A stretch of 45,803 nucleotides of DNA, from positions 1-45,803 of the forward strand of contig NZ_JAIQZA010000036.1 in assembly GCF_020164485.1 (NCBI RefSeq), in the 5' to 3' direction. This document shows positions 1 to 45,803 of the stretch, one piece after another. How positions within the stretch are numbered: the first letter of the stretch is position 1; each line of letters opens with the position of its first letter. The notes under the pieces were generated by a model that did not search any database, was not told the origin of the DNA, and saw only the letters and a program-made list of their open reading frames with translations. The DNA comes from Salegentibacter tibetensis. GTDB lineage: Bacteria; Bacteroidota; Bacteroidia; Flavobacteriales; Flavobacteriaceae. The translations under genes were made by a program, and so were the position numbers.

Positions 1-368
1 GTATATGCACGAAAACAAATGCTATTGATATCCCACCAGCCAGGGATAGCCATTTGCATCTGGACAAAGTATGCAAAGAAGAGATTCTATCTGCGAAGAG
101 ATGTACAATAGCAAGTATAACAATATATAAAGCTTCTAAGAACATGAAAAAAAAATTGTATTAAGATGCCAACAATGTCCAATGCTTAAGAGGATGTTCG
201 TTGCGAGATGCGATATCACCATGATCCGCCCAAGACCAAACTATTTTAAAGATGATCCGGCACTATAAAATTAATTAGAGTTACAAAAGAACAAGCAGAA
301 AAACCGGTGCTTATTAATACAAGGTAAAGAATAGAACGTGTTCATGTACATAGTCAAAAATATGAAGA
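1..368. other. no intact gene
   Basis: I find no complete gene here. A plus-strand stretch near 161-265 reads as a short open frame with spaced cysteines and then hits a stop; it could be debris of a transposase zinc-binding region, but this is too weak to call. The rest is AT-rich and broken in all frames. Confidence 0.4.
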
Positions 369-1154
369 TTAGATTCTATAAGAGGTTAGCGGTTCAGATT
401 TAATTAATGTGTCGGTGCCGATGTATTCATTGTTTTTGTTCCAATACCACTTGCGCACCTTCGGCATTTTAATGCCTTGTACAATTTCCTCCTCTTCCAG
501 CAGAATATATTCCCCGCTCTCCGGGTCTCCGTGATTAAAGCGATATGCCTTCATTGCATTAGATTCTGGTTCAAAATAGAAAAACCAGTTATCAGAACCT
601 GCAGAAGGATCAAAGTTTACTTCTAATACCTTGTAATTATTTCCTTCTATTTCCTCGACCTTGCCAGCTTCCCTAACTTTGACACCCTCATCGGTTAGTT
701 TCATCGGTAGCCCATAGAGGTACGGATAAAAACTGTGAACCCACTTCAGCGATTCAGAAGTAAGTTCGTACTTCTTACGATCTTCTTCACTTATTTCCTG
801 CTTGCCGTCTAACAGGTAAAACTCTTTGTTATCTGCATAGCCTTTCACTACTTCTTTACCATCCTGACGACTGATGTGGGCAAAATATCCTGTGGAGTTG
901 TCAAGCTCTATTTCAAAGTTATTCTTCTGGCCGGATTTATCAACACTGCTTAAATATAAGCGTGTTTTAAGCGTTGACCAGTTTTCCTCCGGATCATGGT
1001 ATGACAGCGCTTTTTTCAGAAGCTCAGAATCTGACTCTTTTTTAGTCTGACAGGAGCTTAACAAAACTAAAGCAAATATACAACTTACACGCAAAATGGG
1101 CAGGTAACTCTTCCATGCCCCGGTACCAGATAAATTAGAATGAATGCATTGCAT
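369..1154 (-). CDS. lipoprotein of unknown function (DUF6503-like)
   Basis: The protein has a lipoprotein signal: a hydrophobic stretch (CIFALVLL) followed by the lipobox LSSC and a charged tail, so it is probably exported and lipid-anchored. The mature part of about 225 residues is soluble, rich in charged and aromatic residues, and resembles the Bacteroidota family DUF6503 (recognised from its general pattern around the segments ENWSTLKTRL and YPYLYGLPMKL, not from a search). The frame stays open up to 1196; I chose the ATG at 1154, but both candidate starts leave an unusually long N-terminal region before the hydrophobic segment, so the true start may be a non-ATG codon nearer the lipobox. 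It is separated from the next minus-strand unit by an intrinsic terminator, so it is probably transcribed alone. Function unknown. Confidence 0.7.
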   Translation of the reverse strand: MQCIHSNLSGTGAWKSYLPILRVSCIFALVLLSSCQTKKESDSELLKKALSYHDPEENWSTLKTRLYLSSVDKSGQKNNFEIELDNSTGYFAHISRQDGKEVVKGYADNKEFYLLDGKQEISEEDRKKYELTSESLKWVHSFYPYLYGLPMKLTDEGVKVREAGKVEEIEGNNYKVLEVNFDPSAGSDNWFFYFEPESNAMKAYRFNHGDPESGEYILLEEEEIVQGIKMPKVRKWYWNKNNEYIGTDTLIKSEPLTSYRI

Positions 1155-1280
1155 AGTCAAAATGTTTAATTTTCCCTGAAGAATACTGTGTAACAAGATT
1201 TAACACGTCCTGAGCGTAAGTCTTCTGAATAATAACCCGGGGGTTCTTTCAATAAATATATTAAATCTTAAGTTATTTGC

Positions 1281-1310
1281 TATAAAAGAGCTGCCTTTTC
1301 AGACAGCCCC
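1281..1310 (-). terminator. intrinsic terminator of the ATP-grasp/monooxygenase operon
   Basis: Read on the minus strand, GGGCTGTC and GGCAGCTC form an 8-bp stem (two G-U pairs) around a 6-nt loop, followed by TTTTATAG. It lies about 20 bases after the stop codon of the flavin monooxygenase gene, as expected for a Rho-independent terminator. Confidence 0.7.
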
Positions 1311-1328
1311 TTTTAATCTTCAGAATAT

Positions 1329-2348
1329 TTATACCATTTCAGAAATAATAGCATCAGAAAATCTCTCCATCTCTTCCAGTTGCGGACTCGCCTGAAGTAA
1401 AAAGAAATCAACACCCACCTTTTCAAATTCCTGAACCCGATCTTGTACCTGGCTTGCTGTTCCTGTCAGGCCCGCTCTTAAGCCACGATTTGAAACAGAA
1501 TAATCCTGGAGCGAAAGTTTACTCTCAAGCTGTGTATTTTCGACCCACTGCTGATAGTTCTTATAACTGGCAGAAGAAGCTTCCACATTGGTTATCCTCT
1601 CCAATTCCTTTTTTACTTCCTGTTCGTTATTCCGAACTATCGAATACGCTGCAACTCCGAATTTCATTGGCTCCAGTCCTAATTTCTCCCTGCGCTGCTT
1701 CATATCGGTAATTCTTTTTCCTACAGCCTCAGGAGAATCCCCGTGCATCACATAACCGTCACATTGAGTGCTTATCATAATCTTAGCTGCCTCAGATTCA
1801 CCACCTGCGTACAGGAATGGTTTTTTCGCGGGTTTTGGTTGCAGTACATTATCTCGGACCTGGTAATATTTTCCCTGAAAGGATACGTGATCTTCCTTCC
1901 AGAGTTTTGAAACCACTTCTATCCATTCACTGGTACGTGCATAACGATCTTCATGTTGATCGAAGTCAATTCCGTATTTATCAGCTTCGGCTTTCCACCA
2001 CGAGGCTACTACATTCAGCGAGATCCTGTCATTGCTTATATGCGCTAAATTCGACACCGCTTTCGCTAAAAGAGCAGGGTTGTGATAGGTGGGTCTTACT
2101 GCTACCATAATTTCCAGTTCTTTTGTAACAGCTGCCAAAGCAGCTGCTGTAGACCACGCATCCAAAGATGGAGCCTCTTCTCCCTTTATATCGTTTAAAT
2201 ATAATTCGGCAATAAGTGAGAGGCTATAGCCCCAGTCCTCACTTTTTTGAGCCAGTTCCTTCACATAGTCCCAGGAAATGGACATGTTCTCATCTTTTAC
2301 GTTTCTTAACCATCCCCCAAACACGGGTAACCAATATCCAAATTTCAT
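1329..2348 (-). CDS. LLM-class flavin-dependent monooxygenase, SfnG/SsuD-like
   Basis: This is a bacterial luciferase-like (LLM) flavin monooxygenase of normal family length (339 aa). The N-terminus MKFGYWLPVFGGWL, the core around DRISLNVVASWWKAE (about residues 107-121), the HEDRYARTSEW helix and the FQGKYYQVRDNVLQPKP segment match the dimethylsulfone/alkanesulfonate monooxygenase branch. Enzymes of this branch use reduced FMN and oxygen to cleave C-S bonds and release sulfite, in the cytoplasm. The start codon overlaps the stop of the upstream ATP-grasp gene (ATGA), so the two are translationally coupled. A SAM-I riboswitch upstream of the operon supports a sulfur role. No FMN reductase or sulfonate transporter is next to it, so the substrate is an inference; other LLM oxidations remain possible. 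Confidence 0.85.
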   Translation of the reverse strand: MKFGYWLPVFGGWLRNVKDENMSISWDYVKELAQKSEDWGYSLSLIAELYLNDIKGEEAPSLDAWSTAAALAAVTKELEIMVAVRPTYHNPALLAKAVSNLAHISNDRISLNVVASWWKAEADKYGIDFDQHEDRYARTSEWIEVVSKLWKEDHVSFQGKYYQVRDNVLQPKPAKKPFLYAGGESEAAKIMISTQCDGYVMHGDSPEAVGKRITDMKQRREKLGLEPMKFGVAAYSIVRNNEQEVKKELERITNVEASSASYKNYQQWVENTQLESKLSLQDYSVSNRGLRAGLTGTASQVQDRVQEFEKVGVDFFLLQASPQLEEMERFSDAIISEMV

Positions 2349-3328
2349 TTTACTTCCAATTTTAAATTCGCAACTTTTTCTATGTAATCAACCAACTTTT
2401 CGTGTGGGTTAAAACCTATAACATTAACTGCATCTGCCACAAAATTTGATAGGGCATTTATGTCGTAATAGTATAACTGGCCATCCCTGTCATCTATGAT
2501 ATATTCAATTCCTCCTACATCAATTCCCGCTGCCTGAATAATTTTTTCAATGGAATTAATAATTTCTTGTTCCGGCGTGAAACCCTCTACTCTGAGTCCG
2601 TTTTTAGGAGCATCAACTGCGCAGGCATTTCTTGCCAGTTCCTGTCCTCCGGTGGTCTGGCAAATATCAGCAGGGCATAGATTAAAGCTTTCCCCGGAAG
2701 TATATACCTTGATTGCATATAAGAATTTACCATTTAGAGTTTCCACGCGGTTTATATGGCCACCACGTGCCGGAATAAATTCCTGTACGAGTGCTGTAAA
2801 ATCAAGCCCTAGTTCAATTTTATCATCAGCTACCGCCTGTTTTAATTCTTCTTTAGAATTAAATAGGGTAATTCCCGCCCCACTTCCTCCAATATTGGCT
2901 TTAACTACTATAGGAAAACGAAGATCTTCGCTGGCTGCTACAGCCTGAGAAGCATGATTGATTACTACAGATTTTGGATAAGGTAATCCCAGTGATTCCA
3001 GGAGGCTAAGTTGTAATGCCTTTGAAATTTCATATCGCCAGGCTTTGGAGCCATTAATAACTTTAATTCCTTTACTTTCCAGTGATGCCAGGAGACCTGT
3101 GGTATAAAAAATAGCCTGGGTATTGTTACGCAAATAAGCTGAAGGGCTCATCCTGTTAAAAAATACATCGTATGAAAAATCTTTTTCTGCAATTTTAAAA
3201 TGATGCTCTGCAGCATTAAATTTTTGATAATGGATTTCCTTTTTTTCAAGTTCGGTAAATAATGGACGGAACCAATCCTGGTGTTCATGATATATTGCGA
3301 TCGCGTTGTTCCTCTTGTTTGTGCTCAT
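2345..3328 (-). CDS. ATP-grasp family ligase, RimK-like
   Basis: The protein (327 aa) has the ATP-grasp layout: an N-terminal alpha/beta domain (about 1-95), an ATP-grip strand with the glycine loop VVKANIGGSGAGI (about 142-154), and a C-terminal metal-binding strand YYYDINALSNF (about 287-297) where the usual acidic/Asn pair appears as D-x-N. ATP-grasp enzymes join a carboxylate to an amine or thiol through an acyl phosphate. The closest general match is the RimK/glutamate-ligase group, but the substrate cannot be read from sequence. It is the first large gene after the SAM riboswitch and penta-cysteine leader and overlaps the monooxygenase gene by 4 bases. A possible 60-codon frame between the leader and this gene has no supporting features. 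A sulfur-compound ligase or a peptide-modifying ligase are both possible. Confidence 0.8.
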   Translation of the reverse strand: MSTNKRNNAIAIYHEHQDWFRPLFTELEKKEIHYQKFNAAEHHFKIAEKDFSYDVFFNRMSPSAYLRNNTQAIFYTTGLLASLESKGIKVINGSKAWRYEISKALQLSLLESLGLPYPKSVVINHASQAVAASEDLRFPIVVKANIGGSGAGITLFNSKEELKQAVADDKIELGLDFTALVQEFIPARGGHINRVETLNGKFLYAIKVYTSGESFNLCPADICQTTGGQELARNACAVDAPKNGLRVEGFTPEQEIINSIEKIIQAAGIDVGGIEYIIDDRDGQLYYYDINALSNFVADAVNVIGFNPHEKLVDYIEKVANLKLEVK

Positions 3329-3581
3329 ATTTTATAAATTAAAATTGAAATTATATTTTTTGGTCGGTAATTTTTGAAGTAACCAACAATGGACATATAC
3401 ATAGCTGCTGCCATTTGCAATTTTAGCTCTCCAACTAAATTTGAGGAAAGAGGGAAAACCACTCTTGATTAAATAATGGAATACATTATTGTCTAAAAAT
3501 TCTATAGGTAACATATAAGAATAAAGTTGAAATGGAAAAATGTGCAGGTAGAAAACTACAGTGTTAATTTGAAAAGCCAGA

Positions 3582-3600
3582 TTTAAACGAATGGTTTAAA
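3582..3600 (-). other. small hairpin after the leader ORF
   Basis: TTTAAAC and GTTTAAA form a perfect 7-bp AT-rich stem with a 5-base loop, 14 bases beyond the stop codon of the penta-cysteine leader ORF on the minus strand. No uridine run follows immediately. It could take part in attenuation, but this is inference. Confidence 0.35.
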
Positions 3601-3614
3601 ACAGGGAAAGCTTA

Positions 3615-3716
3615 TTAACAGCAACAACAGCAGAAATCTCTGCTTGCTGAATCCATTGAAGGATAGGTAGAATGCCTGAAAATAATTGCGGGAATAGTGG
3701 CTGTAAGAGTCTTCAT
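3615..3716 (-). CDS. 33-aa leader peptide ending in five cysteines
   Basis: This short ORF starts with ATG and ends in RDFCCCCC directly before TAA. The five cysteines use codons TGC TGT TGT TGC TGT. The start is preceded by an A-rich stretch (ACAAACAAAAGT), typical of Bacteroidota translation initiation. It begins about 35 bases after the SAM-I aptamer and lies between the aptamer and the ATP-grasp/monooxygenase operon, in the same orientation. Poly-cysteine leader ORFs that sense cysteine supply through ribosome stalling are established upstream of sulfur genes in actinobacteria; this looks like an independent equivalent. It has no signal peptide or membrane segment. A ribosomally made precursor whose cysteines are modified by the adjacent enzymes is the alternative. 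Coding status is inferred from position and composition. Confidence 0.6.
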   Translation of the reverse strand: MKTLTATIPAIIFRHSTYPSMDSASRDFCCCCC

Positions 3717-3737
3717 ACTTTTGTTTGTTTTATATTC

Positions 3738-3751
3738 TCCAAAATTTTGGA
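3738..3751. repeat. palindrome between riboswitch and leader ORF
   Basis: TCCAAAATTTTGGA is a perfect 14-bp palindrome that follows the last conserved bases of the SAM-I aptamer. It may be part of the expression platform. Confidence 0.4.
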
Positions 3752-3840
3752 TCAGGAATTAGCACCTTGACTTAGTCTGGTTGCTAGCGCATCATAGAGC
3801 CTGTCTCTCCGCGCTTCTTTATAAATCAATTCACTCTTGA
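3751..3840 (-). promoter_or_regulatory. SAM-I (S-box) riboswitch
   Basis: On the minus strand the region shows the conserved SAM-I core elements in the right order: the GGAGAGA-CAGGCTCTATGA segment, GCTAGCAACC about 10 bases later, and GGTGCTAATTCC at 3755-3766. GCGC/GCGC and GAATT/AATTC pairs can form P2 and the closing stem. SAM-I aptamers bind S-adenosylmethionine and switch off sulfur-metabolism genes when it is plentiful. The aptamer starts about 5 bases after the predicted transcription start and precedes the leader ORF and the ATP-grasp/monooxygenase operon. No classical terminator follows, so control may be translational or act through the leader ORF. Confidence 0.9.
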
Positions 3841-3850
3841 TTTGAAGGCA

Positions 3851-3882
3851 CAAATGTAAAATGTGGCTTGTCAGAAAACAAA
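3851..3882 (-). promoter_or_regulatory. Bacteroidota-type promoter of the riboswitch operon
   Basis: On the minus strand TTTG (3879-3882) is followed after exactly 20 bases by TACATTTG (3851-3858). This matches the Bacteroidota primary-sigma consensus TTTG-N19-21-TAnnTTTG. The implied start point near 3845 falls immediately before the SAM-I aptamer. Confidence 0.75.
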
Positions 3883-3889
3883 ACTTTAA

Positions 3890-4638
3890 CTTAATATTAT
3901 ATTTTGATCAATAATTGAAAGGTGTTGAAAAAAGTTAAACCATTTTTATTTATATCATCTAACACCGATTGGTTGCAGACTTAGGTAGCACGCCGAAAAA
4001 TTTTGTCATTATTGGGTTGGATGTTTCTATAAAAGTGTTTAGTACTCCAATGAGATTCTTCACTGGAGTTCGGAAAAACATAATATGTGTTGGGACGGCC
4101 CTCCTGCTGTTTATCAATGCCCGTTGAGTGGAACTCCTAATTCCTTTACATTGAACGATGTTTACGCATCCATTTTTTCCAGTTCATGGTAATTAGCGAT
4201 GGCAAACTCCTCTATTTTCGAAATGCGAAATTCTACTTATAATCTAGAGCATATTCTGGAGCCAGCTCTGATTATAAATTTTGATAGCTCGCAACACCGA
4301 CGGTTGGGATGAAATTATGAGGTGCTTTTAGCAAAACTAGGAATCATTCTTTTTTGCTTGATACCAAGTAAAATGCAACTTTTTCGGTTATCTAAATAAA
4401 AGGCAAAGAAAACAAAACAATGGAACCCATTTAATAGCTAGGTTAGGGCTAAATCGTAATTATTTATCGCGGTCCAAAATATACGTCTTACCTCAACTCG
4501 AGTCAAAGTTTACTAAATTAATACTCCTCTGCTTTTTAGTTGTCATTATCTGATCCAAGTTAGAAAAGTCGGAACTGAGCTTATCCTCCAAAACTCTTGC
4601 ATAAAAGTCGGGGTGGTAACCAAGTTTTAAGAGATAAT
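3890..4638. other. intergenic region with decayed coding debris
   Basis: No intact gene is visible in about 750 bases. On the minus strand, 4162-4233 reads as a clean protein tail (FRISKIEEFAIANYHELEK, then stop) whose upstream frame is broken by a stop within 20 codons, which suggests the 3' end of a decayed gene, perhaps a transposase. The rest shows no promoter, RNA or repeat that I can support. Confidence 0.4.
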
Positions 4639-4848
4639 TTAACAGCAGCTTTTATTCTCCTGAATAGGAGGACAAGGTATACTTCCAAACGAACAGAATA
4701 CACAACAATCACCATCTTTGGGTTTTAAAACCTCTTTACATTGCTCACATTCATAAAAAAACTGGCAAGCATCTGTTGGCATTTCTTCTTGCTTGGAGTG
4801 GCCGCAATTAGGACAGGTGATTTTTGACTGAGTAAAAAATGAATTCAT
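4639..4848 (-). CDS. small GDCCVxC-domain cysteine-rich protein
   Basis: This 69-aa protein has a CPNC pair (12-15), a CEQC pair (34-37), the signature GDCCVFCSFG (46-55) and a C-terminal CC, 11 cysteines in all. The two CxxC pairs probably make a zinc ribbon. GDCCVxC proteins are known from mercury-resistance clusters of Bacteroidota and other phyla, where their precise role is not established; a thiol-based mercury-binding function is the natural inference. It is the last gene of the minus-strand mercury-type operon, 21 bases after the flavoprotein gene. Confidence 0.85.
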   Translation of the reverse strand: MNSFFTQSKITCPNCGHSKQEEMPTDACQFFYECEQCKEVLKPKDGDCCVFCSFGSIPCPPIQENKSCC

Positions 4849-4869
4849 TTTTTTAATTATTTTAATTAA

Positions 4870-6216
4870 TTATACCATATATACAACATCTGAACTCGAT
4901 GAGGGATAGGTTAGGATCATGGTTTTTAAATCTTTGGAAGTAAATCCGGCTTTTATAGCTAGGGCAAAAAGATTTATTACTTCCTCGGCATGTGGGCCAA
5001 TGAGGTGTGCTCCCAAAATTTTTCCGGTTTCTTTCTCGACGAGTGTCTTATACGCATAGGTTTTCTCGTTGATCCTTTTCGCGGTAAACCAGTGGGAAAT
5101 ACGATCCTTGTTCATCTTAAAGTTTAGACCTTTTTTAGTGGCTTCTTCTTCAGAAAATCCTACCGAAGCCATTGTGGGCAGTGTAAAAACCACAGTGGGA
5201 ATGGCGGTATAATCTGGTTTTTTAGTGTTTCCTTTTAATATATTGGAGGCTACAATATGTCCTTCCATAACTGCAACCGGCGTAAGAGGAATACCATCTG
5301 TATCTGCTGCATCCCCGGCAGCATAGACATTTGGATTGGTGGTACTTTGTAAATATTCATTCACTTCAACTCCTTTTTTACCAAAGGCGACATTGGCTTT
5401 TTGCAGGTCCATATCAAAAATGCTAGGAGGCCTTCCGGCAGAATTAATCACCTGCGCAGCCTCCCATGTTTTTTCTCCACTTTCACCTTTTCCGGTTACG
5501 TAAAAAGCCTCATTCACCTCTTCAATTGCCGTAACGTTGGTATTCAGAATTAATTGTATGTCTAACTTCCTGGTAGCTTCAGTTAATTGATCTACTATAA
5601 AAGGATCAAAATTCTCCAGTGGCCTTTTCCCCCTGTGAATTATGGTCACTTTACTGCCAAAACGGGCAGCCATATGTGCAAACTCAAAAGCGATGTACCC
5701 ACCGCCAATAAACAGCAAAGAGGATGGCAGGGATTTGAAATTGAGAAAATCTGTACTGCTAATAGCATACTCCTCACCCGGGATATCCAGCTTTCTCGGC
5801 TTTGCACCCGTCGCTATTAGGAACTTTCCGGCTTCTATAATTTCATTTCCTATCTGCAATTGAGTTTCAGAAATAAATTTTACTGATTCATGAAAGGTAT
5901 CAATTTCGTTTTTTTGGTAACCTTTTTCAATTTTAGGCGGCATAGCATCAACAAAATCCTGTTTGAATTTCATTGCTTCCTGCCAGTAAATAGCTGGTAC
6001 TTCAGAAATTTGCTTCTTGTATAAATTATCAGCCAGATGTTTTGCTTCAGTAGGGCCGAGCATGATCTTTTTTGGGTCACATCCACGAAGGGCACAGGTA
6101 CCACCATAGGGTAATTCATCCGTTATTCCTGCCCTAAGTCCTTTAGAAGCACATTTATTGGCAACATTCATTCCTGCCATTCCTGAACCTATTACAAATA
6201 GATCATACTTCTTCAT
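4870..6216 (-). CDS. FAD/NAD(P)-dependent disulfide oxidoreductase, MerA-like
   Basis: This 448-aa protein belongs to the pyridine nucleotide-disulfide reductase family (dihydrolipoamide dehydrogenase, glutathione and mercuric reductase). It has the FAD loop GSGMAG near residue 10, the redox pair in GGTCALRGCDPKK (C41 and C46), the NAD(P) loop FIGGGYIAFEFA near 168, the second FAD motif YAAGDAAD near 297, and a C-terminal dimerisation domain with GPHAEE. It lacks both the N-terminal metal-binding domain and the C-terminal vicinal cysteine pair of true MerA; the tail ends YPSSSSDVVYMV. It is therefore MerA-like by context but its mercury reductase activity is uncertain. It starts one base after the MerTP stop. 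Confidence 0.85.
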   Translation of the reverse strand: MKKYDLFVIGSGMAGMNVANKCASKGLRAGITDELPYGGTCALRGCDPKKIMLGPTEAKHLADNLYKKQISEVPAIYWQEAMKFKQDFVDAMPPKIEKGYQKNEIDTFHESVKFISETQLQIGNEIIEAGKFLIATGAKPRKLDIPGEEYAISSTDFLNFKSLPSSLLFIGGGYIAFEFAHMAARFGSKVTIIHRGKRPLENFDPFIVDQLTEATRKLDIQLILNTNVTAIEEVNEAFYVTGKGESGEKTWEAAQVINSAGRPPSIFDMDLQKANVAFGKKGVEVNEYLQSTTNPNVYAAGDAADTDGIPLTPVAVMEGHIVASNILKGNTKKPDYTAIPTVVFTLPTMASVGFSEEEATKKGLNFKMNKDRISHWFTAKRINEKTYAYKTLVEKETGKILGAHLIGPHAEEVINLFALAIKAGFTSKDLKTMILTYPSSSSDVVYMV

Positions 6217-6217
6217 C

Positions 6218-6841
6218 TCACTTTTTTTTAGATAATTTATCTACTACCTTATAACCGGTTCTGCTTATGGCTGTAATAATTGCAGCCTTATCTACTTTTG
6301 TTTTGTCATACTCAACTACCGTATTGGCATTTTCATAGCTCGCCTTGACTGATAAAACACCCCCAAGTTTGTTGACTTCATTTTCTACCGGTGCTTCACA
6401 TCCTGCGCAGGTCATTCCTTCTACAACAAATATCTCCTTAACAATATTTGATTGGGAGACATAGACTATTTCCTTTTTAGGTTGGCTGTAAAACATCTCG
6501 GAGTAATATGGAAAAGCCAGCATGATCCCTGCAAATAATGTTACAACCAGTAAAAACTTCTTCGACTGCAAAAAAGATGGTTTTTCATCTTCTGCACATC
6601 CACAATCACTTTCAGTTTCTTTTCTATATTTCAACTTTTGATACCAGGCTAGGCTAAGAACTAAAACCGTGAGAGCAATTAAATACGGCCGGAAAGGTTC
6701 CATCCAGGAAAAGGTAGTCACCATGCCACTCGTACCCGCGATTACAGTAAGAACCGGGGCAATACAACATAAAGAAGCCGCTATAGCTGCTACTACTCCG
6801 CCAAAAGCAGCTTTATTAGATTTATTTTGGGATGTATCCAT
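6218..6841 (-). CDS. merTP: mercuric transporter MerTP fusion
   Basis: The N-terminal half is MerT-like: membrane helices with the vicinal pair SLCCIAPV (C25, C26), a second helix near 52-68 and a cytoplasmic-loop pair CGC (C80, C82), then a third helix near 95-112. The C-terminal part is a MerP-like heavy-metal-associated domain with GMTCAGCEAPV (C145, C148). In separate-gene operons MerP is periplasmic and hands Hg(II) to MerT; here both are one 207-aa chain, a form known from Bacteroidota. It follows the ArsR gene by one base and precedes the MerA-like gene, so these are one operon. Confidence 0.88.
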   Translation of the reverse strand: MDTSQNKSNKAAFGGVVAAIAASLCCIAPVLTVIAGTSGMVTTFSWMEPFRPYLIALTVLVLSLAWYQKLKYRKETESDCGCAEDEKPSFLQSKKFLLVVTLFAGIMLAFPYYSEMFYSQPKKEIVYVSQSNIVKEIFVVEGMTCAGCEAPVENEVNKLGGVLSVKASYENANTVVEYDKTKVDKAAIITAISRTGYKVVDKLSKKK

Positions 6842-6842
6842 T

Positions 6843-7214
6843 TTAAGCAGATTTTTTTAATGATTCAATTGAAGTGAATATTGTATTCAAAATCTGAGTT
6901 TCAGATTTCACCAGCGAATAATACAAAGTTTGCCCCTCCCTTCTGGAGGCAATAAAGCCTGCGTCCTTAATTTTCCGGAGATGTTGTGAAATCGCCGGCA
7001 TACTCATTTCCAAAATGTCTGCTATATCACAGGGACATAATTCATTCTCCATATTTAAAAGGAAGAGAATCTTTAAACGCACATCATTACCGGCAATAGA
7101 CAGGAGTTTTGTCATTTGCTGGAAACCGTTGTCCAAATTTTGAATTGTTGTTTGACAATTTAAAAGCTGTGTATGGTTAGCTTCAGCGCGCGTACAGGTT
7201 ATTTCGAGTTTCAT
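6843..7214 (-). CDS. ArsR-family metal-sensing repressor
   Basis: The 123-aa protein is a winged-helix ArsR/SmtB regulator. The DNA-recognition region carries ELCPCDIADIL (about 58-68) with C60 and C62, the alpha-3 metal-sensing position seen in ArsR/CadC sensors, followed by the recognition helix MSMPAISQHLRKIKDAG and the wing REGQTLYYSL. Additional cysteines at C7 and C20 lie in the N-terminal extension and may complete a thiolate site. It is the first gene of the mercury-type operon, so autoregulation is expected. An AT-rich imperfect dyad lies just upstream (about 7235-7265) but is not clear enough to call as the operator. Confidence 0.88.
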   Translation of the reverse strand: MKLEITCTRAEANHTQLLNCQTTIQNLDNGFQQMTKLLSIAGNDVRLKILFLLNMENELCPCDIADILEMSMPAISQHLRKIKDAGFIASRREGQTLYYSLVKSETQILNTIFTSIESLKKSA

Positions 7215-7448
7215 AAATATTTTTAATGCGGCTAAGGTATAGATTATTTATTATTTAAGCAATTTATTAAATATAAATGAAAAAAGGGCTCGATACATTC
7301 TCCTTAGTATACTGAATTTTTTCCGGGACAACTGTTTCGGAAAATCTATTCTGTAGACAGTTTTATATCTGACTCCTTCCACTCAAATGGCCGTAGGCAT
7401 AGGTTTCGACTTCTAACTTTAATTCCCTGAATATTTGATGGTCTGTTT

Positions 7449-7486
7449 TTGCAATATAGTTGCAAATCATTTTCATTACATTTGCA
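7449..7486 (+). promoter_or_regulatory. candidate Fur-family operator and promoter of the efflux operon
   Basis: Two overlapping dyads are visible: TTGCAA-TATAG-TTGCAA (7449-7465) and TGCAAAT/ATTTGCA (7461-7467 and 7480-7486) around CATTTTCATTAC. The second includes TACATTTG (7477-7484), a perfect -7 element, so a bound repressor would block it. The downstream operon encodes its own Fur-family regulator. The -7 element lies so close to the ATG at 7492 that the transcript would be nearly leaderless. Confidence 0.5.
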
Positions 7487-7491
7487 CTCAA

Positions 7492-7884
7492 ATGAAAACT
7501 TTAGCACTCACCTTTTTATCCTTGATTTTCTTGTTCCAGTCTTTGGGACCTACCATGGATTGGTGTTGCAACCTGCCGAAAATACCCAATCTCGTTGAAC
7601 ACTATAAAGAACAAGCCGAAGATACCGGAATTTCTTTTTTGAAGTTCATCAACGACCATTACGGTGATCAGGAAACTTCCCAAAGCCACGAAAAAGACGG
7701 GCATGATGAAGAACTACCATTTCAGGGCAGCCACTCTTGTTGCAATGTTCTGGTGTATATTGATACCCTGGAGTTTAAATCTTTTTCTTTAGAATTTCCC
7801 CAACCTCAAACTACTACCACTTTTTATCAACGTTCATTTTCCTCGGCCAGTTTAGGTTCTCTTTTCCAACCGCCCAAGGCATAA
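7492..7884 (+). CDS. small secreted cysteine/histidine protein
   Basis: A 130-aa protein with a signal-like N-terminus (MKTLALTFLSLIFLFQSLGP) and two vicinal cysteine pairs (DWCCN and HSCCN) with several histidines between them. This composition suggests metal binding in the periplasm or membrane, but no family function is known to me. Small proteins of this kind precede czcA-type genes in Bacteroidota. The frame is open back to 7435, but 7492 is preferred because upstream codons overlap the promoter/operator and the sequence from 7492 gives a clean signal peptide. It leads the plus-strand efflux operon, 126 bases before the RND gene. Confidence 0.7.
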   Translation: MKTLALTFLSLIFLFQSLGPTMDWCCNLPKIPNLVEHYKEQAEDTGISFLKFINDHYGDQETSQSHEKDGHDEELPFQGSHSCCNVLVYIDTLEFKSFSLEFPQPQTTTTFYQRSFSSASLGSLFQPPKA

Positions 7885-8010
7885 CACCGGGCATTTTTTC
7901 TTTCTTCTGAATCTATCTCAAATTCTTTACGTGTTCTCAAGGGAATACTGTAAATGCCCGATTTTAACAAGCAATCTTCAAGTTAAGAATCATCATTTAC
8001 AAAGTAAGAC

Positions 8011-11000
8011 ATGTTAAATAAAATCATTGATTTTTCAATCAATAACAAATTCATAATAGGCCTGTTCACGCTAGTTCTCATTGGTACGGGTCTTTGGAGT
8101 ATGAGCGAGGTTCCGGTTGATGCCCAACCGGACATTACCAATAATCAGGTTCAGGTAATTACCCAGGCCCCGAACCTCAGTACCGTGGATATTGAACAAT
8201 TTGTTACCTATCCTGTTGAAGTCGCGATGAGCAATTTGCCCGGGGTGCTGGAAATCCGCTCGGTTTCCCGGTTTGGCCTTTCCGTTGTGACCGTGGTCTT
8301 CGAGGACGGACAGGGGACCTACCTTCCAAGGCAACTGGTTTCAGAAAAACTGAATGAAGTGCAGGATGAAATTCCTGAAGGTTTTGGGGAACCTTCTATC
8401 GGGCCTATTTCAACAGGTTTAGGGGAAATCTATCAATATACCTTAGAGGTAGAAGATGAATATAAAGACGAATATACCCCTACAGAACTTCGAACCATCC
8501 AAGACTGGATCGTGCGGCGGCAAATGGCCATGGTGCCCGGCGTAGTGGAAGTAAACGGAGTAGGTGGCAGCATCAAACAGTTTGAAGTTGCTGTAGATCC
8601 TGATGAGCTACGTGCCATAGGGGTTTCAATTGCCGATATTTTCACCGCACTGGAAAACAACAACCAAAATACCGGAGGTGCCTATATAGAAAGAAACCAC
8701 CAGGCAAATTTTATCCGGGGCGAAGGTCTGGCCAGGAGTGTGGAAGACCTGGAAAATATTGTGGTAAAAAATGCTGACGGTATTCCTATTACTATAGAAG
8801 ATGTTGCCACTGTAAAGATAGGTAGTGCAGTGCGGTATGGTGCGTTGACCAAAAACGGCGAGGGCGAAACGGTGGGCGGAATGGTCATGATGCTTAAAGG
8901 GGCCAATTCCAATGAAGTAATTGAGAATGTAAAAGACCGGATCGTCCAAATCCAAAAATCACTTCCTGAAGGGGTTTCCATTAAACCTTTCCTGGACAGG
9001 AGCGAACTTATTGCCAAAACCACAGGGACTATCACTGAAAACCTGATGTTAGGAGGGCTTATTGTTATTTTTGTCCTGGTAGTGCTGTTGGGAAATTGGA
9101 GGGGCGGTTTGATTGTGGCCTCCACCATTCCTTTGTCGTTGTTGTTTGCTTTTATTCTAATGAACGTTTTTGGTGTGTGGGCAAATTTAATGAGCCTGGG
9201 CGCCATTGACTTTGGGATTATTGTGGATGGTGCTGTGATTATTGTGGAAAGCACGGTCTTTATGATTCATCAAAAAGTGCTGAAAAATCAGCAAATAACT
9301 CGGAAAAAAATGGATTCCATTGCTTCCTCATCTGCCAAGAAAATGATGAATTCCGCTTTTTTTGGGCAATTTATCATTCTCATCGTTTTCCTTCCCATCC
9401 TCGCCCTGGAAGGTGTGGAAGGCAAAATGTTCAAGCCAATGGCCTTAACCTTCATTTTTGCCATGATTGGTGCTATGATTTTATGCCTTACCTATGTGCC
9501 AATGGTTTCTGCCCTGTTTTTAAAGGCACCTAAAAAAATAAAAGAATCCTGGGGGGACAAATTTGTGTTCTGGCTGGAAAACAAATATGAACCGCTGCTG
9601 AAAAAATCTTTGGGCAAAGCAAAAATAGTGGTTGGTTTGGCAATCACCCTTTTTGCATTGGCCGTTTTCCTGTTTATCCGAATGGGTGGGGAATTTGTGC
9701 CCCAACTGGACGAAGGGGATATTGCCTTTCATATCATCCTGAAACCCGGAAGTTCTTTATCTGAAGGAATTGAGACATCCACAAAAATAGAGAACCTGTT
9801 GCTGGAGGAATTTCCGGAGATAGAGCAAGTAGTAAGCCGGTTTGGGGTATCTGATGTTCCTACAGATCCAATGCCGATGGACATTGGCGATAGCTTTATC
9901 ATTCTTAAACCAAAAAGTGAATGGGTTTCCGCAGAGACCAAAGATGAACTCATAGCAAAAATAAAAGAAACCATAAGTATAATCCCCGGGGTGAGTTATG
10001 AATTTACCCAACCCGTTGAAATGCGCTTCAACGAACTGATCTCGGGGGTACGGGAAGATATCGCCGTAAAACTATATGGAGATGATCTTGAAGTATTGGC
10101 ACGTAAAGCCCGGGAAATGGGCAATATCATTTCGACAGTAGAAGGTGTTGCCGATATGAAGGTGGAAGCAACTACTGGCCTGCCACAAATTACCGTTGAT
10201 TACAACAGGAACAAACTTGCTCAATATGGGCTAAACGTAAATGATTTAAACACCTTGGTTCAATCAGCTTTTGCGGGTGGGAAAGCAGGGGTGATTTTTC
10301 AAGGGGAAAGGCGGTTTGATTTAATAGTTCGTTTGGATGAAGAACATCGTACCAATATAGAAAATCTAAGAAATCTGTATGTCAATTTGCCCAATGGATC
10401 CCAAATCCCGCTTCGAGAAGTGGCAAATATAAGCTACGAACCGGGACCAATGCAGATAAGTAGGGAGAACACCAATCGTAGGACCTATGTGGGGATTAAT
10501 ATCAGGGAGCGCGATGTAAAATCTGTGGTGGAGGATATCCAATCCAAGCTTGACGCACAACTTGATTTACCCCCGGGATACTACATTAGGTATGGTGGTG
10601 CCTTTGAGAATTTTGAAAGGGCAAATGAACGACTTCAAATTGTGGTGCCCATAGCGCTGTTGCTTATTTTTATCTTAATCTATTTTGCCTTAAAATCCTT
10701 TAAACAAACCACCATGATCTATGTCGCCATTCCTATGGCGGCCATTGGCGGCATTTACGCATTATGGCTTCGGGATATGCCATTTAGTATTTCGGCAGGA
10801 GTCGGTTTTATTGTACTGTTTGGTGTAGCGGTTCTTAACGGACTAGTTTTGATTAGTGGCCTCAATGAGTTGAAGGAGGAAGGGGTAACAAATCTAACGG
10901 AACGAATAAGCCTGGGAACACGGCGAAGGATCCGCCCCATTTTACTAACTGCTTTGACCGATGTGCTTGGGTTTCTGCCTATGGCCGTTTCCTCTTCGTC

Positions 11001-12357
11001 GGGGGCTGAAGTACAGCGACCACTGGCCACGGTGGTAATTGGAGGAATGATTACTTCTACCCTACTTACGCTCATCGTTTTGCCAATTTTGTATAAATGG
11101 GTAGAAGAACGTTCTTCCAAAATCCATATGAATAAAAGGATTGTTTCAGCCTCTGTGGTGGTTGGGTTATTGTTGCTGATGCCCGGTAATACCCAGGCAC
11201 AGGAAATTAACGAACCGCTTCCTAAAGTCAGTCAGAACCGGGCTGTGGAAATAGCATTGGAATATTATCCGCTTCTGAAAAACAGGAGATTGGAAATAGA
11301 ACAACAGCAGGCACGAAGAAAATCGGCCTGGGACCTGGGCACGACCAAAATTTTTACCGGTGGCGAAGAAATTGATGACCAACGCGGGGTTTATACCACC
11401 GTGGGTATTCAGCAGCAGGGAATTGATATTTTCGGAATTTTACCAAAGTTACGTTTACAAAAACGGCGGATCGTACTGGCCGAAAAGTCCCTTGAACTGT
11501 CTGAACTTGAAGTCATCCAGGAAGTAAAACGGGCCTGGGCCGAAGCTTTTGCCGCAAAGCGAAAATACCATGCTTTTACTGGCCTTGATTCCATTTACCG
11601 CGGTTTTGAGCGTGCGGTAGCCATACGCTACGAGGTAGAAGCTATTTCCAGGTTACAGTCCCTCACTGCCCAAAATCAGGTAAATGAGATAAATATCCAG
11701 AGGCAGCAGGCCAACAGCGATTATTTGATCGCACTGGAAAGGCTGAATTTATGGCTGGGGGATGATGAATTCTTTTCGGTGCCTGGGGAATTGGACACAG
11801 AAGTTATTGCTGAAAAAATCCTGTTGCAACAAAACCTTCAGGAACACCCAATAATGGAAATTGCCCGGCAGCAGGTGGCGATTTCAGAAGTAGAGCACGA
11901 AGCGGTAAGATCCAATTTCCTTCCTAAATTAAACCTGCAATACGGATTTCAGGAAGTAAATGGCAACAGTGGATTTTACAGCTATCAGGCTGGAATTTCC
12001 ATTCCTTTTCTTTCCGGGGAAACCTATGGAAGGGCACAAGCGGCTAGAATAGAAACAGAAATAGCACGACAAACCGCTACTTTCAGGGAAGACCAGTTGC
12101 AGGCAGAATTTGCACAAGCCCTTCAAAATTACCAAAAGTGGAAAACCTCCTGGGAATATTACGAAGAAGAGGCATTGCCTTTGTCGGCTGAACAGCAAAA
12201 AGGCGCTTTGCTCGCTTTTAATGAAGGCGCTATAGAATATGTGGCTTTTATCCAGATCCTGGATGATGTGGTCCAAGTGGAACTCAGTGCTCTTGAAGCC
12301 CTTGAAGAATACCTGCAAGCCCTTGCCCAACTACAATTTTACCTTAACAATAAATAA
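8011..12357 (+). CDS. czcA: CzcA-type heavy-metal RND pump fused to a TolC/CzcC-type channel
   Basis: Residues 1 to about 1035 are a complete heavy-metal RND transporter. Transmembrane segment 4 carries DFGIIVDGAVIIVES (D400, D406, E413), the proton-relay pattern of divalent-cation pumps (Zn/Co/Cd/Ni) rather than the Cu/Ag pattern. From M1040 the chain reads as an ordinary signal peptide (MNKRIVSASVVVGLLLLMPG, then TQAQE) and continues to 1448 as an outer-membrane efflux protein with two coiled-coil TolC repeats. The pump and channel are thus one polypeptide, where most bacteria have two. Because the RND C-terminus is cytoplasmic, the former signal sequence would cross the inner membrane as a 13th helix or be cleaved. 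It is followed after 8 bases by the adaptor gene, giving a full envelope-spanning exporter. Confidence 0.92.
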   Translation: MLNKIIDFSINNKFIIGLFTLVLIGTGLWSMSEVPVDAQPDITNNQVQVITQAPNLSTVDIEQFVTYPVEVAMSNLPGVLEIRSVSRFGLSVVTVVFEDGQGTYLPRQLVSEKLNEVQDEIPEGFGEPSIGPISTGLGEIYQYTLEVEDEYKDEYTPTELRTIQDWIVRRQMAMVPGVVEVNGVGGSIKQFEVAVDPDELRAIGVSIADIFTALENNNQNTGGAYIERNHQANFIRGEGLARSVEDLENIVVKNADGIPITIEDVATVKIGSAVRYGALTKNGEGETVGGMVMMLKGANSNEVIENVKDRIVQIQKSLPEGVSIKPFLDRSELIAKTTGTITENLMLGGLIVIFVLVVLLGNWRGGLIVASTIPLSLLFAFILMNVFGVWANLMSLGAIDFGIIVDGAVIIVESTVFMIHQKVLKNQQITRKKMDSIASSSAKKMMNSAFFGQFIILIVFLPILALEGVEGKMFKPMALTFIFAMIGAMILCLTYVPMVSALFLKAPKKIKESWGDKFVFWLENKYEPLLKKSLGKAKIVVGLAITLFALAVFLFIRMGGEFVPQLDEGDIAFHIILKPGSSLSEGIETSTKIENLLLEEFPEIEQVVSRFGVSDVPTDPMPMDIGDSFIILKPKSEWVSAETKDELIAKIKETISIIPGVSYEFTQPVEMRFNELISGVREDIAVKLYGDDLEVLARKAREMGNIISTVEGVADMKVEATTGLPQITVDYNRNKLAQYGLNVNDLNTLVQSAFAGGKAGVIFQGERRFDLIVRLDEEHRTNIENLRNLYVNLPNGSQIPLREVANISYEPGPMQISRENTNRRTYVGINIRERDVKSVVEDIQSKLDAQLDLPPGYYIRYGGAFENFERANERLQIVVPIALLLIFILIYFALKSFKQTTMIYVAIPMAAIGGIYALWLRDMPFSISAGVGFIVLFGVAVLNGLVLISGLNELKEEGVTNLTERISLGTRRRIRPILLTALTDVLGFLPMAVSSSSGAEVQRPLATVVIGGMITSTLLTLIVLPILYKWVEERSSKIHMNKRIVSASVVVGLLLLMPGNTQAQEINEPLPKVSQNRAVEIALEYYPLLKNRRLEIEQQQARRKSAWDLGTTKIFTGGEEIDDQRGVYTTVGIQQQGIDIFGILPKLRLQKRRIVLAEKSLELSELEVIQEVKRAWAEAFAAKRKYHAFTGLDSIYRGFERAVAIRYEVEAISRLQSLTAQNQVNEINIQRQQANSDYLIALERLNLWLGDDEFFSVPGELDTEVIAEKILLQQNLQEHPIMEIARQQVAISEVEHEAVRSNFLPKLNLQYGFQEVNGNSGFYSYQAGISIPFLSGETYGRAQAARIETEIARQTATFREDQLQAEFAQALQNYQKWKTSWEYYEEEALPLSAEQQKGALLAFNEGAIEYVAFIQILDDVVQVELSALEALEEYLQALAQLQFYLNNK

Positions 12358-12365
12358 AAACTAAG

Positions 12366-13565
12366 ATGCACATAATATCCAAAAATTCGATCAACCTATT
12401 ACTCCTCCTCTTTGTTCTTTGGGGATTGGTTTCATGTAACAATACTTCTGAAGGGGAAGAAACAGCGAATACCGAAGAAAATGAAAGAGAAGGAGAACAG
12501 GCGCAAATGGAAGAGGCCATGCTCTCGCAACAACAATTTGAAGCCCTTGATATGAAAATTGATACCCTTCGGCAGAGAAATATGGCTGGATTTGTGGAAG
12601 CCAACGGGCAGCTGGAAGTCCCACCGCAGAATGAAGCTTCGGTTACAACAGTAATTGGTGCCAATGTGGTTGAAATAAGCGTTATTGAAGGTGACGAGGT
12701 GAAAGAAGGGGAAATCCTCGCTTACATCTCACATCCTGATATTGTACAGGTACAAACCAATTTCTTAAATGCTTCCAATCAGCTTAACTTTCAGGAAAAG
12801 GAATTTGAGAGACAGCAAAAATTGTATGAGGCCGGGGTAGGTTCAGGTGAGGTTTTCCAACGTTCAGAAGCCGAAGTGCAAAATGCCAGAGGAGAGGTGC
12901 AGGGTTTAAGGTCACAACTGGAACTTTTGAATATGAACCCGGACAATATCCTGAATGGTACCATAACTCAACGTATACCTGTGGTAAGTCCAATTGATGG
13001 GGCCATTGAGGAAGTAAATGTAAAGACCGGGCAGTTTGTGCAGTCCGAAATGCCTATGTTCGAAATAGTAAATACCGAACACGTCCATGCTGATTTAATG
13101 GTCTTTGAAAAAGATGTTTCCAAAGTAAAAGTGGGGCAGGAAGTAAATTTTACAGTAGAATCAATACCCGGCACACAGTTAAGCGCTACTATTATTTCCA
13201 TTAGCAAAACTTTTGAACAAGATCCAAAAGCCGTACATGTACATGCAGAAATAGAAGATAAACCCGAAAACCTTATCCCGGGAATGTATGTAAGGGGCAG
13301 GATAAATGTTGAAAATACCCAAACAACCGCCCTGCCGGAAATTGCCATTGCCAAAGATGGCGAAACATCTTATGTCTTTACGGCAGAAAAGGAAGGCGAA
13401 GCCTGGAGTTTTAAGCCTGTAGAAGTCGTTACCGGGACTAATACTGGAGAATGGGTGGCGGTTAGCTTTTTATCGGAAGTGGAGCCTGGTACTATGTTCG
13501 CCTATAAAAATGCCTATTATTTAATGGCAGAAATGCAAAAAGGAGAAGGTGGCCATGGCCATTAA
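12366..13565 (+). CDS. czcB: RND periplasmic adaptor, CzcB/CusB-type lipoprotein
   Basis: The 399-aa membrane fusion protein starts with a lipoprotein signal (LLLLLFVLWGLVSC, lipid cysteine C24). Then come an acidic linker, a first lipoyl half (VEISVIEGDEVKEGEIL), a coiled-coil hairpin (about 140-190), a second lipoyl half (VVSPIDGAIEEVNVKTGQFV) and beta-barrel/membrane-proximal domains. It links the inner-membrane pump to the outer-membrane channel encoded just upstream. The C-terminal end EGGHGH may bind metal. The following regulator gene overlaps its 3' end. Confidence 0.9.
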   Translation: MHIISKNSINLLLLLFVLWGLVSCNNTSEGEETANTEENEREGEQAQMEEAMLSQQQFEALDMKIDTLRQRNMAGFVEANGQLEVPPQNEASVTTVIGANVVEISVIEGDEVKEGEILAYISHPDIVQVQTNFLNASNQLNFQEKEFERQQKLYEAGVGSGEVFQRSEAEVQNARGEVQGLRSQLELLNMNPDNILNGTITQRIPVVSPIDGAIEEVNVKTGQFVQSEMPMFEIVNTEHVHADLMVFEKDVSKVKVGQEVNFTVESIPGTQLSATIISISKTFEQDPKAVHVHAEIEDKPENLIPGMYVRGRINVENTQTTALPEIAIAKDGETSYVFTAEKEGEAWSFKPVEVVTGTNTGEWVAVSFLSEVEPGTMFAYKNAYYLMAEMQKGEGGHGH

Positions 13566-13986
13566 AGTTATGAAAGAAATAGAAAAATTCTTAGAAGAAA
13601 AACAAGTGCGGCCAACTGCGATGCGAATACTTATTTTCAGGTTTTTGGCCAAAAAAAAGGTGGCCGTGACCCTGGCCGATATTGAACTTGTTTTTGATAA
13701 ATCCGACAGGACAACGCTTTACCGTACGATCAAAACTTTTGAAGAAAAAGGGATCGTACATCAAATAGACGATGGTACCGGTGTAGCAAAATATGCCCTT
13801 TGTGAAGCAGGTTGTAATTGCGAAATAGATAGTGATTTACACCTCCACTTCCACTGTAACAATTGTAATGAAACCCAATGTTTGACGGAGAATAAAATTC
13901 CGGAAATAAATTTGCCACCGGGCTTTACGGCAACCGATGCGAATTTGGTGGTGAAAGGATTGTGCAATAAATGCAATGGAAGTTAA
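13549..13986 (+). CDS. Fur-family metal regulator
   Basis: The protein has the Fur/Zur arrangement: N-terminal winged helix (RPTAMRILIFRFLAKKK ... DRTTLYRTIKTFEEKGIVHQI) and a C-terminal dimerisation domain with two CxxC pairs (HCNNC and LCNKC) that hold structural zinc, plus the His-rich sensing segment SDLHLHFHC. A further group CEAGCNC near residues 85-91 is unusual and may add a metal site. The ATG at 13549 overlaps the adaptor gene by 17 bases and has AGGAG upstream; an ATG at 13570 is an alternative. Its position inside the efflux operon suggests it represses this operon in response to zinc or another divalent metal. Confidence 0.88.
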   Translation: MAMAIKVMKEIEKFLEEKQVRPTAMRILIFRFLAKKKVAVTLADIELVFDKSDRTTLYRTIKTFEEKGIVHQIDDGTGVAKYALCEAGCNCEIDSDLHLHFHCNNCNETQCLTENKIPEINLPPGFTATDANLVVKGLCNKCNGS

Positions 13987-14042
13987 TGCACTTCCGTTGC
14001 ACGGTTATTTCCAATAATTTTAGTCCTTATTTCAATAACATA

Positions 14043-14088
14043 TTTTTGCTGTCGCTATTCTGCAATAAGTATTGGAGAAAATACTGCA
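14043..14088 (+). promoter_or_regulatory. possible internal promoter/operator before the P-type ATPase
   Basis: The 119-base gap before the ATPase contains TTTTTG (14043-14048), a near -7 element TAAGTATTG (14066-14074) and a dyad AGTATT (14068-14073) / AATACT (14080-14085) flanked by TGCA on both sides. TGCA-flanked dyads also occur in front of the operon at 7449-7486, which hints at the same regulator. Weak evidence. Confidence 0.3.
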
Positions 14089-14105
14089 ATGAAACCAACA
14101 AGAAA

Positions 14106-16106
14106 ATGACTGAAAAAGATAAAAATAGTAAAGATCCTGAGTTTGATTCCAAGGATATTACTTCCCCAAGAACAGCAGATCAACCTAGACCAAAAACATC
14201 GAAAAACGAAGACGGATGCTGTGCGCCGGCACCAAAGAAGGAACAGGAGGAGAAAAAGGAATCTTACCTACCAACCATTATAAGCTTGGTACTGTTACTC
14301 TCCGGCATTTCTCTGGATTTCTTTGATGTCGAATGGTTTAATGGGTATTTGCGTCTTGCTGTTTTCGGGTTTGCTTACCTGCTGGTGGGTAGCAAGGTTA
14401 TTAAACACGCGGCGACAAACATTGTAAAAGGTGAAGTCTTTAACGAGTTTTTCCTGATGAGCATTGCTACCATAGGCGCCTTTTATATCGGGGAATTTGC
14501 AGAAGGAGTGGCCGTAATATTATTTTACGTGATTGGGGAGCATTTCCAGGAAGCAGCGGTAGCACGTTCCCGGCGTTCCATTAAGGCCCTCATTGATAAC
14601 CGTCCTGAAAAAGTCACTGTACAAAAAAATGGCAAATTTGAAGATGTAGATCCCAAAAACGTGAACATTGGAGAAATCATCCAGATAAAAGCAGGAGAGA
14701 AAGTTGCCCTGGATGGAGAATTATTAAGTGAGCACTCTTCCTTTAATACCGCAGCACTTACCGGAGAATCAAAACCTGATACAAAAGCAAAGGGGGAAAT
14801 AGTTTTAGCGGGTATGATTAATTTGGACAGGCTTGTTGAGCTAAAGATAACGGCTGCTTATGAGGATAGTGCGTTATCTAAAATTCTAAACCTGGTAGAG
14901 GAAGCAAGCGGAAGAAAGGCAAAGACCCAAAAATTTATTACCCGGTTTGCTAAGGTTTATACCCCCATAGTAGTATTTATGGCAGTTGCACTGGCCCTTG
15001 TTCCTTATTTTTTTGTAGAAGTTTATGTGTTCAATGACTGGCTTTACCGCGCACTGGTTTTTTTGGTCATTTCTTGTCCTTGCGCACTTGTGATTTCAAT
15101 TCCCCTGGGTTATTTCGGGGGTATTGGCGCAGCGTCCAAAAACGGCATGTTGTTTAAAGGAGCCAACTTCCTGGATTTGATTACGGAAGTAGATACAGTT
15201 GTGATGGATAAGACAGGCACCCTTACCGAGGGCGTCTTTCAGGTACAGGAAGTAGAGGTGAAAGGCATGGATAAAAATGAATTTTTGGCTATCACCGCAG
15301 CTCTTGAAAGTAAATCTACCCACCCTATAGCCAAAGCTATTGTAGAATTCTCCGGAAATACATACAAGTCGCTCAAAGTTTCAGGGGTGGAAGAAATAGC
15401 GGGACATGGCTTGAAAGGAGTAATAGATGGAAATGAAGTTCTGGTGGGCAATCCGAAGCTTCTTGAAAAATTTGGCGTGGCTTATGATCCACAAATTGAT
15501 GCTATTGTCGAAACTATAGTGGTTGTAGCGGTTGATGGGCAATTTGTTGGATACATGACTATTGCAGACAAGATAAAAGAAGATGCCGCTTCTGCTATTC
15601 AACAGCTACACAGTTTAGGTGTCAAGGCTGTAGTCATGTTGTCTGGCGATAAAGATTCAATTGTTCAAAAAATAGCGAAAGAGCTTAAAATAGATCGGGC
15701 TTTTGGTGGCCTGTTGCCCCAGGATAAGGTAAGCCGTGTGGAAGAACTTCAGGCCCAGGGAAAGAAAGTAGCTTTTGTAGGCGACGGCATTAACGATGCC
15801 CCGGTAATCACCCTGGCCGATGTTGGAATGGCAATGGGCGGGTTAGGCTCCGATGCTGCTATTGAAACCGCCGATGTAGTGATCCAAACAGATCAACCTT
15901 CTAAAATAGCTGCCGCTATTATAATTGGAAAGAAAACCAGGCAGATCGTATGGCAGAATATTATTCTGGCCTTCGGAGTAAAAGCCCTGGTGCTTATTTT
16001 CGGTGCTTTTGGGGTAGCATCTTTATGGGAAGCAGTTTTTGCAGATGTGGGGGTAGCTTTACTGGCTATTTTAAATGCGGTACGGCTTCAACGAATAAAT
16101 TTTTAG
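14106..16106 (+). CDS. P1B-type heavy-metal ATPase (Zn/Cd/Co, ZntA-like)
   Basis: All P-type ATPase signatures are present: TGES in the actuator domain, the metal-binding SCPCAL helix (CPC 324-326), phosphorylation motif DKTGTLT (D368), the STHP histidine motif, and GDGINDAP. The last helices carry FGVKAL and FADVGVALLAILNA, the Lys and Asp pattern of the zinc/cadmium/lead (P1B-2) group. The N-terminus is short and has DGCCAP instead of a full metal-binding domain. The frame is open upstream to 13971 but that part overlaps the Fur gene and is not ATPase-like, so I chose the ATG at 14106 (666 aa). It pumps cytosolic metal into the periplasm, feeding the CzcABC exporter. Confidence 0.9.
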   Translation: MTEKDKNSKDPEFDSKDITSPRTADQPRPKTSKNEDGCCAPAPKKEQEEKKESYLPTIISLVLLLSGISLDFFDVEWFNGYLRLAVFGFAYLLVGSKVIKHAATNIVKGEVFNEFFLMSIATIGAFYIGEFAEGVAVILFYVIGEHFQEAAVARSRRSIKALIDNRPEKVTVQKNGKFEDVDPKNVNIGEIIQIKAGEKVALDGELLSEHSSFNTAALTGESKPDTKAKGEIVLAGMINLDRLVELKITAAYEDSALSKILNLVEEASGRKAKTQKFITRFAKVYTPIVVFMAVALALVPYFFVEVYVFNDWLYRALVFLVISCPCALVISIPLGYFGGIGAASKNGMLFKGANFLDLITEVDTVVMDKTGTLTEGVFQVQEVEVKGMDKNEFLAITAALESKSTHPIAKAIVEFSGNTYKSLKVSGVEEIAGHGLKGVIDGNEVLVGNPKLLEKFGVAYDPQIDAIVETIVVVAVDGQFVGYMTIADKIKEDAASAIQQLHSLGVKAVVMLSGDKDSIVQKIAKELKIDRAFGGLLPQDKVSRVEELQAQGKKVAFVGDGINDAPVITLADVGMAMGGLGSDAAIETADVVIQTDQPSKIAAAIIIGKKTRQIVWQNIILAFGVKALVLIFGAFGVASLWEAVFADVGVALLAILNAVRLQRINF

Positions 16107-16174
16107 AGGAAAAATGACTAGCATGATGTAGAAAATAGACTATGAGGTTTCTAATAAGAACAAAAAACAACTAA

Positions 16175-16480
16175 ATGAAGAATAAGCAAAGAAAAAAGGA
16201 TCTAAAAACGGCCAGAAAAATCCAGACGTATAATATCGTTTATGATATCATTGAAGTAGGGGTTTCCTTAACCGCAGGTTTCACTTCAGGTAGTTCTGCT
16301 TTGATTGGTTGGGGCCTGGATAGTGTTGTGGAGGTTCTTTCGGCCAGCACCCTTTGGTGGAGGTTTAACGGGGAAATAAATGGTATAGAGAAATAAAAGG
16401 TAGAAAAAAGAAAAAAAATAACCTTGTATTTTATTGCTACTTCTTTTCTTATTTCTAAAAAATCATATATCGATTTCAAA
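16175..16480 (+). pseudogene. broken CDF-type cation transporter
   Basis: The first 73 codons encode the start of a small cation diffusion facilitator-like transporter: a basic N-terminus, helix 1 (IVYDIIEVGVSLTAGF) and helix 2 with the metal-site aspartate (SALIGWGLDSVVEVLSAS). A TAA at 16394-16396 interrupts it, yet the same frame continues beyond the stop with the expected next part (KVEKRKKITLYFIATSF, a basic loop then helix 3), and then dissolves. The full protein would be about 200 residues. So this is a nonsense mutation followed by 3' loss, at the junction where the metal island meets the cassette region. Confidence 0.75.
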
Positions 16481-16521
16481 TCTGAAACTGAAAGTTATTT
16501 TAATCTTACCATTTTTCTCTA

Positions 16522-16915
16522 TTAATTTCCCGGTACTCGACTTCTATGGTAATGGACAATAGCAGAATTAAGAGGACGAAACTTACCACTTTTGGTTCCC
16601 AAAATTACACTTTTTTCTACAATACCCGTAATTTGAGATGAACCGTCTTCCTTGGCAACTGGCCCTAAAAAAGGTCTTCTAAAGAAATTTCATTAATTCT
16701 TGCGATAAGTCTATCTACCGCTGCTAGTTTCATACTGTTTTTTGCATAATTTCCAACAATATGTTTTTCCATAATATAGGTTATCAAATGACATCTTGCC
16801 TGGCTAAAATCCTTACAATTTTTTCTTTGCAACATATCTTGTGTAACCTCAAAAGTAAAAAGGTCTTCTTGTTTTGAAGAGACACCTGGTTTATTGGCAA
16901 GGTAATTATTTTCTT
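16522..16915 (-). pseudogene. frameshifted remnant of an unknown gene
   Basis: On the minus strand an open frame without a start (about 16905 to 16665) encodes a well-formed protein segment (QEDLFTFEVTQDMLQ ... HIVGNYAKNSMKLAAVDRL ... EISLEDLF) and stops at TAG in a run of T residues. Shifting frame by one base at that T run (loss of one T) continues into GPVAKEDGSSQITGIVEKSV and further to a stop at 16522. The good coding character on both sides of one homopolymer indicates a frameshifted gene of about 130 residues that also lost its 5' end. I do not recognise the family. A similar motif (QEDLFTVV) occurs in another remnant near 42.7-42.9 kb beside the conjugation genes. Confidence 0.55.
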
Positions 16916-16916
16916 T

Positions 16917-16957
16917 CTGACGCTGCCGTCTATTGGAGATTAACTGTCTTTGTTAGC
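16917..16957 (-). repeat. truncated attC-like cassette recombination half-site
   Basis: This 41-bp stretch matches 17919-17959 at 35 of 41 positions. On the minus strand it starts with a GCTAACAAAGAC core and ends in GCGTCAG. It overlaps the stop codon of the 98-aa gene, as cassette sites often lie just after the gene. The partner arm expected about 90 bases further on is missing and is replaced by the frameshifted remnant, so the site is truncated. Confidence 0.55.
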
Positions 16958-17236
16958 CTCCGTTAATTCAAGAATTGTGGAATCTAATTTTCTTCTCAAA
17001 TCAAGTAGTTTCGCAACATTAATATCCGGGCAATTTTCGAACATTGTCTCATTAAATTCAAAAACAGTTCCTTCTTTCTGTTTTTCTGACCAATCTTTCC
17101 ATTTATCAGAAGTTGAAAGTTCAATCATAGATCCGAAAATTACTTTGTCAATGTCTTTTAATTTCTCTACAATTCTATCCAATTTTCTATTGTAGTCCTT
17201 TTTGATATTCAGGTCGATTACTTTGCTATTAATCAT
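16940..17236 (-). CDS. small hypothetical cassette protein
   Basis: A 98-aa, charged, probably helical soluble protein with no signal peptide or membrane segment. I do not recognise a family. It starts 6 bases after the end of the 187-aa gene, so the two are likely co-expressed from one two-gene cassette. Its C-terminal codons (LTEANKDS) lie inside the attC-like half-site. A toxin-antitoxin or defence-type pair is conceivable from the layout but nothing in the sequence proves it. Confidence 0.6.
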   Translation of the reverse strand: MINSKVIDLNIKKDYNRKLDRIVEKLKDIDKVIFGSMIELSTSDKWKDWSEKQKEGTVFEFNETMFENCPDINVAKLLDLRRKLDSTILELTEANKDS

Positions 17237-17242
17237 TTTAAT

Positions 17243-17806
17243 CTATTTATAAGATTGAAATATTAATAATTCTAAAGCACGTACAGAACTTACGTCATAT
17301 TTAAGTAATTCATTGATCTTGTTATGAATTTCGGGAAATTCTTTGTGTTGAACAGTTTCATTAACCTGGTTGGTAAATTCTAAATAATTTTCAGGTTTTT
17401 GAATTCCATATGATGTTTTATTTCCTGACCAATATTTGAGAATCTTGCTATCCCAAATTGGATAAATTTCTGGATTAATAAAATGAAGTAACTTTGATGA
17501 TCCTACCAAAGAATTATTAATAGAAATTCTTAATTTTTCAAGTTCTTTAGAATTTAAAATTTTGTCTGTTTTAGCTTTGTTTAGAATCTGAAGTACTTCT
17601 TCTAAATTGTTCAGTTTTAACTTTAAAATTGTTGGCATCCACCCGTAAATGAAATGACTTGAAATTATCAAATGATGTTTCTCGATTTTTGGTGTTTTCC
17701 TAAAATACTGGATGAATTCTTGGTAGCTATTTAAATAGGAATTTTCTTCATCAACTTTGAAGCTCTCAATTTCCTTTTTTAAATTTTCTATTTTTAGATG
17801 TCTCAC
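17243..17806 (-). CDS. hypothetical cassette protein
   Basis: The 187-aa protein has no signal peptide or membrane segment and is rich in Lys, Glu, Asn and Ile. A conserved-looking centre reads LVGSSKLLHFINPEIYPIWD, but I cannot assign a family or a function. The start is GTG at 17804-17806; the start lies 20 bases after the end of the attC-like site, as is usual for integron cassettes. It forms a pair with the 98-aa gene. Base composition is more AT-rich than the metal island, which suggests transfer. Confidence 0.65.
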   Translation of the reverse strand: MRHLKIENLKKEIESFKVDEENSYLNSYQEFIQYFRKTPKIEKHHLIISSHFIYGWMPTILKLKLNNLEEVLQILNKAKTDKILNSKELEKLRISINNSLVGSSKLLHFINPEIYPIWDSKILKYWSGNKTSYGIQKPENYLEFTNQVNETVQHKEFPEIHNKINELLKYDVSSVRALELLIFQSYK

Positions 17807-17825
17807 GATATTAATATTAATGTTG

Positions 17826-17959
17826 ACTAACGGTTTCGGTTATCGCCAGTGGACTGAGTAAGGGACGCGGATTTGTCGGCTTAGTATTAGTTTGTTGGTC
17901 AAGTTAATTATTATTTTTCTAACGCTACCGCCTATTGGCGATTAACCGTCTTTGTTATC
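17826..17959 (-). repeat. attC-like integron cassette recombination site
   Basis: The two ends form an imperfect long stem: CGGTTAATCGCCA pairs with TGGCGATAACCG with one unpaired base, and the outer cores read GATAAC and CGTTAGTC on the minus strand. Length is about 134 bp, within the attC size range and similar in build to long attC sites such as the Vibrio repeats (TAAC ... GTTA ends). It lies 9 bases after the stop of the hydrolase gene and 20 bases before the next gene, exactly where a cassette site should be. No integron integrase is in the window. Confidence 0.65.
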
Positions 17960-17967
17960 TGCTGACC

Positions 17968-18606
17968 TTATTTATAATTTCCATTTGCCCATTGTATCGT
18001 TGGTTGAATCCATTCTTTTAGCGGCTTAAACAAAAACCCGTGTCCCAATCCCGTATTTAATTCCACTTCTTTAAAGTGCCTGATTTTACAATTTGAATTT
18101 TCTTTTCTTTTAATTGCTGAAACCCCAAACGGGTCGGTTCTGTCATAAATGGTCAAAATATTTCCGCAATAATTTATTTCCGGTATATCTTCCAAATCGG
18201 TATTCCTAAAACTTGCCACAAACACAAAATTTAATTTGGGATTATTTGCAAACGTTGAAACATATTGAGCAATATATCCACCTTTTGAGGTTCCCACTAC
18301 TGTTATTTTTTCAGGATCGGCGCCATTTGAAATCAAACTGTCTATTTGGTTTACAATTTCGAGAGCATAATCTCGAGCATTCACATTACCGTTCCTTTTT
18401 TCGCTGATGACTTTAAAACCGTTTTTTTCAAATTCTTCTAAGATTTCTTTGTATTTAGTCCTCCCGAATTCTGGATGCGATTCATCAAGTGAGTGTTCTT
18501 CTAAAAAGCGGCTATGTAGGAAGAAAATAAATCTGTCATTGTTTGATTGTCCGCACGCGTATAATGTCGAACAAAAAAGAACTCCAATAATTAAAAGGCT
18601 TTTCAT
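17968..18606 (-). CDS. exported alpha/beta hydrolase
   Basis: The 212-aa protein starts with a signal peptide (MKSLLIIGVLFCSTLYACGQ), with TLYAC suggesting a lipoprotein or plain secretory cleavage. Its body is a small alpha/beta hydrolase: an N-terminal strand FIFFLHSRF, the nucleophile elbow VGTSKGG (Ser near residue 111), an acidic residue in YDRTDPFG and a late histidine in LGHGFLF. Substrate unknown; esterase is the general expectation. It is immediately followed by the attC-like site and is in the same orientation as the other cassette genes. Confidence 0.75.
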   Translation of the reverse strand: MKSLLIIGVLFCSTLYACGQSNNDRFIFFLHSRFLEEHSLDESHPEFGRTKYKEILEEFEKNGFKVISEKRNGNVNARDYALEIVNQIDSLISNGADPEKITVVGTSKGGYIAQYVSTFANNPKLNFVFVASFRNTDLEDIPEINYCGNILTIYDRTDPFGVSAIKRKENSNCKIRHFKEVELNTGLGHGFLFKPLKEWIQPTIQWANGNYK

Positions 18607-18757
18607 TAAACGATGATTTTTGCAATTATGGGCAACTAGATATATCCATCACAATATACTCTTTTGATCTTAAGACACCGGAATAAATGCAGTTTTGCTT
18701 AATATAAAACTTTAAATTAAATAGAAATTAGTGAAAGCCGTTATTGAGGAAGTGCTT

Positions 18758-19114
18758 CTAAATTTTATCATAAAGCCGGCTTAGTTTTCTTCGCTGCTTT
18801 ATAGTGCTATCAATCTCTTTAGCCGAAATGTTATCAATTCGCTTAAAAAGTTCTTCAAAGCTTAATTGAAAAAAATCACACATTAAATATAAATTTTCTA
18901 AGGTAGTATTTGGGAGTGATTCTTCCCGCGCAGCATTCCAAGCTTTGTTGTATTTTATTTGAATTTTGTCATTCAAAGCCTGTTGAACTAAAGGTTTGTT
19001 ATTAATAGTAGTTTCCAGTCTTAATTTCTTGAAAACTATGCCTACTGCCACTCGATACCTAAAAAGTTTCTTCTTGTACTTCACATAAGTAAAATACTCT
19101 ATAAATTTTAACAT
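18758..19114 (-). CDS. XRE-like helix-turn-helix protein, degenerate N-terminus
   Basis: The C-terminal part of this 118-aa protein (LPNTTLENLYLMCDFFQLSFEELFKRID) matches the last helices of XRE/Cro-type regulators, where a short conserved phrase T-L-x-x-L and a helix ending in a Phe-rich motif follow the recognition helix. The N-terminal half does not show a clear first helix-turn-helix and is richer in basic residues, so it may be diverged or decayed. Two strong DNA palindromes lie just upstream of its start, which fits an autoregulator. Confidence 0.5.
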   Translation of the reverse strand: MLKFIEYFTYVKYKKKLFRYRVAVGIVFKKLRLETTINNKPLVQQALNDKIQIKYNKAWNAAREESLPNTTLENLYLMCDFFQLSFEELFKRIDNISAKEIDSTIKQRRKLSRLYDKI

Positions 19115-19118
19115 TTAC

Positions 19119-19182
19119 AACGACTTATATGTCGTTAATAATTTTTATATTTGAATAAATTACATAATTATTATGTAATTTA
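19119..19182. promoter_or_regulatory. two palindromes upstream of the XRE-like gene
   Basis: AACGAC-TTATAT-GTCGTT (19119-19136) and TAAATTACATAA-TTA-TTATGTAATTTA (19156-19182, 12-bp perfect arms) lie 5 and 42 bases upstream of the XRE-like start. A -7-like element TATATTTG (19146-19153, plus strand) lies between them. They look like operator sites for the adjacent regulator; binding is not shown. Confidence 0.5.
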
Positions 19183-19229
19183 GCGAAACTTCTTTAAGTA
19201 AAATATTAGAAGCATTTCGCTTTGAATCT

Positions 19230-19340
19230 CGGATTGAAAACTGGTAATTTTTAGGAAACGAGAGGATAAGCAAGGATGCTCACGGCCCGGGGCGTGACAT
19301 CTCACTTATCGTTTCCAAGGTATACCAGTACCCCAATCCG
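19230..19340. other. 111-nt nested hairpin, candidate structured RNA
   Basis: Successive complementary blocks nest without a break: CGGATTG/CAATCCG, CTGGTA/TACCAG, GGAAACG/CGTTTCC, GATAAG/CTTATC, GATG/CATC and TCACG/CGTGA around a GC-rich tip. The centre is far more GC-rich than the surrounding DNA. On the plus strand a run of six T follows about 19 bases later. It could be a small RNA, a recombination site or a mobile-element remnant; no known family was recognised. Confidence 0.5.
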
Positions 19341-19795
19341 TTAAGTTGAGCCACGCCCTTTTTTGGTTTACAACTCTTCTTAATTTTCAAAGTAATCTTC
19401 TACAATTTATAAGCTATAAGTCTCGCTTTTTTGCCCCTACTTTATTATAGGTCATAGTGGCCGGCAGTATCTATTACTGTAATTCGACAATTCTTGTTTG
19501 CGGGAACAAGGAAATCTTATAAACAATCCCGTGGGCTGCTGTTATGTGCCCTACTATTCAATAACAGCTTTGGGTGGGGTCTCTTTGAGACACTGGGCAA
19601 CATAGATTTGGGTAATAGGTTTTAACGCATAAGCTCGTTAAGTTTAGTAAAAAAAGAAATTGTCTATGTAAAGAAAAAGTGAATTAGCCTTAGTTAAAGG
19701 TGTTAAGCCAAAAAGCCTTCCCCTAAGATTGCCGTCTGGTGGGGAAGGCCTAAGCTTAAATAAAACAATGTTTCATTTAAATCACACGTAAAATT
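19341..19795 (+). other. long leader region of the SusC gene
   Basis: No gene is seen in about 450 bases before susC. Several stems are visible, including CTGTTAT/ATAACAG near 19538-19566 and a perfect 9-bp stem GCCTTCCCC (19715-19723) / GGGGAAGGC (19741-19749) with a 17-base loop, 46 bases before the start codon. These suggest a structured 5' untranslated leader. Confidence 0.35.
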
Positions 19796-22768
19796 ATGAA
19801 AAATAATTACTCGCGCCTTAAATGGGTGGCGCTAATTATTCTTGGTGGAATAATATTCTTCCTCTCAAAGTCTGCGACTGCAGCAACCACTTCTCCCCCA
19901 CTCTTTCAACAGCAGGTGGTTTCGGGATTAGTAACAGATCAAAACGGGATACCCATCCCTGGGGTTACTGTAACGGTAAAGAATACCAAAAGAGGAACAG
20001 TAACTAACTTGGATGGGGAATACAGCATTACCGCTCCTGCCAATGGTACTTTGGTTTTTTCCTATATAGGTTATAAAACTGTAGAAATCCAGGTAGATAA
20101 CAACGAAGAAATTAGTATTCAACTAGAAGGTGATATTTCTGGCTTGGGTGAAGTAAAAATCAATGCAGGATACTATAATACTACCAAAAGGGAAAGTACA
20201 GGAAATATTTCGAGGGTCACCGCTGGGGAAATTGAAAACCAGCCGATAATAAGTCCTCTACAGGCCCTGCAGGGCAGGATGGCTGGTGTTGAAATAACAT
20301 CAGGGGGCGCAAATCCAGGGGCGGCTTCCACTATCAGGATTAGAGGAATTAATAGTCTTAGAACGGAAGGCAATTATCCATTATATATTATTGACGGTGT
20401 GCCGATTAGTGCAGAGCCGGTAGAAACCAACTCACTTTTAGGTACATCAGGAATTGACCCTTTAAACAACCTTAATCCTTCAAACATCAAAAGTATCGAG
20501 GTCTTAAAAGACGCAGATGCTACAGCTATTTACGGATCGAGAGGAGCTAACGGGGTAGTCCTCATTACTACCAAAACCGGTGCGCAGGCAGGTACAGGTT
20601 TGGAAATGCGCATCTATACAGGGCTATCATCAGTACCGGAAAGATTGGATTTACTTCGAACTCCCAGATACCTCGATATTAGAAAAGCTGCATTTGAAAA
20701 TGACGGTGTGGAACCTGACCAAAGTAACGCATATGATCTTGTGCTTTGGGACCAGGAACGATATACAGACTGGCAGGAATATGCATTCGGAAGAAACGCT
20801 GAAGTCACCAATGCTAATCTCACATTTAGCGGTGGGAATGATAATACATCTTTCAGGTTGGGCGGTTCGTGGTTTTCACAGGGTACTGTCTACCCCGGCG
20901 ATTACCAATACCGGAAACTGACCGGAAATATGAGCCTGAATCATTTTTCCGAAGATGAGAAGTTTAATATCACTGCTTCCTTGAATTATGGTTTAGATAG
21001 GAATAAGATTACCGGAGATCTTAAACTCGGCACTCTAAACTTCCTTCCTCCAAATGCACCCGCCCTACTTGATTCCGACGGGACTCTAAACTGGTCAGAA
21101 TGGGCAGAAGCAGGACTTGCTAACCCGTTTGAAGGATATTTTAATAGTAATGTTATCGGCACCAATAATCTGATTACAAGCACTAGTATTTCTTATGAGA
21201 TTTTACCGGGGTTCCAAATAAAATCAGGTTTTGGGTATACCCGGTATGATAGCGACGAACTGTGGACCTTGCCGGCAAGATCTTATAATCCGGCTGGGAA
21301 TCCCGTAAACAGGTCTGCCCATTTAAGTTCTGTAAGAGAATCATGGATTATAGAGCCACAGTTATTATACACCATCAATTTTGGAAAACTGGAAGTAAAT
21401 TCTATACTTGGCGCCACAGTTCAGGAAAATAACAGTTCACGTCAAAGTTTACAAGGAACCAATTATGCCTCTGAGTCACTCATCGGTAACCTTGCAGCTG
21501 CGCAGGATATTCTCAATGCGCGAAGTTCAAGAATCCAGTACAAATATGCAGCGGTATTTGCGCGAATTGGGATGAACTGGGATAAAAAATATTATCTCAA
21601 CCTAACAGGAAGAAGGGATGGGTCAAGCAGGTTTGGCCCGAATAACCGGTTTGCCAATTTTGGAGCTATTGGAACAGCCTGGATCTTCTCAGAGGAAGAC
21701 TTCTTTAACAACGCTTTTCCCTTTATCTCCTTAGGTAAGTTAAGAGCCAGTTATGGTAGTACGGGTAACGACCAGATTGGAGATTATGGATATCTCGATG
21801 CTTATGAAGCTACCAGAGGCCCTGGAGGCTTGTACCCTACCGCACTTGCAAACCCCGATTACTCCTGGGAGGTCAATAAGAAACTGGAGGTAGGCCTGGA
21901 ACTGGGATTTTGGAAAAATAGAATGAATTTTGGCTTAAGCTGGTATCGCAGTCGTTCCTCAAACCAGTTAGTAGGCTATACACTTCCGGCCATTACAGGT
22001 TTCGGCTCTGTCCAGGCCAATTTACCCGCTACCGTAGAAAACAGGGGATTGGAGATAGAATTAAATACATTGAACTTTAACAATGAAAATTTCAGCTGGC
22101 AAACCTCCTTCAACATTAGTCTTCCAGAAAATGAGCTGCTGCGTTATCCTGGAATCGAGCAGTCTTCCTATGCCAATACCTACCGGGTAGGAGAACCGCT
22201 AAATATTTCATTGAATTATGACTACACGGGAATAGATCCAGAAACCGGCTACTATTCCTTCACGGACGTGAACGAAGATGCCAGGCTGGATTTCCAGGAC
22301 AGAACCATAGTGGAAGATCGTACACGGGAGCTATTTGGAGGTTTGAACAATAATTTTACCTATCGAGGATTTTCTTTGCAATTTCTATGGCAGTTCGTCA
22401 AGCAGAATGGAAAACTGATCTACTATAATGCAGGGAGACCGCAAAACATCCTCTCCGGCTATTCTTCAGATGGCTACCAGGCTCCAACCCAAACCTATCA
22501 AGGTAGTTTAGCATTTTCCAACGCTATTAATAGTTCCCGTTTTGTTGAAGACGGATCGTTTTTTCGCTTAAAAACCCTAACACTGAGCTACGATCTTCCC
22601 GGGAAATTTCTTCAAACCATCGGAATAGAAAAGTTTAATCTGTTTTTGCACGGGCAAAACCTTTGGACTATAACATCGTATGGTGGTATGGATCCCGAAA
22701 ATTCTTACGAGGGCAATTTTATAGGCAATCTGCGAACCGTTACCGCGGGTGCTCAAATCAACTTTTAA
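19796..22768 (+). CDS. susC: SusC/RagA-family TonB-dependent outer-membrane importer
   Basis: The 990-aa protein has a signal peptide (about 1-30), a CarboxypepD-regulatory-like domain (about 42-115, VSGLVTDQNGIPIPGVTV), a plug domain with LQGRMAGVEITSGG and the SusC signature VLKDADATAIYGSRGANGVVLI, and a long beta-barrel to the C-terminus ending in GAQINF. SusC proteins form the TonB-driven pore of SusCD import complexes. The gene is followed after 10 bases by susD and then an M16 protease. No glycoside hydrolase is near, so a peptide or protein cargo, as for RagAB, is more likely than a glycan. Confidence 0.93.
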   Translation: MKNNYSRLKWVALIILGGIIFFLSKSATAATTSPPLFQQQVVSGLVTDQNGIPIPGVTVTVKNTKRGTVTNLDGEYSITAPANGTLVFSYIGYKTVEIQVDNNEEISIQLEGDISGLGEVKINAGYYNTTKRESTGNISRVTAGEIENQPIISPLQALQGRMAGVEITSGGANPGAASTIRIRGINSLRTEGNYPLYIIDGVPISAEPVETNSLLGTSGIDPLNNLNPSNIKSIEVLKDADATAIYGSRGANGVVLITTKTGAQAGTGLEMRIYTGLSSVPERLDLLRTPRYLDIRKAAFENDGVEPDQSNAYDLVLWDQERYTDWQEYAFGRNAEVTNANLTFSGGNDNTSFRLGGSWFSQGTVYPGDYQYRKLTGNMSLNHFSEDEKFNITASLNYGLDRNKITGDLKLGTLNFLPPNAPALLDSDGTLNWSEWAEAGLANPFEGYFNSNVIGTNNLITSTSISYEILPGFQIKSGFGYTRYDSDELWTLPARSYNPAGNPVNRSAHLSSVRESWIIEPQLLYTINFGKLEVNSILGATVQENNSSRQSLQGTNYASESLIGNLAAAQDILNARSSRIQYKYAAVFARIGMNWDKKYYLNLTGRRDGSSRFGPNNRFANFGAIGTAWIFSEEDFFNNAFPFISLGKLRASYGSTGNDQIGDYGYLDAYEATRGPGGLYPTALANPDYSWEVNKKLEVGLELGFWKNRMNFGLSWYRSRSSNQLVGYTLPAITGFGSVQANLPATVENRGLEIELNTLNFNNENFSWQTSFNISLPENELLRYPGIEQSSYANTYRVGEPLNISLNYDYTGIDPETGYYSFTDVNEDARLDFQDRTIVEDRTRELFGGLNNNFTYRGFSLQFLWQFVKQNGKLIYYNAGRPQNILSGYSSDGYQAPTQTYQGSLAFSNAINSSRFVEDGSFFRLKTLTLSYDLPGKFLQTIGIEKFNLFLHGQNLWTITSYGGMDPENSYEGNFIGNLRTVTAGAQINF

Positions 22769-22778
22769 AATAATAGCA

Positions 22779-24182
22779 ATGAAAATTAACAAGTCAATTA
22801 TTCGAACTTTCATTCTACTGCTTCTTAGCTTCCACTTTTCCTGTGAGGACGTGGTATCCATCGATGCTCCTACGGATAAATTAGTAAGAGCTGAAGTTTT
22901 CAGCAATGATGAAACAGCAATCAGCGCCATGGATGGCATCTATAATGAGCTACACCAGGCAGAATTTTCAAGTGGTTCAAGATCCAGCGTAACAGTGCTG
23001 GCAGGGCTATCATCCGATAATGTTCAATACCTTAATTCAGGGAACATCACCATGATGGAATTTCAGGACCATGAAATCGCCCCTACCAATTCAGGTAACC
23101 TCGAACTTTGGACCAGTGCCTACAACATAATTTATTTATGTAATTCTTATATCGAAGGTTTAACCAATTCTACATCAATTGATGCGGAATTACAACAACA
23201 GTTGGAAGGCGAGGCAAGGTTTGTAAGAGCTTTCACCTATTTCTACCTGGTTAACCTATATGAGATTGTTCCACTTATTCTGGACACAGATTACCGGGTA
23301 AATGCACTGAAACCACAGGCAGAAAAAGAAGAGATTTATACCCAAATTGAAAATGACCTCCAATTCTCATCTGAAATACTGAATACGTCCTATAGGAATT
23401 CCGAAAAGACTAGCGTGAATAAATTTGTGGCAAAGGCATTTCTAGCAAGAGTCTATTTGTTTCTGGGAGATTGGCAGGAAGCTGAAAGATTGAGTACGGA
23501 AGTCATACAGGAGTCAGCTTCCTATGAAATTTTGGAAAACCTTGACGATGTCTTTCTTGCTAATAGTCGCGAAGCAATATGGCAAATTTCACCGATTGGA
23601 GGCGGTGGTATCGTTTCCCATACGAATGATGGTAGTATGTTCGTTATCGACCCATTTTTTTCCTTTTTTTCTACGCTAAAACTTGATGAGTCTCTGGTTG
23701 AAGAATTCAGTGAGAATGATCTTCGTCGGGAAAAGTGGATTGGGTATAATACATCACTAAATGCATTTTTCAGCCATAAATATAAAATCAGTTCCAGCAC
23801 CCAATTTCCTATCCAGGAATATTCTATGGTCTTACGATTAGCTGAGCAATACCTGATTCGGGCTGAGGCAAGGTTAAAAATGAATGAAATTGATGCGGCA
23901 GTCGAGGATCTCGATGTGATTCGTAGGCGAGCAGACTTACCCTTATTAGCAGAAATCAATCCCGGCATATCAGGCGAGGCTCTACTAGAAGAAATTTATA
24001 TCCAACGCCGAAAGGAATTATTTACTGAATGGGGACATCGTTGGTTTGACCTGAAAAGAAGTGGCAACATAGACACTGCTTTTCACAGCAATCCTACCTG
24101 GGAAATGACCGATAGTTTTTATCCCATTCCAAGCGAAGAAATTTCAAAAAATCCAAATTTAATTCAGAATGATGGCTATTAA
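22779..24182 (+). CDS. susD: SusD/RagB-family surface lipoprotein
   Basis: A 467-aa lipoprotein with signal FILLLLSFHFSC (lipid cysteine C22), a SusD-type helical body (SNDETAISAMDGIYNEL, EGEARFVRAFTYFYLVNLY) and the typical C-terminal RagB phrase (LRLAEQYLIRAEARLK, and RRKELFTEWGHRWFDLKRSG). SusD caps the SusC pore and captures the cargo. The start at 22779 is chosen because it gives the lipoprotein signal; an in-frame ATG at 22749 overlaps susC. Its 3' end overlaps the M16 gene by 14 bases. Confidence 0.93.
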   Translation: MKINKSIIRTFILLLLSFHFSCEDVVSIDAPTDKLVRAEVFSNDETAISAMDGIYNELHQAEFSSGSRSSVTVLAGLSSDNVQYLNSGNITMMEFQDHEIAPTNSGNLELWTSAYNIIYLCNSYIEGLTNSTSIDAELQQQLEGEARFVRAFTYFYLVNLYEIVPLILDTDYRVNALKPQAEKEEIYTQIENDLQFSSEILNTSYRNSEKTSVNKFVAKAFLARVYLFLGDWQEAERLSTEVIQESASYEILENLDDVFLANSREAIWQISPIGGGGIVSHTNDGSMFVIDPFFSFFSTLKLDESLVEEFSENDLRREKWIGYNTSLNAFFSHKYKISSSTQFPIQEYSMVLRLAEQYLIRAEARLKMNEIDAAVEDLDVIRRRADLPLLAEINPGISGEALLEEIYIQRRKELFTEWGHRWFDLKRSGNIDTAFHSNPTWEMTDSFYPIPSEEISKNPNLIQNDGY

Positions 24183-26982
24183 TAGACAGTATATTTTTGC
24201 AATAATCTTTATTTTAAACGCATTACTTTCCTACGGGCAAATTTCACGGACAAAGCTTTCAGATAAAACTATCCCATTGGATAGCACCGTGAGATTTGGT
24301 AAACTTGATAATGGTTTTACTTATTACCTAAAGTTTAATGACCATCCAGAAGGAGAGGTGGTAATGAAAATGATCGCGAAAGCAGGAATCTTTCATGAAG
24401 ATGAAGATCAGTCCGAGTATGCCCATCTTTTAGAGCATGTGGCCGTTAGGGATGTAGAAAAATATAAAGATCTGGTAACGTTACTTAACCTAAACGATAT
24501 TGATCACAGAGCTCAGACCGGCAGACTTTCCACAAGTTACTCTTTGTTCATTCCTAACAGTAATCAGGAAAAGCTCAATCTTGGATTAACTGTTTTGGAA
24601 CAATGGGCTGGAGGTATTCTAATTGATTCATCACGCCTTGACATGCACCGCGGAAGCATACTTGGTGAATTACGGCCCACTGATGCTTATTGGGACAGGC
24701 TATACAATAATGAAGGAGAAATTATTCTTCGAAATACCACCTTTCCTTTATACGACAGAAAAAAAAGTATTGAAAATGTAAAAAATCTTGATATAAACCG
24801 TTTAAAAGATTTTTATCAAGACTGGTATAGGCCCGATTTACAGGCTGCTATAGTGGTAGGGCCTTTTAATCTTGATAGTCTTGAAAATATCATTAAAAAT
24901 AAGTTCTCCAACTTAACTAAGCCATCAAAAATAAGGGATCCTTCAAAGGCCATTGAAAAGTTTAATTTTGAGTTAACCGGAGAAAACCAGTACGAATCTA
25001 TTAAGGACACCTTGAACACTAACTGGCGACTGGATATTTTTTCAAAAAGAATCAATCATGATTTCAAGTATCGATCGGAAAAGGATTATTATACTGGTAT
25101 TCTTCAAAATCTATATGAATATATCATCACAAAAAGGAAAACGGAATACAAGAGGCAATACCAGCCCCCATTTTCAAAATACTCAACCCGGTATGCCAAT
25201 AATGGTTTGGCCAGTAACCAAATAAGCCTTCGACTTATGACCGTTGGATTAGGTCAAAATCCTGGTTCAATAGAAAGAAAAATTTTTGAAGCTGTCAAAG
25301 CCGATGAGATCATTCACTCCAATTTTACTCTGCAGGATTTACAAGAAGCAAAGTACAGACTAAAATCAACTATGGTGATTTCATCTCCCAATTCAAGTTA
25401 TCTAGCCCGGGATTATGAAAATCATTTTATTTATCAATTTGCGGCTCCATCCGATAGCGTACGCAAAAAACTGGCAAACCAGATGAATCAAATCTCTCTC
25501 GCTGAGTTACAGAAATTTGCCGATGAAAGAAGAAATTTGCTAAAAAACTCTGATTTTATCTTTATCAACGTTCCAAAAACCGACATTCCGGAAAAGTATA
25601 AAATTGAGAAGATTATTAAAAAGGCTTATAGTTCCCCCATACCAAAATACCGTTCCCCGTTAAAGAAAATATATTCTATTAAGAACGTGGCTGATAAAAA
25701 TATAAATCCCAGGATGGATATCATTCAGAATACAGTAGATGTAACTACAGTTATATTAGAAAATAATATTAAAGTCCTATTGAAGCCTACAACACCTCAA
25801 TCCTCTAATTTTAAAAATCGAATTGAAGTGTTAGGGTTCCAACCCATACGTTTTAACGGGAATCCAGAACTTTATAATAAACAGCTACTGGCTCATAAAT
25901 ATGCCTCTATGGCGGGAACGGATTGGCATAATCATTTTCAAATTGAAGAATTCAAGCGCGATAATGATATGCAGATGAACTTTGAAACAGATAAAGACAA
26001 TTATCTTATTGAAGGTAATTTTGACGGCAAGAATTTACATTCTTTTTTTAAGCTTTTGTTTCAATACATCAAGGCTCCTGAAGATGATGTCCAGGCATTC
26101 AATTACTGGAAGAAAACAATGAAGGAACGTTTTAGTCCTTATGGAGTTAAAGGGGGGTCTGGTTTTTTTCACGAAAAGATTGAAAAGATCTGGAATCCAA
26201 AATCCCCTTCCTTCGATGAAAAAGCCTTAAACAAACTAAGCCAAAAAGAATTGTTAAATGCCTATAAAGAACATTTTTCAAACTTTGATGAATATACCTT
26301 TATTATCACCGGTGATTTTCAGTCTTTGGAACTAATTGAAGAGATTGCACCTTACCTCTCTGGATTACCAGTTTCAGAACGTGGGGGAGAAAAAATTAAG
26401 AAATGGAGTAAAAGACAAGAAAGAAGAAGTGATACTTTACGTTACAAGGGTATTGAACAATCATTTTCTGAATTATATCTACCGGTTAAGATAGAGCCTA
26501 AAATTAAAAATCAGGTTGTTTTAGATCTTGTCAATACTGCTTTTTATGAAAGACTTGTTAAGGTTTTACGATTAGATTGTTATGGACCGGGGGCAGGGGG
26601 ACAATGGATTAGTTTAAGGGATAGTCTATACACCTTTCAGATTAATTTCAATAGTGAACTGGGGAATGAAGGCAATATGTTGGCCAATTCGATGAGCGAA
26701 ATCGAAAAATTAAAAAAAGTTGGTGTGGATGAAGATTGGTTGGCATCCCATGTGAAACATGCATCCAGAAAATTTACTTCCCAAATAAATTCATTCGGCT
26801 ATTTTAATTTTTGGCCACAATTTTTAAAAAGACGTTTGGAAGAGGGAAACGATTATCAGGAGTATATTTTAAAATATCCGGAAATATTGGAAAACTTTAT
26901 AAGCCTGGAGGATGTCAATGAAGCCATCGATAACTATATCATAAAAGACAATTTACAGAACTTCTTGGTGTTGCCCGAGTAA
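24169..26982 (+). CDS. secreted M16 zinc metallopeptidase
   Basis: A full-length (937 aa) M16 (insulinase/pitrilysin) peptidase with a signal peptide (about 1-23, ending SYGQ). The inverted zinc site HLLEH is at 86-90 and the third ligand E167 (LGELRP) follows H90 by 77 residues, as in active M16 enzymes. The second, inactive half lies after about 530, where the HLLEH equivalent is missing. It overlaps susD and is probably periplasmic. Known M16 enzymes of the FusC/PqqL type cleave proteins imported by a TonB receptor, so degrading the SusCD cargo is the natural inference; maturing a secreted peptide is the alternative. Confidence 0.9.
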   Translation: MMAINRQYIFAIIFILNALLSYGQISRTKLSDKTIPLDSTVRFGKLDNGFTYYLKFNDHPEGEVVMKMIAKAGIFHEDEDQSEYAHLLEHVAVRDVEKYKDLVTLLNLNDIDHRAQTGRLSTSYSLFIPNSNQEKLNLGLTVLEQWAGGILIDSSRLDMHRGSILGELRPTDAYWDRLYNNEGEIILRNTTFPLYDRKKSIENVKNLDINRLKDFYQDWYRPDLQAAIVVGPFNLDSLENIIKNKFSNLTKPSKIRDPSKAIEKFNFELTGENQYESIKDTLNTNWRLDIFSKRINHDFKYRSEKDYYTGILQNLYEYIITKRKTEYKRQYQPPFSKYSTRYANNGLASNQISLRLMTVGLGQNPGSIERKIFEAVKADEIIHSNFTLQDLQEAKYRLKSTMVISSPNSSYLARDYENHFIYQFAAPSDSVRKKLANQMNQISLAELQKFADERRNLLKNSDFIFINVPKTDIPEKYKIEKIIKKAYSSPIPKYRSPLKKIYSIKNVADKNINPRMDIIQNTVDVTTVILENNIKVLLKPTTPQSSNFKNRIEVLGFQPIRFNGNPELYNKQLLAHKYASMAGTDWHNHFQIEEFKRDNDMQMNFETDKDNYLIEGNFDGKNLHSFFKLLFQYIKAPEDDVQAFNYWKKTMKERFSPYGVKGGSGFFHEKIEKIWNPKSPSFDEKALNKLSQKELLNAYKEHFSNFDEYTFIITGDFQSLELIEEIAPYLSGLPVSERGGEKIKKWSKRQERRSDTLRYKGIEQSFSELYLPVKIEPKIKNQVVLDLVNTAFYERLVKVLRLDCYGPGAGGQWISLRDSLYTFQINFNSELGNEGNMLANSMSEIEKLKKVGVDEDWLASHVKHASRKFTSQINSFGYFNFWPQFLKRRLEEGNDYQEYILKYPEILENFISLEDVNEAIDNYIIKDNLQNFLVLPE

Positions 26983-27015
26983 ACTGCATGATGGAACTAT
27001 TCAAATTAATAATGA

Positions 27016-27047
27016 AAATCCTACTGGTCCAATGACCAGTAGGATTT
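27016..27047. terminator. bidirectional terminator between M16 and DUF6520-like genes
   Basis: A perfect 14-bp stem AAATCCTACTGGTC / GACCAGTAGGATTT with a 4-base loop lies between the two convergent genes, 33 bases after one stop and 11 bases after the other. It serves both directions, though the T runs are short. Confidence 0.75.
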
Positions 27048-27058
27048 ATAAAATTATC

Positions 27059-27343
27059 CTATTCAAGGATGATTATGGTACCATCGCTCTCTTGCTTTTT
27101 GGTAGTTAGATCCATTTCATCATAGAGGTCATAAGTTGGACCATTTGTACCAAACTGTACCTGGCATGTTTGTGTACCTCCCGTACAGTTTTGTTCAGGT
27201 ATTGCTCGCCAGTTACCATTATCATACACATAATCATTCGCAACCGCTTCGGGTTGAACTTCGATTTCACTTCCCAAACTTGTAAAGGACATGCCTAGAA
27301 CAACAAGAAGTGCCATTGCTGGAATTAAAAATAACTTTTTCAT
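27059..27343 (-). CDS. small secreted cysteine peptide, DUF6520-like
   Basis: This 94-aa protein has a signal peptide (MKKLFLIPAMALLVVLGMSF) and a mature part of about 65 residues with one cysteine pair in NCTGGTQTCQVQFG, a likely disulfide. It resembles the Bacteroidota family DUF6520, whose role is not known to me. The frame is open to 27520, but the start at 27343 gives the clean signal peptide. It is convergent with susC-susD-M16, and the AraC gene lies directly upstream of it in the same orientation. Peptides of this kind next to SusCD and M16 genes suggest a secreted partner, substrate or signal. Confidence 0.75.
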   Translation of the reverse strand: MKKLFLIPAMALLVVLGMSFTSLGSEIEVQPEAVANDYVYDNGNWRAIPEQNCTGGTQTCQVQFGTNGPTYDLYDEMDLTTKKQESDGTIIILE

Positions 27344-27564
27344 AATATAAAGTTTTAATATGTACCTACTCTTTGAAGGATTTTCGGCTTCTCCTACTTT
27401 CTGCGCAAAAAGATTTTTAATGTTTCTTTTATGGTGTAAACTTTCCAGTTTTTTTACTGAAAATTGAAAGTAGTATAAGCTTCCGGCTACTTTATCATTT
27501 ACAATAGTAAATTTCATCAAATAACCTCAAAGAAAATGGTTGCTAAAGCCGTAAAACTATTCTG

Positions 27565-28491
27565 TTATTGAATTGACCAGGTATTTTCCTTTCTGTATTG
27601 CGAAGGGGTTTGGCCATATTGAAGCCGAAAATTCTTAGAAAAATGTGAGTGATCCTTAAAACCGCATCTCTGCATAATTATGGAAATAGGTAATTCCGTA
27701 CTTCGGATTAAAAGAGCACCTTTTTCGAGTCTTTTTTCCATATGAAACCGAGGTATCGTAGTGCCATACATTTTCTTAAATTCCTCTTTGAGCTTAGTTT
27801 TATTCGTGCGGTGAATAAGTCCCAATTCCTTAAGGGAGGGCAGTTCCGTATGCAGATTTCGAAGAATATAGAGACGTACTTGTTTTAGCAGTATTTTTGT
27901 TGCGGCACTTTCTTTCTTTTCTGATTTTGAAGACTGGGCGGTATTGCTTTCTTTCTCTTCCTCCTCCTCATCTTTATTTTTGAAACGAAAAGCGGTAATC
28001 ACATAAGAGCAGTCTGAATTAATGCCCGTCATCTTCTGAATAGTACAGGGAGTTCTGTATAGGCCTTTATTTTCAGTTAGAAAGTCTAAAGCAATTAATC
28101 GCTGATAGGGTTTTTCACCATTTGATTCTAGTTCCTTTTTTAAAATAGTTACCGAATTATTGGAAAGAATTTCTGAAACTGGCCTATCAATTTTTTTTTC
28201 ATCCCATTTCAGGATCGTGGGAGTTTCGGAAGTATAGGAAGTTATATGATAGTTATCATTCAGGAATATTGAAAAATGGAATTCCGGATGTTCTTCCCGC
28301 TGCTGGGATTTGAAACAGGAATTATAAATTTCTTCGGACATCATATTCAATAATACGCCAATAGTATCTAGCGGATCTCTGCGACCGGATGGCTCCTGGC
28401 GAAACATAAAATTGCCACAGGCAATTTCGATGATTTGCTGATACAAAGAATTGAACCTCATTTTCTCCTCGTTGCTGATTTCCTTTTCCAT
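27565..28491 (-). CDS. AraC-family transcriptional regulator
   Basis: The C-terminal third (about 205-305) is a double helix-turn-helix AraC domain: LPSLKELGLIHRTNKTKLKEEF for the first motif and IISIIMQRCGFKDHSHFSKNF-like sequence, then YGQTPSQYRKE, for the second. The N-terminal 170 residues are an unassigned sensor domain, separated by a highly charged linker (KNKDEEEEEKES). It probably controls the neighbouring secreted-peptide gene and perhaps susCD. An IS1595-family element ends 4 bases upstream of the start codon, so the native promoter is separated from it. Confidence 0.88.
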   Translation of the reverse strand: MEKEISNEEKMRFNSLYQQIIEIACGNFMFRQEPSGRRDPLDTIGVLLNMMSEEIYNSCFKSQQREEHPEFHFSIFLNDNYHITSYTSETPTILKWDEKKIDRPVSEILSNNSVTILKKELESNGEKPYQRLIALDFLTENKGLYRTPCTIQKMTGINSDCSYVITAFRFKNKDEEEEEKESNTAQSSKSEKKESAATKILLKQVRLYILRNLHTELPSLKELGLIHRTNKTKLKEEFKKMYGTTIPRFHMEKRLEKGALLIRSTELPISIIMQRCGFKDHSHFSKNFRLQYGQTPSQYRKENTWSIQ

Positions 28492-28494
28492 AAT

Positions 28495-28502
28495 TATTAT
28501 TT
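28495..28502. repeat. target-site duplication, left copy
   Basis: TATTATTT here is repeated at 29462-29469 on the other side of the IS. Eight-base duplications are typical of the IS1595 family. Confidence 0.8.
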
Positions 28503-29461
28503 TAGAGGTAAGTAGTTAGTTACTTATTAATTTTGATTGATAAATAACACCACCCTTCACCATTTTAGTTATGAGGTTATTAAATATCGTAGCTTTACTT
28601 TGAGACCGGTTGATCCTGAAACAAAACTCATTAAAGTACCTGTTTAGGTTTTGGTCGCTTACCCAGGAATAGGTAGTCCTTATCCAAGATTTCACTTGAT
28701 GTATCATTGTGTGGATGGCCTTAAAGTTAAGCCCCTTATTGCTATCTATTTGTGTAATGTCATAAGCTTTTGATATTGGTCTGTAGCCCCGCCATTTATC
28801 GGTTGTTATCTTGGCCTCCCGGCTTATATGGTCAATAAAAATATACTGAAGTGACTGCGCAGAGAAATCATCTATTTTCATGGCCTACATTCTCTTTACC
28901 TTGCCCTCTTCGGTCAATTGAACAGCCGTGACCGCCTTCTTTTTCTTACCACCATAACTTCTTCCTATTTTCCCCTCATCCTTTCCACCTAGGACAAATT
29001 CATCTACGTGGACATCGCCATCCATGGGGTTATTTCCTCCCGAGGCCATAGCCTCCCTGACCTTCAACATAAATAGCCGTGCCGTTTTTTCCGTAATCCC
29101 ATAGCGTACCGCCATATAACTGGCAGATAAACTTTTAGTGGTGGTGGCCATTTCAAAACATATGAAGAATGCTTTTCGGACCCCAAATTTTACCTTATGA
29201 AAAAGGGTATTCGCAGTAGCAGATTCAATGTGCCCACATATATTGCACTGCCTGGCAAAATCTTTACGCATCTGATAAGCATTATGATCACACCTTGTAC
29301 ATTTGAAGTTGCTTTTGGACTTAATGGAAGAAAGATATTTTTTGCAATCTTCGTCGGTTTTGAACCGATCAGCGAACTCTAGAAGATTTTGTCCCTTAAA
29401 TACATCCATATTTTTCTATATTTACTGACACTAAAGATACGTATTTAAATACTGACCTCTA
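28503..29461 (-). mobile_element. IS1595-family insertion sequence, 959 bp
   Basis: The element is bounded by inverted repeats: TAGAGGTAAGTAGTTAGTTAC at the left end and, on the other strand, TAGAGGTCAGTATTTAAATAC at the right, which agree at most positions. An identical 8-base target duplication TATTATTT flanks it. It carries one transposase gene interrupted by a stop codon. The clean duplication suggests recent insertion, between the AraC gene and the DUF7793-like gene. Confidence 0.88.
28516..29409 (-). pseudogene. IS1595-family (ISXO2-like) transposase with one in-frame stop
   Basis: Two reading frames, 29409-28885 (174 aa) and 28881-28516 (121 aa), are in the same frame and separated by one TAG codon and a GCC codon. 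Together they form one transposase of about 297 codons. The N-terminal zinc ribbon has CTRC and CNIC pairs; the catalytic region has DVHVDEFVLGG, then TTDKWRGY, and the C-terminal NRYFNEFCFRINR motif. Tyr is the likely original residue at the stop. Without readthrough the element cannot move itself. Confidence 0.85.
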
Positions 29462-29469
29462 TATTATTT
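29462..29469. repeat. target-site duplication, right copy
   Basis: TATTATTT, identical to 28495-28502; directly abuts the right inverted repeat of the IS. Confidence 0.8.
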
Positions 29470-29478
29470 TATTAATGG

Positions 29479-29850
29479 TTACTTCTTATAGTCCTGCAAG
29501 AACGACAGCGCCTTTTCCTTATTAGTAAATACCCGGGTAGGGTAAGCCGGGCTATTTGTTTTAATATACATCTGGGCGATTACCATGGCGTGCTCATCTT
29601 CAACTAGCAGGGCAAGAGCCGTTGTCATATATGCACCTTCAATAGCCAAATAATCCCTTGCTTGCTTCTGTGCAATGGTGACGGCCCTTAGATCACAAAA
29701 TATAGGATATGAATTTTCATTCTGCAGCTGTAATCGCTGGCTTACGATCTGTTTGGCCATACTCCTATTGATCTCATAAATTTCTTTATAGACAAAGTAT
29801 AGGATCCCCTTGGAAATCCACATTTTTGCATAAGTACCATCCACAACCAT
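29479..29850 (-). CDS. small cytoplasmic protein, DUF7793-like
   Basis: A 123-aa soluble protein with alternating strands and helices (YPIFCDLRAVTIAQKQARDYLA, then TTALALLVEDEHAMVIAQMYI, then PTRVFTNKEKALSFL) that resembles STAS-like DUF7793 proteins of Bacteroidota. Function unknown. Before the IS insertion its 3' end would have lain about 35 bases from the AraC gene, so the two were probably co-transcribed. Confidence 0.65.
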   Translation of the reverse strand: MVVDGTYAKMWISKGILYFVYKEIYEINRSMAKQIVSQRLQLQNENSYPIFCDLRAVTIAQKQARDYLAIEGAYMTTALALLVEDEHAMVIAQMYIKTNSPAYPTRVFTNKEKALSFLQDYKK

Positions 29851-30075
29851 CCCGTAATAATTTGGATATCACTAATATAAAATAAAATTTCAATACGTCT
29901 TACCAGAACATCTTCCTTGAATTTATATACTATGTTATAAAGTTATTCTCATAGGACTTAATAGCATTTGAACGAAAAGCCGAATAACTGTTCTGAAAAG
30001 ACTTTTTATTATAACGGTCAGAATTATAAGAGATATTTATCATAGCTTGAAAAGGAAATTATCATATTAAAAGTT

Positions 30076-32493
30076 ATGGCTAAGGTTAAACACAATAATT
30101 TTCTGGATACGGTTGATGAAGTAATCACTAATGCAACCAATGCGGGGGTAATCCATCTCCATGCAGAAGGCAATGAATTAAACGGACGACAAATAACCAT
30201 TAACGGTAAATCTTCTTATCATTTCGGGACCACGGGATATCTGGGCCTTGAACAGGATAAAAGACTAAAAGGGGCAGCAATAAATGCCATTCAAAAATAC
30301 GGAACCCAGTTTCCTTTGTCTAAAACATATATTTCACATCCCCTATATGCGCCGTTAGAAGAGAAAATTTTCCAAATGTACCAGCACCCCATACTCATCA
30401 CTAAAAATAGTACGCTTGGACATTTAGCAGTAATTCCGACTGCTGTAAGGGACGGTGATGCGGTGATCTTGGACCATCAGGTACACTGGAGTGTACAAAG
30501 TGCCACGGAGGTTTTAAAATCAAAAGGGATAACGGTAAGGATGATCAGACATAGCAATATGGATATGCTGGAACACTATATCAAAGACTTAAGAAACAAG
30601 GCTAATAAAATTTGGTATATGGCAGACGGAGTTTATTCTATGTACGGGGATTTTGCCCCGCTGCAGGATTTGATGGAGTTAGCCAAAAAATATCCGCAAC
30701 TACATCTTTACATTGATGATGTTCACGGAATGAGTTGGAAAGGAAAGCACGGTTCGGGTTATGTTATGTCTGTATTGAAAGAGCTTCCGCAGAATATACT
30801 ATTATTCGGCACTTTAAGTAAAACTTTTGGGGCTAGTGGTGCAGTGCTGGTATGCCCTGATGAAAAATTGCATAAAAAGATTAAAAATTTCGGAGGGCCG
30901 CTCACATTTTCTGCCCAGTTGGAACCTGCCTCGGTTGCTGCTGCAACTGCTTCCGCCGATATCCATTTATCGCCGGAGATCTATGATTTACAATCAGATT
31001 TGGAGCGAAAAATAAATTACTTCAATCATTTACTGGAGTTATCAGATTTGCCGTTAGTACACAAAAATGCTTCCCCGGTATTTTACATTGGTACAGGGCT
31101 ACCGGCCACAGGGTACAATTTCGTAAGCAAAATGATGAATGCCGGATTTTTTGTAAACCTTGGGTTATTCCCGGCCGTTCCGGTTAAAAATACAGGGGTT
31201 AGAATAACGATTTCCAGGCATAATGAATTGAAGGATATCCAGGCGTTGGTAGATGCGATGAGCTATTACTTTCCCCTGGCTATGGAGGAAACTCACACTG
31301 ATTTAACCAGGATTTATAAATCATTTGGAATTCAGAAAACTGAAGAAAATAATACTGTAGATACTCAAATTGATGAACTAAATCTGGAATGTACCGAAAC
31401 CATTCAACAAATAAATAAAACTGAGTGGGATACCTGTTTTTCCGGAAAGGGTACATATGACTGGGATGGCCTTAATTTTTTGGAGAAAGTCTTTACCAAT
31501 AATAATTTGCAGGAGCATAATTGGGGATTCCATTACATTACGATAAAGGATAAAAAAGGTAAAATGGTTTTGGCAGCATCTCTTACCAGTGCGCTTTTAA
31601 AAAATGATATGCTTTCTGATGCTAATACCTCAAGAGTCATTGAAAAAATGCGTGAACAGGATCCCTATTATATGACCGATGTCGTTCTATCCTTGGGCTC
31701 GGTTTTTTCAGAGGGAGCTCATTTGTTTTTAGACGATGATCATCCACTACATATTCGATCGATGCGGTTATTTCTCGAGAAACTTGATGAAATAAAGACT
31801 AAGGTAGGAGCAAAACTTATCATTTTAAGGGATTTTGAAAAAACAAATACTTTAAACACTTTCCTTCACGAGCAAGGTTTCATTTCCATAGATATGCCGG
31901 AGGCTTGTGAACTTACCAACCTCAGTTGGAATAACGAGGAAGCATATTTAAATACTCTTAGTAAACGTTCAAGAAAGCATTTTAGAAAAGAGATAAAAGC
32001 ATTTGAAAACTATTTTACAATATCAATAATTAAAGATCCCACCCCAGCTGAAATCGACCACTTCTACGCATTATTCGAACAGGTTTGGAGTAATAACTTA
32101 GGGATCAATACCTTTAAGTTTCCAAAAAAGCTATTTATCGAAATGGGTAATGATCCAAGGTGGGAATTTTTAGTCCTAAGTCTGAATGCAGAAGCTAAGA
32201 CCTCTTATGATAATCCGATAGGGGTCATGTTCTGCACTAATTCAGGGGGTACTTATATCCCTAGTTTAGTAGGAATGGATTATGATCAAAACGAAAAATT
32301 TAATACGTACCGCCAATTACTATATCAAACAATCCAAAGAGCAAATGAACTCGGCTTTACCAAAGTCGATTTAGGACTTAGCGCTAGTTTTGAAAAAAGA
32401 AAATTAGGAGCGACTTTGATTCCTAAGTTAGCCTATGTCCAGGCGGATGATAACTTTAGCCTTGAAGCTCTGGATTGGCTTAGAAAAGATTGA
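30076..32493 (+). CDS. alpha-oxoamine synthase fused to a BioF2-type acyltransferase domain
   Basis: Residues 1-405 are a PLP-dependent fold-type I enzyme like 8-amino-7-oxononanoate synthase or serine palmitoyltransferase, with the cofactor aspartate in YIDDVHG (D214/D215) and the Schiff-base lysine K249 in FGTLSKTFGASG. These enzymes condense an amino acid with an acyl thioester. Residues about 420-805 are a GNAT/FemAB-like domain (BioF2-type; SKRSRKHFRKEIKAFENYF and FTKVDLGLSASFEKRKLG), which transfers acyl or aminoacyl groups. The two-domain chain suggests condensation followed by N-acylation, as in sphingo- or sulfonolipid formation, but neither substrate is visible. It stands alone between the DUF7793-like gene and the conjugative element. 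Confidence 0.82.
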   Translation: MAKVKHNNFLDTVDEVITNATNAGVIHLHAEGNELNGRQITINGKSSYHFGTTGYLGLEQDKRLKGAAINAIQKYGTQFPLSKTYISHPLYAPLEEKIFQMYQHPILITKNSTLGHLAVIPTAVRDGDAVILDHQVHWSVQSATEVLKSKGITVRMIRHSNMDMLEHYIKDLRNKANKIWYMADGVYSMYGDFAPLQDLMELAKKYPQLHLYIDDVHGMSWKGKHGSGYVMSVLKELPQNILLFGTLSKTFGASGAVLVCPDEKLHKKIKNFGGPLTFSAQLEPASVAAATASADIHLSPEIYDLQSDLERKINYFNHLLELSDLPLVHKNASPVFYIGTGLPATGYNFVSKMMNAGFFVNLGLFPAVPVKNTGVRITISRHNELKDIQALVDAMSYYFPLAMEETHTDLTRIYKSFGIQKTEENNTVDTQIDELNLECTETIQQINKTEWDTCFSGKGTYDWDGLNFLEKVFTNNNLQEHNWGFHYITIKDKKGKMVLAASLTSALLKNDMLSDANTSRVIEKMREQDPYYMTDVVLSLGSVFSEGAHLFLDDDHPLHIRSMRLFLEKLDEIKTKVGAKLIILRDFEKTNTLNTFLHEQGFISIDMPEACELTNLSWNNEEAYLNTLSKRSRKHFRKEIKAFENYFTISIIKDPTPAEIDHFYALFEQVWSNNLGINTFKFPKKLFIEMGNDPRWEFLVLSLNAEAKTSYDNPIGVMFCTNSGGTYIPSLVGMDYDQNEKFNTYRQLLYQTIQRANELGFTKVDLGLSASFEKRKLGATLIPKLAYVQADDNFSLEALDWLRKD

Positions 32494-32592
32494 CACCCCC
32501 TTTGAAGCATATTTTTTAATATTTACCCTTAAAAAACCATATTGAAAATAGCACAACAAAGGCATTATTTGTTTTCTTTAAAAACGAATCAC

Positions 32593-33426
32593 ATGTTTGA
32601 AAAGGCCATGTCGACATTTAGCGAGAAAGTCGAAAGCTTAATTCAGTCGGGGAAAACTGATTTGAAGAAGGCTGAAGACGGTATAGGGGTATGCATTAAA
32701 ACCTTATCTAAATTGCAGAAGCAGGTAGATCGGGATGATTTCGAAGATACCCAGTCAGAGATCGAATTTTTCAAAAACATTAAGCCTATCCCGATGAGTT
32801 ATCTCATCTATTTTACCGAAGTTCGATCATGTGAGCTAATGCTGCCCAAAGCTGGAAATACCCATAAAGTACGTTTTTTAGAAAAGGAGATTAAAAAGAT
32901 AAATAAGTTCTTCTCGGCCAATAACAGTTTTGTTAACTATATGGAGCAAAACCATAATTATCTGGATCCTCAATTCTTCAGTAGAAGCGGCAGAACTGAT
33001 TTCTCCTTTACCCCTACTATTAATTATTACCAAAATCCAGAATTCTCAACCAGTCACGATATGTTATGGGCCAAGGTACAAGCGCTTTATCGTTTCATTC
33101 ATTACATACGCGAAAAATTGGAACAGCTGCAGCCTGGAAGCAGTGGGAATTTCCGGGAGCGTCAGCCCAGTTTATTATTATGGTCAGGTTCTAAAACCTC
33201 GTTAGTAGAAATTATTTATGCCCTATATCTTAAAGGCGACCTTAACCACGGCACTGCAGACCTTAAAACGATAACTTCAGCCTTTGAAGATTTTTTCAAT
33301 ATTAAACTTGAAAATATTTATAAAACCTACGGAGAAATTAAAGCCAGAAAAGGGCCCAGACCAAAATACCTTCATCACCTCGCCGTAAACCTGGAAGCAA
33401 AAATGCGACAAGATGAAGAAAAATAA
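32593..33426 (+). CDS. rteC: RteC-domain regulator of conjugative element excision
   Basis: The 277-aa protein matches RteC: the C-terminal part has SKTSLVEIIYALYLKGDLNHG and FFNIKLENIYKTYGEIKARK, a phrase typical of RteC-type proteins. RteC of CTnDOT controls excision of the element. The frame opens at a TTG at 32542, but the ATG at 32593 fits the family start better. No tetQ, rteA or rteB is near, so the signal is different or missing. It marks the left part of the element in this window. Confidence 0.85.
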   Translation: MFEKAMSTFSEKVESLIQSGKTDLKKAEDGIGVCIKTLSKLQKQVDRDDFEDTQSEIEFFKNIKPIPMSYLIYFTEVRSCELMLPKAGNTHKVRFLEKEIKKINKFFSANNSFVNYMEQNHNYLDPQFFSRSGRTDFSFTPTINYYQNPEFSTSHDMLWAKVQALYRFIHYIREKLEQLQPGSSGNFRERQPSLLLWSGSKTSLVEIIYALYLKGDLNHGTADLKTITSAFEDFFNIKLENIYKTYGEIKARKGPRPKYLHHLAVNLEAKMRQDEEK

Positions 33427-33679
33427 TATTTCGAAGTAAAACGTAACTACGAAAAAATCAGTCTCCATTAATTTTATTGAGAAACCTATTTCCTCCCCCT
33501 TTCATTTATCTTCAAACTACCCCATATTCTATCATAATGTATTAACTGTTAAACTTTTTCGTAGTACGAAATCTATAGGGAAAGATTCAGCATAAAGTAG
33601 ATCAAATTTGTAGAACAATTGTTAAACCAGGTCAGGGACTCTCAAATGCAATGTTCCAGTCCATAAAATTTGTTCTATT
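33427..33679. other. intergenic region before the excisionase-like gene
   Basis: About 250 AT-rich bases with no gene. A TTTGTAGAACAATTGTT stretch (near 33607-33623) contains the palindrome AACAATTGTT and a similar TTTGTTCTAT occurs 60 bases further on; both may be binding sites for the small HTH protein. No terminator for rteC is clear. Confidence 0.35.
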
Positions 33680-33961
33680 ATGCCAACATCAATTATTACC
33701 ACCGATGATCTTCGAGAGTTTAAAATGGAATTACTCGAAGAAATTAAACAACTTCTCCGTAACCAGGAATCCGGAACTTTAAAGAAATATTTGAAATCTT
33801 CAGAGGTCATGGATATATTACAAATAAGTCCCGGAACGCTTCAGAATTTACGAGTGAATGGGACCCTACCGTTCACTAAGGTAGGAGGCATTATTTATTA
33901 TGATTCAGCGGAAATTCAGAAAGTGATGGAAAACAACCGCGTTCACTATTTAGATCTATAG
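33680..33961 (+). CDS. excisionase-like helix-turn-helix protein
   Basis: A 93-aa protein with an N-terminal coiled segment (EFKMELLEEIKQLLRNQES) and a C-terminal MerR/Xis-like winged helix (YLKSSEVMDILQISPGTLQNLRVNGTLPFTKVGGIIYYDSAEIQKVM). Small proteins of this type regulate excision or transfer in CTnDOT-like elements. It is followed by two replication-type genes with 3-base and overlapping spacings. Confidence 0.82.
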   Translation: MPTSIITTDDLREFKMELLEEIKQLLRNQESGTLKKYLKSSEVMDILQISPGTLQNLRVNGTLPFTKVGGIIYYDSAEIQKVMENNRVHYLDL

Positions 33962-33964
33962 ATT

Positions 33965-34717
33965 ATGAATTACATAAAGCAATTGAACGCCGCTTTTGAA
34001 AGGTTTTATTTTGACGATCGCTTAAATCCTACCCATATCAGCTTATATATGGCTTTATTCCAGGAATGGAATAGCAGCAGGTTCGCAAAGGATTTTTTTG
34101 TGAACCGAAGGGATTTGATGCGTGTAGCCAAGATCGGTTCCAAATCTACCTATCACAGGTGTGTAACCGACCTTAATAGCTGGGAATATCTTTGTTATTT
34201 TCCATCTAATAACCCTTATAAGGGTAGTAAAATCAAGATGTTCGTTTTTGGGACAAGTGATGAACCGGATGAGGGACAGTACGATCCCAAATTAGAACAG
34301 CTTGCTGAACACTACCATCCCATAGACAATCCAGAAATAGGACGCCACCCTCCCAATAATGGACAGGCAGTGTACTCGCAGCGTCCCACCAGTGGACAAG
34401 CATTGGTATCTACTATAAACAATAATAAACCAATTAAACATACTAAACATCCAAACAGTTTGAAGGAGGTCCTGGATTTTTTTAATGATAAAAATATCAA
34501 CCCAGAATACGCCAAAAAATTCTTCGAGTACTATGAGACTCGACATTGGCAAACAAGCGATGGGATGGAGATTAGAGATTGGCGAGCCCTGGCTAGGCAT
34601 TGGGTAGAAAAAAATTCGCTAATGAGAAAAAAAAGGAATTTAAATAACTCGCAAGTATCCCAATTCCGGGACAACCTGCGAACCACTAAAAATAAAGATT
34701 ATGGACAACCCCTCTAA
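33965..34717 (+). CDS. replication-initiation-like HTH protein
   Basis: The 250-aa protein starts with a winged-helix region (LNPTHISLYMALFQEWNSSRF ... NRRDLMRVAKIGSKSTYHRCVTDL) like DnaD/plasmid replication proteins of Bacteroidota mobile elements, and ends with a basic helical segment (FFEYYETRHWQTSDGMEIRDWRALARHW). It is coupled to the helicase-loader-like ATPase gene (17-base overlap), as in small replication modules that copy an excised element. The exact role is inferred from context. Confidence 0.7.
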   Translation: MNYIKQLNAAFERFYFDDRLNPTHISLYMALFQEWNSSRFAKDFFVNRRDLMRVAKIGSKSTYHRCVTDLNSWEYLCYFPSNNPYKGSKIKMFVFGTSDEPDEGQYDPKLEQLAEHYHPIDNPEIGRHPPNNGQAVYSQRPTSGQALVSTINNNKPIKHTKHPNSLKEVLDFFNDKNINPEYAKKFFEYYETRHWQTSDGMEIRDWRALARHWVEKNSLMRKKRNLNNSQVSQFRDNLRTTKNKDYGQPL

Positions 34718-35363
34718 AATAACTGAAGGTGGAATTGAATATTCCCTGGGGAAATTCGATGGACACTGCGTGCATTATGATTTTTCAAAAATCCTGATAT
34801 ATCTCAATGCAAAAGGAAAACTTCTTTTTGGTAAGAAATTTAAAATTTATAAAGAAGATAAGACCTTCTTACTAAAACTAACCTCGTACTTCATCCGGGA
34901 TGAAGCTAATTGTAAAAAATACGGTATTGATCTGAATAAAGGAATATTACTATCGGGACCCGTGGGATGTGGAAAAACTTCCTTGATGAAATTATTACGG
35001 CATTTAGTCCCCGCTCAGCGACCATACGAAATGATTCCCAGTCGCAATGTCACCTTTAGTTTTAACCACCTGGGTTACAAAACCATTGAAGATTACGGCA
35101 ACTCGAAATTTTATTGTTTTGATGATTTGGGAGTTGAACCGGTAGGTAGATTTTATGGCAAAGATTTAAATGTGATGGGGGAAGTTCTACTTTCAAGGTA
35201 TGAACTTTTTATGGAAACCCGTAAGAAACTAAAGACCCACGCTACTACCAATTTGAATGCTGAAGAATTGGAAGATCACTATGGAAACAGGGTTAGAAGC
35301 CGAATGCGGGAACTTTTTAACCTAATTGCTTTTGATGAAAAAACCAGGGATAAAAGGGTATAA
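34701..35363 (+). CDS. DnaC/IstB-like ATPase
   Basis: A 220-aa P-loop ATPase: Walker A GPVGCGKTSLMK near residue 88, Walker B YCFDDLGVE near 140, and an AAA+ arginine near the end (RVRSRMRELFN). This matches DnaC-type helicase loaders and IstB. With the preceding gene it forms a replication module of the conjugative element. IstB is less likely because no IS21 transposase is present. Confidence 0.8.
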   Translation: MDNPSKITEGGIEYSLGKFDGHCVHYDFSKILIYLNAKGKLLFGKKFKIYKEDKTFLLKLTSYFIRDEANCKKYGIDLNKGILLSGPVGCGKTSLMKLLRHLVPAQRPYEMIPSRNVTFSFNHLGYKTIEDYGNSKFYCFDDLGVEPVGRFYGKDLNVMGEVLLSRYELFMETRKKLKTHATTNLNAEELEDHYGNRVRSRMRELFNLIAFDEKTRDKRV

Positions 35364-35646
35364 ATGAAAAATCGTTGATAGCAAAACTCCATCACTAAAC
35401 ATTCTCTTTTTTATGGAACATAATAATAAAATTGACGGTTTTAGGCTTCCTCCTCTTCTCCACATTTCAAGTTATCAACAACCCACTTTCAAAATCCCAT
35501 AAAATTTAATACTAATTGAAAGCATTGAAAATCAATAAACTACAAAATTTATTTTATTCACAATTTATTGATTTTCAATTATTTAGCTTTTAAAATTTAT
35601 AATTTTCTCATAACGAAATTGAATCAAAAATTTAAAACTTTCCGTT
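35364..35646. other. AT-rich intergenic region with a 16-bp inverted repeat
   Basis: ATTGAAAATCAATAAA (35524-35539) and TTTATTGATTTTCAAT (35564-35579) are perfect inverted copies separated by 24 bases, upstream of the tra operon. A DnaA-box-like TTATCAACA occurs at 35472-35480. The region could hold an operator for the tra operon, an origin of transfer or of replication; none can be proved from sequence. Confidence 0.55.
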
Positions 35647-35934
35647 ATGAAAAAATCAATCTCTCTGGCAACTTTTTTCTCGTTGCTCTCTACGTCACTT
35701 TTTGCACAGATCGGTGGAATCGAAGATTCCGTAGCCGATATTTCTGATACTATTAGGAATATATTCCCCATTATCCTTGGAGTTATCTTTTTGGTCGGAT
35801 TCCTATTTAATGCCGGCCACTTCTTTGGGGAAAACTCCGATCTCAAAAAAGGAATTACCCGGGTATTAGTCTTTGTGCTTATTGCGGGCGTCGTGGTAGG
35901 CATCTTCAGCTATTTAATCACCATGGTAGTCTAA
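35647..35934 (+). CDS. traE: conjugative transfer protein TraE (DUF4134)
   Basis: A 95-aa membrane protein with a signal peptide and two hydrophobic segments (NIFPIILGVIFLVGFLF and VLVFVLIAGVVVGIFSYL). This size and topology match CTnDOT TraE, a VirB2/VirB3-side component of the type IV secretion system. It is the first gene of the tra operon, 19 bases before traF. Confidence 0.8.
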   Translation: MKKSISLATFFSLLSTSLFAQIGGIEDSVADISDTIRNIFPIILGVIFLVGFLFNAGHFFGENSDLKKGITRVLVFVLIAGVVVGIFSYLITMVV

Positions 35935-35953
35935 ATCGCAAACAGGAATCATT

Positions 35954-36238
35954 ATGAAAAAATATTTCCCTTATAGAAACATTCGAAAAGGCGCGGTCAT
36001 CTTCGGGCTTTCCCTTCCCTTTTTCGCCCTGATGATGCTATCTATTATCGCATCCCTGTTGGTGATTATTTTCTCCTTCAGCCTGGGTGTGATAATAAGT
36101 ACCCTGCTCTTTAATACAGGATTATATGTCGGACTTAACCGTATCAGCAGGCTCCTGGAATTTCTACAAATGACCGGGGCATTTCCAAAGATCATCAGTA
36201 ACAAAAAAGATTCAGGTATCGATTATGAAAAAAATTAA
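35954..36238 (+). CDS. traF: conjugative transfer protein TraF (DUF4133)
   Basis: A 94-aa protein with two membrane helices in the middle (FGLSLPFFALMMLSIIASLL and VIIFSFSLGVIISTLLF), matching the VirB3-like TraF of CTnDOT elements by size, order and context. Its 3' end overlaps traG by 14 bases. Confidence 0.8.
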   Translation: MKKYFPYRNIRKGAVIFGLSLPFFALMMLSIIASLLVIIFSFSLGVIISTLLFNTGLYVGLNRISRLLEFLQMTGAFPKIISNKKDSGIDYEKN

Positions 36239-38627
36239 GCTTTCCTCCTACTGGCCGATTACAGACATTCGGGATAATGTTATTTTTTCCGGTAATGGTA
36301 ATGTCGTGTTATGTTACCGGCTCGATCTGCCTGAAATTTATTCCCTCTCAGAGAAAGATTTTGAAGACCTACACGCCACCTGGTTCCAGGCGATTAAATC
36401 CTTACCGGAGGGTACGGTTGTGCATAAACAAGATATTTATGAGAAAAAGACATTTTCTGCAGAGGGCCTTCCAAACAAAACCTTCTTAGAAAAGTCCACC
36501 AGCGATTATTTTAAAGAAAGAGAATATTTGGAACATAGATCTTTATTATTCTTTACCCTGACCAGAAACAAAACTTTAAACAACTCTAAATACGTAAATC
36601 CTTTCCAGAAGGTCTCCAAAGGCATCATCAGAGAACTGGATACTAACCTGCAAAACTTTACCAGCTCGGTAAATGATTGTGTTTCCTTTATAGCTAACAG
36701 CCGAAAAATTTCCATAAAATCATTACAACCAGAAGAGATCACAAACTTTACTACCGAATACTTCAATGGTTTTAATGAAGGCTTCGATACCGATATCCTG
36801 TTGGATAAAAAACATATTCAAACCGGGGACCATTATTTTGAAGCCCTGGCCATCAACAGCGAGCTGTGCTTTGGCGAAAGGGTACAGACAAGCAAAACCA
36901 ATGAGAAATTCACATCCGATGATTTTGTATTCCATCAGGGGTTTATTGATGGGCTGGGGCTTACTTTAAATGAAAATCATATTGTCAACCAGATTCTCTA
37001 CCTGGATGATAAACTCAAGTGGCGCAAGCTACTAGATAAAAAAGTGGAAGAGCTTAACAAGAGTTCCAATTTTGGCTCTCAGAATAAGGTTGTGCTTGGA
37101 AAGATCCAGGAAATCCTGGAGAAAATCAATAGCGATGATAACGCCAGGATCATACGTGGCCATCTCAATGTAGTCTTTTGGGAGAGCAATCCCAATAATT
37201 TAAAGAGAATCGCCTCAAAGATTAAGGCAGAGTTTAAAGAACTGGATATCACCCCTTATGCCCCCCGAGGAGAAGAACGAAAGAATTATCTGCTTAACAG
37301 TTACTGCTGCTTTTCTTCCAATTTTTCCGAGGAAGATCTTTATGTAACCGATTTAAAACACGCTTTATGCTTATTTATCAATAACACCAACTATAAAACA
37401 GATGCTACCGGCATTATCTTTAATGACCGCGAGCATAATATCCCCGTACTTAAAGATGTATGGGATGAAGAGAAGAAACGGATCAAGGCGCGCAATTTTG
37501 CCATTTTCGCCCCCACGGGTGAAGGGAAATCCTTTTTGGCCAATAACATTCTTCGCCAGTATTTTGAAAACGGGGTCCGGCTGGTCATTATAGACCTGGG
37601 AGGATCTTATACCAAGTTCGCAAAGCTCTATCCCGAACAATACACAGTTTTACGCTATGAGAGTGGCAAGAGTTTAGGGATTAATCCATTTTATATATCC
37701 AATCCCGATGATATAGGCCCTGAACGGTTGGAGGATTTATCGGTGTTCCTATTGGAGCTGTTTGCTTCTGATTTAAAAGTAACTAAGGCACAATCCGTAG
37801 CCATAAAAAAGATTCTACGCTACTATTACAAAAACACCTCAGAAGAGCATTCCTTAGATAGTTTTTACCGTTTTATCGAGCAACAAAAAGATCAGCTGCT
37901 GGAGAACCTTAAAATCCATCCCGACTACTTCAATATTACCAGCTTTTTGCACGTGCTCTCGGAGTATGTCGGCGACGGTCTATATAGCTTTCTATTTGAA
38001 GTCAGCGAAGATCAAACCTATAAGATCGAAGATAAGCGATTGATTGTTTTTGAACTCGACGAAGTAAAGGACAATAAAGAGATCCTCTCGGTGATGCTCA
38101 AACTGATCAAATCGGCTATCCAACGCACCATCTGGAAGAACCGGGCCGAAAAAGGAATTATCCTCTTTGATGAATTTGCCAAGCAGCTGAAATTTGAAAA
38201 TGTCCTGGAAAGCGTGGAATTCTACTACCAGGCGATTCGTAAACAAAACGGGGCCATTGGAATCATCCTACAATCCATAAACCAGCTTCCTAATAACGCT
38301 ACTTCCTCAAGCATCCTGGAAAACACCCAGGTGACCTATAGCCTGAACAACGAAAAAGGTTATGATGAATTAGCCCGTCGCCTTAGCCTTTCCAGCCACG
38401 ATCTCAATCAACTCAAATCCATCAGGAATAATCTAACCGGCAAACGCAAGTACACCGAGATATTCATAAAAATTGGCAAGGAAAGCAACATTTTCCGCCT
38501 GGAAGTTCCCCCGGAAGTCTATGCCGCCTACCTCACTGACGGCAGCGAAAACGCCCGCATAATGCGGATTTATAAAAAAACAAAAGATATGGAAAAGGCT
38601 ATAAAGGAATTCATCACGCAATCCTAA
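36225..38627 (+). CDS. traG: VirB4-type conjugative ATPase TraG
   Basis: An 800-aa ATPase of the VirB4/TraG family. Walker A FAPTGEGKSFLANN is near residue 426 and Walker B GIILFDEFAKQ near 644; the N-terminal half carries the usual VirB4 domain and the C-terminal tail has the RSLSSHD-type linker to IKIGKES. It powers pilus assembly and substrate transfer at the inner membrane. Order and length fit CTnDOT TraG. It is followed by traI after 29 bases. Confidence 0.9.
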   Translation: MKKIKLSSYWPITDIRDNVIFSGNGNVVLCYRLDLPEIYSLSEKDFEDLHATWFQAIKSLPEGTVVHKQDIYEKKTFSAEGLPNKTFLEKSTSDYFKEREYLEHRSLLFFTLTRNKTLNNSKYVNPFQKVSKGIIRELDTNLQNFTSSVNDCVSFIANSRKISIKSLQPEEITNFTTEYFNGFNEGFDTDILLDKKHIQTGDHYFEALAINSELCFGERVQTSKTNEKFTSDDFVFHQGFIDGLGLTLNENHIVNQILYLDDKLKWRKLLDKKVEELNKSSNFGSQNKVVLGKIQEILEKINSDDNARIIRGHLNVVFWESNPNNLKRIASKIKAEFKELDITPYAPRGEERKNYLLNSYCCFSSNFSEEDLYVTDLKHALCLFINNTNYKTDATGIIFNDREHNIPVLKDVWDEEKKRIKARNFAIFAPTGEGKSFLANNILRQYFENGVRLVIIDLGGSYTKFAKLYPEQYTVLRYESGKSLGINPFYISNPDDIGPERLEDLSVFLLELFASDLKVTKAQSVAIKKILRYYYKNTSEEHSLDSFYRFIEQQKDQLLENLKIHPDYFNITSFLHVLSEYVGDGLYSFLFEVSEDQTYKIEDKRLIVFELDEVKDNKEILSVMLKLIKSAIQRTIWKNRAEKGIILFDEFAKQLKFENVLESVEFYYQAIRKQNGAIGIILQSINQLPNNATSSSILENTQVTYSLNNEKGYDELARRLSLSSHDLNQLKSIRNNLTGKRKYTEIFIKIGKESNIFRLEVPPEVYAAYLTDGSENARIMRIYKKTKDMEKAIKEFITQS

Positions 38628-38656
38628 ATACTCATTAATATTTAAAACAATTCGAT

Positions 38657-39238
38657 ATGAAAAACAATCACAAAACCTGGATACTAACACTGGCCTTGGC
38701 CTTATTTTCATCTGGCCACATTGTGGCCCAGGGGATGCCGGTGTATGATAATACGAACTTTGTAAGCCTGGTCAAATCCCTGGTGGAATCGGCCAAGCAA
38801 ACCGCCAACCTGGTCAAGACCGTGAACTTCTTAAAAGCACAGAAGGAAAATATTGAAAAGGTCAATAGCGTAGTGCAGGATCTAAAAGCCGTCCGGGAGA
38901 TCGGGCGGAATAATCAGCACCTTATTACAGTTATGCAGCATGACCTTCGGGATATTTTGAATTCTCCTTATATCAAGCCAGAAGAAGTAAGCCGTGTTAC
39001 CGAATCCTTCAATGCGGTGGTTGAAAACTCCCTGGAGACCGCAAGCTTTATCGATGAGATTTTATCGAGTGACCATTTAAAAATGAGTGATGCCGAGCGG
39101 GCTGAAATTTTAAAACAAAAAGAACTCGAGTCCAAAGAAATGGTCACCGATGTGCGGCTAAAGACTAAGCGCTACCGCGAGATCATTTCCTTTAGGAAAA
39201 TGCAGGATAAGATCAATAACCGGGAAACAGGCTTTTGA
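38657..39238 (+). CDS. traI: conjugative transfer protein TraI (DUF4141, VirB5-like)
   Basis: A 193-aa exported protein: signal peptide ending in GHIVAQ and a long coiled-coil body. Size and position between traG and traJ match CTnDOT TraI. Its stop overlaps the traJ start in ATGA. Confidence 0.78.
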   Translation: MKNNHKTWILTLALALFSSGHIVAQGMPVYDNTNFVSLVKSLVESAKQTANLVKTVNFLKAQKENIEKVNSVVQDLKAVREIGRNNQHLITVMQHDLRDILNSPYIKPEEVSRVTESFNAVVENSLETASFIDEILSSDHLKMSDAERAEILKQKELESKEMVTDVRLKTKRYREIISFRKMQDKINNRETGF

Positions 39239-40083
39239 TGATTAGCGGGGTAATCATACTGGCTGTAGGCGTCGAATATATCGATAGCGTTTTCCAAACC
39301 ATCCAGGAGAGCGAGTTTTCAAGATACACCATCGTAGGCATGAAGACTTTGGCGGTGCTCTTCTTTTTGGTGAACATCCTTAAAAAATACAATGAAGGGG
39401 TGGCCGACAGACAGGGCTATACCTGGGGGCTTTCACCCGAGGATCTGGCTAAAAACTTTGCGGTCGTACTGCTGGTTATTTTCTCAACCCAGATCCTGGG
39501 GTTCCTTGACAATATTCTTGTGGCAATTGAAAACCAGTACCGCGACACAGCCCCTGCCCTATTGCCCCTGCAAATGCAGGAGATTCCCATCGAGGAAGAT
39601 GTTTCCCCTATGGGGGCGATGCGTAAAGCCATGGCTTTACTTTATGAAGCCCTGGTGACTCCCCTCTACGGCTTTAAAACCTTTGCATTTCTAATCAGCC
39701 TGTTTTTATGGATCCTTGATTTATTCATCTACCCGCTATTTTTGGCAGAGCGTTATTTCCTCCTTGGGATTATGCAGGCCTTTTTTCCGTTGGTGATTAG
39801 CCTGGCCGTATTTGAGAAATTCCGAACGATGGCCTATGGGTTTTTTAGGTTGTATGCGGCGGTATATATGCTGGTTCCCGCCTTCTTCCTGGTAAATGTT
39901 TTTATCAATGTTCTTTATACCGAAATCAATACCAATTTCTGGCAAAACCTATTCGGTACGGATTACGGAAGCGGCTTTTTTACACCGGTGGTAGAACTGG
40001 GTTCGATAGTATTTATCGTGTTTTTAAAATTCAAACTCTACCGGCGTGCCATTTCTTTTACCCTGAGACTGTTCACCACGTGA
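39235..40083 (+). CDS. traJ: conjugative transfer membrane protein TraJ (VirB6-like)
   Basis: A 282-aa polytopic inner-membrane protein with several hydrophobic segments (about 1-15, 38-50, 77-94, 138-160, 165-185 and 205-225). It matches TraJ of CTnDOT elements by order and topology; this component forms the inner-membrane channel. The 4-base overlap with traI suggests translational coupling. Confidence 0.82.
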   Translation: MMISGVIILAVGVEYIDSVFQTIQESEFSRYTIVGMKTLAVLFFLVNILKKYNEGVADRQGYTWGLSPEDLAKNFAVVLLVIFSTQILGFLDNILVAIENQYRDTAPALLPLQMQEIPIEEDVSPMGAMRKAMALLYEALVTPLYGFKTFAFLISLFLWILDLFIYPLFLAERYFLLGIMQAFFPLVISLAVFEKFRTMAYGFFRLYAAVYMLVPAFFLVNVFINVLYTEINTNFWQNLFGTDYGSGFFTPVVELGSIVFIVFLKFKLYRRAISFTLRLFTT

Positions 40084-40084
40084 A

Positions 40085-40121
40085 GCCCATAATCCCGAAA
40101 TGAATTCGGGACAAGTTGGGC
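40085..40121. repeat. nested hairpin between traJ and traK
   Basis: GCCCA (40085-40089) / TGGGC (40117-40121) encloses CCCGAA / TTCGGG (40094-40110). It lies in the 106-base gap inside the tra operon. It has no T run, so it is more likely an mRNA-processing or stabilising element than a terminator. Confidence 0.5.
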
Positions 40122-40189
40122 ATTTAAAATAGCCTAATCAATAGTAAGCGACATAAAAATATTAAATCATTGAAAAAAATATTTTAAAA

Positions 40190-40804
40190 ATGAAAACACC
40201 TTATAAAAATATCTATTCGGTATTAAAGCTAAACCGCTTTATCGTGCTGGTCGTAGTGCTCTGCTCGATGTTTTGCAGTGTGTTTGCAATTTGGATGGCC
40301 CTCTCAACCAGAAACAAAGCCTTGAACAGTGCCTTCGCCATCAATACCGACGGCAGTATTATTCCTTTAAAACTGGTAACCCAGAAAGAAAACTTCCGGG
40401 TAGAAGCCCTGGCCCATTTGGAGCTGTTTCACACCTACTTCTATAATATCGATGCCAGCAATTACGAGAAAAATTTGGAAAAAGCATTATGGCTGGGCAA
40501 TAGTTCGGTAGACAACCTTTACAGGCAAAAAAAAGCCGAAGGAGTGTACAATCGCTTATTGCAATATTCACTGGTTCAAAAGGTATTGAGTATTGAATCT
40601 CAGCTCGAAGAAAGGGAAGATTCGTATCATTTTAGGACCACGGTTATTTTCGAGATCAACCGCGGCAGTATTGTCGATACCTATGAGCTGATTTCCACAG
40701 GAAAACTGCTCATCGTAGATCGCCACTTCCCCCATAACCCACACGGACTACTCATCACAGATTATTTTGAAAACAGCTTAAGAAAAATACTCCCACAAAA
40801 ATAA
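40190..40804 (+). CDS. traK: conjugative transfer protein TraK (VirB8-like)
   Basis: A 204-aa bitopic protein: cytoplasmic start, one helix (FIVLVVVLCSMFCSVFAIWMA) and a periplasmic body with the phrase EALAHLELFHTYFYNIDASN typical of TraK. It is probably a VirB8-type scaffold. It is separated from traJ by a hairpin-bearing gap and followed closely by traM. Confidence 0.85.
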   Translation: MKTPYKNIYSVLKLNRFIVLVVVLCSMFCSVFAIWMALSTRNKALNSAFAINTDGSIIPLKLVTQKENFRVEALAHLELFHTYFYNIDASNYEKNLEKALWLGNSSVDNLYRQKKAEGVYNRLLQYSLVQKVLSIESQLEEREDSYHFRTTVIFEINRGSIVDTYELISTGKLLIVDRHFPHNPHGLLITDYFENSLRKILPQK

Positions 40805-40815
40805 AACTACAACGG

Positions 40816-41787
40816 ATGAAAATAGAAAAAAACAAAATAGTATTTATCAGCGTCCTTTTGGTCATTGTGATATTTCTTATCACATATACCCTGATGATCA
40901 TGGATAATGACCAGGATGAAAATGAAAATCTAAGACAAACCGAAGTTCCGGCCCTGGAAGAAGAAAGCCAGGAAACTTACGATTCCAAACTGGAGGCAAT
41001 TGACGATCTCAAAGAAGTTCGGGAGAAGAGTGCGCCGAGTATTTACGATGAAAAGCTTATTGATTCTTTAGGCTACTATGACACCGAGCTGTTGGAAAAG
41101 GAAAAAGAGCGCAAGATAGATAGCATTTATGAGCTGGGACAAACCAGATATGAGCAAATAACGAAAATACCCAGCCCACCTGAGAGTAACAGTCCTACCC
41201 AAACAAAAAGACCTTCAAAGGCAGATACAACAGAAACCCGGGAAGCGCAAAAAATAGAAGCCAAAGAAATGGGATTAGAGCATCAATTATTCTTTGCATC
41301 TGCACCTAAGAAGCCCGAGCCTGATATAACAGGTGCTACCGATAAGGAAATTAAAGTAGTGGTCGACGGCACCCAGGTAATCAAAGCCAACTCCAGGCTA
41401 CGGATGCGGCTTGCCCATCCTGCCAGGATCGGTGTTAAACTTATTCCTAAAAACACCCCGGTTTTCGGTTTTGTCAGTTTTCAGCCCAATCGGGTCCTTA
41501 TCGAGATTCAAAATATCAATAACCATCCCTCCAGCCTAAAAGCTTTTGATCTTGAAGATGGTAGTGAAGGCATTTATATCGAGAATAATTTCCGGGCAGA
41601 AGTTACAACGGAAGTCCTGGATGATGTGATAAGCGATATCAACATCCCGAGCGTGCCACAAGTTAGTGGAATAAGTAAAGTATTCCGGCGCAATAACCGG
41701 AACGTAAAAGTCACCATACTTAATAATTACAGATTGATCTTAAAAGCCGATAAGCCCGGAATAAACTGGGGAACTGCTAACCAATAA
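40816..41787 (+). CDS. traM: conjugative transfer protein TraM (VirB10-like)
   Basis: A 323-aa protein with an N-terminal membrane anchor (IVFISVLLVIVIFLITYTL), an acidic, Pro/Ser-rich periplasmic linker (about 35-165), and a C-terminal beta domain (LRMRLAHPARIGVKLIPKN ... VSGISKVFRRNNRNVKVTI), as in conjugative transposon TraM. It is the energy-sensing VirB10-like link to the outer membrane. It lies 11 bases after traK. Confidence 0.85.
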   Translation: MKIEKNKIVFISVLLVIVIFLITYTLMIMDNDQDENENLRQTEVPALEEESQETYDSKLEAIDDLKEVREKSAPSIYDEKLIDSLGYYDTELLEKEKERKIDSIYELGQTRYEQITKIPSPPESNSPTQTKRPSKADTTETREAQKIEAKEMGLEHQLFFASAPKKPEPDITGATDKEIKVVVDGTQVIKANSRLRMRLAHPARIGVKLIPKNTPVFGFVSFQPNRVLIEIQNINNHPSSLKAFDLEDGSEGIYIENNFRAEVTTEVLDDVISDINIPSVPQVSGISKVFRRNNRNVKVTILNNYRLILKADKPGINWGTANQ

Positions 41788-41798
41788 AAACGAATCTA

Positions 41799-42632
41799 AT
41801 GAAAAACTATATTTTAATCACATCCACGCTACTGGTGTTTGCTTTTACCAGTGCTCAAAATCAGGAAAAGCTGGACACTATTTACGCCAATGATGATAAA
41901 AATGTGGCGCTATTTTTCCCTGAAGCAATCAACCAGGGAATTACCGGTGCTGAGCATTTTGTTTTTAATTATAACCGGGAAAAGCAACAGCACTTTGGAC
42001 TACTGCAGGCCAAGGCCGGAAAAGAAAGTAACTTGCTTATTATCGGGGCAGATGGATCGGTCTTCTCCTATATCCTGAAATACAAAAAACAACTTTCCAG
42101 GCTGAATTATTTTATCGCGAAAAAGGAAAGCATCGGGAAAGAAAAGCCTGTTGTTAGGGATTCGGTTAATGACGAAAACCCGCAAAAGGACTTAAGTAGT
42201 AATAAAGATCATCTCCGTAGATTTTGTAGCTACCTGCTTAGTAAAAAGCAACGCATAAGACGGATCAAAAAACGCAAGCACGGCATAGTTCTAAGCGTTG
42301 ATAATATCGTTTTTAATAAGGGGCAGCTCTATTTTGTGATCAAAATTGAGAATAATTCCAACCTGGATTATGACCTCAATTTCTTAAAACTGGCCATTGA
42401 AACGCGCAAAAAGGGAAAGAAGAAATCCCTCCAGCGTCTATACCAGCAGCCCGTTTTCAAGTATAGCTTACCGGCTAAGATTGGAAAAAACCAAACCGAA
42501 AAAATGGTATATGTACTGCCAAAATTTTCATTATCCAATGATAGAAGAGCAATTTTGGAACTCAATGAAAAGCGCGGGGAACGAAATTTAAAACTAAAGA
42601 TATCGCATCGGTTTATTAATCACCCAAACTAG
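41799..42632 (+). CDS. traN: conjugative transfer protein TraN (DUF4138, VirB9-like)
   Basis: A 277-aa exported protein with a signal peptide (MKNYILITSTLLVFAFTSAQ) and two beta-rich halves; HFVFNYNREKQQHFGLLQAK and GQLYFVIKIENNSNLDYDLN are typical of TraN. It is the outer-membrane-associated core part. In CTnDOT further tra genes (O-Q) follow; none is visible here, so the operon ends early or was cut. Confidence 0.85.
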   Translation: MKNYILITSTLLVFAFTSAQNQEKLDTIYANDDKNVALFFPEAINQGITGAEHFVFNYNREKQQHFGLLQAKAGKESNLLIIGADGSVFSYILKYKKQLSRLNYFIAKKESIGKEKPVVRDSVNDENPQKDLSSNKDHLRRFCSYLLSKKQRIRRIKKRKHGIVLSVDNIVFNKGQLYFVIKIENNSNLDYDLNFLKLAIETRKKGKKKSLQRLYQQPVFKYSLPAKIGKNQTEKMVYVLPKFSLSNDRRAILELNEKRGERNLKLKISHRFINHPN

Positions 42633-42911
42633 TGAACTTAATAAGCACCTTACTATAAAGATTTAATTATTTAGCTTTCTTGCCCCGTACCGTTACCTAT
42701 ATCGTTGTTTGCTACTTTGTGATTTTTCAGGAAGAGTCATTTCAATCAATCTCTCCGTAAGAAAAGGTTGCAATTCATTTGTGCTATCTTCTCCCCTAAC
42801 CACAGTAAAGAGGTCTTCTTGAACTTGCGGGGTACTTTGGTTACCGGAATAGCGCTCAGGTTGTTAATTTTAAAATTTAATTAGCCTCTTGGTTAATTTT
42901 GACCGGTAATT
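42633..42911 (-). pseudogene. decayed coding remnant between traN and the AbiE genes
   Basis: On the minus strand, 42693 to about 42860 is open for some 56 codons (SGNQSTPQVQEDLFTVVRG ... ERLIEMTLPEKSQS) but has no start codon at its 5' end, and the frame is closed just upstream. The QEDLFT phrase recurs in the frameshifted remnant at 16.5-16.9 kb. I do not recognise the family. The rest of the gap is non-coding. Confidence 0.4.
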
Positions 42912-43889
42912 TCAAATCACCCATTTTACTTCTTTTAACCTTACCGCAATCCTCATCAGGGATTGTAACACCTCCCTCTCTTCAGGAAGGTCTCCGGTTA
43001 GCAGCTCCCTAAAAGCACCAGAATAAGTTTTGCTTAAGGATTTCCAAACTGCCTCCGTTTGGCTAAAGAACAGGGATTTGGATGGATGTGCTGATAACCA
43101 CTCCTTATCATTGGGGATGGCCTTATCATCATCTTTCCCCACTTGCAGCAACATTTTTTCAAAATCATCTGATTGCAAAAACGAAGAAATTTTATCTCGT
43201 TGCAGCAGTTGGTGTAAATCGTAGGTATGGCGAACCTTATCAGTTAAATCTTCCAAAGGTTTTTCCGTATAAGAAAACCTAACCAGGCTTATTATTTTTT
43301 CACAAAATGTACGCTCTATACTTAATACCGTAACCTTAAAGGGTTCAAGTTGATATTCATTGATAAGATCTATATTATTAGTCGTGGCAATAAATGCCGT
43401 AATCATAGAGTGAACACTTACTCTCTCTGAAGGATGGGATTTGCCCAGACTTGAAGCTTCCACTACAATATGATCCCGGACTTGGCCGAATGCCCCCTCC
43501 ACGCCTGCTTTATCATAACCATACACCAGTTTTCTAATTTTCCCTCGTTTGTTTTCCAAAGGATGGTTGGGAATTGCGGTCATAACCGGTTCCAGAACAC
43601 CAGTGACTTTTTTGAGTTTTCGTTTTAGAGAATTATCGGTTTCCCCAGTATCTTTTATGACGACCAAATCAATATCTTCCGAAAAGCGCTCAATAATTCC
43701 GAAGCATTTGGAAAGAGATGTTCCACCTTTAAACACTGCGAGCTCCCTGGTTGATTCATTGGTAAAAATCTCTTTAAGAGCAAAAGTAACCCAATAGTCT
43801 TTTTCCACATAGATTTCAGAAATCCCTAAATGTTGGGCAGTAGCTACAATAGCTCCTTGAAATGCAGCTTTATAATTATGTAATTTCAT
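42912..43889 (-). CDS. abiEii: AbiEii/AbiGii-type nucleotidyltransferase toxin
   Basis: A 325-aa nucleotidyltransferase-fold protein with FKGGTSLSK (GS motif near 54) and RFSEDIDLVV (D-x-D near 70) in the right spacing. AbiEii toxins of type IV AbiE systems act as GTP-dependent nucleotidyltransferases in the cytoplasm and stop growth, giving phage protection and element maintenance. It follows the antitoxin-like gene with a 1-base overlap (TGATG). Carriage in a conjugative element is common. Confidence 0.88.
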   Translation of the reverse strand: MKLHNYKAAFQGAIVATAQHLGISEIYVEKDYWVTFALKEIFTNESTRELAVFKGGTSLSKCFGIIERFSEDIDLVVIKDTGETDNSLKRKLKKVTGVLEPVMTAIPNHPLENKRGKIRKLVYGYDKAGVEGAFGQVRDHIVVEASSLGKSHPSERVSVHSMITAFIATTNNIDLINEYQLEPFKVTVLSIERTFCEKIISLVRFSYTEKPLEDLTDKVRHTYDLHQLLQRDKISSFLQSDDFEKMLLQVGKDDDKAIPNDKEWLSAHPSKSLFFSQTEAVWKSLSKTYSGAFRELLTGDLPEEREVLQSLMRIAVRLKEVKWVI

Positions 43890-44614
43890 CAGGAAATATT
43901 CCAGTTTGAGCTCGTGGTTAATATTTTTTCGGATATTCCGAATTCATAATTACTTAAAGAATTAATGGTTCTTTTAAGCGGTTCACTTACCTCCTTAAAA
44001 GAAATTGATTCAAGAAGAGCACCTAAAAATGCCCTCACTTTTGGAGGATAGGATATAGCAAAATTGACCAATTTAATTTTATCGGTATCAGAAAGCTCTT
44101 TAATTTTTTTCTTTAAAAAATCAACACCCTTCTTTTTGTCCATATCCGGGATCTTCTTAAAGTCCTTCATTACATCCAGTAATTGCAAGAAAGGAATATT
44201 TTCTTTTGAAACAGGAATATAGCTTCTGGCAGGCTTTACAACAAGGTTTCCTATCCTGGTTTTTATCACTTTATTCCAACTGGCCACCCTTAGGCTTGTA
44301 GAGATTTGAGTAGTAAGGCCAAATTCATTATACAAACGAAGGCCTGTTATGTATGCAATTTGCTTACCGTTTTCAAAAAGATAGTTATAAAGTAATTCTT
44401 CCTCACTTGGTTTTACTTCTCCAAAAATAGTTTGTTTAGGCTTATAATACATGCCATTTTTATATCTTTTAATCACACCCCTGGCAGCCAACCTACTTAA
44501 AGCTTTTGCAGCAGCAGAGAATTCATTTTGGGGAATAGATAAGCTCTCGTAAGTAAATACTTTCCCGGTATTTATTAGATCTACTTTAGATTTTATGGAT
44601 GTCGCAATATTCAT
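43889..44614 (-). CDS. abiEi: AbiEi-type antitoxin (DUF6088-like)
   Basis: A 241-aa protein with an N-terminal winged helix (FTYESLSIPQNEFSAAAKALSRLAARGVIKRYKNGMYY) and a C-terminal AbiEi-like domain, resembling DUF6088. AbiEi antitoxins repress their own promoter. The ORF is open to 44680, but the -7 element at 44622-44629 lies inside that extension, so the ATG at 44614 is preferred. Confidence 0.82.
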   Translation of the reverse strand: MNIATSIKSKVDLINTGKVFTYESLSIPQNEFSAAAKALSRLAARGVIKRYKNGMYYKPKQTIFGEVKPSEEELLYNYLFENGKQIAYITGLRLYNEFGLTTQISTSLRVASWNKVIKTRIGNLVVKPARSYIPVSKENIPFLQLLDVMKDFKKIPDMDKKKGVDFLKKKIKELSDTDKIKLVNFAISYPPKVRAFLGALLESISFKEVSEPLKRTINSLSNYEFGISEKILTTSSNWNIS

Positions 44615-44621
44615 AGCACGA

Positions 44622-44653
44622 CAAAGATAGTGAATTAGATCACTAATTGTCAA
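44622..44653 (-). promoter_or_regulatory. AbiE promoter with overlapping operator
   Basis: On the minus strand TTG near 44651 and TATCTTTG (44622-44629) give a Bacteroidota-type promoter with about 21 bases between them. The dyad TTAGTGA-TCTAAT-TCACTAT overlaps it, as expected for autoregulation by the winged-helix antitoxin. The transcript would be nearly leaderless at 44614. Confidence 0.6.
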
Positions 44654-44715
44654 GTTTTTTAAAGTATTTACTTGACACATAATGAGAATGAAATTATAAC
44701 CAGAAGTATATTGCG

Positions 44716-45803
44716 CTACCCAAATATTGATTTGGCATCCTTATATACCTGTTCAAAATTAGCTTCCAAATCAGCTTTAGAATAGCGTATTTGATCTTTA
44801 GCCCCAGGTAGTTCACGCCTAATACTCTGCCATTCAAACTGCACTTTTTTATCCTTTCCATCCGCGTAGGTTATAAACTCTCCTTCTCTCAGTCTAAAGA
44901 AAACATCGGCACGGATTTTTGGGATTTCCTTCTCTCCGGTGGTAACCCGGGTATCAAAATCAAGGCTATACCCGCGGTTCACACTGGTAGTAGGTTTCTT
45001 CACAATTTCAAAAAAACGTTCGTAGTATTTTGCGGTATCAGGGTCGTTGACCTTTCCAAAAAACTGGTAGGACAGGTTACTTAAAATTGCTTTGCTAGCT
45101 TTTTCTCCATACATCATATCGTTTTGGATCTTATCCTGCATCACATAGATAGTCGCGATATCATAACTGCGAAGTGTTGCCGGAATCCGGTGCATATTAA
45201 GCAGGCGAATAGTTGGCGCCTCTTCCATAAGCAAGAAAGAAGCTTTGGAATTACGAACACTCATTTGTTTGGTAATGGTATGGATGATCGTGGCTATGAC
45301 CGGTGAGTATGAAGCTTCGTATTTAGGGTTGTTTACTACGGAAATAACTGCAGGGTTGTCTTCTTTATTAATATGAAGTGGTACCTCATCTTTAGAAAGT
45401 ACCATAAAAATCTGTTGGGTACTGATCCGTTTAAGGGCATTTGCCAGGGTACTTTTTACCCCGGCCGTTTGTCGCTCGGAGTCCTTCCCACTGATAAAGG
45501 CATCGGCCATTGCTCGGGAGGTGGTATTGGTTTCCAAAAACTGGATAAGGCTATCGGTATCCAGGTATTGGTAGATAGCGATAAGGTGGGGGAGCGTACA
45601 ATACTCCGGATACGTCGTTTTTAATTTCCAGATCAGTCCCCCGATCAAACCCTCGGCGGCATCGTTAAAAAATTTAGTAGTTCCCGAGGGGCCGGATTCC
45701 CGTTGCTCTAGCAGGTTTTCCACCAGTACCCGGGAAACTTCATTCACGCTTTCCTCGTTCTCCAGGTATTGTGGGGCAATAGGATTGACCCGATGGAAGA
45801 TAT
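44716..45803 (-). CDS. VirD4-type coupling protein (TraG/MobC), C-terminal part
   Basis: The frame is open to the window edge, so the N-terminus lies beyond 45803; 362 residues are visible. The GTG at 45747 is only an internal codon, since coding sequence (PIAPQYLENEESVNEV) continues upstream. The visible part is the TraM-recognition/ATPase half of a type IV coupling protein, with Walker B FLLMEEAPT and the sensor region YVMQDKIQNDMMYG. It delivers the relaxase-DNA complex to the secretion channel. Relaxase genes are expected beyond the right edge. It is transcribed opposite to the tra operon. Confidence 0.88.
   Translation of the reverse strand, partial: IFHRVNPIAPQYLENEESVNEVSRVLVENLLEQRESGPSGTTKFFNDAAEGLIGGLIWKLKTTYPEYCTLPHLIAIYQYLDTDSLIQFLETNTTSRAMADAFISGKDSERQTAGVKSTLANALKRISTQQIFMVLSKDEVPLHINKEDNPAVISVVNNPKYEASYSPVIATIIHTITKQMSVRNSKASFLLMEEAPTIRLLNMHRIPATLRSYDIATIYVMQDKIQNDMMYGEKASKAILSNLSYQFFGKVNDPDTAKYYERFFEIVKKPTTSVNRGYSLDFDTRVTTGEKEIPKIRADVFFRLREGEFITYADGKDKKVQFEWQSIRRELPGAKDQIRYSKADLEANFEQVYKDAKSIFG

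What the first reader, a model, noticed from the sequence alone, without database searches (positions are those of the whole stretch)
3615..3840. SAM riboswitch followed by a penta-cysteine leader ORF: a possible two-signal sulfur attenuator
A consensus promoter, a SAM-I aptamer and then a 33-codon ORF whose last five codons before the stop are all cysteine stand in line before an ATP-grasp/monooxygenase operon. Poly-Cys leader ORFs sensing cysteine are established only in other phyla; stacking one on a SAM riboswitch would read both the end product and the precursor of methionine. The order and codons are directly seen; the sensing is inference.
Basis: partly seen in the sequence, partly recalled or inferred. 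Interest (0 to 1): 0.9.

Follow-up and report, generated by a model that had tools for sequence, protein, structure and literature searches.

The report
SAM riboswitch gating a cysteine-codon leader
In a group of Bacteroidota bacteria, genes that take up sulfur often begin with an RNA switch for SAM directly followed by a tiny gene ending in cysteine codons, so the cell probably checks methionine and cysteine supply together before making these enzymes.

Summary
On the minus strand lie a Bacteroidota-type promoter, a full SAM-I aptamer (77 bits) and, 11 nt on, a 33-codon ORF whose last five codons are Cys, before an ATP-grasp/sulfonate-type monooxygenase operon. It is neither chance nor unique. 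Of 79 ATP-grasp loci scripted (mostly one family, Hymenobacteraceae), 74 show the aptamer directly upstream, and all 74 carry a Cys-cluster ORF at narrow spacing. In that order the pair also precedes many metY genes and some metX, cysH, sulfite/nitrite-type reductase, transporter and susC genes; in no metH locus did I accept one (49 rows). Many Acidobacteriota and Gemmatimonadota orthologs have Cys leaders with intrinsic terminators instead, a separate hint that the operon answers to cysteine. In the ATP-grasp loci, aptamer helix P1 usually ends 6 nt before the leader start codon. Best reading: SAM-bound P1 blocks translation of the Cys leader; at low SAM the leader reports Cys-tRNA supply by stalling, a two-input gate. 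Aptamer, leader and regulon are shown by sequence. Gating, its sign and the step after stalling are inferred; I found no general terminator or Cys-codon pairing. Ten literature searches found no such device described.

The parts
3851..3883 (-). Promoter of Bacteroidota type, TTTTG - 20 nt - TACATTTG
   Evidence: Read by eye; the same boxes stand before the Gillisia aptamer (TTTG - 20 nt - TACATTTG). Not tested by a program: the sigma-70 scan does not cover this type.
3727..3827 (-). SAM-I riboswitch aptamer
   Evidence: RF00162, 77.2 bits, full length 1-108; P1 is absent from the ligand-free minimum-energy fold
3615..3716 (-). Leader ORF, 33 codons plus stop, start codon 11 nt after the aptamer end
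   Evidence: counterparts in 74 of 79 ATP-grasp loci scripted
3618..3632 (-). Five Cys codons (TGC TGT TGT TGC TGT) directly before the TAA stop
   Evidence: the only such string in the genome
3329..3614 (-). 286-nt stretch between leader stop and first gene; mechanism unresolved
   Evidence: fold of 3640-3515 gives z -1.11; no terminator-like site found in it by the scan
2345..3328 (-). RimK-like ATP-grasp ligase gene (P0001)
   Evidence: RimK family TIGR00768 1.8e-22, below its cut-off; Pfam RimK above its cut-off
1329..2348 (-). Luciferase-like monooxygenase gene (P0002), near dimethylsulfone/alkanesulfonate monooxygenases
   Evidence: SfnG TIGR04021 6.2e-69, below its cut-off; PDB 8vw6 alkanesulfonate monooxygenase 1.8e-96, 8t0u dimethylsulfone monooxygenase 1.5e-42, 3rao 2e-114

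Best explanation
A composite two-input leader controls sulfur assimilation. Shown by sequence: a SAM-I aptamer lies directly upstream of a short ORF whose most conserved feature is a cluster of Cys codons at or near its end, and this pair recurs before genes that bring sulfur into cysteine and homocysteine. Inferred: (1) when SAM is plentiful, ligand-bound P1, whose 3' strand ends a few nt before the leader start codon, keeps ribosomes off the leader and the operon stays off; (2) when SAM is scarce the leader is translated; (3) if Cys-tRNA is also scarce, the ribosome stalls on the terminal Cys codons beside the stop codon, covers the RNA just downstream and so prevents termination (Rho-dependent or by local structure), turning the operon on. 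If Cys is plentiful the ribosome finishes and leaves, and the operon stays off. Output: ON only if SAM and cysteine are both low.
For: Full aptamer. Cys cluster in 74 of 74 SAM-bearing ATP-grasp loci, far above shuffles, and in 41 of 78 other non-metH loci against 0 of 49 metH rows. Four of five SAM riboswitches in Nafulsella carry it, the metH one does not. Other genes behind it: metY, metX, cysH (with cysD), nitrite/sulfite-reductase family, O-succinylhomoserine sulfhydrylase, NhaC-type transporters, HPP membrane protein, susC. P1 is 11 bp in 53 and ends exactly 6 nt before the leader start in 56 of 73 ATP-grasp loci measured; the stretch from P1 through the GTG start is near-invariant in 49 distinct sequences while the codons after it vary. 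metH aptamers are followed by terminator-like hairpins (28 of 49 at -4.5 kcal/mol, 8.5 expected), the 40 other pairs are not (1, 2.0 expected). Orthologs in Acidobacteriota/Gemmatimonadota have Cys leaders with intrinsic terminators and no SAM aptamer.
Against: No experiment. No clear excess of intrinsic terminators after the leader (ATP-grasp 53% against 57% in shuffles; other loci 24% against 11%, at -7 kcal/mol) and little pairing of Cys codons with the leader downstream, so step 3 is unsupported in detail. 18 of 74 ATP-grasp loci do show a terminator-like site near the leader start (5.6 expected), which would fit a SAM-controlled terminator instead of step 1. In the window the start is 12 nt from a shorter P1. 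Eight metY loci with an ORF at the same place lack the Cys run. metX has it in only 2 of 8 rows plus L231. In L231 the leader stop stands almost on the metX start, which fits coupling better. The peptide outside the Cys codons is weakly constrained (59/61/87 changes by codon position). Many of the 74 loci are close relatives.
Confidence: 0.55

Rival explanations
1. Two independent checkpoints in series: the SAM aptamer and the Cys leader each act on the operon by themselves, without the aptamer gating leader translation. Either SAM or Cys still represses.
For: metH aptamers in the same group have terminator-like sites of their own, and 18 of 74 ATP-grasp pairs do too (5.6 expected). Non-Bacteroidota leaders work without any aptamer.
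Against: In the 40 other pairs no terminator-like site follows the aptamer (1, 2.0 expected), and P1 is set a few nt from the leader start with narrow spacing.
Confidence: 0.22
2. Relay by translational coupling: the leader must be translated to its end for the gene to be read, as in the B12 riboswitch-uPPE2 pair of M. tuberculosis. Low SAM opens the leader, and cysteine shortage lowers output, so the operon is on when sulfur is available but SAM is short.
For: L231: leader stop and metX start nearly touch. Riboswitch-uORF relay is established for uPPE2 (PMC11260477, abstract and Discussion read).
Against: In the other pairs the gap from leader stop to gene start is mostly 40 to 400 nt, too long for simple reinitiation, and a sulfur-assimilation operon that falls at low cysteine would be odd.
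Confidence: 0.1
3. The Cys-tailed peptide itself is the product (for instance a metal- or sulfur-binding peptide), not a sensor.
For: Cys runs of 2 to 7 could bind metal; a mercury-resistance cluster lies nearby in the window.
Against: Apart from the Cys codons the peptides diverge, match no NCBIfam family, and sit at narrow spacing behind a SAM aptamer before varied sulfur genes.
Confidence: 0.06
4. The TGY tract is an RNA feature or repeat and the ORF is not translated.
For: A TGY tract is repetitive RNA whether or not it is read.
Against: Shuffles give 3.5 of 74 and 0.7 of 78; TGT (303) and TGC (93) are mixed; many leaders have dispersed in-frame Cys codons such as GCCWPLAGAGCCC rather than one tract.
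Confidence: 0.04

Closest known systems
SAM-I (S box) riboswitch, Rfam RF00162
   Same: Aptamer sequence and fold (77.2 bits); placed before sulfur and methionine genes.
   Different: No own terminator follows in the 40 other pairs; the start codon of a Cys leader ORF stands where the expression platform would be.
Polycysteine leaderless short ORFs of mycobacteria (Canestrari et al. 2020; paper not held; seen as a reference, otherwise recalled) and the cys leaders of Actinobacteria (PMC1262725, passages)
   Same: Short ORF with a run of Cys codons near the stop before cysteine genes; no conserved terminator hairpin, Rho suggested (PMC1262725).
   Different: Those ORFs are leaderless in mycobacteria; here the ORF lies behind a SAM aptamer, in another phylum, and before methionine genes as well.
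B12 riboswitch with uORF relay (uPPE2), M. tuberculosis, PMC11260477 (abstract and Discussion read)
   Same: A riboswitch next to a translated short ORF that controls the gene.
   Different: No amino-acid codon run; the ORF is a coupling relay with an AUGA overlap, not a second sensor.
uORFC-8-2 motif before cysS in Rhodobacterales, PMC8632094 (passages)
   Same: Leader ORF with tandem Cys codons.
   Different: Two Cys codons, an intrinsic terminator, no aptamer.
Tandem regulators: tandem attenuators of mgtCBR (PMC3641672, listing only); tandem riboswitches as logic gates (reference title)
   Same: Two sensors in one leader.
   Different: There two of one kind; here one metabolite aptamer plus one codon-based leader.

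Membership tests
SAM-I riboswitch (RF00162) | Match to the Rfam covariance model above the gathering score | tested here: met
   77.2 bits against 44.4, full length
SAM-I riboswitch (RF00162) | Binds SAM and changes expression | not testable with these tools
   Needs probing and reporters
Ribosome-mediated amino-acid attenuator (trp type) | Leader ORF with a run of codons for the end-product amino acid | tested here: met
   Cys cluster in 74 of 74 SAM-bearing ATP-grasp loci; sulfur genes downstream
Ribosome-mediated amino-acid attenuator (trp type) | Intrinsic terminator and antiterminator after the regulatory codons | tested here: not met
   No clear excess over shuffles in the Bacteroidota leaders; no terminator-like site between leader and gene in the window. 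In non-Bacteroidota leaders a terminator follows in 11 of 23 rows scripted, the antiterminator match is below p 0.05 in 1 of these 11
Mycobacterial polycysteine short ORF | Poly-Cys codon run near the stop | tested here: met
Mycobacterial polycysteine short ORF | Leaderless start at the transcript 5' end | tested here: not met
   The ATG (3716) lies 135 nt after the end of the promoter -7 box (3851) and behind the aptamer
Mycobacterial polycysteine short ORF | Response to cysteine | not testable with these tools
   Needs growth experiments
Riboswitch-uORF relay (uPPE2 type) | Riboswitch directly before a short ORF | tested here: met
   P1 ends 6 nt before the leader start in 56 of 73 ATP-grasp loci measured
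Riboswitch-uORF relay (uPPE2 type) | Stop-start overlap of uORF and gene | tested here: not met
   Gap of 286 nt in the window; only L231 comes close
Tandem riboswitch gate | Second aptamer in the same leader | tested here: not met
   No second Rfam family at gathering score in the leader

The most novel reading that the evidence does not exclude
A natural two-input RNA gate in which a metabolite aptamer uses the start codon of an amino-acid attenuator ORF as its expression platform. SAM decides whether the cysteine sensor is read at all. The gate runs a regulon (sulfate reduction, homocysteine synthesis, organosulfur uptake and cleavage) in one bacterial order, while the gene below homocysteine (metH) keeps the aptamer alone.
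Probability: 0.5. Interest if true: 0.9.

Novelty: new variant of a known kind. Interest (0 to 1): 0.85.

Why it matters
Riboswitches and amino-acid leader ORFs are each textbook devices; stacking them so that one gates the other would be a new way for RNA to combine two signals without a protein. The logic is clean: genes above the cysteine/methionine split read both products, the gene below it reads SAM only. It brings codon-based sensing of cysteine into Bacteroidota, whose ribosomes seldom use Shine-Dalgarno pairing (recalled), and it places the uncharacterised ATP-grasp/monooxygenase operon in sulfur acquisition. A reporter and four growth conditions would test it.

Tried and rejected
Intrinsic terminators after the Bacteroidota leader: no clear excess over shuffles (the 41 other loci show 24% against 11% at -7 kcal/mol, no difference at -9 or -11). 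Pairing of Cys codons with the gene start or the downstream leader, as in translational attenuation: mean z 0.03 (27 metY), -0.04 (11 unassigned), -0.32 (63 ATP-grasp), -1.25 (2 metX) for the gene start, and -0.24 (36) and -0.27 (74, s.e.m. 0.10) for the whole stretch: at most a slight tendency. Consensus structure after the stop by alignment folding: nothing stable across groups; one subgroup of six close relatives gave -35 kcal/mol and was not pursued. A hairpin around the leader start in the GTG group: no consensus. Rho sites by C-over-G skew: mild (0.20 and 0.10 against 0.09 in metH leaders). Finding relatives with the leader peptide as a protein query: only the window's own match was good, the rest is noise. 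A possible second ORF ending VHC upstream of the ATP-grasp gene in the window and Gillisia, with a similar stretch in Salinimicrobium in another setting: left open.

Rows dropped or doubled: L195, L222 and L190 were judged spurious ORFs by eye (the last two are still inside the 17 of 29 and 28 of 39; L274 is doubtful and was kept); L231 was left out and of the pairing table for want of a gap; L002, L164, L165 and L167 were left out of the 'other' sets because they are in the ATP-grasp set. L159 and L026 are the same S. catena metH locus, so 49 metH rows are 48 loci. L069 and L203 are one locus. Loci taken from search listings favour high-scoring aptamers, and only 90 of the listed SAM matches were read, so class frequencies are not unbiased. 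The tree is the quick one; the careful search did not finish.

Full report
What was checked. The window's minus strand carries, in order, a Bacteroidota-type promoter (3883-3851, by eye), a full SAM-I aptamer (3827-3727, 77.2 bits) and an ORF at 3716-3615 reading MKTLTATIPAIIFRHSTYPSMDSASRDFCCCCC. After 286 nt follow a RimK-like ATP-grasp gene and, overlapping it, a luciferase-like monooxygenase gene near dimethylsulfone and alkanesulfonate monooxygenases (the NCBIfam scores are below the curated cut-offs). The Cys-Cys-Cys-Cys-stop string is unique in the 4.2-Mb genome. The genome's other SAM riboswitch precedes metH and has no such ORF.

Orthologous leaders. A scan of genome contigs with the ATP-grasp protein gave 17 loci, of which 15 were read upstream. 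Gillisia, Salinimicrobium nanhaiense and Nafulsella have SAM-I followed by ORFs ending CCCCCC, CCCWH and CCCCCCC. In family f9, which by an identical locus contains Pontibacter pamirensis (Hymenobacteraceae), 74 of 200 genomes carry the ATP-grasp gene; by contrast 4 of 395 genomes sampled from the phylum and 2 of 99 relatives do, the window's own included. I gave 79 loci to one script: 74 have a SAM core before the gene, and each of the 74 has an ORF with at least three Cys, at least two of them adjacent. Longest runs are 2 (10 loci), 3 (28), 4 (3), 5 (6), 6 (21) and 7 (6); in 68 of the 74 the last Cys lies within three codons of the stop (counted). Of the 5 others, L148 has both parts but escaped the regular expression. 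L122 and L129 have the ATP-grasp gene behind a susC-susD pair, with the SAM aptamer before susC; there L325 keeps a CC leader and L326 has decayed to single Cys. L107 starts near a contig edge. L087 (the same contig as L065) has neither in the 720-900 nt seen. Salinimicrobium catena (L066/L112), outside the 79, lacks the pair and has upstream an ORF that I take for an Rrf2-type regulator (by eye, recalled).

Regulon. SAM-I was sought in 194 genomes of the order of G267 (147 positive), which I take to be Cytophagales. I read 30 loci from that search, 60 more fetched ones, 31 of Flavobacteriaceae (two from the window's genome) and 11 others, 132 rows in all. By first gene, rows with a CC leader: metY 28 of 39, metX 2 of 8, metH 1 of 49 (L195, a 12-residue ORF that I discard), metB/Z-like 0 of 4, metK 0 of 1, unassigned 17 of 29 (four of these are ATP-grasp loci), and 0 of 2 without a usable core or gene. 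The gene labels are from motifs. Family searches resolved several unassigned ones: cysH in L255, L266 and L271 (cysD behind it tested in L255), a nitrite/sulfite-reductase-family gene (L252), O-succinylhomoserine sulfhydrylase behind a ferredoxin-like ORF (L169, the ferredoxin by eye), NhaC-type transporters (L163, L220), an HPP membrane protein (L241; L243 and L261 alike by eye), susC (L249) and metX (L231). So the pair marks sulfur entry; the step after homocysteine does without it. Eight metY loci that lack CC still have an ORF in the same place, a result against universality. Forty-seven aptamers from other families of a phylum-level sample (mostly top-scoring ones) gave two CC hits, of which L290 looks spurious and L305 may be real. 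The ATP-grasp tree puts the window with Gillisia, S. catena and Salinimicrobium, beside Nafulsella and the Pontibacter group; since 2 of 99 relatives carry the gene, transfer with the leader attached is likely, an inference.

Chance and frame. CC in the last 12 residues of first ORFs: 72 of 74 ATP-grasp loci (shuffled mean 3.5), 41 of 78 others (0.7), 0 of 49 metH rows (0.0); CCC in 64, 35 and 0. In the ATP-grasp set the next amino acid is Ala (AA in 12 of 74). Outside the Cys codons the peptide is weakly constrained: 59, 61 and 87 changes at the three codon positions in 18 disjoint pairs.

An independent line. Ten ATP-grasp loci of Acidobacteriota, Gemmatimonadota and one unnamed bacterium (L067-L076) have no SAM aptamer, but several have a different Cys-rich leader. 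Among 17 loci from a 199-genome sample, 6 have a clear Cys leader (L200, L202, L203, L211, L212, L214), L207 and L208 weaker ones, the others none that I see; these 17 were not tested for SAM by program. In a script over 23 such rows, 11 (10 distinct loci) pair a Cys leader, last Cys 8-17 codons before the stop, with an intrinsic terminator 25-36 nt after the stop; the match of the leader to the terminator arm reaches p below 0.05 in 1 of the 11. Two unlike leader designs that put cysteine codons before one operon argue that cysteine is a true input.

Mechanism. In 32 of 46 leader rows the start codon lies 15-18 nt after the start of the P1 3' motif, 17 nt in 20. In the ATP-grasp set P1 is 11 bp in 53 and ends 6 nt before the start in 56 of 73 loci measured; in the window it is shorter and 12 nt away. 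The stretch from P1 through the GTG start is near-invariant in 49 distinct sequences while later codons vary. Terminator-like sites follow the aptamer in 28 of 49 metH rows (8.5 expected), 1 of 40 other pairs (2.0) and 18 of 74 ATP-grasp pairs (5.6) at -4.5 kcal/mol. In the window P1 is absent from the ligand-free fold, as a SAM-dependent helix should be. I infer that SAM acts mainly by hiding the leader start. What stalling then does is open: no clear terminator excess, little Cys-codon pairing, an excess of folding just after the stop (mean z -1.7 over 74 loci with mononucleotide shuffles, fading to -0.4 at 180 nt) and a mild C-over-G excess. Since the Cys run ends beside the stop, shielding of the RNA just downstream, as in Rho-dependent attenuation, is the reading I prefer.

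Literature. Ten full-text searches listed no paper that describes a SAM riboswitch followed by a cysteine leader; 'SAM riboswitch' with 'Bacteroidetes' and 'leader peptide' gave none, 'riboswitch' with 'Hymenobacter' none. PMC9723704 (passages) reports clues of leader-peptide attenuation before amino-acid operons in Flavobacterium, and PMC7366714 (passages) leader-like short ORFs in Bacteroides; the passages name neither cysteine leaders nor SAM. Supplements could not be read and most subscription papers are not held, so absence is moderate evidence.

Verdict. The pair is a conserved composite regulatory element; the two-signal reading is well supported by anatomy and regulon; the gate, its sign and the step after stalling remain to be shown at the bench.

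Noticed in passing
window 4639-7214 (-): Mercury-resistance-like cluster just upstream: ArsR-type regulator, MerTP fusion transporter (272.7 bits, cut-off 180), a MerA/glutathione-reductase-type flavoprotein (below cut-offs) and a GDCCVxC protein.
   Followed up: partly
window 8011-12357 (+): CusA/CzcA heavy-metal RND pump (1227 bits) whose ORF runs on for about 400 residues beyond the pump domain, which looks like a fused outer-membrane factor; the tail was not tested.
   Followed up: no
L325, L326, L327: SAM-I aptamers before susC; in L325 and L326 the same operon continues with susD, ATP-grasp and monooxygenase, suggesting TonB-dependent uptake of an organosulfur compound.
   Followed up: partly
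L183, L186, L196, L221, L232, L254, L265, L268: metY loci with an ORF at the leader position but no Cys run: lost sensor, or a leader reading something else.
   Followed up: partly
window 3330-3514 (-): A possible second short ORF before the ATP-grasp gene whose end (WRAKIANGSSYVYVHC) resembles one in Gillisia (WRGKIARGSSYVTVHC); Salinimicrobium has WKTRIAEGGPGIKVHCCC there.
   Followed up: partly
L066 (S. catena): The ATP-grasp gene lacks the RNA leader and instead follows an ORF that looks like an Rrf2-type regulator; a metH SAM riboswitch lies just downstream of the operon.
   Followed up: no
window 27363-27396 (-): DUF805b RNA motif (39.2 bits).
   Followed up: no
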